In this document: piece after piece, positions 1 to 64,000 of the stretch
Layout: each line of letters begins with the position of its first letter
Position numbering within the stretch: the stretch's first letter is position 1
Assembly (NCBI RefSeq): GCF_964019385.1
Contig: NC_088650.1
Location: forward strand, 26,685,266-26,749,265
Source of the DNA: Sycon ciliatum
Taxonomy: Eukaryota; Porifera; Calcarea; Leucosolenida; Sycettidae
DNA length: 64,000 nt
Direction: 5' to 3'
The notes under the pieces: model-generated
What the model saw: only the letters and a program-made list of their open reading frames with translations
What the model was told of the DNA's origin: nothing
The model's database searches: none
Program-made: the position numbers and the translations under genes

Positions 1-223
1 GAGTTCAACGTACAATTCAAAACAAGAAAGAAAGGAAAGAAAAACAGAGCCGAATCTACCGATTGATCCATCAATCGACAAAGGGGACTAATCCGTTAAT
101 GTTGCAAAGTAGAAGCTGATTATAGTTGCAGATCTCCAGGCCAGGGCCAGCATATTGCCGATTCTGGATAGGTCTCCGCAGCATTTGATGTGGTAATTAT
201 CATAATGTTTGATAAAATTGTTA

Positions 224-410
224 GACCAAATAGCACTTTGAAAGGTAGCGCTAGTGGGGCCAACTACATATTTGGCGGTCAGAGCATTGACCAAATAGCA
301 CTTTGAAAGGTAGCGCTAGTGGCGCCAACTACATATTTGGCGGTCAGAGCATTGGCCAAATAGCACTTTGAAAGGTAGCGCTACAGCAGTGGCGTCCACT
401 ACATAGTGAA
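224..410. repeat. 65-bp tandem repeat, about 2.8 copies
   Basis: Units start at 224, 289 and 354 (each begins near GACCAAATAGCACTTTG) and are nearly identical; the third breaks off near 410 after a short insertion. There are no spacers, so this is a minisatellite. It lies left of the last visible acyl-CoA oxidase exon and would sit in its next intron if the gene continues leftwards. Confidence 0.9.
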
Positions 411-508
411 ACAATGAATATTACTGGTATCAAACAACAGTGGGGACCACGGTTCTACAATGTCAAAACAGTGACAACTTTCGCACATACATTTACTTCT
501 TTTGCACA

Positions 509-558
509 CAGTTCAGTTAATCACAAAGTTCAGTTAATCACACAGTTCAGTTAATCAC
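509..558. repeat. 17-bp minisatellite, 3 copies
   Basis: Three close copies of a unit containing AGTTCAGTTAATCAC run head to tail. No function is visible. Confidence 0.85.
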
Positions 559-697
559 CATTGTATTCGACTTGAAAAGTAATGGTATGAAAGGCCTAGT
601 CGAAACGATATGGCTTCTGTGCTTCGTGTGCTGATTTCCTTTCCTCCAACCAAGAATCTATACAATTACTTGTCCAAGCAGTACCGTAAGCAGAAAT

Positions 698-730
698 TCG
701 GGATACAAGGCACAGTACCTTGTATCCCGA
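698..730. repeat. Perfect 13-bp inverted repeat over an exon/intron border
   Basis: Arms 698-710 and 718-730 are exactly complementary around a 7-base loop. On the minus strand the acyl-CoA oxidase reading frame runs into the hairpin (residues TSGYK), and the GT of the proposed splice donor lies in the loop-proximal part at 717-718. The hairpin could hide or regulate the donor, or mark a local inversion artefact. Confidence 0.85.
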
Positions 731-3374
731 CGTCAGGATGTGAATGGTCTTCATCTGCTGCATGCGCTCCGTGATGTCCTCGCTGCGCTCATTCCACTGC
801 ACCTGCACGCGGTGCGAGGCACACTGCAGTGCGTACCTGCACAGTGAACACAACACCAGCCAGGCAGAAGACATAGCCAGACACAGACACAATCATAAGG
901 GCACACAAACAAGCAAACACACAAGCGCACGCGCGTGCACACACACACACACACACAAACACACACATGTTCCTATGTCACTGTAAGAGTCACCGTAAAA
1001 CAAACACACGCACAGATATCCAAGAGAGAACCAGAAAACTGATAACAGCACCGACACATACACAATCACTTGAACTTGGCGTGCAGTGATAACACACACA
1101 GCATAGTCATGCGCGTATGAACCATGCAACTGCAGTGCAAGATGGTGCGCTTAGCTCAATAGCCCGGGATGCGCTTGGCTTGCTTTGCATACGCTAGTGG
1201 AGAAAACAACCAGTGTTTCAATAGGATTTTCACGGGCTATTCCGGTTAGTGTTGTTACTCACGCCATGGCCAGGTAGGGGAGAAGACGTCGCTGGTGCAT
1301 GGGGTAGTCCATCAGTAGTATCTCCTCACCATTACCGACTCTGCACAGCACAGAGGGTGACATGTACAGAGCATGCAGCACACAAAGACAACATCAAGTT
1401 CCCAATGCAAAGCCATGTTGTGATCTACCGGTCTTCTCGCAAAAGGGAAAACCATACAGCAAATCGACAGAGAGGAAGGGAAGCAAGGGATGGGCAAAGA
1501 GAACTGAATATCTTTGTTTGTAGACCCAAGCGTACTGCACATGAGAATGACGAACATTCGGACAAGAACGTAGGATTGCCACGTTCAAGACCAAGTAATT
1601 GACTACAGCACACATCTTGAATACACATCCACACATGGGATGGTTCTCACCTTCACCCATCAACTTATGCATGTATTTCACACCCCTCTCTCTTGCAGAC
1701 AGTATTCACAAGGGTGAATCTACTAATGCAATATAATATTACACACTATACATATCTCTTCCCAGGCAACAGTTTCCGCATACACTGCGTACCTGAACTG
1801 CCGTCGTGACAAGCCGTATCGAATAGCAGTACCAACAGTCACTTTGCTAATACTTACAGCCGCACAGATCTGTGTGGAAAGCAAGAAGAAGACCGCTTTA
1901 CTTTGCAGTACAGCGACATTTCAACCTGCTGGCTAGCAGTGTTTCTGATGACATTTCCTGATATTTTTATGTCACACACATGATTGTAAGCGTGCATGCC
2001 CCACCCCGCATCTAGATAAAACCAGAAAGGGATAGTTCCATGAATGCGCCCAGACCCAAAGTTTCCAACAGCCGTGACGGCCTGTACGTTACACATCACG
2101 CAACACAAACCACTGGCCTATTGTAGATGCCACACACATCACTGACCTAATCCCTATCCACACCATCACATGCACGGCCAAAACGCTATCGTGGCAAACC
2201 CAGACCAGTTCGTCCAGGCACGGGACTAAAACACTCCGTCCAGCAAGCAACAAACAGCACCACGCTACCCTACCAATCACAAAGTACAATAACGGTGGCG
2301 AGCGCTATCCGGATCGGCGTACACATGCAGTGCCAAGTACTCATTTCAATTACGGTGTGTATGGGTGCAGGACCACGTTCACTTCAGCTCCGTATGCGCA
2401 CGTCCGACATTCGCAGTGCCGACTCTCGACTGCAGAGTACCCATTTCAACTACAGTGTGTACGGGCGCTTGGCCTCCAGCACCGTAAGCGAACGTCCGCC
2501 CGGACTTCACTTGCCCCAGCTGCGTACCAGTATGCGTATGTACTACTTACAATTGCAATGCGCCCTCGCAGTAACTCAGCCAGACACATGGCAAAACGCA
2601 GGTTTCTGTCCTCTGTATTGGCACAGAGGAAATACAACGCACACAGGACACACATCCATGACTACAGTAGAGAAAACACGCTCTGAGGTGATATGGCTTG
2701 GCTCTTCGTAGGGACAGAAAGAAAGCATGGGGCTATTCTAAAAAAGTAGGTCACTAGCCTTCAACTTGCTCCCACAATTTTCAAAATCCTGTTGTCAAAG
2801 TTACCCTGCAAAACCAGATTGGTTCTCTTTGCCTTCGATTGCCTTAGTTAAATAAGTCGATGTTCAACCGCATGGAAGTAGTTCTGTTGTCAAGAATTGC
2901 TGATGAATGACTGAGCGATCTAAAAGTCATGCACACCCAAGCCACATCCAGGCCATATCCAGTAGCAAGAAACTTTTCGTGTGACATGTGTTCGAAGAGG
3001 ATAACCTGGCACATTACCATCGCGCAATAGGCCCATTGCGCATTGCCAAATACGGAAGGTATGAGTAAATCATGTGAGTACGCTGGGATAAGTAGATCAC
3101 TGTTCAACACCCCAGACGACCATGCCCATGTGGCTGTGTGGGGTGTTTATGGTACAAATTACATCATTGCACAATGGACTGATTGGCCTGGTGATGATAG
3201 CGGACACGGTCTTACCTATGAAGGATGAGTATGCACCGTCAGCATCAACACCGCCATAGCGACTCAGTAGAGAACCAAGCGGCACACGCACCTTGTCGAA
3301 CCAAAAGCGGGCGTTGGAAACACCTAACACACACACACAAACACGCATACGCATGGACGCATGCACACACGCGT

Positions 3375-3413
<39 letters not shown>

Positions 3414-6400
3414 ATAGAACAGAATGCAAGCAGACAACAGTGGTGCATTACTCTCTGCTCAGGCCTCAGCCAGATTAGGGTTGACAAATAGAATGAACAT
3501 ATCAAAGTCAAAATTGGTATTACCAGTATGTTGCTAGTAGTTAACACAGTAAACCATGATGCTCACAAACTGTAAGCTGTTCATTCGAAGTTGCTTCGGC
3601 TTTTGCAACATTCATAGCACATCATTTTTAACACAGGTATTAAAATGAAACAGCTCCCATCGTACCATTCAAGCCGATCTTGTGGCCTACGTCGGCCACC
3701 CTGACACCCGGTCTCAGCTGGCCGGTGTCGTCGCGCAGCCGTACTGTAAAGCCGTGCACTCCGCAAGACTGTCCCTGCGTGTAGAGCTGTGCCATCACCA
3801 CTGCTATGTGTGCATCAACTGGAGTTGTTAAAAACCAGAACAAAAACGGCATGCGCGGTGAGATCTCGCCTCGCTTCGCCGCACAAGTTCCCATGGATAC
3901 CTAGAGTACTCGGTAAGAAAATAAATTGCCTGCGAGACTAGCTGCTAGCGAAACATGAACAAATCGCAATGCCCATGTCCTAGACAAGGGGAGCTGGATA
4001 TACTGGGAAACAGTGGAAATGGAGACATGTATTGTATTGTATGTGACGTGCTCACTGAACGACGGGCCCGCGTGCCAAGCAGTTTCTGAATTGCACGTAT
4101 TCACAGTTGGCGCCAGAGTCAGCCAGACTGACATTTGGCGCCTTGCAACCTTACCGCCACCGCCGATCCAGAATTTCTGTGCCGAGTTGCTAGGGGTGTG
4201 GATGACAAACTCCTTCGTGCTTGGATCAAACGTTGCCATGGTCTCCAGATCTGGACGTGGTGGCGTGCGGGGATAAAAAAAGATAGTTAAAAAAAGAACG
4301 GTAATGAGATGGTGCTTACAAAAGATGTGAGATGGGCTTGCAGTCCGAATCAGCAGCCCAGGTTACTGATCTGCCTAAAAGTGTCACTGCTCATTCGCAA
4401 TCTCCGGTACATAATTGAGCTCCTTGTGTCGGCCAAGGTGTTCTTCTTCACTTGATAAGACGAAAGCACATGTGCTGCATAAAGTGGCTGATCTTGCAAA
4501 GGTAAATGATGCCTAACGTCATCGAGGGAAGTTTGTAAATAGAAAAGGACCTATAAGTTACTAGTTATTGTATGGCTAACAGTCCACCAAGGTCCACTTC
4601 TATAGGTCCTTTTCTCTTTACAATCATATTACTATTGGCTCAACATCCGAGGGAAGTTTGATCAAGAATATACCAAGAGAAAAGAAAAGAGCGGTGGCAT
4701 GTGGAAGAGTTACAATGTACAGTTGTGCTTGGTGAAATCTGACCCAAGGAAAGGTGGTGCCCTGGACCAGTTCACATGACATCACTGCATGTATACATGT
4801 GTACGCCCCCGCAGCAACACCCATCCCACGTCTCGGCCGTCACAGGCTGTGCAAGCTAACGTTAGTTAGGGGCGTCAAATACGCAATCTGGGTCGGATTT
4901 CAGCTAGCACAACTGAACATGTCTGACTGTACATGTATTGTAACGGCCATGAGCCTCTCTACACGCACCCTCCAATACACAGCACTCGTTACACTGACCT
5001 CGTACATTCGAGCCATGGCCAAGCTCCGTCATAGCAAAGCATCCGCGATGCTTGCATGAAACGAGACCAGGTATCAGCTCCTCTGCAAATACAACAGCAT
5101 GCATGCACAGTGCATGTACAGTGCATGTATAGTACACGTGGAACACATAAGAAGACAAAAATCCCCTGGCATAGGAAAATCCCCTCGGCTAGGGAGATCA
5201 CGTGGGATAGGGAAATCCCCTGGAATAGGGAAATCTCCTCGGCTTAGGATATAATATCACCCAGGATAGGGAAATCCCCAGGGATAAGCTTGCTATTCTG
5301 AATGTCATCCCCGTGGTAGTCTTCAGGCATTGCATTTAATATGTGTGACGGTGAGCTTCAGCTCCTCAGAGTTGCATTCATGAACCTAGCTAAGCCTTGG
5401 CAGTGCACAGTAGCAGGCATGGAGATGCACAAAGCAAACATGACCCCGGCAACGCACAGCCCACCAATAGAACTTCAAGCAGTAAGGCGGGTGAGGATCA
5501 CACACATGACTCGGACTCTTCAATACGGCCACACACACAGCATATGCACGTGCCCATGAAACAAATCTATGCAAGCATCACACCATGAAAACTGAACACG
5601 CATCCTATGCTAATGCATAGAAAGAGCAGAAAGAAAGCCGCAACACTCACCCCGCTGCTCGTCCGTTCCCATGGTAATGATGGCTCCAACACACAGGCCC
5701 TGTGCAAAGACAAAGGCAAAGAGCAGGAAACACACACATGGGTTCGGGCCGGGCTGGGCTGTTGGTTCCAGCTGAGTTGGTTGTGAGTGGGCTGTTGGGT
5801 CCAGTTGGGTTGGTTGTGGGTGGGTTGTCGGTTCTGCTTGCTCAGTGAGGCGTAGGTCATTTCTAGGTGGCTCGGGTTACTCGATTTTTTTCTGACAATT
5901 GGCTATGTGGCCAGGTGTGGCTCTGCGGCTCGTGGTTGCAGCTTTACTGGAAACTTGTGGAAAACCCACGTCTTCATCCACAAACTGCTGCCACACTCTG
6001 GCATTTTCTGTCTCTGCAGATGTGGTGAAGGTGGGGCCTTCAGTCGAAGAACTACGTGTACATGTATGCCAACCAGCTGTGTTTGTGTGTTTGAAGGTAG
6101 ACCAGCTGAAAGCCTGAAACGTATCCCATCAGGCTAGCATACCTACTGTACGCGTGGCAGCCATACCAATTAAATGCAGTAGCGAAGAGATGAGCTCATT
6201 GGGATCTCCTGGAGATATGGCTGCCAGGTGGCCTGAGGCAGTGAGGCAGGAGTTAGCAAGTCTGGACGAAGCCACTACAAATGTGGTTTGGGTTGTGGCG
6301 TGAGCTCCGCTTCTATAAAAAGAGTACTGGTAAGGGGCCATCCAGCATTTATGGATAATTTTCACGGAACGAAAATTTTAGTTATGACACTAATAGTACA

Positions 6401-7213
6401 AGCTGCATGACACAATGTATGCGGCGACTCTTACCAGCTGTGCACCAAGCATAGTGGCTAGTGACATGTCGTGCATGCTCAGCGACTCTAGCCAGGCCCA
6501 CAGGTTCATGTTCTGCTCTTTGCTGGGCCTGCACAAGAGACAAGAGGCCATAGCACAGACACTGTTAAATACAGTCAACTGTTACTTCGCTAATAACGAC
6601 TACTGCGGATATAACGACAATTCGCGAAAAACGACAGAATTTCCATGCCCAGAGCAAAGTCCCATCCAACTGTAATACATATAATGAGACTTCGGGTATA
6701 ACGGCACTTCGCGAATAAGGACACTTTTCTGATGCCCCGCCGAGTGTCGTTATAAGCAAAGTTGACTGTATATTCATAAACAACCAATGAACTACAGTAG
6801 TGTCGGGTGCCGAAGAACTGGGCGATCAGCCTCCTAGCCTAGGCTGCTCTTATTTTCGTGCACAGCAGTCTATGCGCAGTGGAGAACCTGTGAAGATAAC
6901 GGTATACTGTGCTTGGTGAAATGCTAGCTAGTTCGTTCTTTGGCAGCTGGCAGTCCCTGTAGAGCACTGGAGTGTAGTGAGGATGCATGGTTACCATGAA
7001 CTAGAGCCCATGTCAAATGATCAAAACGCTTCCATTGCTGGCACACGTTTACAAAACATTTCCGTGCACTTTCATCATCAGTGATAGGAAGCTGCCTGTA
7101 CTACTTATGAAGACAAGGCAGGCTATGACCATGGCAGTTTGTGTATTGATCCAACGCAAATGAATGTCAAAGGGCGATGCATCTGAAAGCACATACATAC
7201 GTACATGCGGGTA

Positions 7214-7295
<82 letters not shown>

Positions 7296-7943
7296 CACGC
7301 ACACACGCGCGTGCACACACACACACACCTACACACATACACGCACTACGTACCACGGAACGCGCATTAGATCCATCATGCCCAGCTCAGCCACACGCTC
7401 CATGCGTCGCCACGCATTGTCACGCTGGACATGCATGTGAAGATCAGGCTGTAGGGGACTGAACGGTGGCTGCAGCAGAAGCTTGAACACACGCTGGCGC
7501 TCATCCTGATTATGACGTTCTGCAGCCAGCCAGCCAGCCACAGCCAAGAACACAACGAGAAAAAGGGAAATACGACGCGCGCACAACGCACATGATAGTG
7601 GTATGAAGAAGCACAGCATGCCAAGAAGAAAGTTCCGCAATAATTCGTTACACAGCATCCTGTTCCGATGCAAACAAGTCCTTCAGTATACTTTGAGATG
7701 ATGTCCTAATTGGGACATAATGGTAAATGCATAACCATGTGCACTGAAGACAGCAAAAGCACGGGAGGTCGACGAAGGCATTGTACTTTTAGAATAGGGT
7801 GCTCTCCAACTGGTGTGTGTGTACGCATGTACGCACGTGCACGCACACACATGCACATATGCACGCACGCACATAGAGAATCTGATGATTGTTTCGTACA
7901 CGAAACTTGAAATCATAGCCAAACAGGTGCCCGTCTTGTGAGC

Positions 7944-8000
<57 letters not shown>

Positions 8001-8603
8001 TGTGCGTATGTGTGTGCGCGTACGTGCGTGTGTGCGCGCGAGCGTGTGTGTGTGTGTGTGTGTGAAGGTGTCTATGGCATATACATTACTCTGCACTCTA
8101 GTGAAATTAGCACTCCATTCGAGCTGCCTCGACCGTGTGAATACCGAGAGAGTAGGCATATTGGACTTTGGGTTCCGATCCGCAGCTTATATCGACCATT
8201 GTTAGCAAACACAGAAAGCATCAAGCATACCCACTGACAAACCGCTATCTTCAGATAATCCTACTCCTCTGTTTGTTCCACCAGGTTCCACTACTGTAAA
8301 GTGAGAAACTTTCGCTAGAGATTAAATTTCGCTATTTTCGCGACCATCACACATTCGCGAATATAAATCTTCGTAAACCTCTCCGTACACTGATTGTAGA
8401 CAGCACAAGATCCGATTGAAAAGATACCGTAGAATCGCAAACGTTTCTCATCGTGAACCAGCCCGATTTATGAAAACGCTAAATTTGCACGCCGCGAAAG
8501 TTTGTCGCTTTACAGTATTCAGGGGAGAGCACAACCGTGGACCAACTGGTCAGTCAAGTCACTTACCAATAAACTGCTGCAGCTCGGCGACTACTCCTGG
8601 CAT
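719..8603 (-). CDS. Acyl-CoA oxidase (peroxisomal, ACOX3-like), 12 exons, 3' end outside window
   Basis: FAD enzyme that oxidises acyl-CoA to trans-2-enoyl-CoA with release of H2O2, the first step of peroxisomal beta-oxidation. Exons in transcript order: 8603-8567, 7519-7354, 6528-6435, 5699-5651, 5082-4999, 4250-4155, 3818-3666, 3323-3216, 2612-2551, 1869-1793, 1340-1263, 836-719. All have AG/GT borders and the phases join into 374 uninterrupted codons. Family motifs in order: an N-terminal helical segment (QRVFKLLL), the flavin-binding stretch CFAMTELGHGSNVR, TFDPSTKEFVIHTP, FWIGGGG, the H-F-V-type region before VADVGHKIGLNG, FDKVRVPLGSLL, SRRQF, and DYPMHQRRLLPYLA. Introns carry CA repeats and MITEs. 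The start is uncertain: ATG at 8603-8601 is the first in-frame Met of exon 1, but its upstream AG allows earlier coding exons. The CGGHG motif region and C-terminal domain are not in the window. Which ACOX paralogue it is remains inference. Confidence 0.88.
936..966. repeat. (CA)n microsatellite
   Basis: Nearly pure CA dinucleotides in the intron after acyl-CoA oxidase exon 1263-1340. Open frames across it are simple Thr/His or Cys/Val repeats and are not genes. Confidence 0.9.
3370..3411. repeat. (CA)n microsatellite
   Basis: CA run with a few CG interruptions, in the intron upstream of exon 3216-3323 of the acyl-CoA oxidase gene. Confidence 0.9.
5157..5290. repeat. Degenerate minisatellite (ATCCCCTGGGATAGGGAA-like unit)
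   Basis: Seven or so imperfect copies of an 18-20 base unit in which AATCCCC alternates with ATAGGG. It lies in the intron between exons 5651-5699 and 4999-5082 of the acyl-CoA oxidase gene. Confidence 0.75.
6570..6770. mobile_element. pogo/Tigger-like MITE with TA target duplication
   Basis: The ends are inverted: TACAGTCAACTGTTACTTCG on the left and its imperfect complement ending GTTGACTGTA on the right, with TA at both ends (6570-6571, 6769-6770). The inner part has repeats of the TATAACGAC type seen in pogo/Tigger relatives. At about 200 bp it cannot code for a transposase. It sits in an intron of the acyl-CoA oxidase gene. Confidence 0.75.
7216..7332. repeat. Long (CA)n microsatellite
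   Basis: About 115 bp of CA with GT/CG interruptions. It starts just inside the intron that follows acyl-CoA oxidase exon 7354-7519, only some 20 bp from the splice donor, so length changes here could affect splicing. Confidence 0.92.
7951..8064. repeat. Long (GT)n microsatellite
   Basis: GT run with CG-containing interruptions in the first recognised intron of the acyl-CoA oxidase gene. It is opposite in orientation to the CA run at 7216-7332, so the two can pair. Confidence 0.92.
8292..8517. mobile_element. TA-flanked MITE, TIR CTGTAAAG
   Basis: The left end CTGTAAAGTGAGAAACTTTC matches the reverse of the right end GAAAGTTTGTCGCTTTACAG, and TA dinucleotides flank both sides (8292-8293, 8516-8517), as in Tc1/mariner relatives. 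Several TTTCGC and CGCGAA motifs lie inside. It is too short to code and lies some 50 bp from the donor of acyl-CoA oxidase exon 8567-8603. Confidence 0.75.
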
Positions 8604-8764
8604 ACCACCACCCACTTGAGATGTAAACAAAACGGAAAGAAAAACAAACCACAGCATAAGGCATTCGGTTACCAGTACATCTACCATCACAATCGCATTG
8701 AATCTACAGCATGTATACCCAAAGAGCACGACAAGAAGCATACGGAAGGAAGGATGGCAGTCAG

Positions 8765-9130
8765 CTAGTGTTGTAGAGCAAGGTTGCAAATTTTGCGTGT
8801 GTCTCCCCGTGTAGTGTCCAGGCTATCCCCACCCAGACAAGCCTCTGTCGCTGCGAGATGGCAAATACGACAAGCATCTCTCCATTGGCTGACGCCCAGA
8901 TGATCAAACTGCTTTGTACGCTTCCGGGCATTGAACGGAATGTCTTGGACATTGTCAAATGTGCTCGCGAACCTGTCAAGTGCAGCCCAATTTTTCTTTC
9001 TTTTCTGTAGTCTTTCGTTCCTGCGGAGCACTGAAGCCGAGAACCTATTGTCGGCAAAGCTGCCCCTGCCTCTACCCCACTCCTGCCATTCCATTTGCCC
9101 CATCTCTGCCTTGCTGCTTTCGCCGTCCAA
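8765..9130 (-). other. Unrecognised 121-codon open frame
   Basis: An open frame on the minus strand, upstream of the first recognised acyl-CoA oxidase exon. Its protein is polar, with a basic segment (RRNERLQKRKK) and several Cys/His residues (CRICHLAATEAC), but it shows no family motif and no clear splice donor joining it to the oxidase. It may be a 5' exon, an old transposon piece or chance. Confidence 0.2.
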
Positions 9131-9267
9131 AGGTGTGCGAGGTTATCTGTAAAAAAAGTCCCGCCGTGTAAAGTCCAGTCCTGGAATCCAAGCAGACATT
9201 CATGCATGCCAAAACTCGGCCAGGGAAAGAGGCGGAGAGTTTTCGCCCTCAAAAACCTCTGTTTTAA

Positions 9268-9802
9268 TTAATGATAGCTTGCATACCGTCCTACCGGTAG
9301 GACCCAAGAAATCGAGCTGCAAAAGTGCTTTTGGTTGAGAATTTTTTTAAACAATTGTTGAGATGAGGTCTTTGTCAGGCAAAGTAATGGCGCAAAATGC
9401 AAGGCTATGTCCAGTGCATTGCGTATGCGCAATTTTACCGATTGTCAAAATGGCCGCACATAATCCTGTCGGTGCGCTAGCAACTCTGTCCAAAGTGAAT
9501 TTTGACCATGGCACATCAATTGTGGTGAGGTTCTAATGTTTTTATTAGCTTGCCAAGGCCGTGGAATGCATAATTCCATACTCCGTTTCCATGGTTACCA
9601 TGGGTTGTTACCATGGAATTTCGTAGTATGCCTTGTGCGATCACGTCTAAAATTTGTGGACTTCTTCATTAGCCCCTTAGCAACAGTTTAGGGTCAAGTT
9701 TTAGGTCAATGTTAGAACAGAGGCCATGCAGCATGTCTGTGTATGATGGTCCTACCGGTAGGTCCTACCGGTAGGACCGAGGTCTATGCAAGCTATCATT
9801 AA
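9268..9802. mobile_element. TTAA-flanked non-autonomous DNA element, 535 bp
   Basis: TTAA stands at both ends (9268-9271 and 9799-9802). The next 14 bases, TGATAGCTTGCATA, are perfectly inverted at the other end. Just inside both ends are copies of the palindrome TCCTACCGGTAGGA (one on the left, two on the right). No transposase is present. TTAA duplication is known for piggyBac and Kolobok; these termini do not identify which. Confidence 0.82.
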
Positions 9803-10288
9803 GCTTCCGTTATAAGCCAGCGGCAGCATCGTCACCAGCGCCAACATCTGCCACCTACACTATGAAGGGTCTACCTCTTCCTAATATTGACATCCTCAAA
9901 CATCTGGGAGTTCGCTTCAGTGCAGACCTAAACTTCCGTCAACACTACCTAGACATCAGCCGCAAATTCAAGCAAAGAGTAAGCCTACTTTGTCACATGG
10001 CACATCGTCTTACACCGCAGGCCATGATGCTCCTCTACAAGTGCTATGTTAGACCTGTGATTGAGTATAGTGTCGTAGTGTGGTCCTTTCGTCTTCGTTC
10101 AAGTGACTTGACTGAGCTGGATAGAGTCCAGGCCAGGTTTGCAAGATCCTACCTTAGGAAACGCAAAATCCGAATCGACACACCCAAGCAGGATCTTAAT
10201 AAAAAAGCTAACATTGAATCCCTTCTTTACCGCAGGCAGTTTATAAGCTTAGTTACCATGCACAAATTTATTTTCAGGTATAGACGTT
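9803..10288 (+). pseudogene. Non-LTR retrotransposon reverse transcriptase, C-terminal part (5' piece)
   Basis: An open frame through 9862-10288 encodes the region after the RT catalytic core: KHLGVRFSADLNFRQH, then LYKCYVRPVIEYSVVVW and LDRVQARFAR, as found in Jockey/CR1-type elements. The catalytic YADD box is not present, so this is a truncated copy. The frame is interrupted at 10289 by an LTR element and continues at 12038. A TTAA element abuts its left edge. Confidence 0.85.
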
Positions 10289-12037
10289 TGTGAGAGCATG
10301 CATGGTATTCGTTGCTCTAACTTCTGTCTTACATTCCTTGTTGCACCCGCCGGCTACCATGGCTCATTGATGGTCTCCCGACATGTAATACATTCCCTTT
10401 GACTGTGTGTCACCGCCAGATCCTTTTACTTCTGGTGTCCGTTTCATGTTCATCTATTGCTTCGATCCCAGTGCCATTTCTTGGGCATGGGACAGCGCTG
10501 CCAAGCGTTTGTGTCCGGATGCAGCAGCTGTCAAGCCGCCAACCCACGCCGCGGAGAGGCGACCGAGCCCACTCGTCCGGTATCAGCCAACGGTCCCTGG
10601 ACTCGTCCTGTATCAGCCAACGGCCCCTGGGATGTGGTGCACATCGATACCCTCGAGCTCGGCGTTAACCGGTCCGGGCGTTACCACTGCGTGTTGGTAT
10701 GCGTGGATGCATTCACCAAGTGGGTCGAGGTGGTTCCCCTCAAGCGTCATGACGGCATCTGTGTGGCTAGAGCTTTCGTCGACGTGTGCTCTCGGTGGGG
10801 TCCTCCTCGCGTGGTTCGATCCGACAACGGCACAGAGTTCAAGAACGCTGCCATGTCTTCCGTCTACGAGGCGTTCGGCGTTCATGTCTGCTACGGCGCA
10901 GCACGTCATCCCCAGTCGCAAGGCGTGGCCGAGAGGTTCAACCAAACCCTGTTGACCCTCGTGCGGAAGGTTCTGGATGAGGCGCACGACTGGGAACAGG
11001 AGCTGGCGATGCTCCTGTACTACTATCAGATCCGGCCACACAGCGCCACCAACGTCTCCCCGATAGAGGCCATGGTTGGTTGGCATTCCCGTGGCTTGGT
11101 CGTGGATCGGCCTCAGCACTCGTATTCGGCTGGCTCATGGGTAGACGACCTCCAGCAGCGGAGATGCGAGACTACATCGAGTCTGCGCTCGGCCGCTTCG
11201 ACTTCATCGACGAGCCGACTCCGAGCCGCTTGACTGTTGGCGATGCGGTCATGCTTCGCCGGCCTCAGCGCTGCCAGAAGCGCCTAACCCCGTACGAGCC
11301 TGGTTGGCAAGTTATGTCGATCGTGGGCCCCTCGACGGTGGTGGTTCATCGGGTCGACGGCACCGGCCGTGACAAGATCGTGAATGTCGACTTGTTAAGG
11401 CGTGCCGCCGAGGACGATCTGCCGCCGCCCGTCGCTCCGGGTGCCAGCGATGAAGCCGAGTCGGGCCCTGTTCCGTCTCTGGTATTGAGCGTTGACCCGG
11501 TCACGCCGCCGCCGCCTGCTGCAGGCCCATCATTGCGCGCCCGGTCTACGCTCGTGCGACCTGCTCGATATTCATGATTATGTTGTAGCTATTCGGTGGT
11601 GACATGAGTCACTAAGGGGTGATGTGAGAGCATGCATGGTATTCGTTGCTCTAACTTCTGTCTTACATTCCTTGTTGCACCCGCCGGCTACCATGGCTCA
11701 TTGATGGTCTCCCGACATGTAATACATTCCCTTTGACTGTGTGTCACCGCCAGATCCTTTTACTTCTGGTGTCCGTTTCATGTTCATCTATTGTTCGCTT
11801 GCGCGCTGGCATGCAACTGGCGTGCTCTCATGCGTACAGTGCGTACAACGAAGAACTACGTCAGTTCCAGTTAGTTTTTTAGAGTTGGCCGTGGAACAAA
11901 CTTGTGTTTTTCGCTCTCCCACATTCTCTGCTTCTTCTCCAATAATTATATGATCACTGTTCGCCAAAGTTTTCGTTGTGGACGTTGTTGCGAGTGCGTG
12001 TCCGGGAGTGAGTTGGGGCGGTCGTGATTATCTAACA
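10289..12037 (+). mobile_element. Ty3/Gypsy LTR retrotransposon, internally deleted
   Basis: It starts TGTGAGAG and ends TCTAACA (canonical TG..CA) and is flanked by the 4-bp duplication CGTT (10285-10288 and 12038-12041). The right LTR is 11623-12037 (415 bp). The left LTR keeps only its first ~172 bp (10289-10460, essentially identical to the right copy) and then jumps into the integrase region. A deletion has therefore removed the rest of the LTR, gag, protease and RT. What remains is integrase plus the C-terminal tail. The near identity of the LTR pieces implies a fairly recent insertion. Confidence 0.9.
10461..11577 (+). pseudogene. Gypsy integrase remnant with one frameshift
   Basis: The first frame has the CxxC half of the zinc finger (GCSSCQ), then the catalytic core: D in HIDTLEL, D in RSDNGTEF, E in GVAERFNQTLLTL. 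Around 11160 the frame shifts; the second frame has a GPY/F-like region (LTPYEPGWQVMSIVGPSTVV) and runs to a stop at 11575-11577. The His half of the zinc finger is missing at the deletion junction. The element is non-functional. Confidence 0.85.
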
Positions 12038-12328
12038 CGTTGCCTAGCTTCATTCCATTTCAATATCACGCAGAGTGCGAGACGCCCAAACAAAATTATT
12101 CTCCCTAAAGCAAAGACCACATCAAAATCGTTGTTTCTCTTCCAAACCTCCCTCTTATGGAACTGCCTCCCACCAAGACTAACCGCAGAACCATCCATTA
12201 TTGTTTTCAAGAATAAGCTTCGCAAACTCACTTGCAAACATAGTACTTCGCTCTCCGGTATGCCCACACCATGTACATACCCCCCCCCCTTTTGGTCGGT
12301 GTACGAGATGCACGAACAGTTTTCGTAG
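12038..12328 (+). pseudogene. Non-LTR reverse transcriptase, 3' piece beyond the nested LTR element
   Basis: The frame continues from the piece ending at 10288 once the LTR insertion and one CGTT copy are discounted, and stays open to 12326-12328. It has the terminal motif TSLLWNCLPPRL followed by IIVFKNKLRKL, typical of the C-terminus of Jockey/CR1-like polyproteins. A C-run lies near its end (12280-12290). Confidence 0.85.
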
Positions 12329-12449
12329 GGTGAGTACTTTTTCATGTAGTACTGAATGCGGCAAGTAGGACTCGCCCATCCGCCCCTCCCCACCTGAAGC
12401 ATCGAGGAGGTAGGGGTGCTCTGGCGGGATTTTACGGTATTATTAAAGC

Positions 12450-12620
12450 GGCCCTATGCCAAAGGGGCTGTCCGTAACAATTACACTTTTTAAAATAAAA
12501 TATTGTAATGGCGGTGTGGTGGGGGGGGGGGGGGGGGGGGGTTTGAAGTGTTGCTTGCTTCATCACCGCTGATGTGGGATTCACACAAGGGTTTGCGATG
12601 CGACAGCCGAAAAACCGGGA
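12450..12620. other. Remnants of two MITE families and a 21-base poly-G run
   Basis: 12463-12480 (AGGGGCTGTCCGTAACAATT-like) matches the end of the MITE at 59605-59865. 12521-12541 is a run of 21 G. 12568-12620 (GGGATTCACAC, TGCGATGCGACAG, AACCGGGAAAACCCC) matches the inside of the MITE at 47235-47658. All are fragments without a partner end. Confidence 0.6.
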
Positions 12621-12669
12621 AAACCCCAGATCTCCCCTCTCTTATACTCAACCACCGCAATTGCAGAAG

Positions 12670-14847
12670 TTAAAGGGGAAGTCCGGTGAAAAATTTAAAT
12701 TTCACAGTCCGTAGAGTTCGGGGCGCTGAGTCGAATGGTCTTTGTCCGAGGAGGCTGCGGCTTATGGTTCGTCAGATACGCCCAATCGAACATGTGCGAA
12801 TTTGAGCGCGCATCACCCAGATCCAGGTGATGACGTCACAGCGTGCAGCCAGGTAGCCACACCATCTAGTTGTGTACAAAAATGGCCATATTCGGAGCGC
12901 GTTCGATTGGGGAACCGTTTATCGCAGCTTCTTTGGACCAAGACCATTCAATTCAGTGTTACAAACACTACGTACCCTGTGATTTTCAGCTCGGTAAACC
13001 TGGAGGTTATACCGTATTTTAGCCGTTTCCGAGTTGGACTTTTCCGTTAGCCCGTCTACATGGTCTATGGCTACGCGCTCTGCGCTGCGTGCATGCAGTG
13101 CGTGCAGTGTGTTATCTAGCTGTAGTACAGTCAACAAACTCATGTCACAACTGACACAAGACTCAGAAAACTAGTCAACACACGGACTTGTCATGTACTA
13201 CACTCGTGTCAGCCGTATTGTACAGTCATGTAGTCAGAGAACGTGCGTTTCTCCTTGCCGGTGCCGGTGGTTGTGCTTTGAGAAAGAAAATTTTAGTTTT
13301 CCGCACCCTCGGCGCCTCATTATTTTATGCTACAGCGATGAGTGCACAACCGTGACAAGTGACAAAACAGCGAACAGCTCTCGGACCTAGAACTTTCAGA
13401 TTCCATAGCGTTGCGAGCGAAGAGTCGTGCCCGTGGTTCAAAGAGCCTGCACTGTTCTCCAATTGAGTAGTCCGAAATATTCCAAGTTCGCACCAAAACA
13501 TCACCATGTGGCAGCAAGAGTTCATAACCCCCAAGAGTGTGCAACGGGCATAGACTCAGCGCTCGGCGAAATTCCTACATTACGTCATGCGCAGCTTGTC
13601 ATCCGAGGTAAATTTGGGTTCTTTGCGATTTCTGGAAACTATACCCTGAACCGCTCCTAACTCAAGGCTGTAAGCCTCGACTTTTCGAAGCTTTTTTTGA
13701 AGACATTTCGGACGTACAAGTCGTACTTTCTCAAAAACAAACTCTTTCTCCAAGAATCTATGGACATCGCGACAGGAAGAAGTGAGGACGCTGTTAAAAA
13801 ATATTGCATTGCCGTCGAGGACAATCATTCTGATAGCTGTGCAACTCAGCCGAAAAATGCTCCTTCGACTTATTCTCAAGTTCCTTTTCAAATGATTAAA
13901 ATCATTTGAAATCATCTTCGAGGAAAGCACCGGAAATATGCGAATGGCCTTGGGAAGAAATTGTTCTTGAAGAGACTGACTGCACTGGTGAAAAAAGAAC
14001 TAGAAGGCGATGAAGAGTCACCATTGCATCGAAAAAATAAATAGTTTTGTCTTTAGGATCGTGTGCTTTTTTTTCTTCTTGAGGCTCAGACTAGAATCGC
14101 AGTTTAGGCAGTTTACCCTGGGGAAGCATCCTGGTTTGACTGTAAATTTTAGAAGAATTCATCGGCGTGACTCATCGCACTGCACCAAAAATGACGCAAT
14201 GAAGGAATTCCGCCGAGCGGGCTTCCATACAGGGACTGATCAGGAGTTGCACACTCTTGGGTTATGAACTCTTGGTGGCAGGCTACTGAAGTCTAAGCGA
14301 ATCTAATCGGTATGGAACAACATTTAGAGCACTCGCATCACTCTTCTCCATTTTGGCGACCCTGCTCTCCAGCGATCTGATAATTACATCAGCCTCGTCT
14401 GCAATAACTGCTGCTTCTTCATCAGTCGGAAACTCAGTAGCGCTCACTCTTCACCGGCCCGCGCGGCCATTTCTTCAGCTGACTACCGAGGTTCTCAGCC
14501 CCAGACCGAACTCATGAAGGTCAGCCATGGCTGCATTCTCACTCTCACAAGGAGTTACATGTCTTCGGGGTCGCTTGCACCACCTAATATCAGTCGCCAA
14601 ATCATTTGAAATAGCACTGACACTATTGCTTTCACGCACTCCTTTTGACCTAGCTGCACGCTATGACGTTGCAGAGGGTGTGGCGCGGCCGCATGACGTC
14701 ATGGCGCAGCCCCCGAAACTCAGTTTTTCAAACGGAAATATCTCGAGAACGCTTTGTCGGAGACACGTGGGACCAACACCATTCGACTCAGCGGCCGAAG
14801 CTCTACCGACCCTGAAATTTAAATTTTTCACCGGACTTCCCCTTTAA
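12670..14847. mobile_element. T2/Kolobok-like TTAA element, TIR AGGGGAAGTCCGGTG
   Basis: TTAA flanks both ends (12670-12673, 14844-14847). The terminal AGGGGAAGTCCGGTGAAAAA is inverted exactly at the right end, and the similarity extends imperfectly for about 80 bp (GTAGAG, CGCTGAGTCGAATGGT). AGGGG fits the AGGRR start of the T2 group within Kolobok (known family trait). No clear transposase frame survives. A second element (13515-14274) is nested inside. A lone end of the same family is at 27033-27098. Confidence 0.8.
13515..14274. mobile_element. CAAGAG-family DNA element, copy A, 760 bp
   Basis: Long inverted ends begin CAAGAGTTCATAACCC; further in, both arms carry AAGAGTGTGCAAC and a block like GCTCGGCG-AATTCCT-CATT-CGTCAT, so the inverted repeat is near 100 bp. 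The 7-bp direct repeat GTGGCAG flanks it (13508-13514 and 14275-14281). No coding capacity is evident. It lies inside the T2-like element, so it is the younger insertion. Confidence 0.85.
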
Positions 14848-15764
14848 TCTTGGCCGTCTACTTTCATGATGCAACTCAATGCGATGTAAGCTTTGGACTG
14901 TCTTTCAAGCGATCCCGGTACACTAGATTCAAGAGCTGCTGGTACTTTAATTGAAGTAGCTAGGTGAATGCCAGCGAGTCAGCCGAGCGCACACGCCTAT
15001 AATGCCATACAGGTCAACCCTCCCCCTCCCGGTGTTCCCGGAGAAATCCCTGGAAAACAACAATACTCCCGGGATTCCGGGGATTTCAAGCAAATTCCCA
15101 GAAAGTCACATTTTTTGTCTGATCCAGGTTTTTCCTGAAAACTCCAGTGACTCGCGCCTCCAATGTGCGGTTTTTTTTCAAAAAATATGTACGCTGTGCA
15201 CTCGCACTTCGAACTCTGCAAGGCACTTTCAAGACCTGATCAGCCTAGCCTACATGATCTGCACCGACAGGCACGCTAGGCGCCCGCCGAGGCGCCGACT
15301 GATCGAACAGCAATGCAAGGTCGAGCCGTGCTGTTTAGAGTCCAGAATCCTGTGCCGTCGAATGTTTTTTTGGTGGGTAAAGCTCTTTTTCATGTGCTTT
15401 GTGCCATCCAGGGATTTTGAGAGAATTCCAGTGATTCCGCATGTCTTGTCAAGGGATTTATATTGTTTTGTGGCTGGTCAGTATGCAATGCGCTTTGAGA
15501 AAAAAATCAACACGGCAACGGTCACTCTGCTGAGTCTTTTTGTGAATGGTGACTTCACAACGTCAACATGATCATTTGCGGGCATTATTATTATTATTAT
15601 AAGCACGTCCGCGTTGCTGGGGCCCCCATTGGATGGAGGTTGCCCAGGTTCGCATGTGCCAAACTGATTATGCCAACGCCTCATGACGAAAACATACATA
15701 CTTGCAGGCATTACACACCGTAAAACAACCTTCTGTGAAACACACATTTTAGCTTTGGTTGGGT

Positions 15765-15782
15765 GGGGGGGGGGGGGGGGGG
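15765..15782 (+). repeat. Poly-G run (18)
   Basis: Eighteen G residues in a row within an otherwise featureless stretch. 14848-16299 holds no gene I recognise; 15005-15440 is rich in imperfect TTCCCGG/ATTCCAG motifs, and a short ATT repeat lies at 15586-15600. Confidence 0.9.
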
Positions 15783-16299
15783 AGGTGTACTGAGCTGTAT
15801 GTACAAAATTTCATTTTGAAAAAATAATCGGTATTTTTACGAACAATCCCTGTTTTTCAAACTAACTAAAATAATACTTAGGCAATAGTACGCATGCATT
15901 GGCGGACCTCAACTACCAAGTAAAGTGTAATGCATTAATGGTACAGTACTCGTACTGGAGTTCAGCTTTTACATCGTGGGAGATCAGATATTGCAAGTGG
16001 ATAACAGCTACAGCACGCTTACGATCCATGGATGCCACAGGTTTTTCGTCCATGGTGATCGTCTCCACAGCCAGGACCGCTCCGCGATACACACGCCCAA
16101 CAACAAAAACCCTTTGACGTGTTTTGACTTCACCCTCGCCTCGCACAGGAAACTAATAGCTTCAACAAAATGCGAATGCGTACTAATAACAAACAGTGAA
16201 ACTGATCACAGAGTTTGTTGAAGTAACTGTTGCTACATTAGCCACTACATCAGTACAGTCATACTTTGTGACAGGACTGGCGTGCAGGAGATATTAATA

Positions 16300-16656
16300 G
16301 CAATAAAAACTGCTTTATGGCAGTTTTCTAAAAAAGTTATTGTGTTCTAGTCCATGGACCCCGTCTAAAAATGTGATAGCCGAAAATTAAAATTTCACAC
16401 AAAACCTCACAATAATCACAACACTTGAAATGCTGCTTTCAACACTAAACTCGTACTGCACATGCGTGCATAGGAAAGAGGATCACGAGGGGAAAAGGTC
16501 ATGTAGCTTTTCATTCTGTGTGTGATTATTGTGAGGTTTTGTGTGAAATTTTAATTTTCGGCTATCACATTTCGTTAATTTCTTACTTTTTAGACGGGGT
16601 CCATGGCCTAGAACACAGTAACTTTTTGAAAACTGCCATAAAGCAGTTTTTATTGC
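16300..16656. mobile_element. Fold-back element with ~125-bp arms
   Basis: The left arm (from GCAATAAAAACTGCTTTATG at 16300) and right arm (ending CATAAAGCAGTTTTTATTGC at 16656) are inverted and very similar over about 125 bases, with a short centre near 16425-16520. No coding sequence. A snapback MITE is the simplest reading; no target duplication was found. Confidence 0.8.
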
Positions 16657-16718
16657 AGTATAATAAATTATAATTTCTTTTGTTTTTTTCTGTCACCAAT
16701 CAATGGAATGCCCTACAT

Positions 16719-16830
16719 CAAGAGTCCATAACCCCCCAGAGTGTGCAACTCGTGATCCTTCTCAGCACAAATCAGTGCCGCAACGAAATCCAAACTTCAT
16801 ACGTCATGACGTCATAGCTACTCACTACAT
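16719..16830 (+). mobile_element. CAAGAG-family left terminus (unpaired)
   Basis: Begins CAAGAGTCCATAACCCCCCA, then GAGTGTGCAACTC and GCAACGAAATCCAAAC..ACGTCAT, the same order as in copies A-C. A small inverted repeat follows (TAGCTACTCACTACA with its complement to 16853). The nearest oppositely oriented terminus is at 23874, but the flanking bases do not form a matching 7-bp duplication. Confidence 0.75.
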
Positions 16831-17149
16831 TGTAGTGAGTAGCTATGACGAAATGGGAAGTTTGGCCCGGACCTACTTCGCCCGTTTGCCCAATTTGGGG
16901 TCTTTCTTTACGAATCCACGGCCACGTAACACGCCTGAAAGGCTCAATACAAGTACACAAAGAATTATTTTAGAGTTGTCGAACAGTTTTCTCTTTTGAG
17001 TGTCTCTCCGATAAGAGAAGAACAATGGCCACTGTTGAACCTAAAGCAAAGCGCTCCCCATTGTCGCCGGAGTGCAGTGTCTCTGTGGACGATATTCGTC
17101 AGTTTTTGCTCGATCTGGGCTCCTCATTTTCTTCTCTCGATTGTCGAGT

Positions 17150-18260
17150 GTTGGAAATGGGTAGGACTAAAGGGACAAGCCCAACTATTTTTGCAGTTTT
17201 CTGTCATAAAAAAATAAACGTCACAGGCTGCTCTTCGCAGGTGTCCGCGTCGGAGCGGTCCGGGCGAGCGACCGCATCTCAGTGGGACACTTGTCCGTGG
17301 CCGTTGTACTGGAAATCTGTGGCAGAACCTTGCCATGCCAGAGGCTACACACACCCGGGTACCTATACCGGGATAGACAAATCCTTGGTGTTGCTTCTTT
17401 CATTTTTATTTGTTCTTGCTGAGAAAGAAACGTTGCTGCTTGGAAAGCTTTCTGTTCACTCCAGCGACTTTCCTCTAGTAACGTTGCTCACTGATAATGA
17501 TCATAGCTCGTGATACCAATGGTGAAGAGAAGCTGGGTTTCTTGCCATTTGCAACTTCCTGGCTCTGAAAATATAGCTTGAACAAATAAGAGCTCCAAGT
17601 ATTTTAGTTTTAGATTTCGATGTGCCAGACCTATCGTTACGAGATGCAGAGATGAGGAGCAAGGGAGGCGTTGGACTAATGCCAATAATGGTTTTATGGC
17701 CCAGACAACGCCAGCGATTTTCACTTGTCAAGAGGACAGTCAAGTTGGAGCAGGCAGATGACAGATTATTTGAGCATTTATAGCGGAGTGGGTGGTTTGC
17801 TAAAGAGAATCGTCTCAGTACCTCATGGTTACTAGTATCTGACAAATGCCTCTTATTGCTAGTCTGCATTATTGAGCATAGCAGAATTGATCATGTCACA
17901 AGTAGTGTCAAGACTTGATGTCCTACGATTATACTCAGATCATGTTGTAACTTCACGGGAATATCCGTCCTGCCACTTTACGCTCTCCCAAAATTGCCTG
18001 CAGGAGTCACGTGCCTGTGCAAGGGACAATGCGTTTGCATTGCTTACGGATGCAAGCGGATGGAGTGTAGACCAGATGAGAAAAAGTGATCCGGATATTC
18101 AACTAGCTTGGACCGCCATTATAAATTTGCCTGATGCCTGGACTATCTGAACATTGCTCCAAACCAATCCACAGAAGCAATACCCACACAGGAAGCCAAA
18201 TGATAAACCCATTCATCAGCTATCGAACCTTTCATCAAAACATAATGCAGTGCATGCCTA
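17150..18260 (+). repeat. Left arm of a 1.1-kb diverged inverted duplication
   Basis: Matches the reverse complement of 22300-23430 over almost its whole length, with small indels; runs of over 40 identical bases occur (for example near 17820-17870). Conceptual proteins from both arms share HFTLS-N-LQ-SRACA and FALLTDASGWS, which suggests an old protein-coding stretch, perhaps of the autonomous CAAGAG-family element. I do not recognise the protein. The frame is broken by several stops. Confidence 0.8.
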
Positions 18261-18396
18261 CTACTACTCAAACGAGATCAACGGATGCCACATGCCACAC
18301 AGATACAACGTGGAGGCTCAGTATTTTCAAGACCCCGTGCAGTCTAGACAACTAGAACAACGAGGTTTGCACCTAATGTCCCTCGATTTGCTTGCC

Positions 18397-19020
18397 GTAT
18401 TTAGTTCCTTGCAATTGAAGCAAGCCGTATCCGAGAACCGGTCACTGAGTTTGCAGTGTCGTCGTCGCGTGTATGTTGCCGTGGTGCTCTCTACCCTCCT
18501 GTACGGCGCCTCAACCTGGACAACGAAGGCTCCGGACCTACGACACCTCAACCTTTTCCACCATCAATGTGTCAGATCTATCGTTGGAGTGTCGCGACGG
18601 CAGCAATGGGAGACCCACGCAACGTCCTCAGCCCTTGCAAAGGCCCTTGGAGTGCCTGAGGACATTGGTCACATCATACGGGAATGACGTTTGCGCTGGC
18701 TTGGACACGTGGCACGGAGGGAAGATCACCGGTTGCCGAAGTGTGTTCTCTTCGGTGAACTGCCTGCCCCGCGCCCCGCGCGTGATCCACGCAAGAGGTG
18801 GAGGGACGTTGTTATGCATGACTTTGAGCCGGTTGAGTCACCGGTACCAACATGTGGATGGTACGATGCAGCCCAGAACCATCCGGAGTGGCGTGCCATT
18901 GCCCATCGACCACACAAGGCACCCTCTGCTGCTGGCTACGGTTGCGCCTGCGGCCGCATGTTCCGTCGAAGCGGCGACCTGAAACGCCATCAGTCATTCT
19001 GTCGTGGACTGGAGAAATAA
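18397..19020 (+). pseudogene. Non-LTR retrotransposon C-terminal fragment with C2H2-like finger
   Basis: Reads VFSSLQLKQAVSEN, YVAVVLSTLLYGASTWT, then an in-frame TGA at 18685-18687, then RLRWLGHVARREDHRLPK, RKRWRDVV, and a tail CACGRMFRRSGDLKRHQSFC ending at TAA 19018-19020. The LRWLGHV block and terminal Cys/His finger are standard at the C-terminus of endonuclease-type non-LTR polyproteins. It is 5'-truncated and carries one nonsense change, so it is dead. Confidence 0.85.
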
Positions 19021-19339
19021 CAATGCGGTATCATTGCTACGCAATGGGCAAGGTCAAGGTGTGTTTATGGTGGTACAGGTAATGCTATGTACGCCTCTTT
19101 GGTCGCTCACACATTATCCATTGCCGGCATTGGTTACACGTTATTATCAATTTGTTATGACCTTCGCTGGTCTGCACACCCACCCACTCTACTCTCTACT
19201 CTACTCTCTGAAGTTGAGACTTTCGTTTGCCATTTCATCCGGTAGTTTGACTCTCTGAGAATGTCCCTGCTACATGTACATGTATAATATAATTTATACT
19301 TTACAATTATCCTTGTACGTGTCTATCTTCTTGACACCA

Positions 19340-20099
<760 letters not shown>

Positions 20100-20100
<1 letters not shown>

Positions 20101-20609
20101 GCGGCTGGTAGAGAGATAGAGACAGACAGACAGACACAGAAAGACAGAAACGGAGGGATGCTGCGCATAAAGAGCGACAGACAGAGACACAGACTCAGAG
20201 AGAAAGAGACAAAGCACAGACTGAGGAGAAGACAGACAGATACAGACAATCAGACACAGAAAGACCGAGACAGAAACAGAGGGACGCACATAATGAATGA
20301 CAAAAGGAGAGACAGACACAAAGACTCAGGGAGCCAGAGACAGAGGGTCCTTAGGGAGAGACAGTGAGAAAAAAACTAAGAAAGGGAGAGGCAGATCGAG
20401 AAGGAAGAAGACACAGAGACTGAGAGAGAGACAGAAGAGAAGCAAACGGAGAAACAGCGACATAAGTACAGGGCCAAGAAGACAGACAAACATAGAGAGA
20501 CAAGCAGAGAGAGACAAGCAGAGACAGACCAAGACAGGGAGACAGCTGGAGAGTTACACAGACAAACACAGATAGGCAGACAGAAAGGCCGTGACGAAGA
20601 TTCAGAGAA

Positions 20610-20653
<44 letters not shown>

Positions 20654-21060
20654 GGAGAGAGAGAAGAAGAGAAGAGAGAGAGAGACACGCGCACACGCAC
20701 ACACACACACAGAAACAGAGAGAGAAAACTGAGAAAGAAAGAGACAGAGAACAGTGACCGAGTGAGGGACAAAGAGAGACACACAGAGAAAGACTGAAGA
20801 AGAGAAGCAGACAGAAAAACAGAGACAGACAGATGGAGACAGAGAAACAGAAAGGAAGACAGACAGACAGACAGATGGACAGACAGACAGATAGGGACAG
20901 GCACACGGACAGAACGAGATAGGCAGACAGCTAGAGAATGACAAAGACAGGCATACAGAAAAACCAAGACACAGACAGAGACACATAGACACAGAGAGAG
21001 AGAGAGAGGCAGACAGATAGATATATTAATAGAATAGAGAGACAGACAGACAGAGAAACA
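20100..21060. repeat. Degenerate GACA/GA satellite tract
   Basis: About 960 bp composed almost entirely of imperfect GACAGA, GAGA and CACA words, with a G13 run near 20643. Long open frames on both strands (Ser/Leu/Cys-rich or Arg/Glu-rich) are artefacts of this composition. Confidence 0.92.
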
Positions 21061-21660
21061 TGTGGAGACACACAGATACGAGAGATTTCGTTCGTTGGAT
21101 TTCTAATACTGAAGTAGTATAATACAAGTAGGTAGCAGCATAATGCACACAGATCTAGAGTGCTGAGAGTTGTCGAATGCGGCGAAAGCAGAGTGTAGTA
21201 GACACTACTGTACAGGAGTGAAGCAAAGCTGATTTGTTGTAATGCTGCCTGACTGCTTGCCTGTGTGCAATAATGAGGTGAACTCATAAAACAGTGAGCC
21301 GAAAAAAAATATGATTAAAAAGCCGATTCACAAACCAGGTAAAGACAGGAAGAGAAGGAAAGATATGTGCGCATATACCCTGCACCCGTGCACGCACACA
21401 CACACACAAACACAGAAGGGAGTTGATAGGTGGAGAATTGCGAAAACAGGGGACCCAGTGTGCCCTCAAGGAGATAAAGAGATAGAGATAGATAGAGAGA
21501 TATTTTTGGCACAGTATATTCGGCCCTGGTTTAAATATGGCTTTGGAATTTATTTTTCATTGCAATCAGGTTCGGCCTCATTTCTCTGTGCTGTGCTAAT
21601 GAGTCCACAAAGGACGAAACAGTTCTGTCCCCAGATTGGATAGATAGATAGATATAGATG

Positions 21661-21780
<120 letters not shown>

Positions 21781-22299
21781 GACATAGGCAGCTGTCTTGG
21801 TCATTATCATCCGATGTATTCCGTGTGGCGTAGACCAGGTGTGCATTGAGAATCCTTTCACAAGGCATCGCAATAATTATAATTACGGAATTGGGCAGTA
21901 ATGCTGTGCTAGTCTTGATATGTTTCACTCAGGTCATGTCTGATATCGTTGGCATAAGAGAAAATCAGTGGGTGTACATCCACTGCACTTGCAAACTTGC
22001 GTGTCTCTCTTGCGACGAATGCACATGGTACTTGGTGTCTGTGTCAATTGGCTCATTCTGTGGGCGAGTGGTCACTGCCTGAGTTCAATGTCGGAAAAGG
22101 TAAGTAGCTCTAGAGTGCAGTATAGAGAAAATTATGCCAAATACGCAGTCATTAGGAGAGACTATACCAGCAACTTCGACTCATATACTTCAATATCTAA
22201 TTGGATCTGTATAGAAGACGCTGCTCAGTGGTATTGGAGTTGTGGTTGATCAACAGCGTATCTTTTAGGTACATGTGGCATCCATTGGTCTTGTGTGAG

Positions 22300-23430
22300 T
22301 GACACTAGGCATGAAACCGGACAACGTTGGTGAAAGGTTTACCAAAGAACTTGATTGGTTTGCCATTTAGCTTCCTGTGTGGCGTCACATCGTTTCCGTG
22401 GACTGGTTTAGATTCTTGCCCACGTTTCCAGGAGTCCAGCCAATTAATAGCAGCCGAAGCTATTTGAATAGCCAGATTATGTCTTCTTATCTGCTCTGCA
22501 CTCCATCCGCTTGCATCAGTAAGCAATGCAAACACGTGGTCCCCTGCACAGGCACGTGACTTCTGCAGGGAATTCCGGGAGAGCGTAAAGTGGCAGGACG
22601 AATTACCGTGAAGTTGCCACATGATCTGAGTACAATCGTAGCACATCAAGTCTTGACACTACTAGTACTTGTGACATGACCAATTCTGCTATGCTCTAAT
22701 GCAGACTAGCAATAAGAGGCATTTGTCAGATACTAGTAACCATGAGGTACTGAGATGATTCTCTTCGGCAAGCCACCCACTCTGCAAAAAAATGCGCCAA
22801 AATTGCGCCAAAATTAATAATCCGTCATCTGCCTGCTCCAACTTGACTGTCCTCCTGACAAGTGAAAACCGCTGGCGTTGTCCGGCCATAAACACCATTA
22901 TTGGCATCAATCCAACGCATTAATCCAACGCCTTCGTTGCTCCTCATCTCTGCAGCTCATACCAATAGGTCTGGCATGTCGAAAAACTAACATACTCGGA
23001 GCTACAAGCTACATTTTCAGAGACAGGGAGTTGCAAATGGCAAGAAACCCAGATTCCCTTCACCTTTGGCATCACGAGCAATGACCATTTATCAGCCAGC
23101 AATGTTTTACTAGAGCAAAGGCGCTGGCGGGAACAGAAACAGCAACGTTTCTTTCTCAGCAAAAACAAATAAAAAGGAAAGGAACAAAAAAGGATCAACA
23201 CCATGTACCAGGGATTCGTCCATACCTGGTACCCAGGCCAGGTGTGTACTACCCCTGGAAAGGCTCTCCCACAGATTGCAGTACAAAAGCCACGGCCAAG
23301 TGTCCCACTGAGGTGCGGTCGCTTGCCCGGACCGCTGGGACGCGGACACCTACGAAGAGCAGCCTGTGACGTTTATTTTTTATGACAGAAAATCCGCAAA
23401 AATAGTTGGGCTTGTCCCTTTAGCCTTTCG
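22300..23430 (-). repeat. Right arm of the 1.1-kb diverged inverted duplication
   Basis: Reverse complement of 17150-18260. On the minus strand an open frame 22649-22305 carries HFTLSRNSLQKSRACAG and FALLTDASGWSAEQ and stays open farther than its partner, with PHRKLNGKPIKFFGKPF matching PHRKPNDKPIH in the left arm. The function is unknown. Confidence 0.8.
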
Positions 23431-23759
23431 CGTTGGAAATTGTACCAAAATGGGACTGAGGAGCAGGTTGAAGCACATCTACTTCGAAATCGATCGGGTC
23501 TTCATGCCGTGTGCCAAGAGCTATTTCCATCAAATCTTGTAAATCTATATCCATACCTATTCTTGCTATCCCGGAGTCACGAACTCTCCCAATACAAGCT
23601 TTTCAGACAACGAGCAGAGAAACTCTCTTCAAATAAAAAAATTCTGTGACTGTGAAATCAAAGCCGTTCTGCTGACACTGCATAGCCCGTGGAGCAAACG
23701 TTTTACGTGACACTTCCGTGGCTTGCTTCAACTTGGAACCCCCGCCGGATGTACCAGAT

Positions 23760-23874
23760 ATGCACATGGCCCCATCCGCCCATACTTGCCCGGGGACCGG
23801 ATGACGCAATGTTTGGATTTCGTTGCGCCAGACCCCAACCTGGAGTTGCACACTCTGGGGGTTATGGACTCTTT
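23760..23874 (-). mobile_element. CAAGAG-family terminus, inverted (unpaired)
   Basis: Read on the minus strand from 23874: AAAGAGTCCATAACCCCCAG, then AGTGTGCAACTCC and GCAACGAAATCCAAACATTG..GTCAT. It faces the terminus at 16719 across 7.15 kb and has the same subterminal spacing. The terminal base differs (A for C). Confidence 0.7.
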
Positions 23875-23879
23875 CTGCA

Positions 23880-24145
23880 CAACGAAAATTCGAACGAAGT
23901 TTCGCGACAGGCCTTGCGAAAATGTGTACGAATTTTCGCACGAACTTTGTGTTCTGCACATTTTCGTAGTTTGCATGCGCCAAGTGCACGTACGCCATGA
24001 TCCGATCTCACGAAACTTCCTACGAAAGTTCATTTCGCGTTCCCTGCAAGTTTCGCGTCCAAAGTAACTTGCGAAAGTTCGTGCGAAGTTTCTCACTTTG
24101 TGACGTAGAGCGAAAGTTCGTACACATTTTCGTTTTGCAGAACCT
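23880..24145. repeat. Cluster of CGAAAGTTCG-type inverted motifs
   Basis: Many copies in both orientations of GCGAAA(G)TTCGT-like words (GAACGAAGTTTCGCG, GCGAAAATGTGTACG, TGCGAAAGTTCGTGCG). Probably a decayed MITE with subterminal repeats; no clean ends were found. Confidence 0.55.
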
Positions 24146-24712
24146 CTCTAATACTAGATGTAAATGATGGCCTTCACATCATATCAATACCGTATTATAC
24201 GCATTGATGTGCAAGCCTTTTCTTGCAGAAAATGGCACTAGCATAATGCATGTTCTTCTGCGGGGAAACATGTGAGTAGTGGTCTGGTGGTGGTGATACT
24301 TTTTTTATACGGAGGTCATTCTGTGCATGTTGCAGCTTGCTGTTGCAGAATTTCATGACTCTGTCATAAAAATTGTCTTGCCTTTCAGATATTTCAGATT
24401 TCCCCACCCTCGATCAGATTTATTTGAGAAATGTAGCCAGGTGCGTGTCGCAGATGATTTTGTTGATTCTGTGTTTATAATGGTTTATAATCATGGGTTA
24501 TTGTGATAAGGTCATCCTGCATCATATTTCACTGAAATGGTAATCCTGTTGATGTCGATACAACTTTTGGAAGTAGTTCAATGACAGGCGCTTTTCTAAA
24601 TACAAGCGTCGTACTTCAAGTAAAAATAATAACGTTTCTCTATAATTGCTCTGACTTGAGACTCAAATTCAAAACTACTAGTAATACTATGCAGTGATGC
24701 CGCTGACGCGCT

Positions 24713-24743
24713 GTTGTACATGTACATGTACATGTACATGTAG
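24713..24743. repeat. (TGTACA/ACATGT)n short repeat
   Basis: Five contiguous copies of the hexamer TACATG. The surrounding 24150-25090 holds no gene I recognise. Confidence 0.85.
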
Positions 24744-25096
24744 GTTCAACAGGCCACAGGTAAAGACTTTTGCTGTAGTTTTGGTAGTCACTGCCACCAT
24801 GGCCACTGCAGTGGTCAACAAAACGAGGATGCACGACGATCCGGAGGGCGGAGGATCATGCTATAGCTGCCAATGCCAGGATACCGGTAGGCGGTACTGA
24901 GTTGTATACACATGTAGTTGACCGTGACATTCGGTAACCATGGTTATGGATTAATGTACGCGCAGGATCTGCTGTAGCCTAGGATGTGGTGGTGACAGAC
25001 TTTTCCCGTTTGCATCTTTCCCTGCAGTCTTTCATTTTGGACACATGTACAGTCATCATGGTCATGGTATTATTATAACCTGACACTGGTTCATAA

Positions 25097-25656
25097 AATA
25101 TGGTGGTAAAGACACACCTGGCAATATGGCGGTAAACACACGCCTGCCCACACACGCTCTCTAAGCTGCAAAGTTCTGGCACAGAGCTCTCCTTCTCACC
25201 ACCACCACCATCAGTTCGCGCCTGGCGCCTCGTCGATGCATGGTTGGCGGTATCCGACATAGCAGGCTGGTACATCAAGTAGCGCATGGCACATAGAAGA
25301 TGACACAGCAACGACATAGCTCGATTGCGACGTACGTTTCGTCCCCGCTGGACTCATCAGGCAATCTTCTTCTTGGATGTCTTCATACGGAGCTTGACTC
25401 GGGAGGATGAAATTGAAGACACCACTGCAGCTGTACTTATGGTTGATAAATATGGTGGTAAAGACACACCTGGCAATATAGCGGTAAACACACGCCTGCC
25501 CACACACGCTCTCTAGGCTGCAAAGTTCTGGCACAGAGCTCTCCTTCTCACCACCACCACCACCATCAGTTCGCGCCTGGCGCCTGGTCGATGTATGGTT
25601 GGCGGTATCCGGCATAGCAGGCTGGTACATCAAGTAGCGCATGGCACATAGATGAT
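25097..25656 (-). mobile_element. Tandem 351-bp repeat carrying a hammerhead ribozyme (retrozyme or Penelope pseudo-LTR)
   Basis: 25097-25303 is repeated as 25448-25656 with few differences, in direct orientation 351 bp apart. The full unit (25097-25447) contains the ribozyme at 25323-25366; the second copy breaks off just before the matching position. Direct, nearly identical units of 170-400 bp with one type I hammerhead each are the described layout of animal retrozymes and of Penelope-like element terminal repeats (known families). No GIY-YIG or RT coding frame is seen nearby, which favours a non-autonomous retrozyme. Confidence 0.75.
25323..25366 (-). ncRNA. Type I hammerhead self-cleaving ribozyme, minimal helix III
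   Basis: On the minus strand, in order: GAUUGC (helix I 5'), CUGAUGA (core), GUCC-AGCGG-GGAC (helix II), GAAA (core), CGUACG (very short palindromic helix III), UC, then the cleavage site between 25329 and 25328, then GCAAUC (helix I 3'). Helix I pairs 6 of 6 and helix II 4 of 4; all core bases are present. The CGUACG loop is like that of Penelope/retrozyme hammerheads, which act as dimers. It would process a multimeric minus-strand transcript into unit-length RNAs. Confidence 0.92.
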
Positions 25657-25990
25657 GAAGTGTAATCTCCTCGCGAAACGTGACCAACAGGAACTCCAAA
25701 TTCACCATACACCTAGCTTTACATTGCCCCAGTCTCTCAACCTTGCCGGCATGGCTGTATTCTTGGGGTTGACTTTCACTTAGTGTAGGTCATCAACTGC
25801 ATGTTTGCAAAGTGCCCGCCCAAAGTTAGAGATCGATATTTTTTTCAAAAGGACGAGACGAACAGGGACCAAACCCCCTCCCTCACAAACGAACGAATAT
25901 CTTCCGTCTAAAAAAACTCGATATTTGTGGACGGCCCCTAAGTAACTGTATTAGTTAGTTACATACATGTACACAAATAGGAGATCCTCC

Positions 25991-26046
25991 AGCTAGGCGT
26001 TAGCCTTTGGGTAATCCCGAAATAAAGATTATTATTATTATTATTA
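25991..26046 (+). repeat. 3' tail of a LINE/SINE family ending in (ATT)n
   Basis: AGGCGTTAGCCTTTGGGTAA followed by TCCCGAAATAAAG and an ATT microsatellite. The same tail occurs inverted at 27470-27525. Repeated 3' ends of this kind mark elements that use a shared reverse transcriptase. Confidence 0.6.
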
Positions 26047-26108
26047 CACATGTATCTTGGCAACTTCGCGCATCTATGATTCCCTACCTACAGCATGTGT
26101 AGTAGAGA

Positions 26109-26277
26109 CCGGCGGATTCTGCTCGAAAAGCCGTGAAATTGGCAGAACTATACAAACCTTATGGCGGGCAATTCCTCGAAATCTGCTCAATTTTTTTATC
26201 CACATACCAAACATGCATGAAACTTACCAGAAAAAGTACCGAATTCTGCCAATTTTTCTGCCGGCAGAATCCGCCGG
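26109..26277. mobile_element. MITE with CCGGCGGATTCTGC ends, about 170 bp
   Basis: The left CCGGCGGATTCTGC and right GCAGAATCCGCCGG are perfectly inverted; AATTGGCAGAA is repeated inside both arms. No clear target duplication and no coding sequence. Confidence 0.7.
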
Positions 26278-26512
26278 ACCCTAATGTGTAGGGAGCAACA
26301 CACACTTCTACAGCATGTAGTACTAGTAAATTGTAGTACTACTAGTACTTCTAATTCTATTCATCGCACGACCACCAACACACATCATCCTTCTCTGTAC
26401 CTCTCTCCGGTGAGAGGGCAGTATTGCCTGTGTCCTGAGCGAATTGAATACAACAACCTAACACTTCTGGCACGGTGTGTTTTTTAAATACACCCAGTAC
26501 AAAATTGTGTGA

Positions 26513-26545
26513 ACCTGATGAAGGCAATTTGCCGAAACGTTGAAA
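26513..26545 (+). ncRNA. Degenerate hammerhead-like motif
   Basis: CCTGATGAAGGCAATTTGCC followed by GAAACGTTG. It has CUGAUGA, a GGCAA/UUGCC hairpin and GAAAC, but the first helix II pair is mismatched and no cleavage triplet with a helix I partner is visible. Probably a decayed copy or a look-alike. Confidence 0.3.
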
Positions 26546-27032
26546 TACATGTAATTATTGTGAAATGAGTTGAACTATTGCAGTGTTAATGGAAGAGAGC
26601 GTGTGGGCTCTACTCTTAACTGTTTATGAAACTGCAGGAAGCCTCCACACTTTTACTTCAGTACAAAATGTACCTAATAATACGTTCTGTTGAGGCCGTA
26701 AGGTGTCACATGTGTTATGTGGGATATCGGCCTGAAGACTGCCGGCAACATCTAAATACATGTACATGTATGTCGCTTGATAGCTGCTATGGTGCACTGC
26801 TCAGCCCGTGCCAAGCACACTCCTTCGGAACTTGTGCAGCCGGGTTTATCAAGCCATGATGGCAGCGAATACCCTCTTTTTCCATGGACAAACAGAAAGA
26901 AGATGCGAAATCCCACGGTTTCTGGATCTGGCCAAAGGATCACCAAATCTCAAAGACGTCACAATTTCAAACTGATATATCCCAAGTCAAGAACGGCGCT
27001 TGGTCGGATCGAAGTCACGGGGACTTTCACCA

Positions 27033-27098
27033 TTCGACTCAGCGCCCGAAACTCTACGGACCAAGAAGTTTTGATTTTTGGGTGAAGTTCCCCTTCAA
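27033..27098. mobile_element. Lone right end of the T2-like family
   Basis: CATTCGACTCAGCGCCCGAA, CTCTACGGACC, then GGGTGAAGTTCCCCTTCAA match the right end of the 12670-14847 element, with TCAA in place of TTAA. No partner left end was found. Confidence 0.7.
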
Positions 27099-27426
27099 TG
27101 TATCTTCTCGTTATATCAAAAAATCAGGGGTGAAACGAAGGTGTCAAAGGTTCGAAGAACCTTCGTTTTCAAAAGAAGGTTAACACAAGATTTCTGAACA
27201 CACATGCACTGATCTTCCTTGTATACAGGAGGTACTGTACTGTAGTTTGTACAGTACACTAGTTTTGTGTCCACTTGGCTCCCGTAGGTGCCATTGCAAG
27301 TGCATAATAGGCCACGGACTGCCATTGAGCGTGGCCATTCACGGCCACGGTGTGCATAAGTAGTCGTGGGCAGTTTGAGCTGCAAACTGCGCAGTGCAAA
27401 AGCTATGGGCGTGCCAATTGTAATAA

Positions 27427-27469
27427 CAAGAGTACATAACTACACATGTGTAACGGTTATGTACTCTTG
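27427..27469. mobile_element. Possible 43-bp CAAGAG-family remnant
   Basis: CAAGAGTACATAAC and its perfect complement GTTATGTACTCTTG enclose 15 bases. The 14-base ends equal those of copy C at 59934. Flanking 7-mers (GTAATAA, ATAATAA) match at 6 of 7, but they lie in an ATT-rich tract, which weakens that evidence. Confidence 0.55.
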
Positions 27470-27525
27470 ATAATAATAATAACTTTATTAGGATGACCCA
27501 AAGGCTGACCGCCATCTGTGGTGAC
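27470..27525 (-). repeat. 3' tail of the same LINE/SINE family, inverted
   Basis: Minus strand reads GGCGGTCAGCCTTTGGGTCA, TCCTAATAAAG and an ATT repeat, matching 25991-26046. Confidence 0.6.
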
Positions 27526-28226
27526 TGCATAGCAAGTACATGTATGTGCAAAGTCATGTACAGTAGGTATCGGTTATAGCGTGGGTGTTTGAAAAACGAC
27601 ATTTGATTCTTATTGCCGATATTTCTTACACGCGATAAATCACGTGTGACATACCATATGCGCGCACGTTTGGCATGTGGACACGTACACATGATACACA
27701 CGGATCAATCAGACTCGCGGTCGTACTAGGCGACTGCGGAGCAGCGGATGCGAGAGAAGTCGGAGGAAAGAGTCCGACTGGACAGAAAAAGTGATTCTCC
27801 AATACGGCCTTGGACATAACTCTCTTTTGTGTTGAATATTATTGTATTGAGTATGCACAGAGCACAGATGTTATTACTACAGGCGATACACTTTGCACTA
27901 ATCTGGCATATTTTGCTACACAAAATCCATTCTTAGGGCCGATATATTCTACTATGCGATAATACTGCTTGTAAGAATAAACATACACATAAAATATGTG
28001 TTATGATTATGAAAAAATGAGTGTTCATTCTTGTAAGCAGTATATTCTTGTATACGACCACACTATAACCGATACGCACTGTAGTTTGTAGGGCACATGC
28101 ACAGAGTGTGCTTCAAGAGGAACTGTGAACTGGTAAGAGAATCCCAGTTCGACACCTTCGTTCGTTTTGATGAAGAAGGTTCGTTTGGCAAATTGAGACC
28201 TTCGTTTTGATGGGGCAATCCCCACA

Positions 28227-28555
28227 GGCCTACAGTCCATTCATTGGAAACTGGCACCCTAACTTTTTGGTGTCTCTCTCACATAGTTGTAGATATCGTG
28301 AAAACAAGAGTACATCCTGCATTGTGTGACCCATGCAATTACTCCTTGCCACATTCGAGGCCAGAAAAGTCCAAGAACAGGGAAATAGAAATTCAGCCAG
28401 GTTTTATAAAATTAGGACAGGTATGCCATGGCAAAATGTATGGAGAAGCAGATCCAAAACCCAGATTTTTGAGATATAAAAGTGGGTTTTTGATCCTCAA
28501 TTCGGCCCAAATCTGACTTTCAAAAGCCAGCGGGCCAGTTTCCGATGAATGGACT
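28227..28555. mobile_element. MITE with 22-bp inverted ends
   Basis: AGTCCATTCATTGGAAACTG at the left is inverted as CAGTTTCCGATGAATGGACT at the right, with one mismatch. It is 329 bp without coding capacity. 28556-29806 has no other feature I recognise apart from the presumed PKG A promoter and 5' UTR. Confidence 0.7.
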
Positions 28556-29806
28556 AAGGCCTTCTTTCTTACAGGTACCCCAGAAATGAAAGTACTGAAT
28601 TCCGGAATAGGTGCAGGTGCGTTAACCTATAGATTTTGAACTATCGTTAAATTTGCAACTCGTTATAATAACATGTCTTACACCGGGAGGTTGAGCCTTC
28701 ATACCAGTACACAGTACCTAACACTTCTGAAAACTAGGGAGTCTACCACGGTCTTTTCCCCCTGGTTTTGGTTTACTTGGTGTCCATGTGCAGGTAAACA
28801 TGGTGATACTGCCTGGTGAACAAACACCTAGTACCTGAGTCCTGCGTTGGTCCTTATACTATTAAAAGCCTTTCCATGATCCACCATAACCATAACCTAC
28901 CGACCGCTGGTTTCATGTGACTCTTGGTGGAAAAAGTACTAGTACTTTTAAAAAGTAGACCAAAGGAGTCTCCAGGCTCTCCTTGCCTGGAGGTGTTGTA
29001 GTTGTACAACTCCGGCAGCCTAGGCGAAAACAACACTGCGGCTGCCGGTGTGTGTGTGTGTGACCATCAGCCTTCAGGAGTTCAGGACGCACCGCGGTCG
29101 CACCTTCCCCATTCCTGCCCCGGCCCCGTACCCACTAGTGCACTGTCTGTGTTGTTCGGAATCCGAGCATCAAGAAGCCTGAAAAGAAGATCAAGAAACG
29201 CATAGTCATGCATAGTCATCCAGGGTGGAACTGTTTCAGGAAGGAAACGCACTGGCTTGGGTCCTTTGGGACCTCGTACAGTTTGCCCGATGCTCGAAAC
29301 ATCACAGTCAACACATGTCAGATTCTTTGTACACGTTTTTTGGGACGCTATTTCTCCATTAGCACTGTAATCTGTACAACTTCAAGCCGTACTTTCAATG
29401 CAGAACACCACGTGCTGGGGGACGCCATGCATGGTTGTTTGTACAACGAAGTAAAGTTGTCAAAAACCTGATGTCACACTTTGAAGCCCTGTTGGGAATG
29501 TAGGCTGTTGTTGAACACAGGGGATCGTTTTGATAGCCCTGGTTGGACGAAGTGTTCAGTGGAGGCACACAAATGGCACGACAACGAGCTTTGCTTTCCC
29601 TATTGGCTGACTCAGTCTCATTAGCCGACTTTCACCCTTTTCCGTCGACTGTTGCCATTCTTGACGAGTGAGGGTGAAACTTGGTTTGGGTGGTTCAGGG
29701 CTGAAGGACTTCCTCCCAATTGCAACGTTTCCGCATAGTAATTGAATGAAATACTTACCTCCGGTCCTGAAACTGCGGGGAGGAATCCACAGTGTGTACA
29801 GCGGAA

Positions 29807-32800
29807 ATGGAATCTGAACTTGCCGCCAGGGCTGCAAGAATTGAGGTTCTCGAAAATGAACTCAAAGGTGAACGATTGAAGACTACTCTCTTACAGAGAG
29901 AAAATGCAGCCCTCCGCGAAGAGTTGGAGGAGTTGAAAGAAAGCATGGAGCCGCCCAGCTTCCTCAAATCCGCATCAAATACACCGGCCAAACCGGGAGA
30001 CAAGCCTCCACGGGTGAGGAGGACGAGCGGAGCCATCGGCAGGTCTCTGGACGACAAGAGTGCCAAAGCGGGTATTTCGGGAGAATTGTTTGACCCGGAA
30101 ACCGTACTGAACTTCAAGATCACCTACGTCACAAAGGACCAGGAGACGAAAACGAACCTGGAGAATGCTATTCGCAGAAACCCAATGCTAGGCAGCTTGG
30201 ATGTGCATCAGATTCGCGATATAGTAGATAGCATGGAAGTGGGCCGTTACAAAGTTGGTGACACTATCATCCAAGAAGGAAGTCAAGGCGATAAATTGTA
30301 CATCAGCGCTGATAATGGAACCTTCGAAGTGGTAGCGGGTACAAGTACGATAGCAACATTCGGCAGTTGGGTAGTGTTTGGAGAGCTTGCTCTTCTGTAT
30401 GGATGCCAGCGCACAGCCACCATCAACCTTATAGAATCGGACGATGACGGTACAGACAAAGAGGACGTCCAGGTCTGGTCAATCAAGCGGCGCACGTTCC
30501 AGATGATCACGCTAAAGACGGGCATGGTGCGACAGCGCAAGACCTTGTCCTTTGTGCGAAACATTTCCTTCTTCTCGCACCTGAAAGATAAAGAGGTGGA
30601 GCTGCTTCGGCTGGTCGACGCCCTGACCGAGGAACGGTACATGCCCGGAGAGTACGTGTTCCAGCAAGGTGCAATTGGCGAGACGTTCTACATCATACAA
30701 GAGGGCGAGGTTGTCGTGGAGAACAAGTCCGGCGCGGCAGGCAAAGACCCGGTTTTCGTGGCCACTCTGCGCCAAGGCGACACGTTTGGTGAAACGGCTC
30801 TGTTGCATGATGACATACGCACGGCGGACGTCAAGGCTGTTACCGATATTGTCCTGCTTGCTCTCGGGCGAAAAATGTTCGAGCGGACCTTGAGCCTGGT
30901 GGAGAAGAAGTACGAGTCCGCACTGCCAGTCTCCACGATCTATGATGCGGATGGGATGGGTTTAATGCCAACAACATCCTCATCTCATTCTGTGGATCCC
31001 ACATACGAAGATCTTCTCATGCAAGACTTTGTTATCCTTGGACGACTGGGAGTAGGTAAGAGAGTAAAGCTACATGTACCTGATCGTGTGTGTGTGTGGT
31101 GTGTGGGTGTGTTGGGGGAGGGGGGAGGGGGGGGGGGGTGCATGTGCGCAGCATGTCTTCAGTTTGCACATACTGGTATTCCTCTTGTTGTTATAAATTA
31201 TTCTCGCCATGTGGCCAGTAGCCAATTAGAGAGGTTTTTGCTGTTGTTGCTGCTGCTGCCGTTGCTGCTGCTGTTTGCTGCTGCAGTTTTCTGTTGCTTG
31301 CTGCATGTAAAGTAAAGGTTTGACATGAGGTCTTGACTGTTCCTGTCCTGCAGGTGGGTTTGGCCGGGTCGAGTTGGTTCACATGATCGGCAACGACACC
31401 AAAACATACGCACTCAAGTGCCTGGCCAAGAAACAACTCGTCGAGCGCAAGCAGCAGGCCCAGGTATTCCGCGAGAGGGACCTGCAGAGATCCATAAAGC
31501 ACCCATTCATTGCTCGACTGTACGGCACCTTCAAAGATCCATGGTAAGTTCCTCACTCAGTTGGCTCACTTTGGGGAAAAGTACAAGAGACACTCCCAAA
31601 GTAGCCAAAATCCCAGTTCATGCCTAAACCTTTTTCTGAGAAGGCGTGCAGTGTGTACAGGCAGTATAACCAACCCAACTACACTGGTGTGAGATATGAT
31701 GGCAGTTGCTCGTGCTGGTTTTGGACTCCGTGTCGTTGTCTCTTTCTCTCCCTCTGTCTCACTGCCTGTGCGTGTTGTTGTTGTTGTTGCTGGTGGTGGT
31801 GGTCTTGTTCATTTATGCTTTCTCCAGCTTTCTGTACATGCTGATGGAGCCCTGCCTCGGTGGGGAGATGTGGTGTGTCCTAAGAGATTGCGGCCGCCTG
31901 ACAGACGCAGAAGCTCAGTTCATCACCGGCTGTGTCATCGAAGCACTGTCGTATCTACACCGTCGTCACATCGTTTATAGGTGAGTGTGCGCGCATGCAC
32001 ACACACACACACACGGACACCTGGAACGTCCATTGCCGTAGCGGTGGCTTCCCCATGCCGAGGCTCCAGACTCGCCATCTGCAATATGGCTCGTGTCACT
32101 TGAGGTCGCGCGGACAATTTTTTGCAATTTTGACAGATAGCCAGCCCTTCACTGGCCGCATCCAAGAATCCCAAATGCTGAATTAATTTCATCCCCTATT
32201 GTGTCTGCCTCTCTTGCTGTTACTTTGTATCCGTAGGGATCTGAAGCCGGAGAATCTGATGTTGGACAGTCGTGGCTACTGCAAACTGGTGGACTTTGGC
32301 TTTGCGAAGAGACTGGACGGCCCGGCGTTCAAGACCTGGACGTTCTGTGGTACGCCGGAGTACCTTGCACCGGAGGTGATTCTCAACAAGGGACACTCCT
32401 TCACCGCTGACATCTGGGCAGTCGGCATCCTGATCTTCGAGCTCCTAAGCGGCTGGCCTCCGTTCGTGTCCAACAAGCAAGTCGAAGTGTACAGCAATGT
32501 CCTGCGCGGCTTTGACAACCTTACCCGCTTCCCGGCCGACAGCTTCCCGGCCGTTCCCAAGTCTCTTGTGCTGAGCCTGTGCCGCCTGAAGCCGGCCAAG
32601 CGGCTCGGCGCAGGCCTCGGCGGCAGTGGCATTGGTGCCATCCAGAGTCACAAGTGGTTCTCGAACTTCAACTGGCTGAGCCTCCGCAGCCAGACCATGG
32701 AGCCCCTCATCGTGCCCAACATCAGCAGCGAAACCGACCTCAGCAACTTCGATCAGAAGGACAAGAACAAGGTGAAGCCAACCTCGCCCGACCACAGCGG

Positions 32801-32819
32801 CTGGGACGAGGGCTTCTAG
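29807..32819 (+). CDS. cGMP-dependent protein kinase A (PKG I-like), 4 exons, 724 aa, complete
   Basis: Serine/threonine kinase activated by cGMP. Exons: 29807-31055, 31354-31543, 31828-31980, 32237-32819; all GT/AG, phases 1, 2 and 2. Domains: leucine-zipper coiled coil at residues ~4-45; autoinhibitory pseudosubstrate AKAGISGEL (~87-95); CNB-A ~130-235 with FGELALLYGCQRTAT (R202, T203); CNB-B ~255-365 with FGETALLHDDIRTAD (R338, T339). The Thr after the phosphate-binding Arg favours cGMP over cAMP (known). The AGC kinase starts ~408: G-loop LGVGGFGRV, YALKCL lysine, YRDLKPEN, DFGFAK, activation loop [14 protein letters not shown], and an AGC tail ending GWDEGF. The start is ATG 29807 (GAAATGG context); the frame is open upstream only to a GTG at 29792. 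The length fits PKG I/DG1 (~670-770 aa). The acidic D341 in CNB-B is unusual. Confidence 0.96.
31084..31140 (+). repeat. GT- and G-rich tract in PKG A intron 1
   Basis: A GT repeat followed by GGGGGAGGGG and G9, about 30 bases after the exon 1 donor. It could form a G-quadruplex in the pre-mRNA (inference). Intron 1 also has a TTGCTGCTG run at 31240-31300. Confidence 0.7.
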
Positions 32820-34900
32820 TTACGATGCAACTGTCGCTCGCTGACCACCTGTGGTACTGTGCACGTGGAATTTGCCGGCATCGGATGAGTCCAACGCTGG
32901 TTGAGTCTCTGATCTGTGGATCACAATGGGCTCAGTGACCCTGGCATTTTCCAACTCACTGCAAAAAACTGACTTGAAACAGATTTGACCATATTTGGAA
33001 TGAGAACTTAGCACAGACGTGCACTAGAGTTTCATCCACATGACGGACGGACCTATTGCGACAATACGGAATCTTTCTCACTGAACTAACTTGTACCAAA
33101 AGTTTATGACACAACGAATGTGACCTAACCGTTCTGCTATATCCAATGAAACAGGTGCACAGCGTGTCTGCAGTGCTCGTTTCAAGGCGTGGGTTCCAAT
33201 AGATGAAACACCACGATGCAACGTACCACCGATAGGATTTTTATTCTTGTTCTCTCCCCTGGCAAATCGGACGAAGTAACCAGATGCTCCGATCAGCTGA
33301 CTGCTCATCAGTGTACATGCTAACACAAACACACGCAAACCTCGCATCTCTAACCCTTTCTTGTCTCTCAAATACAATGGATATACAATGTTTACTCTCA
33401 CTTTCTTTCCTCGTCCTATCAGCTTCTTCGCGTCACATTCATGCTGGTTTTATATCGAATCACTTTTCAAACAACAGAGCAGTGACATATTTACTCGGAT
33501 CATCTTTTCCGTATAGTTTCTAACTTTCTACGGTTTCTAACACGCACGCTTCCTAACTTTCTATGGGTTTTATGGTTTCAATGGCTTGACATTACATGCC
33601 TGTTTTCTACTTCGAAGAAGTCTATCTGTAACTGTATCCGTTTTCAGAGCATTCTCTGCTCGGCTTCTATTTGGATATCAGTATTTCTTTCCACCTGATT
33701 CTATTGTATGACTGATACTATTGTGTTCCTGGAATGGACTGATTTGCGCTCCGCCACAATCAATAGGCCTTATGCACGTTGCACAGATGCACGAAATCCC
33801 GTAGAATCTTGTAGAATCCCGTAGACCCGGTTCAGGGGGTTGGATGTTGAATGTGCAGGACCCTAGTATTGTGTTTACTGCTATTCCACTATGAAATGGG
33901 CCCTGAAGGCATTTCATACGAACACTTTTTCCGGCAGAGATCTAGCTAGTCGTTAGTTCAATCCCAAAGTGAAGAAGCTGGAAAAGTGATTGTTTGCCAT
34001 GATTTATGAGGCTAAATGGGTCAAATGTGCATGTACATGACCACTCATTGAACACCCAACCGAGTATGTACATACCTACGGCCCTAGTACAGAACTTACT
34101 TCGTACATCTGTACAACGTGCATAAGGACCATTTACCCAGTGCAAGAACTATCTACCCCACTATCAGTACATGTAACAGGGGAACTTGAAACTTGGTTTC
34201 AGCAACCACCCACGGGGGGGGGGGGGGGGAAGGGGGCCAAACGATGATCTTAGAACTGAGGAGGTCTCTAGAAACAGGGTGACCCATGCACGTTCAACAC
34301 ATTCGGTATGCCGTAGGACCGGGTAGCACAGGGCAGGGTGTCCAATGTGCAGGTCTCAGTTACTGTGGAAGGTTCACTCATTGTCATGTACATGGATGCG
34401 GGATTGTCGCAAAATTCTTCGTCGTCCCTGAAACGAACACCGTTCATTGGGGAGGGTGCAGGGTGTTCAAGCCAAGATTGTATGTCGACCGACACTGTAC
34501 ATGTGGATGCATGCGAGTTGCGTTGTCCAGCATAGCAACCTGCGTTGTCCAGCATAGCAACCTGCGTTCATTTTTGGATAGGGTCAAAGTACGAAATGGA
34601 TGATCATGGTTGCTTCAGGGACGACAAACTGATAACCTTTTGCAACGACCCCTGAAAAAGAGGAGCAGAATTGACCGACTTGTCCGCCAGAAATATAGTT
34701 TGCACGGTTCTGCCGAACTTTATAACCTTTCCAAACAGATCATGTCATTCTCTCAGCATTACCAGCTCTCCGCTAGGTAGTTGCGTGACTTTGCATTCGC
34801 AGATGCCATGTGCCCAAGCCTTGTGGAAATATGAAGAGTACATGTGCACCCAATGGTCACCATCAAGCCAGGGCCTTACAGGACAGGGGAGGGGCTATGT
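32820..34900. other. 3' flank of PKG A; no gene recognised
   Basis: No canonical AATAAA was found in the first kilobase. A G16 run lies at 34214-34229, and GTTGTCCAGCATAGCAACCT is directly repeated at 34520-34565. Nothing else is supported. Confidence 0.5.
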
Positions 34901-34909
34901 TCTGTATGT

Positions 34910-35196
34910 AGTACCGTTGATCCGCCCCCACGCCATGTCGCTTCCCAGCCGGTTTTTCGGCAGGGGGCGGGAATTCGATCAAGGCTGTCAAGTGCAGTAC
35001 GATGTACAACAACTATTACTTGGAGGATCGGACTCGATGTGCTAAATTGTGCACATTTTCATCGTGGATTGGCACATATTGTGTACAGCAGTGCAAGCGT
35101 CGGTTCAACATCTTATTTAGTTGTATACGCCGAAATTGCTTCACAGGTAGAAAATCGACAGGGGGCGGGAATTAGAGAGGGGGCGGGATCAAAGGT
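34910..35196. mobile_element. Putative MITE, ends GTACCGTTGATCCGCCCCC
   Basis: The left end GTACCGTTGATCCGCCCCC is inverted at the right as GGGGGCGGGATCAAAGGTAC with two differences; AGGGGGCGGGAATT is repeated inside. About 285 bp, non-coding; target duplication not clear. Confidence 0.5.
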
Positions 35197-35249
35197 ACTT
35201 TATGGTGCTATACTTATACCGGTAAGTATGTTTCCAAGTAGCGGGTACC

Positions 35250-35379
35250 GTAGCGGGTTGGCCTAAGAGGTAAAGACCATGATTGAAAAACGAGACGGGT
35301 ACCACGTTCATATCCTACTTGGAAGCGGAAGGATTTTCCAAACTGTGTTGTGACCCAAGGTGATCGGGAACTAACCGAC
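35250..35379 (+). repeat. tRNA-derived SINE, copy 1
   Basis: Shares with 38210-38360 (inverted) the order GATTGA-AAAC-GAG, GGTACCA-GTTCA, TCCT-CTT-GAAGCGGAAGG, ATTT, GACCCA, GGGAACT. A box-A-like GGCCTAAGAGG and box-B-like GGTACCACGTTCATATCC sit at pol III promoter spacing. It is not a tRNA gene: acceptor pairing is absent. Confidence 0.65.
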
Positions 35380-35637
35380 AAAGATAACATGGATGTGACA
35401 AATGGAATGTCAAGCTTTGGCCACGATTTGGTGTCACGGTCTGTGATAATAATAATAATGAGCTCTCAGATGCATAATGTATGATGTTTTGTGGGAAGCA
35501 TGGTCCGGTTATTTCCCCCATTAAACTTTGGATCTGGTTTATCCATAACATTCTCCTTGCCAGGTAGCACCTGAAGCAATCGTTAAAACTCGACTTGGCC
35601 AAACATGTTATAAGGCACATAATATCATGTATTATTC

Positions 35638-35657
35638 AAAATTTAAATAATAATAAT
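35638..35657. repeat. 20-bp target-site duplication (3' side of non-LTR element)
   Basis: AAAATTTAAATAATAATAAT here is identical to 36501-36520 on the other side of the element at 35658-36500. Confidence 0.8.
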
Positions 35658-36500
35658 AGTTACAGTTCGCATGTCACTCATGGAAGGATCCATGGGCTTA
35701 ACGCATCTGTCAACGAAATCCAGGCAGAAGAGCCGACAAAAGGCATCTCATTATTGTTAGAACGTATCGCAGTAAGAACAACTACGCAAGCGCAGCACAT
35801 TTTCCACAAGCATCAGCCATTCTTTCTTGTCTAGAGCCAGTTCAAAACAGTCAGAAATATCAATATTGGCGTGCTTTAGATCACTTTTAATATTGTCAAT
35901 CCATCTGAGATGGGGTCGGCCACGTGGGCGCTTGATGTCCCGGGTATTAATTGCCATCTCCAGTGCTTGGTAGGACGCTGAGTTACGTCCTTCGCGAACA
36001 ACATGGCCCAGCCAGAGCAGCCGACGTCTGCGACAGGTAGTGCTGACTGGGCCTTGTCGCGTTGAGGCGTACACCTTGGCATTCGACATGTGGTGAGGGT
36101 ACACCACACCAAGCAGGTACCGCAATTTTCTGCGGTGCCATGCGTCCAGCCGATTACTGAGTTGCTGTGTCAGGGCCCACAGTCCGCAGTTATACAACAG
36201 GATAGGCAAAATGAGGGCAGAGAACATACAAAGTCTGGAGCTCAGTTTATGACGCTTCCACGAAATGGAGCCGAACGCTCTATTCGCAGCACCTATTCTT
36301 GCCTGAATATCCTCTGCGGACCCCAACAAAGAGCCAAGCAGCTTGACAGATCGCCAAGAGGAGTCGGCTTTAGTTACTGTAATATATTGTGTTTTCTGAA
36401 TATTTAACATTAGGTTATCTTCTTTGAATTTTTCACTTGATTTCTCCACAATCTCCTCGAGTGAAAATTCAAAGAAGATAACCTAATGTTAAATATTCAG
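35658..36500 (-). mobile_element. 5'-truncated non-LTR retrotransposon with inverted 5' end
   Basis: Minus-strand frame 36449-35757 encodes the C-terminal part of an endonuclease/RT polyprotein: NIQKTQYITV, ALILPILLYNCGLWAL, a LLWLGHVVREG block, RPRGRPHLRW and a closing region without the catalytic YADD. A perfect 20-bp target-site duplication flanks it. At its 5' end, 36394-36438 and 36460-36503 are inverted copies (44 bp, one indel), as after twin priming or template switching during insertion. The frame is intact but far too short to act. Confidence 0.88.
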
Positions 36501-37601
36501 AAAATTTAAATAATAATAATTAAATGTTATATCCTCCTTATAGCTGCGTCTGGTGCCTGGGCATGGGCTGTATTGTTGCCAGCGGAAGCGGAAACTGGTA
36601 GTTCTGCAGTAGGCCATGCTGTGAGGTGCCCCGTACCTTCACAGACCCTGTGCACAATTATACAGCACACCTCAGGAAATTGATTTTGCACCTTGTGTTG
36701 AGTCTAATTAAGAATGTTATGTCAGTAACGTCACGTAACACCTAGCACCTGTGGATGGTGATGCCCATGCGTAGTATACATGTCAGTGCATATTTTACAA
36801 AGTGCAAGTGAATCAATCTGGAGATCATGTGATGCTAGTGAGAAGGAGCCATTTGCATGGTGGTTCACACCGGAAACCACTGTGCATCTGATTAGGCTTG
36901 AACTACACACGTACACGCATCCCAATTAGGCCAACTCAACATATCGTATGGCGTGACTTCAGTCTGCTTCAAGGAAATATTAATTGAAGGAAGCAATCTG
37001 AGAGGCTGCCACGTGCAAGTGTTGCTGAACCTCTTGCGTGTGGCACAAATCAAATGCTGGAAGAGAATCCTCATTGGACAAGAATGATGGAGCAGAGCAC
37101 CATCTCTTACATGTGGTATAGTATGGCGCGGCTCCCTGGCCAAAAAGACACACTGATCATGGTGGCTGCCATGACGCAGGACCCGGCGCCGGATGCAGTT
37201 TTTTATTGGTCCGGCCAAACCATAGCCTTTCATACTTTGAGTAGGATGTAGCGAGTATACATGACCTCCTCAGCAGTAAACATGCCGCGATTTGGTGGCA
37301 AAGAAGTTGGTCTGGTGGTGACCTGCCACGGGACCGGACCGGAGGGCGGGCTGTGGCATGCTGTCATCAGTGTGGCGCCATGACCTTCAGAGAGTAGTGA
37401 AACTACGCGGGTATTTTCATGGCTTCTCGTGACTACAATCAGGGCAGACTCTGATTGCCATCCGGCATACCCAACAATAGAGCCTAGAGGTTATGCGAAT
37501 GATTTCATGGGGTGAATCAGCGGAACCGCTTATGGGTGCTAAGTATGCAGCGCGAGTCGCTAGCGCATCGCAGTGCCACGACGTTGCCAAAGCACCTCAA
37601 C

Positions 37602-37953
37602 CAAGAGTCCATAACCCAAGAGTATGCAACTGTGATCTCTTATGGGCCAACCGCGCAGCGCGCTGCCTTCATTACATCATTCAGCTGCAGTCCGCGCACT
37701 GCGGAAAATCAAACACCACACTTTCCCTCTAGTTTGAAATGAACTTTCGTACGGAACTGGAGTTCACGCGCCAGAATTCAGAGATTGTGTAGGTACTGGA
37801 ACGAATCGAGCAAAAACGGATGGGCTCGTGCGAGAAATTGAGAGTTTGAATGCATGCTTTCAGAGCGTGATGAAGGCAAGTTACGTAATGAAGGCAGCGC
37901 GCCACGCATGCACCCATTATCACAGTTGCATACTCTTGGGTTATGGACTCTTG
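37602..37953. mobile_element. CAAGAG-family DNA element, copy B, 352 bp
   Basis: Ends CAAGAGTCCATAACCCAAGA and its inverse; AGTATGCAACTGTGAT and GCGCGCTGCCTTCATTACGT continue the inverted repeat to ~90 bp per arm. The perfect 7-bp duplication CCTCAAC flanks it (37595-37601, 37954-37960). Non-coding. Confidence 0.9.
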
Positions 37954-38209
37954 CCTCAACTGATGGTGCGATCGCATAAGCTCTATCTTATAATTATGGG
38001 ATGATAGTGATTCTCCACTCCCTAGCATTTTTTTTCACGGTTCATGTGAGACTCGGCTAGAGGCGGAGTTTTCCGTATCCGTAGAAACGCCACCACCCTC
38101 TATGGATCAAGGCACAGATGCAGCTCCTAAAGCGGTGGGAGGTGGGTAGATCAGCTCACCAGCAAGTGGTCAAAGACCGAAAATCCCATTCACTGCATCC
38201 ATGTTTTCC

Positions 38210-38360
38210 TCGCGCCAGGCCACGAGTTCCCAATTAACTGTGGGTCGCAGCACGGCTGTAAGAAATCCTTCCGCTTCTAAGCAGGACTTGAACCTGGTAC
38301 CCTCTGTTTCTCAATCATATGTGTTGTGATATGCTGTCACCCTACCAAGCAAGGCTTGTA
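38210..38360 (-). repeat. tRNA-derived SINE, copy 2
   Basis: Minus strand: GATTGAGAAACAGAGGGTACC, with box B GGTTCAAGTCC fitting the GGTTCRANYCC consensus, then TGCTTAGAAGCGGAAGGATT and GCTGCGACCCACAG. It matches copy 1 at 35250-35379, so this is a dispersed family. Confidence 0.7.
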
Positions 38361-40694
<2,334 letters not shown>

Positions 40695-43600
40695 ACTACA
40701 TCAGTAAATGCCAGTAGAGCACAATCTTGTCTGCACCGGGAGTAGATCGACAGGAATTTCATAACAATTTCATTACTGCATTGTACTCTAGAGTGATGTC
40801 ACTTGCTGGGGACAATTCACAGACCCTAGCTATGACCATGGACTGTCACTCATGCCTACGACTACCAGATACTAGTAAACATGCACTCATATAGATATCA
40901 TGGCAACCTTTTCTGGCACTGTGTACAATGTATGTGTGTGTGTGTGGGGGGGGGGGGGGGTGGAATGGATGCATGGTCCATATTACCATTTGTGAAAAGG
41001 CACTGTGACAAAACTCCCAAATGGAAAATTCGAAACACACTCACAGCTACAATGTCAATGTACATGTTTCACTTGTTGTTGCCAGCAGCAAGCCGCCAGG
41101 GTACGTTACAAGATACAACGCCACACAATGGCCAAGCAGTGTGTTTAGTATTCACGTATAAAACACGTCTTCGCCTCTGCCACCGGCACGTCAGGGTCAC
41201 ACATTTGGGCAGTACTAGAAGCACAAGTATCTTTTTAAAGAGCCTCGACGGTGAAATGGTTTCTAGAATGCTCCCTGTCAGAGGACATGCTGTCACGTGG
41301 CTATGCTGTGAGATGTGCCAAACAGGAAGGGTGCCAAACTACGTTCACTGCACTGCCCTGATCTGCCGCACTTGACTTGAAGAACTAACTTCAGGGCTCA
41401 CAGTCCAATACAAAAGCGTCGAGTCGCGCACGGCTTTGCGCGGATGTCACGTGATGACAACTGACCAATCACAGGCCTCTATTCTCCTCTATTCTCAAAT
41501 CTTTGATCTAGTCCACTACATCGGCCCTGATGTCCACGAAGCTGGGATTCGCTATGCTGATTCAAAACCCCCAAACTCAGTGATCTACCGCAGCGTTTCA
41601 CCATTTTCCCTCCAGTTTTCCGGCACGGATTAGCCAAAGTCTGGTCGTTTTGGCTTCGATTTCGGCACAGCAATCGGAAAAGTGATCGGTAAATGTCTGG
41701 AGAATTCCACGCTGAAAAAAATAAGCCATAGATGATCAAAATCCGCCAAGAATGAGATGTAGTGGACATTTTTGAGTGAGTGCCACTCAGCGCGCAGAAC
41801 GCCAAAAGTGCAAAAGCAGCACCAGATCAAACAACAAGAAAAACGCATGCATGCAGCGGAACAGCAACGCGCGCGCCGTCCAACAGAAAATCATTGCGCA
41901 CAGATTTTTCAGTGTTCTCTCCTCAGTTCGCCCGCGGAGTTGGTTGCTGTGCTTTCGTTCTCGCTGGAGTTCTTGTGGCAGCGCATTTCGCCATCATGGA
42001 GGAACTGGTACCTCTGGAAACCTGGCCTTCAGTGGCCCTCAACTAACGCCTGGCGGATTTGCTGGTCCCGTTCGCCTCCATCCGATCAGCAGCTCTGTGT
42101 GGTATGTTCTCGGCGTTACCTGCCTGGCGAGCTCTGACTCGTTTGTTTGTCTTCTTACCTGTGGAACATCGCGATCGCTCATTGTAGCATCAGCATTTGG
42201 TCGAACAGCGGCTACATGACATGAATTTCCTGGGACTAGCACAGGTTGCCTGTCGCCTTCTCCTTCGGTGGACCAATTCTACAAGGCACAGTGAAAGGCA
42301 AGTCGTTGCCGAGGGCTGGCAGTAACTGTTCAGTGTTGCAGTGCAATTCCCAGTGCAAATAATAAAGCAAACTATTTCCACTGGAGTATGCACGATCGTA
42401 AAAGCACAAGATCGAGACGAACGGAAACGAGAATGGTTTGACACTGCATGCCAAGAGAAGGCGAGGAAAGGACAGGTCCGACCAAAATATCGCGAACATC
42501 GGCTCTGCAAGACAAGAACAGGCTACTCAAGCCAAGGTTCTTTCTCTTCTTTGTTCTGTTGGGATGCGTAGGATGTACACGATCGTGCTCTCGTGGGGTC
42601 ACGCGACTCACGTGCACCAAACCCGCCCTCGCACGACGCTTTTGTCGATCCTGCATACCGACTGTGAGCCCTGAACTTGTTACTTGCACGAGGAGGGACA
42701 AGAAAAGGAAGGATGCACCCAATGCAGCTATCGCCTGTACTGATGCACATTTTGTTCCTGGGACTGTCCCAGATTCCTCGTGATTGCTCAGCATGAATTA
42801 GCAAAGCGAAACTGACAGTGTGTATCGGCGCATACAGCATTGCCAAGCCAGGGGCCCAGTTTTCCCTGTGATAGAATCTGAATCTGATGATTTTACTTCG
42901 AAGTATGCACCAACTGTCGCGAGGAGGCACCGCCTAAGTGCATGTCTACTGAACAGGAACCCCTTCCAAGCCTAGGCCTCTAGCATACAGATTACAGCCA
43001 GTGCACAGAAGCTCACTAGTACTACTCCGTATACAGCTGAAAGGCGACGAAATGCCCTACTCCAACTGCACAATGCCCTGCCCTTTTAGTTCATTGGTCA
43101 ATAGTGGATACCATAGTAACCATACCATACCATACTCCCAGACCCAGCCACACATGTAGAGGGGACGGTTTCAAATAGGACATAGGTTGCAAACCGGAAC
43201 GGACTCAATATTCACTTTCTCTCTTGGTATTTTGATTAGAAAACATATGTCACAGTGAGACTACGATGTGTTCTACTCCGAGCCAAAATTTCATGGCTCT
43301 GCGATGACCAGAAGCGCCATATCAAGCAGGTGAGTTTTTGACGTGTTGCTTCGCACTGCGACTTGAGTTTTACGACTTTCGAAAAATCAACTTCTTGTCG
43401 CACGTAAACAGCGGCTCGCCTCTCGCCAATAAAGCACCGCATACCAATCAAAACTAATGGAAGCACACACAAGGCTTATTGTTACTCTGTACTGGCCGCC
43501 GTGGAGCGATAGCAATTACCTAATTTCAGACCCAGAGTGAATTTGACGTGCACTCTAAAACGTGTCCGGTTTGGAGCCACCTCTGATTTGAACTTTTTTG

Positions 43601-44321
43601 AAGCGAAAAATTGGGCAACTTGGAGGCAATGGGTCAACGCAAAGGAGTGGCTCAGTTCGATTGACTCTGGCCCCAGAGCAAACTTCAACATGCCAGTTTC
43701 CTTCCACAAACATATTTCGAGTGAAAAATCAACGCTGATGATCGGTTTGGGTCTATACAAATTTGGCTGTCAAAACGTCCCGGTATCGAGCCGTCTCCTC
43801 TACATTGTATGCGTACATGCACAGGTTTCACACAAGCAATATCTACTAGACATGCATGTGCACTGCACACGTAACAAAAGACCATCCCGTACATATACAT
43901 ATACCCGCAGGAGTCATCTCCCTCTCAGATCATTCCCCCCGGATGATGCAGAGATACTCTGGAGCCTCACCCCTGGGCAAGGCTGATGAACTTTCATTAA
44001 AGACACTAGGCCACCAGCATGCCCTCCTGTTTTCTATACAGTTCATCACTTATCTGACTATTTCTGGCCAGAGATCACAGACTCTCGCAATTCATGTATC
44101 CCGGATAAGAAAGGGTTGTCCCGCACTCCTTTGTGTACATCATTCAGGACCACCACACGCCGCCACGCTGTAGGGCACTATGCACATGGCATGTGATAGA
44201 CTGATAAGCTACATAAATAAAACAATGCGTCATTAAATTTTCACAGTGTCAAGTGTGCCACATGTACTCGCGAAACTGATTCAGGAGAATTCACTGGCAG
44301 GGGATGATTGGTGCAGTGGTG

Positions 44322-44358
44322 TGCTAGTACTAGTACTAGTACTAGTACTAGTACTAGT
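44322..44358. repeat. (CTAGTA)n hexamer repeat
   Basis: Six perfect copies of CTAGTA. The word CTAGTAC is also common elsewhere in the window. Confidence 0.92.
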
Positions 44359-45351
44359 ATGCATAGCACAGAACTGGAGCTGTACACTGTACATCTACAT
44401 AGTCTCAAGCTTTGCTAGAACTCATAACCATGATAACTGTGCACTTGTACTGATGATAAACAGTCATCTCGTGACTGTCCCCAGCTTCTGAAGTACACTG
44501 AATTGCAATGTCAGCAGGAACACTAGTTCATGCATGGTATGCCGCAGCACATGTACATGCACATGCAGAAGCTCAACAGGATGGGAGGCAGCCGCCATTG
44601 CGGAACAAACAGCGGACATTCCAATGGTGTGGCACTGACCAACACTATAGCAGTTTAAGTGGTAGTCTTCACTCTTCTGCTCAACGACAGTGTTTGCCGG
44701 TACATAATCACTTTGTACCTGTACTACCCTGCCCCCAGGCCCTAAAGGTGATGCACTTTGGGGTGTATAAGACTTGGTTTTGTGAACACGGCTACACTGA
44801 GTGCAATTGCCAATTATTGCGTAATTGCTGACATAGCTATACTGCAACACTTCCACACAGTCATCACTGCAATGATCTCTATCCCCCTGGTTTAGGTGGC
44901 TATCAGCACAAAGTCATACTAGCAACGATGCCTTCCTACAGGCAGGCGTGAGTTGCACCAGTTGCTCCACAAATGCACGTTGTATGGATGCCTTTCTAAG
45001 TTTATATTTGTGACCTGAGAGCTTCACATCGGGCAGCAGCCTCTGGCAATTGCGCATCCTGCTGCACATTCCACACTGTTCACAAGCCGCAGTTGCTGTG
45101 GCTTCCGCTCGTTTCGATATGATGACACCTAGTTTTGCCTTTGTAGAAAACAAACATTACCCTTTTGGGATGGCTTTCCGTAATGGTGGAGGTGAGGGCA
45201 GTTACATTGCATCTCCACCAGTGGGGGCCACAGTCATTTTGGTCCATCCTTGTATCACTCGGTGGCACCTGTGACCAGTCACGCGTACATTATAGCGGAG
45301 TACATGATTGTACATGGCTGTATACAATCATGTACTTGTAATAATTATTAT

Positions 45352-45452
45352 GTGTGGGGGTACCTGGGGTGGGGGTACCTGGGGTGGAGGTACCTGGGGT
45401 GGGGGTGGGCATGGGTGGGGGTGGGCATGGATGGGGGTGGGCATGGATGGGC
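45352..45452. repeat. G-rich minisatellites
   Basis: Three copies of a 15-mer GGGTACCTGGGGTGG, then three copies of an 18-mer containing GGGGGTGGGCATGGATGG. Strong G-quadruplex potential (inference). Confidence 0.85.
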
Positions 45453-46720
45453 CCCGGGAACGGGTGGACATCTCCGAAGCCCTGGCACAGGGTGTCTGTT
45501 TATGTGCAGTGTGGATTGTACATGCACGTATTGTCACGACAAAGGTGAAGGGCACGAACGACAAGCATTTGAGTTCTCTTCATCCACGTTCACTTACCGG
45601 TACTGTTTTGCCGTCCCCTGGGAGTGGGCAGTGGGAGATGCCACCGAATACCAAGTCCTGGGTGCGCCGGCCGTGTGCTCCTGCTAGCGACTCGGAATCT
45701 GGACATCCGCGTACCGCGACACAACTACACTGTGTTTGAACTTCAATAGGTTCACGGCCAGTCCATCCAAGTCTTTCGACGGCAGGACGGCCACACATCT
45801 GCTGCCGCTGCCGCAAAGCTGAGCAGGTGTTTGGCATTGTGGTGATGGGCCGGCAAAGCAAACACAACAATATTATCATTATTTTGTAGGCAGCACGCAC
45901 GCGCCCGCTAACCCAGCAGATAACCAACACTCAGTCTCAGTGTTGTGCAGTCATGTAGATCTACTAGAGTACAGACACGATGTAGCTCTGAAAGTAACAA
46001 GGTGACTTAGCCCCGGTGCGCTAGCGAGATTTTTTCGCATTCCGAGACGAATGCCATAGATCTACCAGATGAACGTCACTCAGGGAAGCCGACGAATGAA
46101 GAGATATCAACTAACTAATACTTTATAGTTTCTTGGAAAACCAGGCCTTAGACTTAGAGCTGCGAACACATCGTCCACACATTGTACACTATAGAACTAG
46201 AAGTGCGAACGTAAGAACTAGAAGGCTCTGGCGGATGCTTTCAAGGCTTGCATTTGTGCGCGTAAACTTTTATCAGTCTAGCCTAGGCTCTAGGCCTATG
46301 AAAGGATTGGCGGTGTTACTTCGTCTCTGTCAGCGTCACAGTTTGTGCTAGCTACATTGTACATTGTAACTTTTGTAAGTATTAGTTAGCTGTAAACTGA
46401 GCTATAATGGATGCACGTGGGGACACATAACTTGCCGCAAATCTCACTCCTCTGTCGCTGTGTCAGGTGATGTCGCTCACTTTGAAAGTAATTTTGGACG
46501 TTCTAATTATTTTGGAAGTGAAACGTGAAAATGTCACGTTTCTTACGGTTTCAAGTCTCACTAACATAAAAAAAGTATTTCATACATCATACATCATACT
46601 CATAGCAAGTGAGGCTTCTCACGGGCATGATACTGTTGCCACCGGATACTGCTGACAAACACAAGGACATGACTCTCGTCCCCTAAGAGTAAGACTGAGA
46701 TTAGTAAGAGTTTTAAAGAT

Positions 46721-46746
46721 CAAGAGTACACGAGCCTGCACTCTTG
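46721..46746. other. Weak candidate CAAGAG micro-remnant
   Basis: CAAGAGTACA..GCACTCTTG, 26 bp, with 7-bp inverted ends. The flanks TAAAGAT and GTAAGAT agree at only five positions. It could be chance. Confidence 0.25.
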
Positions 46747-47234
46747 GTAAGATCAAGACTAACAAGACGAAGACAGAGCGACTGGCCGAAATTAAAAAAA
46801 AACAAACAAAAAACAGAGCAGCTACCGCAGTACTGTACTGACATACCCCCAAAACACCCCCTGCAACGCCCCACAAGCTATGCCACCAACTGTTACCATG
46901 GTTACTGCCACGCGCTCGATATATGAGTGTGACTGTCGATTCGTCGATTCGTCAAGTACATGATGTAGTCGTTTACGGTCGGCAGTCAAGTCGACCGGTA
47001 CTCGCGTAGCGTCAGGCAGATAGCAAGGGGCCGGGCCGCCGGGCCGCCGGGGTCTACATTATTGTAGTACTGGTATTACCAGATTACTGGTAGGGACTCG
47101 AGCAAAGTGCAGGGAGTCTTTCACCGGGTCCCTGACCAAGATCAGTAGGCTGGTATGGAGAGAGAGAGTCTAGCCTGGGCGACACCCAACCCAACATCCC
47201 GCCACAGAACCTCTGATACTAGCGGTAACAGTAA

Positions 47235-47658
47235 AGCGGGATTCACAGAAGCTTTTTTGCGATGCGACACGCGATGCGACGCGATCTGCGACGGACGCGT
47301 GCGATGCGAACTCGCGAAATACCATTCACAGAAGAAGTCAACGATGCGACAAAGTTTTGCTGATTTGGGTACGCCACCATGATATTCGCGCGGTTTGACA
47401 CAACTTGAAAAAATTTATAGGCAACTCTTGCACCTTTGTACAACTTTGCTGTAGAAAAGGTCAAAATCGTACACCAAATCGCTTGTCGCATCGCATCGCA
47501 TCGCAAAAGTTGAGCCAAGCTCAACTTCTGCGATGGCCTGCGATGGCCCAGTTGCGGCAGTTGCGTGGGGTGCGACATGGCTGCGATTTGGGGTTTTCCC
47601 GGTTTCGCGTCTGTCGCATCGCGTGTCGCATCGCAAAAAAGCTTCTGTGAATCCCGCT
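47235..47658. mobile_element. PIF/Harbinger-like MITE, TAA duplication
   Basis: Inverted ends AGCGGGATTCACAGAAGCTT extend through TTTTGCGATGCGACACGCGA (over 40 bp, nearly perfect). The 3-bp TAA flanks both sides, matching the TWA target of PIF/Harbinger (known). The interior repeats GCGATG words, and there is no transposase. Its right border shares bases with the TTAA of the next element. Confidence 0.8.
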
Positions 47659-49821
47659 TAAGGTGGGACACCACCATTCGCGGCCCATATCAGACCGCAT
47701 ACAATTGAAATAGGCATATCATGAAAACGGATTGGCAGATTGCCTTCAAATTTTCTATGTTCAATCACTATATACTGCTCCACAATGTAGGCACCAAAGA
47801 GAGAATTTACAGGTCATCCAAGTAATGATTGATGGGCTACACAATTTCTTTACGGGTGCGCGCAAACAGCAATTTTTTTGGACAACTTTGCAGCAAGATG
47901 TACCAACACAGACAGTTCCAAAATGCAGCAAAACCCAGTCCATATGCCTATGCAGGGAATGAACTACAATGAGCTCTATCTGACAGGTATTACTACCCCA
48001 AATGCAGAGACAAAACAGGACGAGCGCAAAACGCGTAAAATAGAAGGCACTGTGGGAGCTCAAAATCCAATGTAAAAGGTCCTATGATCACCATTGTAGT
48101 TCAATCCCTGCGCAACAAGTCACTGATTCCAAAAATGTATGGGTTGATAGGTCTAAAATAAACACACTAGCCGCAATCATGTCCAAGAAGGCAGAAAAAG
48201 GCCAAAAAGCACAAACATTTAGGTGTCTTTTTCATAGATTCTAAGACTATTGTTCCAACTAAAACCCACCAGCCTCGTATGTGACACCCTCAGCTTCCAC
48301 AATCTGCTCCTCAATTCCCTTCCTGCACCTCCTCCTTTGTTTCCTTCGCTGTTTTTCCTCCTGCTTCATCTTCTTCTCAGCCTTGGCCACTCTAATACTA
48401 TCCTCCAACATGAGCTGGCGTTCTGCAAAAAAGCCAGGTGCGGTTGCAGAGAGGGATATGGCCCGACTTCCACTTCTCATACTCGTCAGCTGTGACTTAA
48501 CTATGCGCCTGGCGAGCTTACCACAAGCTGAAGCCATGGCAGTACTTGGAAGCTAGATGCACGTCAAGGACCTTCCCGACTTGCCAGTCAATTGCCGTAA
48601 ACGCACCGTGTAGGGAGGAAAACCCGCGCTTCATTCACGTACCATCATAGGTGACAGCAGTTATATGCTTAGGCTTGTCCATTGTCTTGTTCATCTGCTG
48701 CTTCGTTCATGCTGATTTGCGCAACTGACCTTGCTGCCTTGCACAATGCTCGCTGGTGCCGCTGGAATGCAGATAGCTGAACAGGTGGGGCAAATTCATG
48801 AGGCCGCAAAAATTTGCCAGCCAACATGGCCAATTCCCAGAGTGCGCGATGCCAGAACACTGCGGCGATTGCACTCATAAAACCGTCCTGACTTCTCCAC
48901 CACTGGCAGGCTGGTGCCTGCTGAACACTGGCTCTTCATTGCAGCATGTGATTCTGACAGTGGATGCAAGGCCAGAACGTGCAGTTTCAGCAATGGTCAG
49001 CTCACCTCCACAGTATTTATACGAGCAAGCAGAGAAAATCAAATTTCGTAAACAATTCAAGTCCAGTGGCGTCTGAATCACAACTTTCAGCGATTGGGCC
49101 ATGAAAGTCCTCAGAGAACGAGGAATCACTCGAGGGAGCAACTGTCTGAGTTCGAGGCCAGCGCACATCCATCAAAGCTCTCCTCCGAATCCGACTCACT
49201 ATCGCTCAGTTGAATCCATTAATTTTTATTATGATCACTGTATTCTTATTTTTGGAACGCCATCGTACAACTTGCGCTTCGAGGCGGACTCTGGCACTGC
49301 TTCAGCTTCATAAACTCCCTCAGCAGCTTCCTGGACAGGTGCAGTGAGAATCTTCTCTTTGCAGGACGCTTGCACGACCTGCTCTTCTTGTTCCCCATTG
49401 TGCACATGCATGGTGCATCGCGCTCGAAACTGCAAGAGCAAAGAAGTCCTTTGGGAAAGAATTTTTGCACTTTTTTTGCACGTGGCACGGGTCACTGCTG
49501 CCATGGCAACAAAATTTGGAAGTAAAAGCGCTTCAAAACTCCCAAACTCCACGGCCACAATCTTGACAGCTCTTTTTGTGCACGATCGAGCATCGCGATG
49601 TGTACAAAAATTTTCAACTTTTTAGTGTACGAACATCGATGTGTACAAATTTTTCAAATATTTTCAAATTTCAAACGGTCATAAGACTGCAACGGTTGGT
49701 CCGAATCGCTTCAAATTTGGAATACTGACACTTCAGGGCATATGCTTTGATTTCCAATAGCAAAAAGGTGACAAATCGAAAGTTGATTTTTTGACCCCTG
49801 GAAGGTGGTGTCCCACCTTAA
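47658..49821. mobile_element. Kolobok/Mutator-like transposon relic with TTAA ends
   Basis: TTAA at 47658-47661 and 49818-49821; the next 14 bases GGTGGGACACCACC are inverted exactly at the other end. It carries on the minus strand the broken transposase described at 48259-49560. TTAA duplication is the Kolobok habit; the protein is of the kind annotated as Mutator-like transposase in animals (known). Confidence 0.85.
48259..49560 (-). pseudogene. Mutator-like/Kolobok transposase, multiply broken
   Basis: Fragments in the right order on the minus strand: SASKRKLYDGVPKIR (~49270), a zinc-ribbon-like CGGELTIAETARSGLAS..CC (~49000), FYECNRRSVLASRTLGIGHVGWQIF (~48840), then AVTYDGT-stop-MKRGFSSLHGAF..TGKVLD-type catalytic block (TGA at 48635-48637 where Trp is usual), and a basic coiled tail ending EGVTYEAGGF with a stop at 48259. 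Frames change at least three times between blocks. Non-functional. Confidence 0.85.
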
Positions 49822-49972
49822 GAGTTATCAGCGAGGTACTAACGTTACCGTCTCTCCACGATGTGAAAATTCCTTCTAGAGTCTCGTGTGGTGAGAGCCT
49901 ACAATGCATGCAAAGACTGTACAGGGTGTCACGTGATTTACTGCATTAGTTTGGAAGTACTACTACTAGTAC

Positions 49973-49995
49973 CAAGAGTAGTTTATCTACTCTTG
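49973..49995. other. Possible 23-bp CAAGAG micro-remnant with perfect 7-bp flanks
   Basis: CAAGAGTAG and CTACTCTTG enclose five bases, and CTAGTAC stands directly on both sides (49966-49972, 49996-50002), as a 7-bp target duplication would. Caution: CTAGTA words are frequent here, so coincidence is possible. Confidence 0.4.
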
Positions 49996-50189
49996 CTAGT
50001 ACATGTACACGTGACGTACACAGTCATGTAACGCTTCATAACACCACAGGAATGATTGTGATCATTTTTAGTTTTCGGCACGGTCAGAGAAACTGCTGCC
50101 ACGCTGCAGCTCGTATGACTCCCCTCCGTGTTTTATATTAATACGGTAGCTAGCTGTTTGTTTCGCACACGTGGGTGTGCATTCCGATG

Positions 50190-50425
50190 TGTGTTCCATT
50201 GTTGTCAAGTCTTTGCTTGACTCTTGAGTCTTGTCCGATGTGAGTTCCATGTTGTCAAGTCTTTGCTGGACGCTTGAGTCTTGTCCGATGTGAGTTCCAT
50301 GTTGTCAAGTCTTTGCTGGACTCTTGAGTCTTGTCCGATGTGAGTTCCATGTTGTCAAGTCTTTGCTGGACTCTTGAGTCTTGTCCGATGTGTGTTCCAT
50401 TGTCCCCAAGTCTTGTCACGGTTTT
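50190..50425. repeat. 50-bp tandem repeat, about 4.6 copies
   Basis: Contiguous units containing TTCCATGTTGTCAAGTCTTT, GCTGGACTCTTGAGTCTTGT and CCGATGTGAG. There are no spacers. Each has the small palindrome GACTCTTGAGTC in most copies. Confidence 0.93.
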
Positions 50426-53400
50426 TGGGTTGTGTGTTTAAAACCTGGTATGTGGTAGAGCTGCATAGGTAAAATAGGTAAAATAGGTAAACGTTTTAAA
50501 AACATGGACGTCACCTGCTAGTAATACAGGCGAAACAGGGGTAACAAAATACTAACAATGGACATGTCTAGGTGGTACGTGTGTACACAAGTCATTGCAA
50601 CGTTACATGACATGTACATGTATCACAAAACAAACACAAAATAGTAGAAAATAATACATGTACACGAGTTCAGGATTTACATGACATGTATTAACCAAAA
50701 TGATCACCTGCGTGTATCTATTTTTCCCAAACCGTTGTAGAATGTCATGTTCCCAAGTCAGTACAGTACATGTATACAGTCATGTAGTCACAGTGACAAA
50801 ACTATTCCGTCACCTTGACTAAGTAATTACATGTACATGTAGTTAGTTAGCCTCCGTCTGGTGTGTAGTCTGTGACTCTGTGGCCGTCTTGTACCAAGCC
50901 ATGCGAGCATATTGACTGATTGTTGGACGCTCTGTCGGGCGGTTACCTGACAGAGAAACACGAACAGTCGAACATTCATGTTTCTACATCATCAGTAATC
51001 TCTATCGAGGTGAGTTGACGGCGTGATCATCGCCGTCTTGAGTAGTATTAGTATAAATACAAAAGTGAGCTTCGGGTGTACGTGTAGGGCAGAGTAGGAC
51101 TCTTTCCATCTCACAGGAGAGTGGTGACACTCGAGCCCAAGCACTACGTGTTACAGTCGTTGCAAGGCCATTCACCACACCGAATGTGTTTTAAAAAAAG
51201 AACACAAAATGCTATTTTAAAACTGACAAAGCCTGCCGATCTTGCAGTCTTGAATCGATGGTTTGCTGTACTAGCTGTAGTACAGAAAACCTACTTCTCC
51301 CCGATTTGCCCCGTGGTGATTCCGCTTCCCGCGAGGATTTGTACAAGTCAACGCGTTTATTGACAACTACTAGTAGTGCCTTGTACCTTCCACACTGTTC
51401 ACAGCTCTCTTCCTTCTTCCTTGTCGCGTTTTGTAAGGAGACAGGCTGCCTGTTCTTGTGCTAAGGATTGAAGTTCGGCTTCAATATGTGTATTTGTCAA
51501 CAATCACAACCCGCTGCTTCTCTGGCGGCAGTTGAACAAACGCACCGACGCTGAACATCGAGACGAATTAATCGTTACTGCTTCCACGCAGAGCCGAAGG
51601 GGACCTCTCCGATCGAAATACCTTCATCCGAGTCACCGTTCCAGCGACTGCTTCAGGTCCCGCGCGGTACTGGATTGGCGAAAGGGGACACTAACCGTGA
51701 CTTGGGATCAAGGTGGACCCTAAAACCCATGCTGGAATCTACTCGTTCAGCCGCTGAACGACCAGCCAACAGAACTGTGAACAGCGAGCCAGCAGCACTT
51801 CCGGCTGCAAGTGTTTTAGATTTTTTCCTTCAATGCTTGACCGACCACGTCGTGGTGAGCCCTGCACCTGACGATAACTGGATAACGCAGCCATTACAGG
51901 ACGATAAGACGGTTGTGCTTGGCCTGTGACTACAGATGATGCAGACTGTGCGAGTGAGGCTGAGACCTATGTTTGATCATACTACATAATTAATCATTGT
52001 ATGTAGGTCGACTGTCATGTCATGACTTGAAGCCAGGTGTCTAAGTCACACTCAGTCACTCACCGACTAAGAGTCACACTTCTAGTCATGTACATGTAAC
52101 ACATACACTCCCTACTGTCTGAGTTCCACAAATACCTGCATTCTACTACCACTACTAGCACCGAAGCCTGTCCGTCTTTCGTTGATCTGCTAGGAACACA
52201 TAACAACCACACCGGTTACGCGTATGGACAGTAAAATTGAGTGCTAGTAAAGCACAGACAGTCCACACTGGACCACAGCCACTGCTACTGCAACAAGCCA
52301 CAGATAAGAGAACTGAGAAGAGCGAAGGCTGGAGTGTGGTCGGAGAACTAGCTTGTCTTTCTCGCCCCCTGGCAAGGCGTTCAACACATCCTTGTGAATG
52401 TGACACCTTCTGTCTCGTCGTTCCACAGTTTGGAGTAGGTGTTCTTCGGAACTCTACAGCCTGGAGCTAACGTTAGCAGGTCGCAGGCGCGCGTACTCAC
52501 ATACTGTGACATAGGTATCCGCCGCTGGGACATCTACCTTCGTTGAGACTCTGAAACCAGCTGGGAAAGGAAGGCACGAGTTTCGGCTGAGGCAAGTTGT
52601 GGCTCAGTGCTGGATGGTGGTGTCGCGCAGCTACACTACCAGAAAGGCCAACCCAGCGCCTTCACCGCTGATTGGTTGCTGGACACACTGGAAAGCCATG
52701 AACAAAATCGTTGCTCCCTCAGTTCCTGCGTGATGTAACATTGTTGCTTGTCTTGGCTTGATTGCATTTTATTGATTTGTTTGCTGACGAACCGTACACT
52801 ATCTACTTTGTGGATCAACCCTTACTTCCCGGACTTCGTGCAAAATCCGGATCGCTAGCTTTCTGCCACTTCAGACGATCAAGAATCTGAAGAGGACCCA
52901 CTCGACACTCGTGCGATCCGTGGCTTTATTTCCTGTGAGAGGCGACCATCAGACACCCTGAACTGTCTCAAGTCACCACGACAGTTACGATGACCTCTTC
53001 CTCCGTGCTGTTGAAGCCGCTGTCAGTACAAAAACCATCCGACACTCGACTTCAACTTTCGGTCGCGCAGTTTTTGACAAACACTGAGCGAACGCTGCCC
53101 AGACTTCCCTTGCTCTGCAAATAAAACCTTGGCTTGACTGAGTGCGGTTGCTGCGCGAGCTGTCTCCCGTTGGCATAGGCTGCATTCTACGCAACACTAC
53201 GCTGAGTGAGTGCATGACCACCTGGCAGTGACAGTGGAGAGCACTTGTCAATCGCAGCGTGGTGCAAAGCCAGCTCGCCGCATGTCGGAATACTTTCGAT
53301 GTTGCGACAGCTCGGCCGTTCCTTTCTCCGCCACCCGGAAGCCCTTGTCCTAACCTTGGCCTGGCTCACGCAGCACTAGTGGGCTACACAAGGCTTACTG

Positions 53401-53784
53401 GACAACCAGGTCGTTCAGCTCGGCGAGGGCTTGAAGAAAACCTCTCCAGCGTGTGGCAAAGAGCACCAGTCGCAGCTACATGTAGCAGTGAACGACAGCA
53501 GATCTCGCAGCTGAAAGCACTGAACGCGATCGGAGGTAACAGGAACTCGGCAACTGTTCTTCCCTGCTGTCTGTATCCCCTGTCCATAGATCTACACAGT
53601 ATTTAGCTGTCCAGAACTAAGAAATCAGCTGGGCAACACGGTGGAGTGTCAGAGCTGTAGCGCATAACGTCTTCTCTGACCCTGCTACTGGGGAAGAGGA
53701 TCTAAGTCCCCCGAGCTAGTCCGCGACTCGCCGGCTTTTGTGGAGAAGGTTGCGAAGGTGTGTTCGTCGGCTGCATAGTGTGCC
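50426..53784. other. 5' flank of PKG B; no separate gene recognised
   Basis: Likely holds the promoter and 5' UTR exons of PKG B, but none can be fixed without transcripts. TACATGTACATGTA words occur near 50610 and 50830. No domain is seen in any frame. Confidence 0.45.
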
Positions 53785-58808
<5,024 letters not shown>

Positions 58809-59408
58809 GCTCACCATCTCCCGACTTGGACTGCATCCACACTGGCCGAATGCCTACTCTTACTTTGCTATCTGCTCTTCAAAGACACAGCCTACGGTAA
58901 CGGTACCTTGACCCATAGCTCGAGATCGACTACTCGGACTACAGGCTTGAGATGATGAACTAATCAAATAATTAGCTTCCAATTGATAGTAGTAATTAGC
59001 TGTGCCTATTTAGCATTTACGCAATCTCTGCTTAGATGATTTTTTTAATGCTTGTCCCAGTGTATTCAATTTGTTACCACTATATGGCCTATGCAATTGT
59101 GAAGTGTATCGCTTGAGATCATCGTAATTCTACGCTGTCCCCCTCCGTGCATGGCTCATCATTGAAAGTGTCATGTAGATCTACAATGCAGCTGAAGTAT
59201 TTCTCGCAGGCGCCTTCAAACCTTCAAATCATTCTATAATCTCATTTGACCTGGCCAGAGCCTCGCGCCTCTTTCAATGAACATTTACGTTTGCTGTAAG
59301 GAACCGCTCAATATTATTACACAAGAGACCTAGTAAACATGTGCATACATGCACTTCAGTGCATGATATTGCTGCACACAAACGTTAATACTGTATTGTA
59401 TTTCCCGC

Positions 59409-59414
59409 AATAAA
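59409..59414 (+). terminator. Likely polyadenylation signal of PKG B
   Basis: AATAAA, 600 bp after the stop codon and the first canonical signal found downstream. The 3' end would be 10-30 bases further. Confidence 0.55.
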
Positions 59415-59604
59415 GATACTTCAAACTACATGCCTCAAGTAGTCGTAGTCGTACATGCATAGCAGTCATGTTGAATGTTGCTAAACAAATTTAAATCTAA
59501 AAAGACACCTCGCTAATAGATGCACATTCTAGATCGGGGTTGCAGCCATTACTGGGCTACAGGTACTTAGGTCTACTCTCTTTCTTTTCTCTCTACCCGT
59601 TTTA

Positions 59605-59865
59605 GGGGCTATCCGTAAAATATAGATATTTTATTTAGAAACAAAAACTAGCCGTTTAGGGGGAGGGGGTCGAGCCCCCTGTTCGTTTCTCAAAATATAT
59701 CGATGCACAGTGTGTATGTGTGGGCATGTCCAGAAAAAATTAAAAACAAAATATCGATACTATGAACCGTTTGCATGTGTTCATTTCTCAGGGAGGGGTT
59801 GAAGAGAAAATTGAGAAATGACTAGCTTCGTTTCTAAATAAATATCGGTATTTACGGATGGCCCC
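59605..59865. mobile_element. PIF/Harbinger-like MITE, TTA duplication
   Basis: Ends GGGGCTATCCGTAAAATA and its near-inverse TATTTACGGATGGCCCC, each followed inward by TTTATTTAGAAAC-like sequence; TTA at 59602-59604 and 59866-59868. Fragments of the family also lie near 12463 and 25850-25950. Confidence 0.75.
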
Positions 59866-59933
59866 TTATTTTATCATCTTTGTGTCTTTCTATGCTACTA
59901 CTGTAGGACAGTCATATCCTGGTTGAGTATCAT

Positions 59934-60797
59934 CAAGAGTACATAAGGCCATCCTTTCTTTTTTCGTTGTTTAACGTCCGCGCCCGCGTACCTTTTTGCC
60001 TCCGACCGGAAAAAAAACAAGAAAGTAGTAGTACCAATAATATGCGAAGTTGTAAATACATGATTGTGTAGTTTCACAGTGTGCCGATCATGACCTTAAA
60101 CTTAAAATCTTGCCTCCCGGGCATGCCTTTGTCTTGTGTTCTTTTTCTTTTTTTGTTGGCTTTTAAATATCGTACGGTGTGTGTCCTAGTAAAAATCCAG
60201 ATGTAATGAATTCATGACATGCTAACTCCATGCTATGTACCTGTTTTGTTGGATTCATCAGGCATGTGCTCCAATGTACCATCAAAGAGTGTTGTTCTAT
60301 GCCTGCAAGTACCGTTAGACCCAGAAATATTGTAGATATCACATGCTTTACTGGTCAAAATGTTTGATTGGGGTTTCCAGTTTTTGGAATGGGCTTTTGT
60401 TTTTTTTTCGCCCTCCCGCGTACCTTTTCGCGAAAAAAAGGACGTTAAACAATGAATTAACAAAGGGTGGCCTAACCCCCCAGAGTGTGCAACTCGACTA
60501 TGGGTGCTGTCCCGACAGAATTTCAAGTTGACGTCATTTTGATGATGCAATGCGCACTGTACACGGATTATCAGACGAATCCGGAACCTGTGGTTGACCG
60601 AAGCTGATCGATCCTGTACAAATTATTGCAAAGAAAAACGTGTGATGCGTTGACACCCGTACACATGTTGTAAATCACTGGTGCAAGGAGCATTGCGTCA
60701 TAAATAACGACGTCAACTTGAAATTCTGTCGGGACAGCAGGGTATGTGGGAGTTGCACACTCTGGGGGGGGGGGGGGGGGGGAGTTATGTACTCTTG
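59934..60797. mobile_element. CAAGAG-family DNA element, copy C, split by a nested insertion
   Basis: Ends CAAGAGTACATAAC.. and inverse; GTATCAT flanks both sides (59927-59933, 60798-60804). The arms share CAGAGTGTGCAACTC and CTGTCCCGACAGAATTTCAA followed by GTTGACGTC. The left arm is interrupted after ACATA by a 527-bp element and resumes at 60473. The right arm carries a G19 run (60764-60782) where other copies have only four to six. Confidence 0.88.
59946..60472. mobile_element. TA-flanked MITE nested in copy C
   Basis: Left AGGCCATCCTTTC..GTTGTTTAACGTCC and right GGACGTTAAACAAT..AAAGGGTGGCC are inverted over ~35 bp. TA occurs at both borders (59944-59945, 60473-60474). CGCCC-CGCGTACCTTTT-GC lies inside each end. 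Taking it out rejoins the copy C terminal sequence exactly. Confidence 0.82.
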
Positions 60798-61927
60798 GTA
60801 TCATCACAGAAACTACATGTCATGTAGAAAACAGGAGTGACCCCCATTTGAGCTTGAAGAAACCAATAGAACCGTACATGATCGCACATATGATTGTATT
60901 GGGGATAGTGAATACTGTTGTAGTATGCCGGGCAAAGCACTTGCTGCCTGCAGTTCATGATAATTACAAGTGCACAATCCACATGCACGGTAACAGTCAT
61001 AATCCAGTCATGTACATGTCCTACAAATTTCATCCTTGTTGTCAACACCCATGCCTGCATATAAAGCTACACATAAGCAACTCTCTATATAGCCACTTTT
61101 CTTTCAACTCAACTCAGCTCGCTGAACACTTACAATTGCAATGTTACTGTAGTGATAAACCCACTTACTGGAAATGGAAATGCTGGTTGCTGTGTAGACC
61201 CGGCCAACGTAGTCCCATAGCTACGCATGCAGTCACATACATATCCTATGCATACTGCCACACAGCCTGGCCGCAGGACCTGTGGCGTTGGTTGCCTGGA
61301 TAATCACGATGTTGCCCCCTGCATGCCACACAGGCGGCGGAGCATTCGCACGACATCGCACAGAGGTCTAGAGAGAGCACACGTATAAATAATTATTCAA
61401 ACACGAAACTACATGATGAAAGTCCTCCAATCAGGAAGTCTGACGCCACCGTGAGCTTGATCTACATGTAGCGACGTGGCTACATGCACATCCACATGGG
61501 CTGAATCACAGTAAGGCAAGGTCGGTACAAGGCATCAACAATCAATAATTAAAAAACCGAAAGTACGAACTTAGAAAGTATTTGATAGAAATAGTGCTAG
61601 CTTGAAATTCCTAGTTGAATTAGGGGAAGAATAGAAATAATATCAAAGAGCAGCAGCAGCAGATATTCCAGGAAGCACCACCCAGTAGAAAGCGACTTCC
61701 AGGGTAGATAAACGTTGGCGTCAGTTACTGCATACATGTACGTACAAGAAGAGCAAGGACGACTGCAGCAAAGAGTGAAATAATTCTTAATTCTTACAGC
61801 ACGTCACACACACACACACACGCGCGCACGCACACACACACACTGGACAAAAACCAAGCTGTGCGTGGCATGCAGCCAAGAAGACCGGTATTGTGCTAGC
61901 CTGCAGCGCATCGTCTTTCCAATATTT

Positions 61928-61963
<36 letters not shown>

Positions 61964-62277
61964 ACGACTCCCCCAAAAGGCAGTCATAAAAATACAAATC
62001 TAAGCCGCAGAGCAGCTCGACAGCATGCAAAGCAAGCGATTACAAACTGTCACTAACCTAGAAAAAGAATGAACACCAGTGAGTTCTGAGGTATTAATTG
62101 TAATGTGCTGCTTTCTCAAGATTTGTCAAAAGAAATCACTGTATCACTAGGGCGCATTTTCACGCACATCTCTGAAGCAAGAATATTATAAATTTCCCCC
62201 AAAATAATGATTTCGAATACAAAACTACTCATCTCGGCACTTCTCCAGTCCCAGAGCGGACGTGCCAATATCAGATT
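60798..62277. other. Intergenic stretch between copy C and lipin 3' end
   Basis: CA microsatellites at 61808-61842 and 61931-61960. No gene recognised and no canonical poly(A) signal for lipin seen just below 62278. Confidence 0.5.
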
Positions 62278-63723
62278 CTATTTCTGGACCTTGTCAAGGT
62301 CTAGCACGGGCATGGGCGTGCGCCAGTAGTTAAACTGGTTGTATGCTACAGGTGAGGACGCATCCACTTCATCACGCGGCGGAAAGAATTGATCGAGCAG
62401 ATCCGTAAGATCTGCATATCTGCAGAGATGAGATAGGGACACGAGCGGAAACAAACAAAGACAACACAAGACGAAACTCAAGTCGGATGACAGCAAAGTG
62501 CCAAGACCATAGTACCAAAATACGCATACAGGCATAGGCGAGAAATCACAGGCCCTGGTCCTAGTGGTTTTGTAGAACCATTAGCAGTGTAAAGCACAGA
62601 CATGCAAACACAGTGACACACACCGCCTCAGCAGCAGCCGCAACCTTGCCAGTCCACACACGCACAAACAGCAAGAAAATCAGCAAGAGCACGAAAAAAA
62701 CCAAAAAAACAGCAGGACTTACGTTGACTTGAAAGTGCGGATGAACTCGTGACGCAGCTCACCATTCGGGTTGATGGTGAAAATGCGTGCCTTGGGCACA
62801 CCAACCTCGAGGTATGTGATCACATCCTGACAAGGCCAGAGTAGAGACAAACCATAATTCAACATCACCCACCCACTACAACAAGATAGGATATGGAGAT
62901 CACGGACAGGAAAACGTATATCAGTAAAAGGGTCAGAGAGCATTCAGATGCTGGTCTCTTCACGACCTGAGACTTGTCGTCGGTGAGCTGTGCTGTTCAC
63001 GCACATCCATCATTAGTCTCTGCACCAGACCCCCACCCCACCCCCACACACCCACCCACCCATGGACACACCCACCCACACACCCATGCACACCCACGTC
63101 TTCTCCAGCACACCAGAAACCGGTCACCTTTGACACAGAGCACCAGGACTTACCGACATGCGATTGCCAAAGCCGGCATAGTACGGCCCATCCGTGAGCT
63201 TGCGGCAGAACAGGAAGCCGATATCCTTCAGCGCGGCGATCTTAAACTCTTGCGGGTTCTTCATAATCACCTCACTAAGAGAAGAGAAAACACAAACACA
63301 AACACACACACACACAGAGCAGTGGAAAACTAAGTAAAGTTACGACCATACATGTACATATCTTTACATCTGGAAAGGGCAAGCTAAGCTACAGACTACA
63401 GTCCTGTCGGGCGCCGGAGAACGGAGCGCCGCAGAACGAACAGGCTAGAATTCCACCAAGCACAGCATACCAATGTATACACGGTGCATAGACTGTAGTA
63501 CATGAAAATAAGAGCGGTCTAGGGTAAGAGGCCGACCCCCCAGTTCTTCGGCGATCGACAGTACTGTACTTAAACACACGTCGGGACATACCGGTGGAAG
63601 GCGCGAACTAGCGAGGAGGGGTTCAACAGTAGAGGCCCGTCAGGAAGCGACAGCTGGCCCTGCCGGATGTTACGCAAGTAGTCACGAGTTAGCTTGGACT
63701 GCAGCACAGCGCAGCCAAACACA

Positions 63724-63755
<32 letters not shown>

Positions 63756-63855
63756 AGGTTAGGTTGAATCATTAAAGAAAGCAGAAAATACTAAATACCA
63801 CAGTTTGAGTGCAAGAATGCCGAAAACTGGGAGAGACAGCCACAGAGTCACAAAG

Positions 63856-63890
<35 letters not shown>

Positions 63891-64000
63891 AGAGAGGGCG
63901 GGCCACAGTGCAACTAAACAAATTGTCCACCACAATCCAGCAGTACATACCTGGCCAATGGCACGTGCTGACAAGTAGATGAAGCGATATCCATTATTCT
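62278..64000 (-). CDS. Lipin (Mg-dependent phosphatidate phosphatase), last five exons
   Basis: Converts phosphatidate to diacylglycerol; lipins also act as nuclear co-regulators. Exons in transcript order: 64000-63951 (continues outside), 63698-63592, 63274-63154, 62826-62723, 62419-62278; all AG/GT and phase-consistent (0, 2, 0, 2). Residues follow the C-LIP end in order: NGYRFIYLSARAIGQ, LTRDYLRNIRQGQLSLPDGP, LLLNPSSLVRAFHR, EVIMKNPQEFKIAALKDI, YYAGFGNR, DVITYLEVGVPKARIFTINP, GELRHEF, TDLLDQFFPP, FNYWRTPMP, stop 62280-62278. The catalytic DxDxT motif lies upstream of the window. Introns are short (150-350 bp) and CA-rich. Confidence 0.95.
63721..63752. repeat. (CA)n microsatellite in lipin intron
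   Basis: CA run about 20 bp from the acceptor of exon 63592-63698. A second CA run is at 63857-63889 in the same intron. Confidence 0.9.

What the first reader, a model, noticed from the sequence alone, without database searches (positions are those of the whole stretch)
25097..25656. Hammerhead ribozyme inside a tandem 351-bp repeat: candidate animal retrozyme
All core bases of a type I hammerhead are present on the minus strand, helix I pairs 6/6, helix II 4/4, with a GUC cleavage triplet and a CGUACG minimal helix III. The unit that holds it is tandemly repeated. Retrozymes and Penelope terminal repeats are known to look like this; neither RT nor GIY-YIG coding sequence is nearby, so a small circular-RNA-producing non-autonomous element is likely.
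Basis: partly seen in the sequence, partly recalled or inferred. Interest (0 to 1): 0.87.

Follow-up and report, generated by a model that had tools for sequence, protein, structure and literature searches.

The report
Ribozyme repeat copied from RNA circles
A short self-cutting RNA repeat sits in very many places in this animal genome, and the shape of its copies suggests that single RNA rings are copied over and over, from both broken DNA ends at once, by a Penelope-type copying enzyme.

Summary
The hammerhead is real: Rfam RF00163, 35.4 bits, E 3.7e-5, minus strand 25323-25366. The unit is 352 bp; the window holds 1.6 units and one ribozyme. The host is an unnamed 538-Mb genome with 1044 places matching the 32-nt core at <=1 mismatch, control 0.

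In the 39 best-matching loci plus the window, inserts have one or two arms of repeated units. Two arms meet head-to-head in ribozyme sense. Most inserts (35 of 40) share words of >=7 bp at both flanks, usually 12-14 bp. Outer ends start at one of two positions about 40 nt apart, A and B. In 27 of 30 two-armed inserts one end is A and the other B; three have an unclassifiable end. Both arms carry the same template variant in 18 of 18 informative loci. One 1-bp-deletion variant was found genome-wide only at one locus, in 17 units over both arms.

This is the published signature of Penelope-like elements. Best reading: a non-autonomous, retrozyme-like element whose single RNA circle is reverse transcribed from both DNA ends by a Penelope-type enzyme. 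Circles, cleavage and the enzyme were not observed.

The parts
25087..25658 (-). whole insert: one-armed, 1.6 units, outer (RNA 3') end at the left, A type
   Evidence: BLAST of the tandem unit; no target duplication found at this copy
25097..25448 (-). complete 352-bp unit (ribozyme sense on the minus strand)
   Evidence: period read
25449..25658 (-). partial second unit, truncated before the ribozyme
   Evidence: ends at unit position 207; the ribozyme lies at 227-270
25323..25366 (-). type I hammerhead ribozyme, minimal form; predicted cut between 25329 and 25328
   Evidence: Rfam RF00163 35.4 bits; cofold of two ribozymes -30.0 kcal/mol, one alone -10.5
25436..25446 (-). internal copy of start site A, one of the two positions at which arms begin
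   Evidence: 21 mapped A ends lie 13 before to 2 after unit position 1, 20 of them 3-13 before
25400..25411 (-). internal copy of start site B (end of the tail), in the predicted loop of a hairpin
   Evidence: 21 mapped B ends lie 38-49 before unit position 1; local fold
25097..25148 (-). two imperfect 26-bp direct repeats next to site A, possible protein-binding sites (inference)
   Evidence: tandem repeat finder; related repeats in the diverged insert L026:906-1311
26515..26598 (+). probable remnant of the 3' region of a Penelope-like element (not part of the insert)
   Evidence: motif shared with 6 of 10 GIY-YIG loci; extent judged by eye

Best explanation
The repeat is a non-autonomous, Penelope-type, retrozyme-like element. 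Its transcript is cut by paired hammerheads into 352-nt units that are ligated into circles (inferred). A Penelope-type RT-GIY-YIG enzyme binds the circle, cuts target DNA with a 12-14 bp stagger, and starts reverse transcription inside the RNA from both DNA 3' ends (enzyme inferred; duplications and fixed internal starts shown). One end starts at site A and the other at site B, about 40 nt apart (shown), on one and the same RNA molecule (strongly indicated). Each RT runs round the ring, up to 14 times, giving head-to-head tandem arms that meet at variable points. When only one end is extended a one-armed insert results, as in this window.
For: Of 41 inserts listed (segmental duplicate L041 left out; arms of nine records in the complex loci L026, L027, L038, L039, L040, L043, L055 and L057 picked by hand) 30 have two arms: 26 are A/B or B/A (13 each way), one classed A/A is A/B behind a nested insert, three have one unclassifiable end. 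11 one-armed inserts: 6 A, 5 B. Shared words >=7 bp at both flanks in 35 of 40 inserts against 6% of mismatched flank pairs; maximal length 12-14 in 17 of 21 examined. Unit position 316 agrees between arms in 18 of 18 informative loci of 24 considered, expected 0.38 each, about 3e-8. Mean divergence 0.0048 same arm, 0.0069 opposite arms, 0.0152 different loci. The L025 deletion variant is in 17 units on both arms and found nowhere else in 538 Mb by exact 34-nt search. Two adjacent internal RT starts matching the 30-40 bp genomic tail, with both DNA strands cut and extended, were shown for an anole Penelope element (PMC11167929, parts 1-3 of 4 read). Head-to-head inverted pLTRs, a 31-bp tail on one of them and 8-10 bp duplications are described for rotifer Penelope (PMC3846280, passages). 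RT and GIY-YIG frames that look Penelope-like exist in this genome.
Against: No RNA data. No autonomous element sharing the A/B region was found; the whole-genome Rfam and protein searches did not complete. The anole study found that unprocessed RNA was the main substrate in vitro, that ribozyme mutants still inserted and that RNA-seq reads did not end at the cut site. L031 has a B end and an atypical end although it has a 13-bp duplication; L032 and L055 have one odd end and no clear duplication; the window copy has none. Within-arm divergence in L023, L032 and L037 (0.010-0.011) approaches the between-locus mean. Marker variants of L032 and L034 also occur at other loci. Positions 318 and 345 gave 1 and 2 discordant loci, a tie and arm-edge bases. 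Gene conversion between arms could also keep them alike. The sample is the 40 best matches to the window, not a random one.
Confidence: 0.75

Rival explanations
1. The template is a linear multimeric transcript of an existing tandem array, or linear monomers joined by RT template jumping; no circle is needed. Penelope-type priming as above.
For: In the anole Penelope element ribozyme mutants still insert and unprocessed RNA is the main substrate in vitro (PMC11167929). Large arrays exist that could be transcribed.
Against: No other copy of the L025 variant was found in this assembly, so no multimeric parent array is known. Template jumping between monomers would mix variants, yet 231 of 247 locus-by-diagnostic-column cells are uniform; of the 16 others 11 are CAC-repeat length, 4 lie in columns at the alignment edge and 1 is a private base.
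Confidence: 0.13
2. Ordinary satellite DNA: single copies were spread and then expanded and homogenised by unequal crossing-over and gene conversion.
For: Units are most alike within loci; CAC-repeat number varies within four arrays, so DNA slippage occurs.
Against: Does not explain the A/B pairing, the two fixed outer ends, target duplications around whole two-armed arrays, or the same variants in inverted arms.
Confidence: 0.06
3. The inverted arms arise by self-priming (fold-back) of one cDNA, as proposed for the palindromes of rotifer Penelope.
For: Published proposal (PMC3846280). In 6 of 27 uninterrupted junctions both arms end within 20 nt of the same unit position; about 3 expected (my count).
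Against: The other 21 of 27 junctions join distant unit positions, and the two arms begin at different sites A and B at the target.
Confidence: 0.06

Closest known systems
Metazoan non-LTR retrozymes (Cervera and de la Pena 2020, PMC7229834; parts 1-4 of 6 read)
   Same: Type I hammerhead in 150-450 bp tandem repeats, dispersed copies, circular RNA intermediate, Penelope-like elements proposed as helper
   Different: Here the hammerhead is minimal rather than canonical, GC is 52%, the ring is not unusually self-paired. The words inverted and head-to-head do not occur in the main text of that paper
Penelope-like elements: pLTR and tail architecture (PMC3846280 passages; PMC11167929 parts 1-3 of 4)
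   Same: Head-to-head inverted terminal repeats, a 30-45 nt tail on one of them, short target duplications, hammerhead, two internal RT start sites
   Different: No RT or EN frame in the insert; the insert is repeat units alone, up to 14 per arm
Minimal dimeric hammerheads of Penelope-like elements (Luense et al. 2017, seen only as a reference title; paper not held)
   Same: Very short helix III that can form between two ribozymes
   Different: Activity of this one not tested
Plant LTR retrozymes (PMC4918200; search listing only, and as described in PMC7229834)
   Same: Non-autonomous, hammerhead, circular RNA
   Different: Type III hammerheads in LTRs, LTR-retrotransposon machinery

Membership tests
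Metazoan non-LTR retrozyme | type I hammerhead in short tandem repeats | tested here: met
Metazoan non-LTR retrozyme | canonical hammerhead with loop 1-loop 2 contacts | tested here: not met
   uninterrupted 6-bp helix I without loop 1 (sequence)
Metazoan non-LTR retrozyme | low GC and highly self-paired ring | tested here: not met
   GC 0.52; circular minimum energy -100.5 against -107.95 for 100 shuffles, z +1.3; 65% of bases paired
Metazoan non-LTR retrozyme | expressed as circular RNA | not testable with these tools
   no RNA data; indirect support only
Penelope-like element (insert architecture) | head-to-head inverted terminal repeats | tested here: met
   30 of 41 inserts two-armed
Penelope-like element (insert architecture) | 30-45 nt tail on one of the two arms | tested here: met
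   27 of 30 two-armed inserts have one A and one B end; 3 unclassifiable
Penelope-like element (insert architecture) | short target site duplication | tested here: met
   35 of 40 share >=7 bp, four of them inside simple repeats; 12-14 bp in 17 of 21
Penelope-like element (autonomous) | RT plus GIY-YIG endonuclease reading frame | tested here: not met
   arms are pure repeat; tblastn of two Penelope-type proteins matched no insert, one weak match in the flank of L045
Penelope-like element (non-autonomous derivative) | shares its start-site region with an autonomous partner | tested here: inconclusive
   no similarity found to the GIY-YIG loci L010-L018, nine of 13 hits; genome-wide protein search not answered

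The most novel reading that the evidence does not exclude
A Penelope-type RT acts as a pair on one ribozyme-made RNA circle: each of the two DNA ends at the break takes a different one of two start sites, and both run round the same circle. The head-to-head arms, the tail and the tandem pLTRs of Penelope-like elements in general would then be fossils of one act, and making circles would be the purpose of the hammerhead that these elements carry.
Probability: 0.4. Interest if true: 0.86.

Novelty: new variant of a known kind. Interest (0 to 1): 0.68.

Why it matters
How Penelope-like elements insert, why their copies carry tandem and inverted repeats with a 'tail' on one side, and why they carry hammerheads are open questions. 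Here hundreds of young, nearly identical inserts record both cDNAs of an insertion. They show an A/B division of labour between the two DNA ends that the in vitro work on the anole enzyme (PMC11167929) did not report, and variant markers that tie both cDNAs and up to 17 units to one RNA molecule. This links small ribozyme circles to the Penelope mechanism, a link so far proposed from co-occurrence (PMC7229834), and gives a natural substrate with which to test it.

Tried and rejected
Canonical retrozyme: set aside for the minimal hammerhead, GC and fold. Viroid-like rod: the circular fold is not better than shuffles. Autonomous element with the ribozyme: at C1:69.387 Mb (L059) a related half-unit with the hammerhead lies near an integrase-like reading frame, not a Penelope RT; the ~6-kb spacing of ribozyme pairs there is unexplained. 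C291, the best GIY-YIG hit, encodes a UvrC-like protein (my reading) and is probably bacterial contamination. Selection on the ribozyme: 15 locus-level substitutions in 44 sites against about 162 in 308 elsewhere, a weak difference. Uniqueness of other marker variants: L032's occurs at six loci, L034's at C3 and C14 too; the L037 marker search did not complete. Species not identified. Papers PMC8557442, PMC4209133 and PMC5785218 are not held. Literature searches; in their listings and in what I read I did not see the A/B pairing or the one-molecule evidence, which is not proof of absence in print.

Full report
What is there. The minus strand of 25323-25366 matches Rfam Hammerhead_1 at 35.4 bits, E 3.7e-5, over the whole model. 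It has an uninterrupted 6-bp helix I, a 4-bp helix II, the full core and a 3-bp helix III (ACG-UA-CGU), too short to close by itself. Two copies cofold as a dimer with an 8-bp ACGUACGU helix III at -30.0 kcal/mol, against -10.5 for one copy, whose own minimum-energy fold is not the hammerhead. The unit is 352 bp, and the window holds 1.6 units and one ribozyme. Fourteen distinct hammerhead-like 33-mers found elsewhere in the genome (two of them close variants of this family) pair in 90% of cells against 64.5% after shuffling, with 0 of 500 shuffles as high; two of the five pairs were partly fixed by the search pattern.

How many. The window lies in a 538,412,230-base genome in 313 contigs. The 32-nt core occurs 1044 times at <=1 mismatch, reversed control 0; the 41-nt A/B region occurs 1457 times at <=3 mismatches, control 0. 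The similarity search scored 40 of 1508 candidate regions. I fetched 39 loci and used them with the window, so the sample is the loci most like the window.

Architecture. In these loci the units lie in arms. In two-armed inserts the arms meet head-to-head in ribozyme sense, at variable unit positions with gaps or overlaps of mostly 0-3 bp. The longest arm is 4914 bp, 14 units (L025). Outer ends fall into two narrow zones. Of 41 inserts listed, 30 are two-armed: 13 A/B, 13 B/A, 1 A/A and 3 with an unclassifiable end (L031, L032, L055). The A/A case, L040, has a nested insert; the outermost piece (q307-340 at L040:3557-3590) and the duplication after it make it A/B. So 27 of 30 are A plus B. Under independent choice 27 such pairs would have a chance of about 7e-9. 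One-armed inserts start at A in 6 and at B in 5 cases. L041 was dropped as a segmental copy of L021, and arms in the complex loci were picked by hand. Exact mapping in 21 two-armed inserts (of 40; L021 read from its copy L041) puts A ends at -13 to +2 and B ends at -49 to -38 from unit position 1. Shared words of >=7 bp at both flanks are present in 35 of 40 inserts (L041 counted; four lie in simple repeats) against 6% of mismatched flank pairs. Maximal shared length is 12-14 in 17 of 21. The last 1-4 bases of the duplication often also fit the template (mean 1.8 nt over 42 ends; no formal null was run).

One molecule. Among 112 full units divergence is 0.0048 within an arm, 0.0069 between opposite arms and 0.0152 between loci (six complex loci left out of the first two). 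The first two values are higher, about 0.010-0.012, in L023, L032 and L037. At the most variable diagnostic site (unit position 316: A 17, G 16, T 6 loci) both arms agree in 18 of 18 informative loci, expected 0.38 each, about 3e-8. Positions 187, 201, 202 and 290 are also fully concordant (18, 18, 18 and 15 loci). Position 318 has one discordance, a tie within L019, and 345 has two, at arm-edge bases. A 1-bp deletion in L025 is found by exact 34-nt search at 17 places in the genome, all of them in L025, 3 in one arm and 14 in the other. No parent array for it is known in this assembly, so copying one ring is the simplest source. The L032 and L034 markers are shared with other loci, as expected of variants that have spread.

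What it works like. Frangieh et al. 2024 (PMC11167929, parts 1-3 of 4) showed that an anole Penelope enzyme cuts and extends both DNA strands and starts inside the RNA at two adjacent sites that bound the 30-40 bp genomic tail. They saw no difference in start site between the strands; that agrees with A lying left or right equally often here, but they do not report that the two ends of one insert differ. Arkhipova et al. 2013 (PMC3846280, passages) describe head-to-head inverted pLTRs, a 31-bp tail on one of them and 8-10 bp duplications, and propose self-priming. Against a role for cleavage, the anole ribozyme was dispensable for insertion in vitro. Cervera and de la Pena 2020 (PMC7229834, parts 1-4 of 6) propose circular RNA templates and Penelope helpers for retrozymes.

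Helper. GIY-YIG hits over the Pfam cut-off exist at 13 places; one is UvrC-like. Several of the fetched loci join such a frame to an RT-like one; the RT frame of L012 matches Pfam RVT_1 only weakly, E 0.002, below its cut-off, and calling these frames Penelope-like rests on my recall of the family. None resembles the A/B region. A diverged insert, L026:906-1311, shares only the A/B region and the 26-bp repeats, has B left and A right and a 13-bp duplication (read), and no CTGATGA core is seen in it; so the A/B region, not the ribozyme, may be what the enzyme needs (inference).

Verdict. The element is a retrozyme-like, Penelope-type non-autonomous element, a new variant of a known kind. The strong points are the A/B rule and the one-molecule evidence; the weak points are the lack of RNA data and of the cognate enzyme.

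Noticed in passing
window 26515-26598 (+): CTGATGAAGGCAATTTGCCGAAACGTTG motif and following bases as in 6 of 10 GIY-YIG loci: a Penelope-like 3' remnant.
   Followed up: partly
L026:906-1311: Insert with B left, A right and 13-bp duplication that shares only the start-site region and 26-bp repeats with this family; its middle is unrelated and lacks the CTGATGA core.
   Followed up: partly
L061:1-451 (C1:87122080-87122530): A unit spaced 390 bp from the next, peppered with 3-4 bp micro-duplications, one of which breaks the ribozyme; could be slippage during copying or an assembly matter.
   Followed up: no
G000 C1:69.38-69.46 Mb; L059: Ribozyme copies about 345 bp apart recurring at about 6-kb steps, with a unit that departs from the family at its far half, near an integrase-like frame.
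   Followed up: partly
30 places in G000; L024:3606, L049:1166: Other hammerhead-like motifs with different helix II and mostly AGCT in helix III, suggesting further ribozyme families; two flanking loci hold a CTGATGAGGGGTGAATTCCCCGAAAC motif.
   Followed up: partly
window 29792-31315 and 53785-55323 (+): Two reading frames of about 510 aa with cyclic-nucleotide-binding domains, possibly duplicated genes.
   Followed up: no
window 10457-11233 (+): Integrase core domain (rve), part of an LTR-type retroelement.
   Followed up: no
window 36393-36503: Long near-perfect hairpin; below-threshold matches to plant microRNA models, so an inverted repeat rather than a microRNA.
   Followed up: no
L026:2828-3227: Nested element with CAGGGGCGTAG/CTACGCCCCTG inverted ends inside the array.
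   Followed up: no
G000 C291 (L058): Small contig with a UvrC-like frame; probable bacterial contamination of the assembly.
   Followed up: no
L024:1589-1937 (-): Two tRNA matches 281 bp apart, perhaps a tRNA-derived repeat.
   Followed up: no
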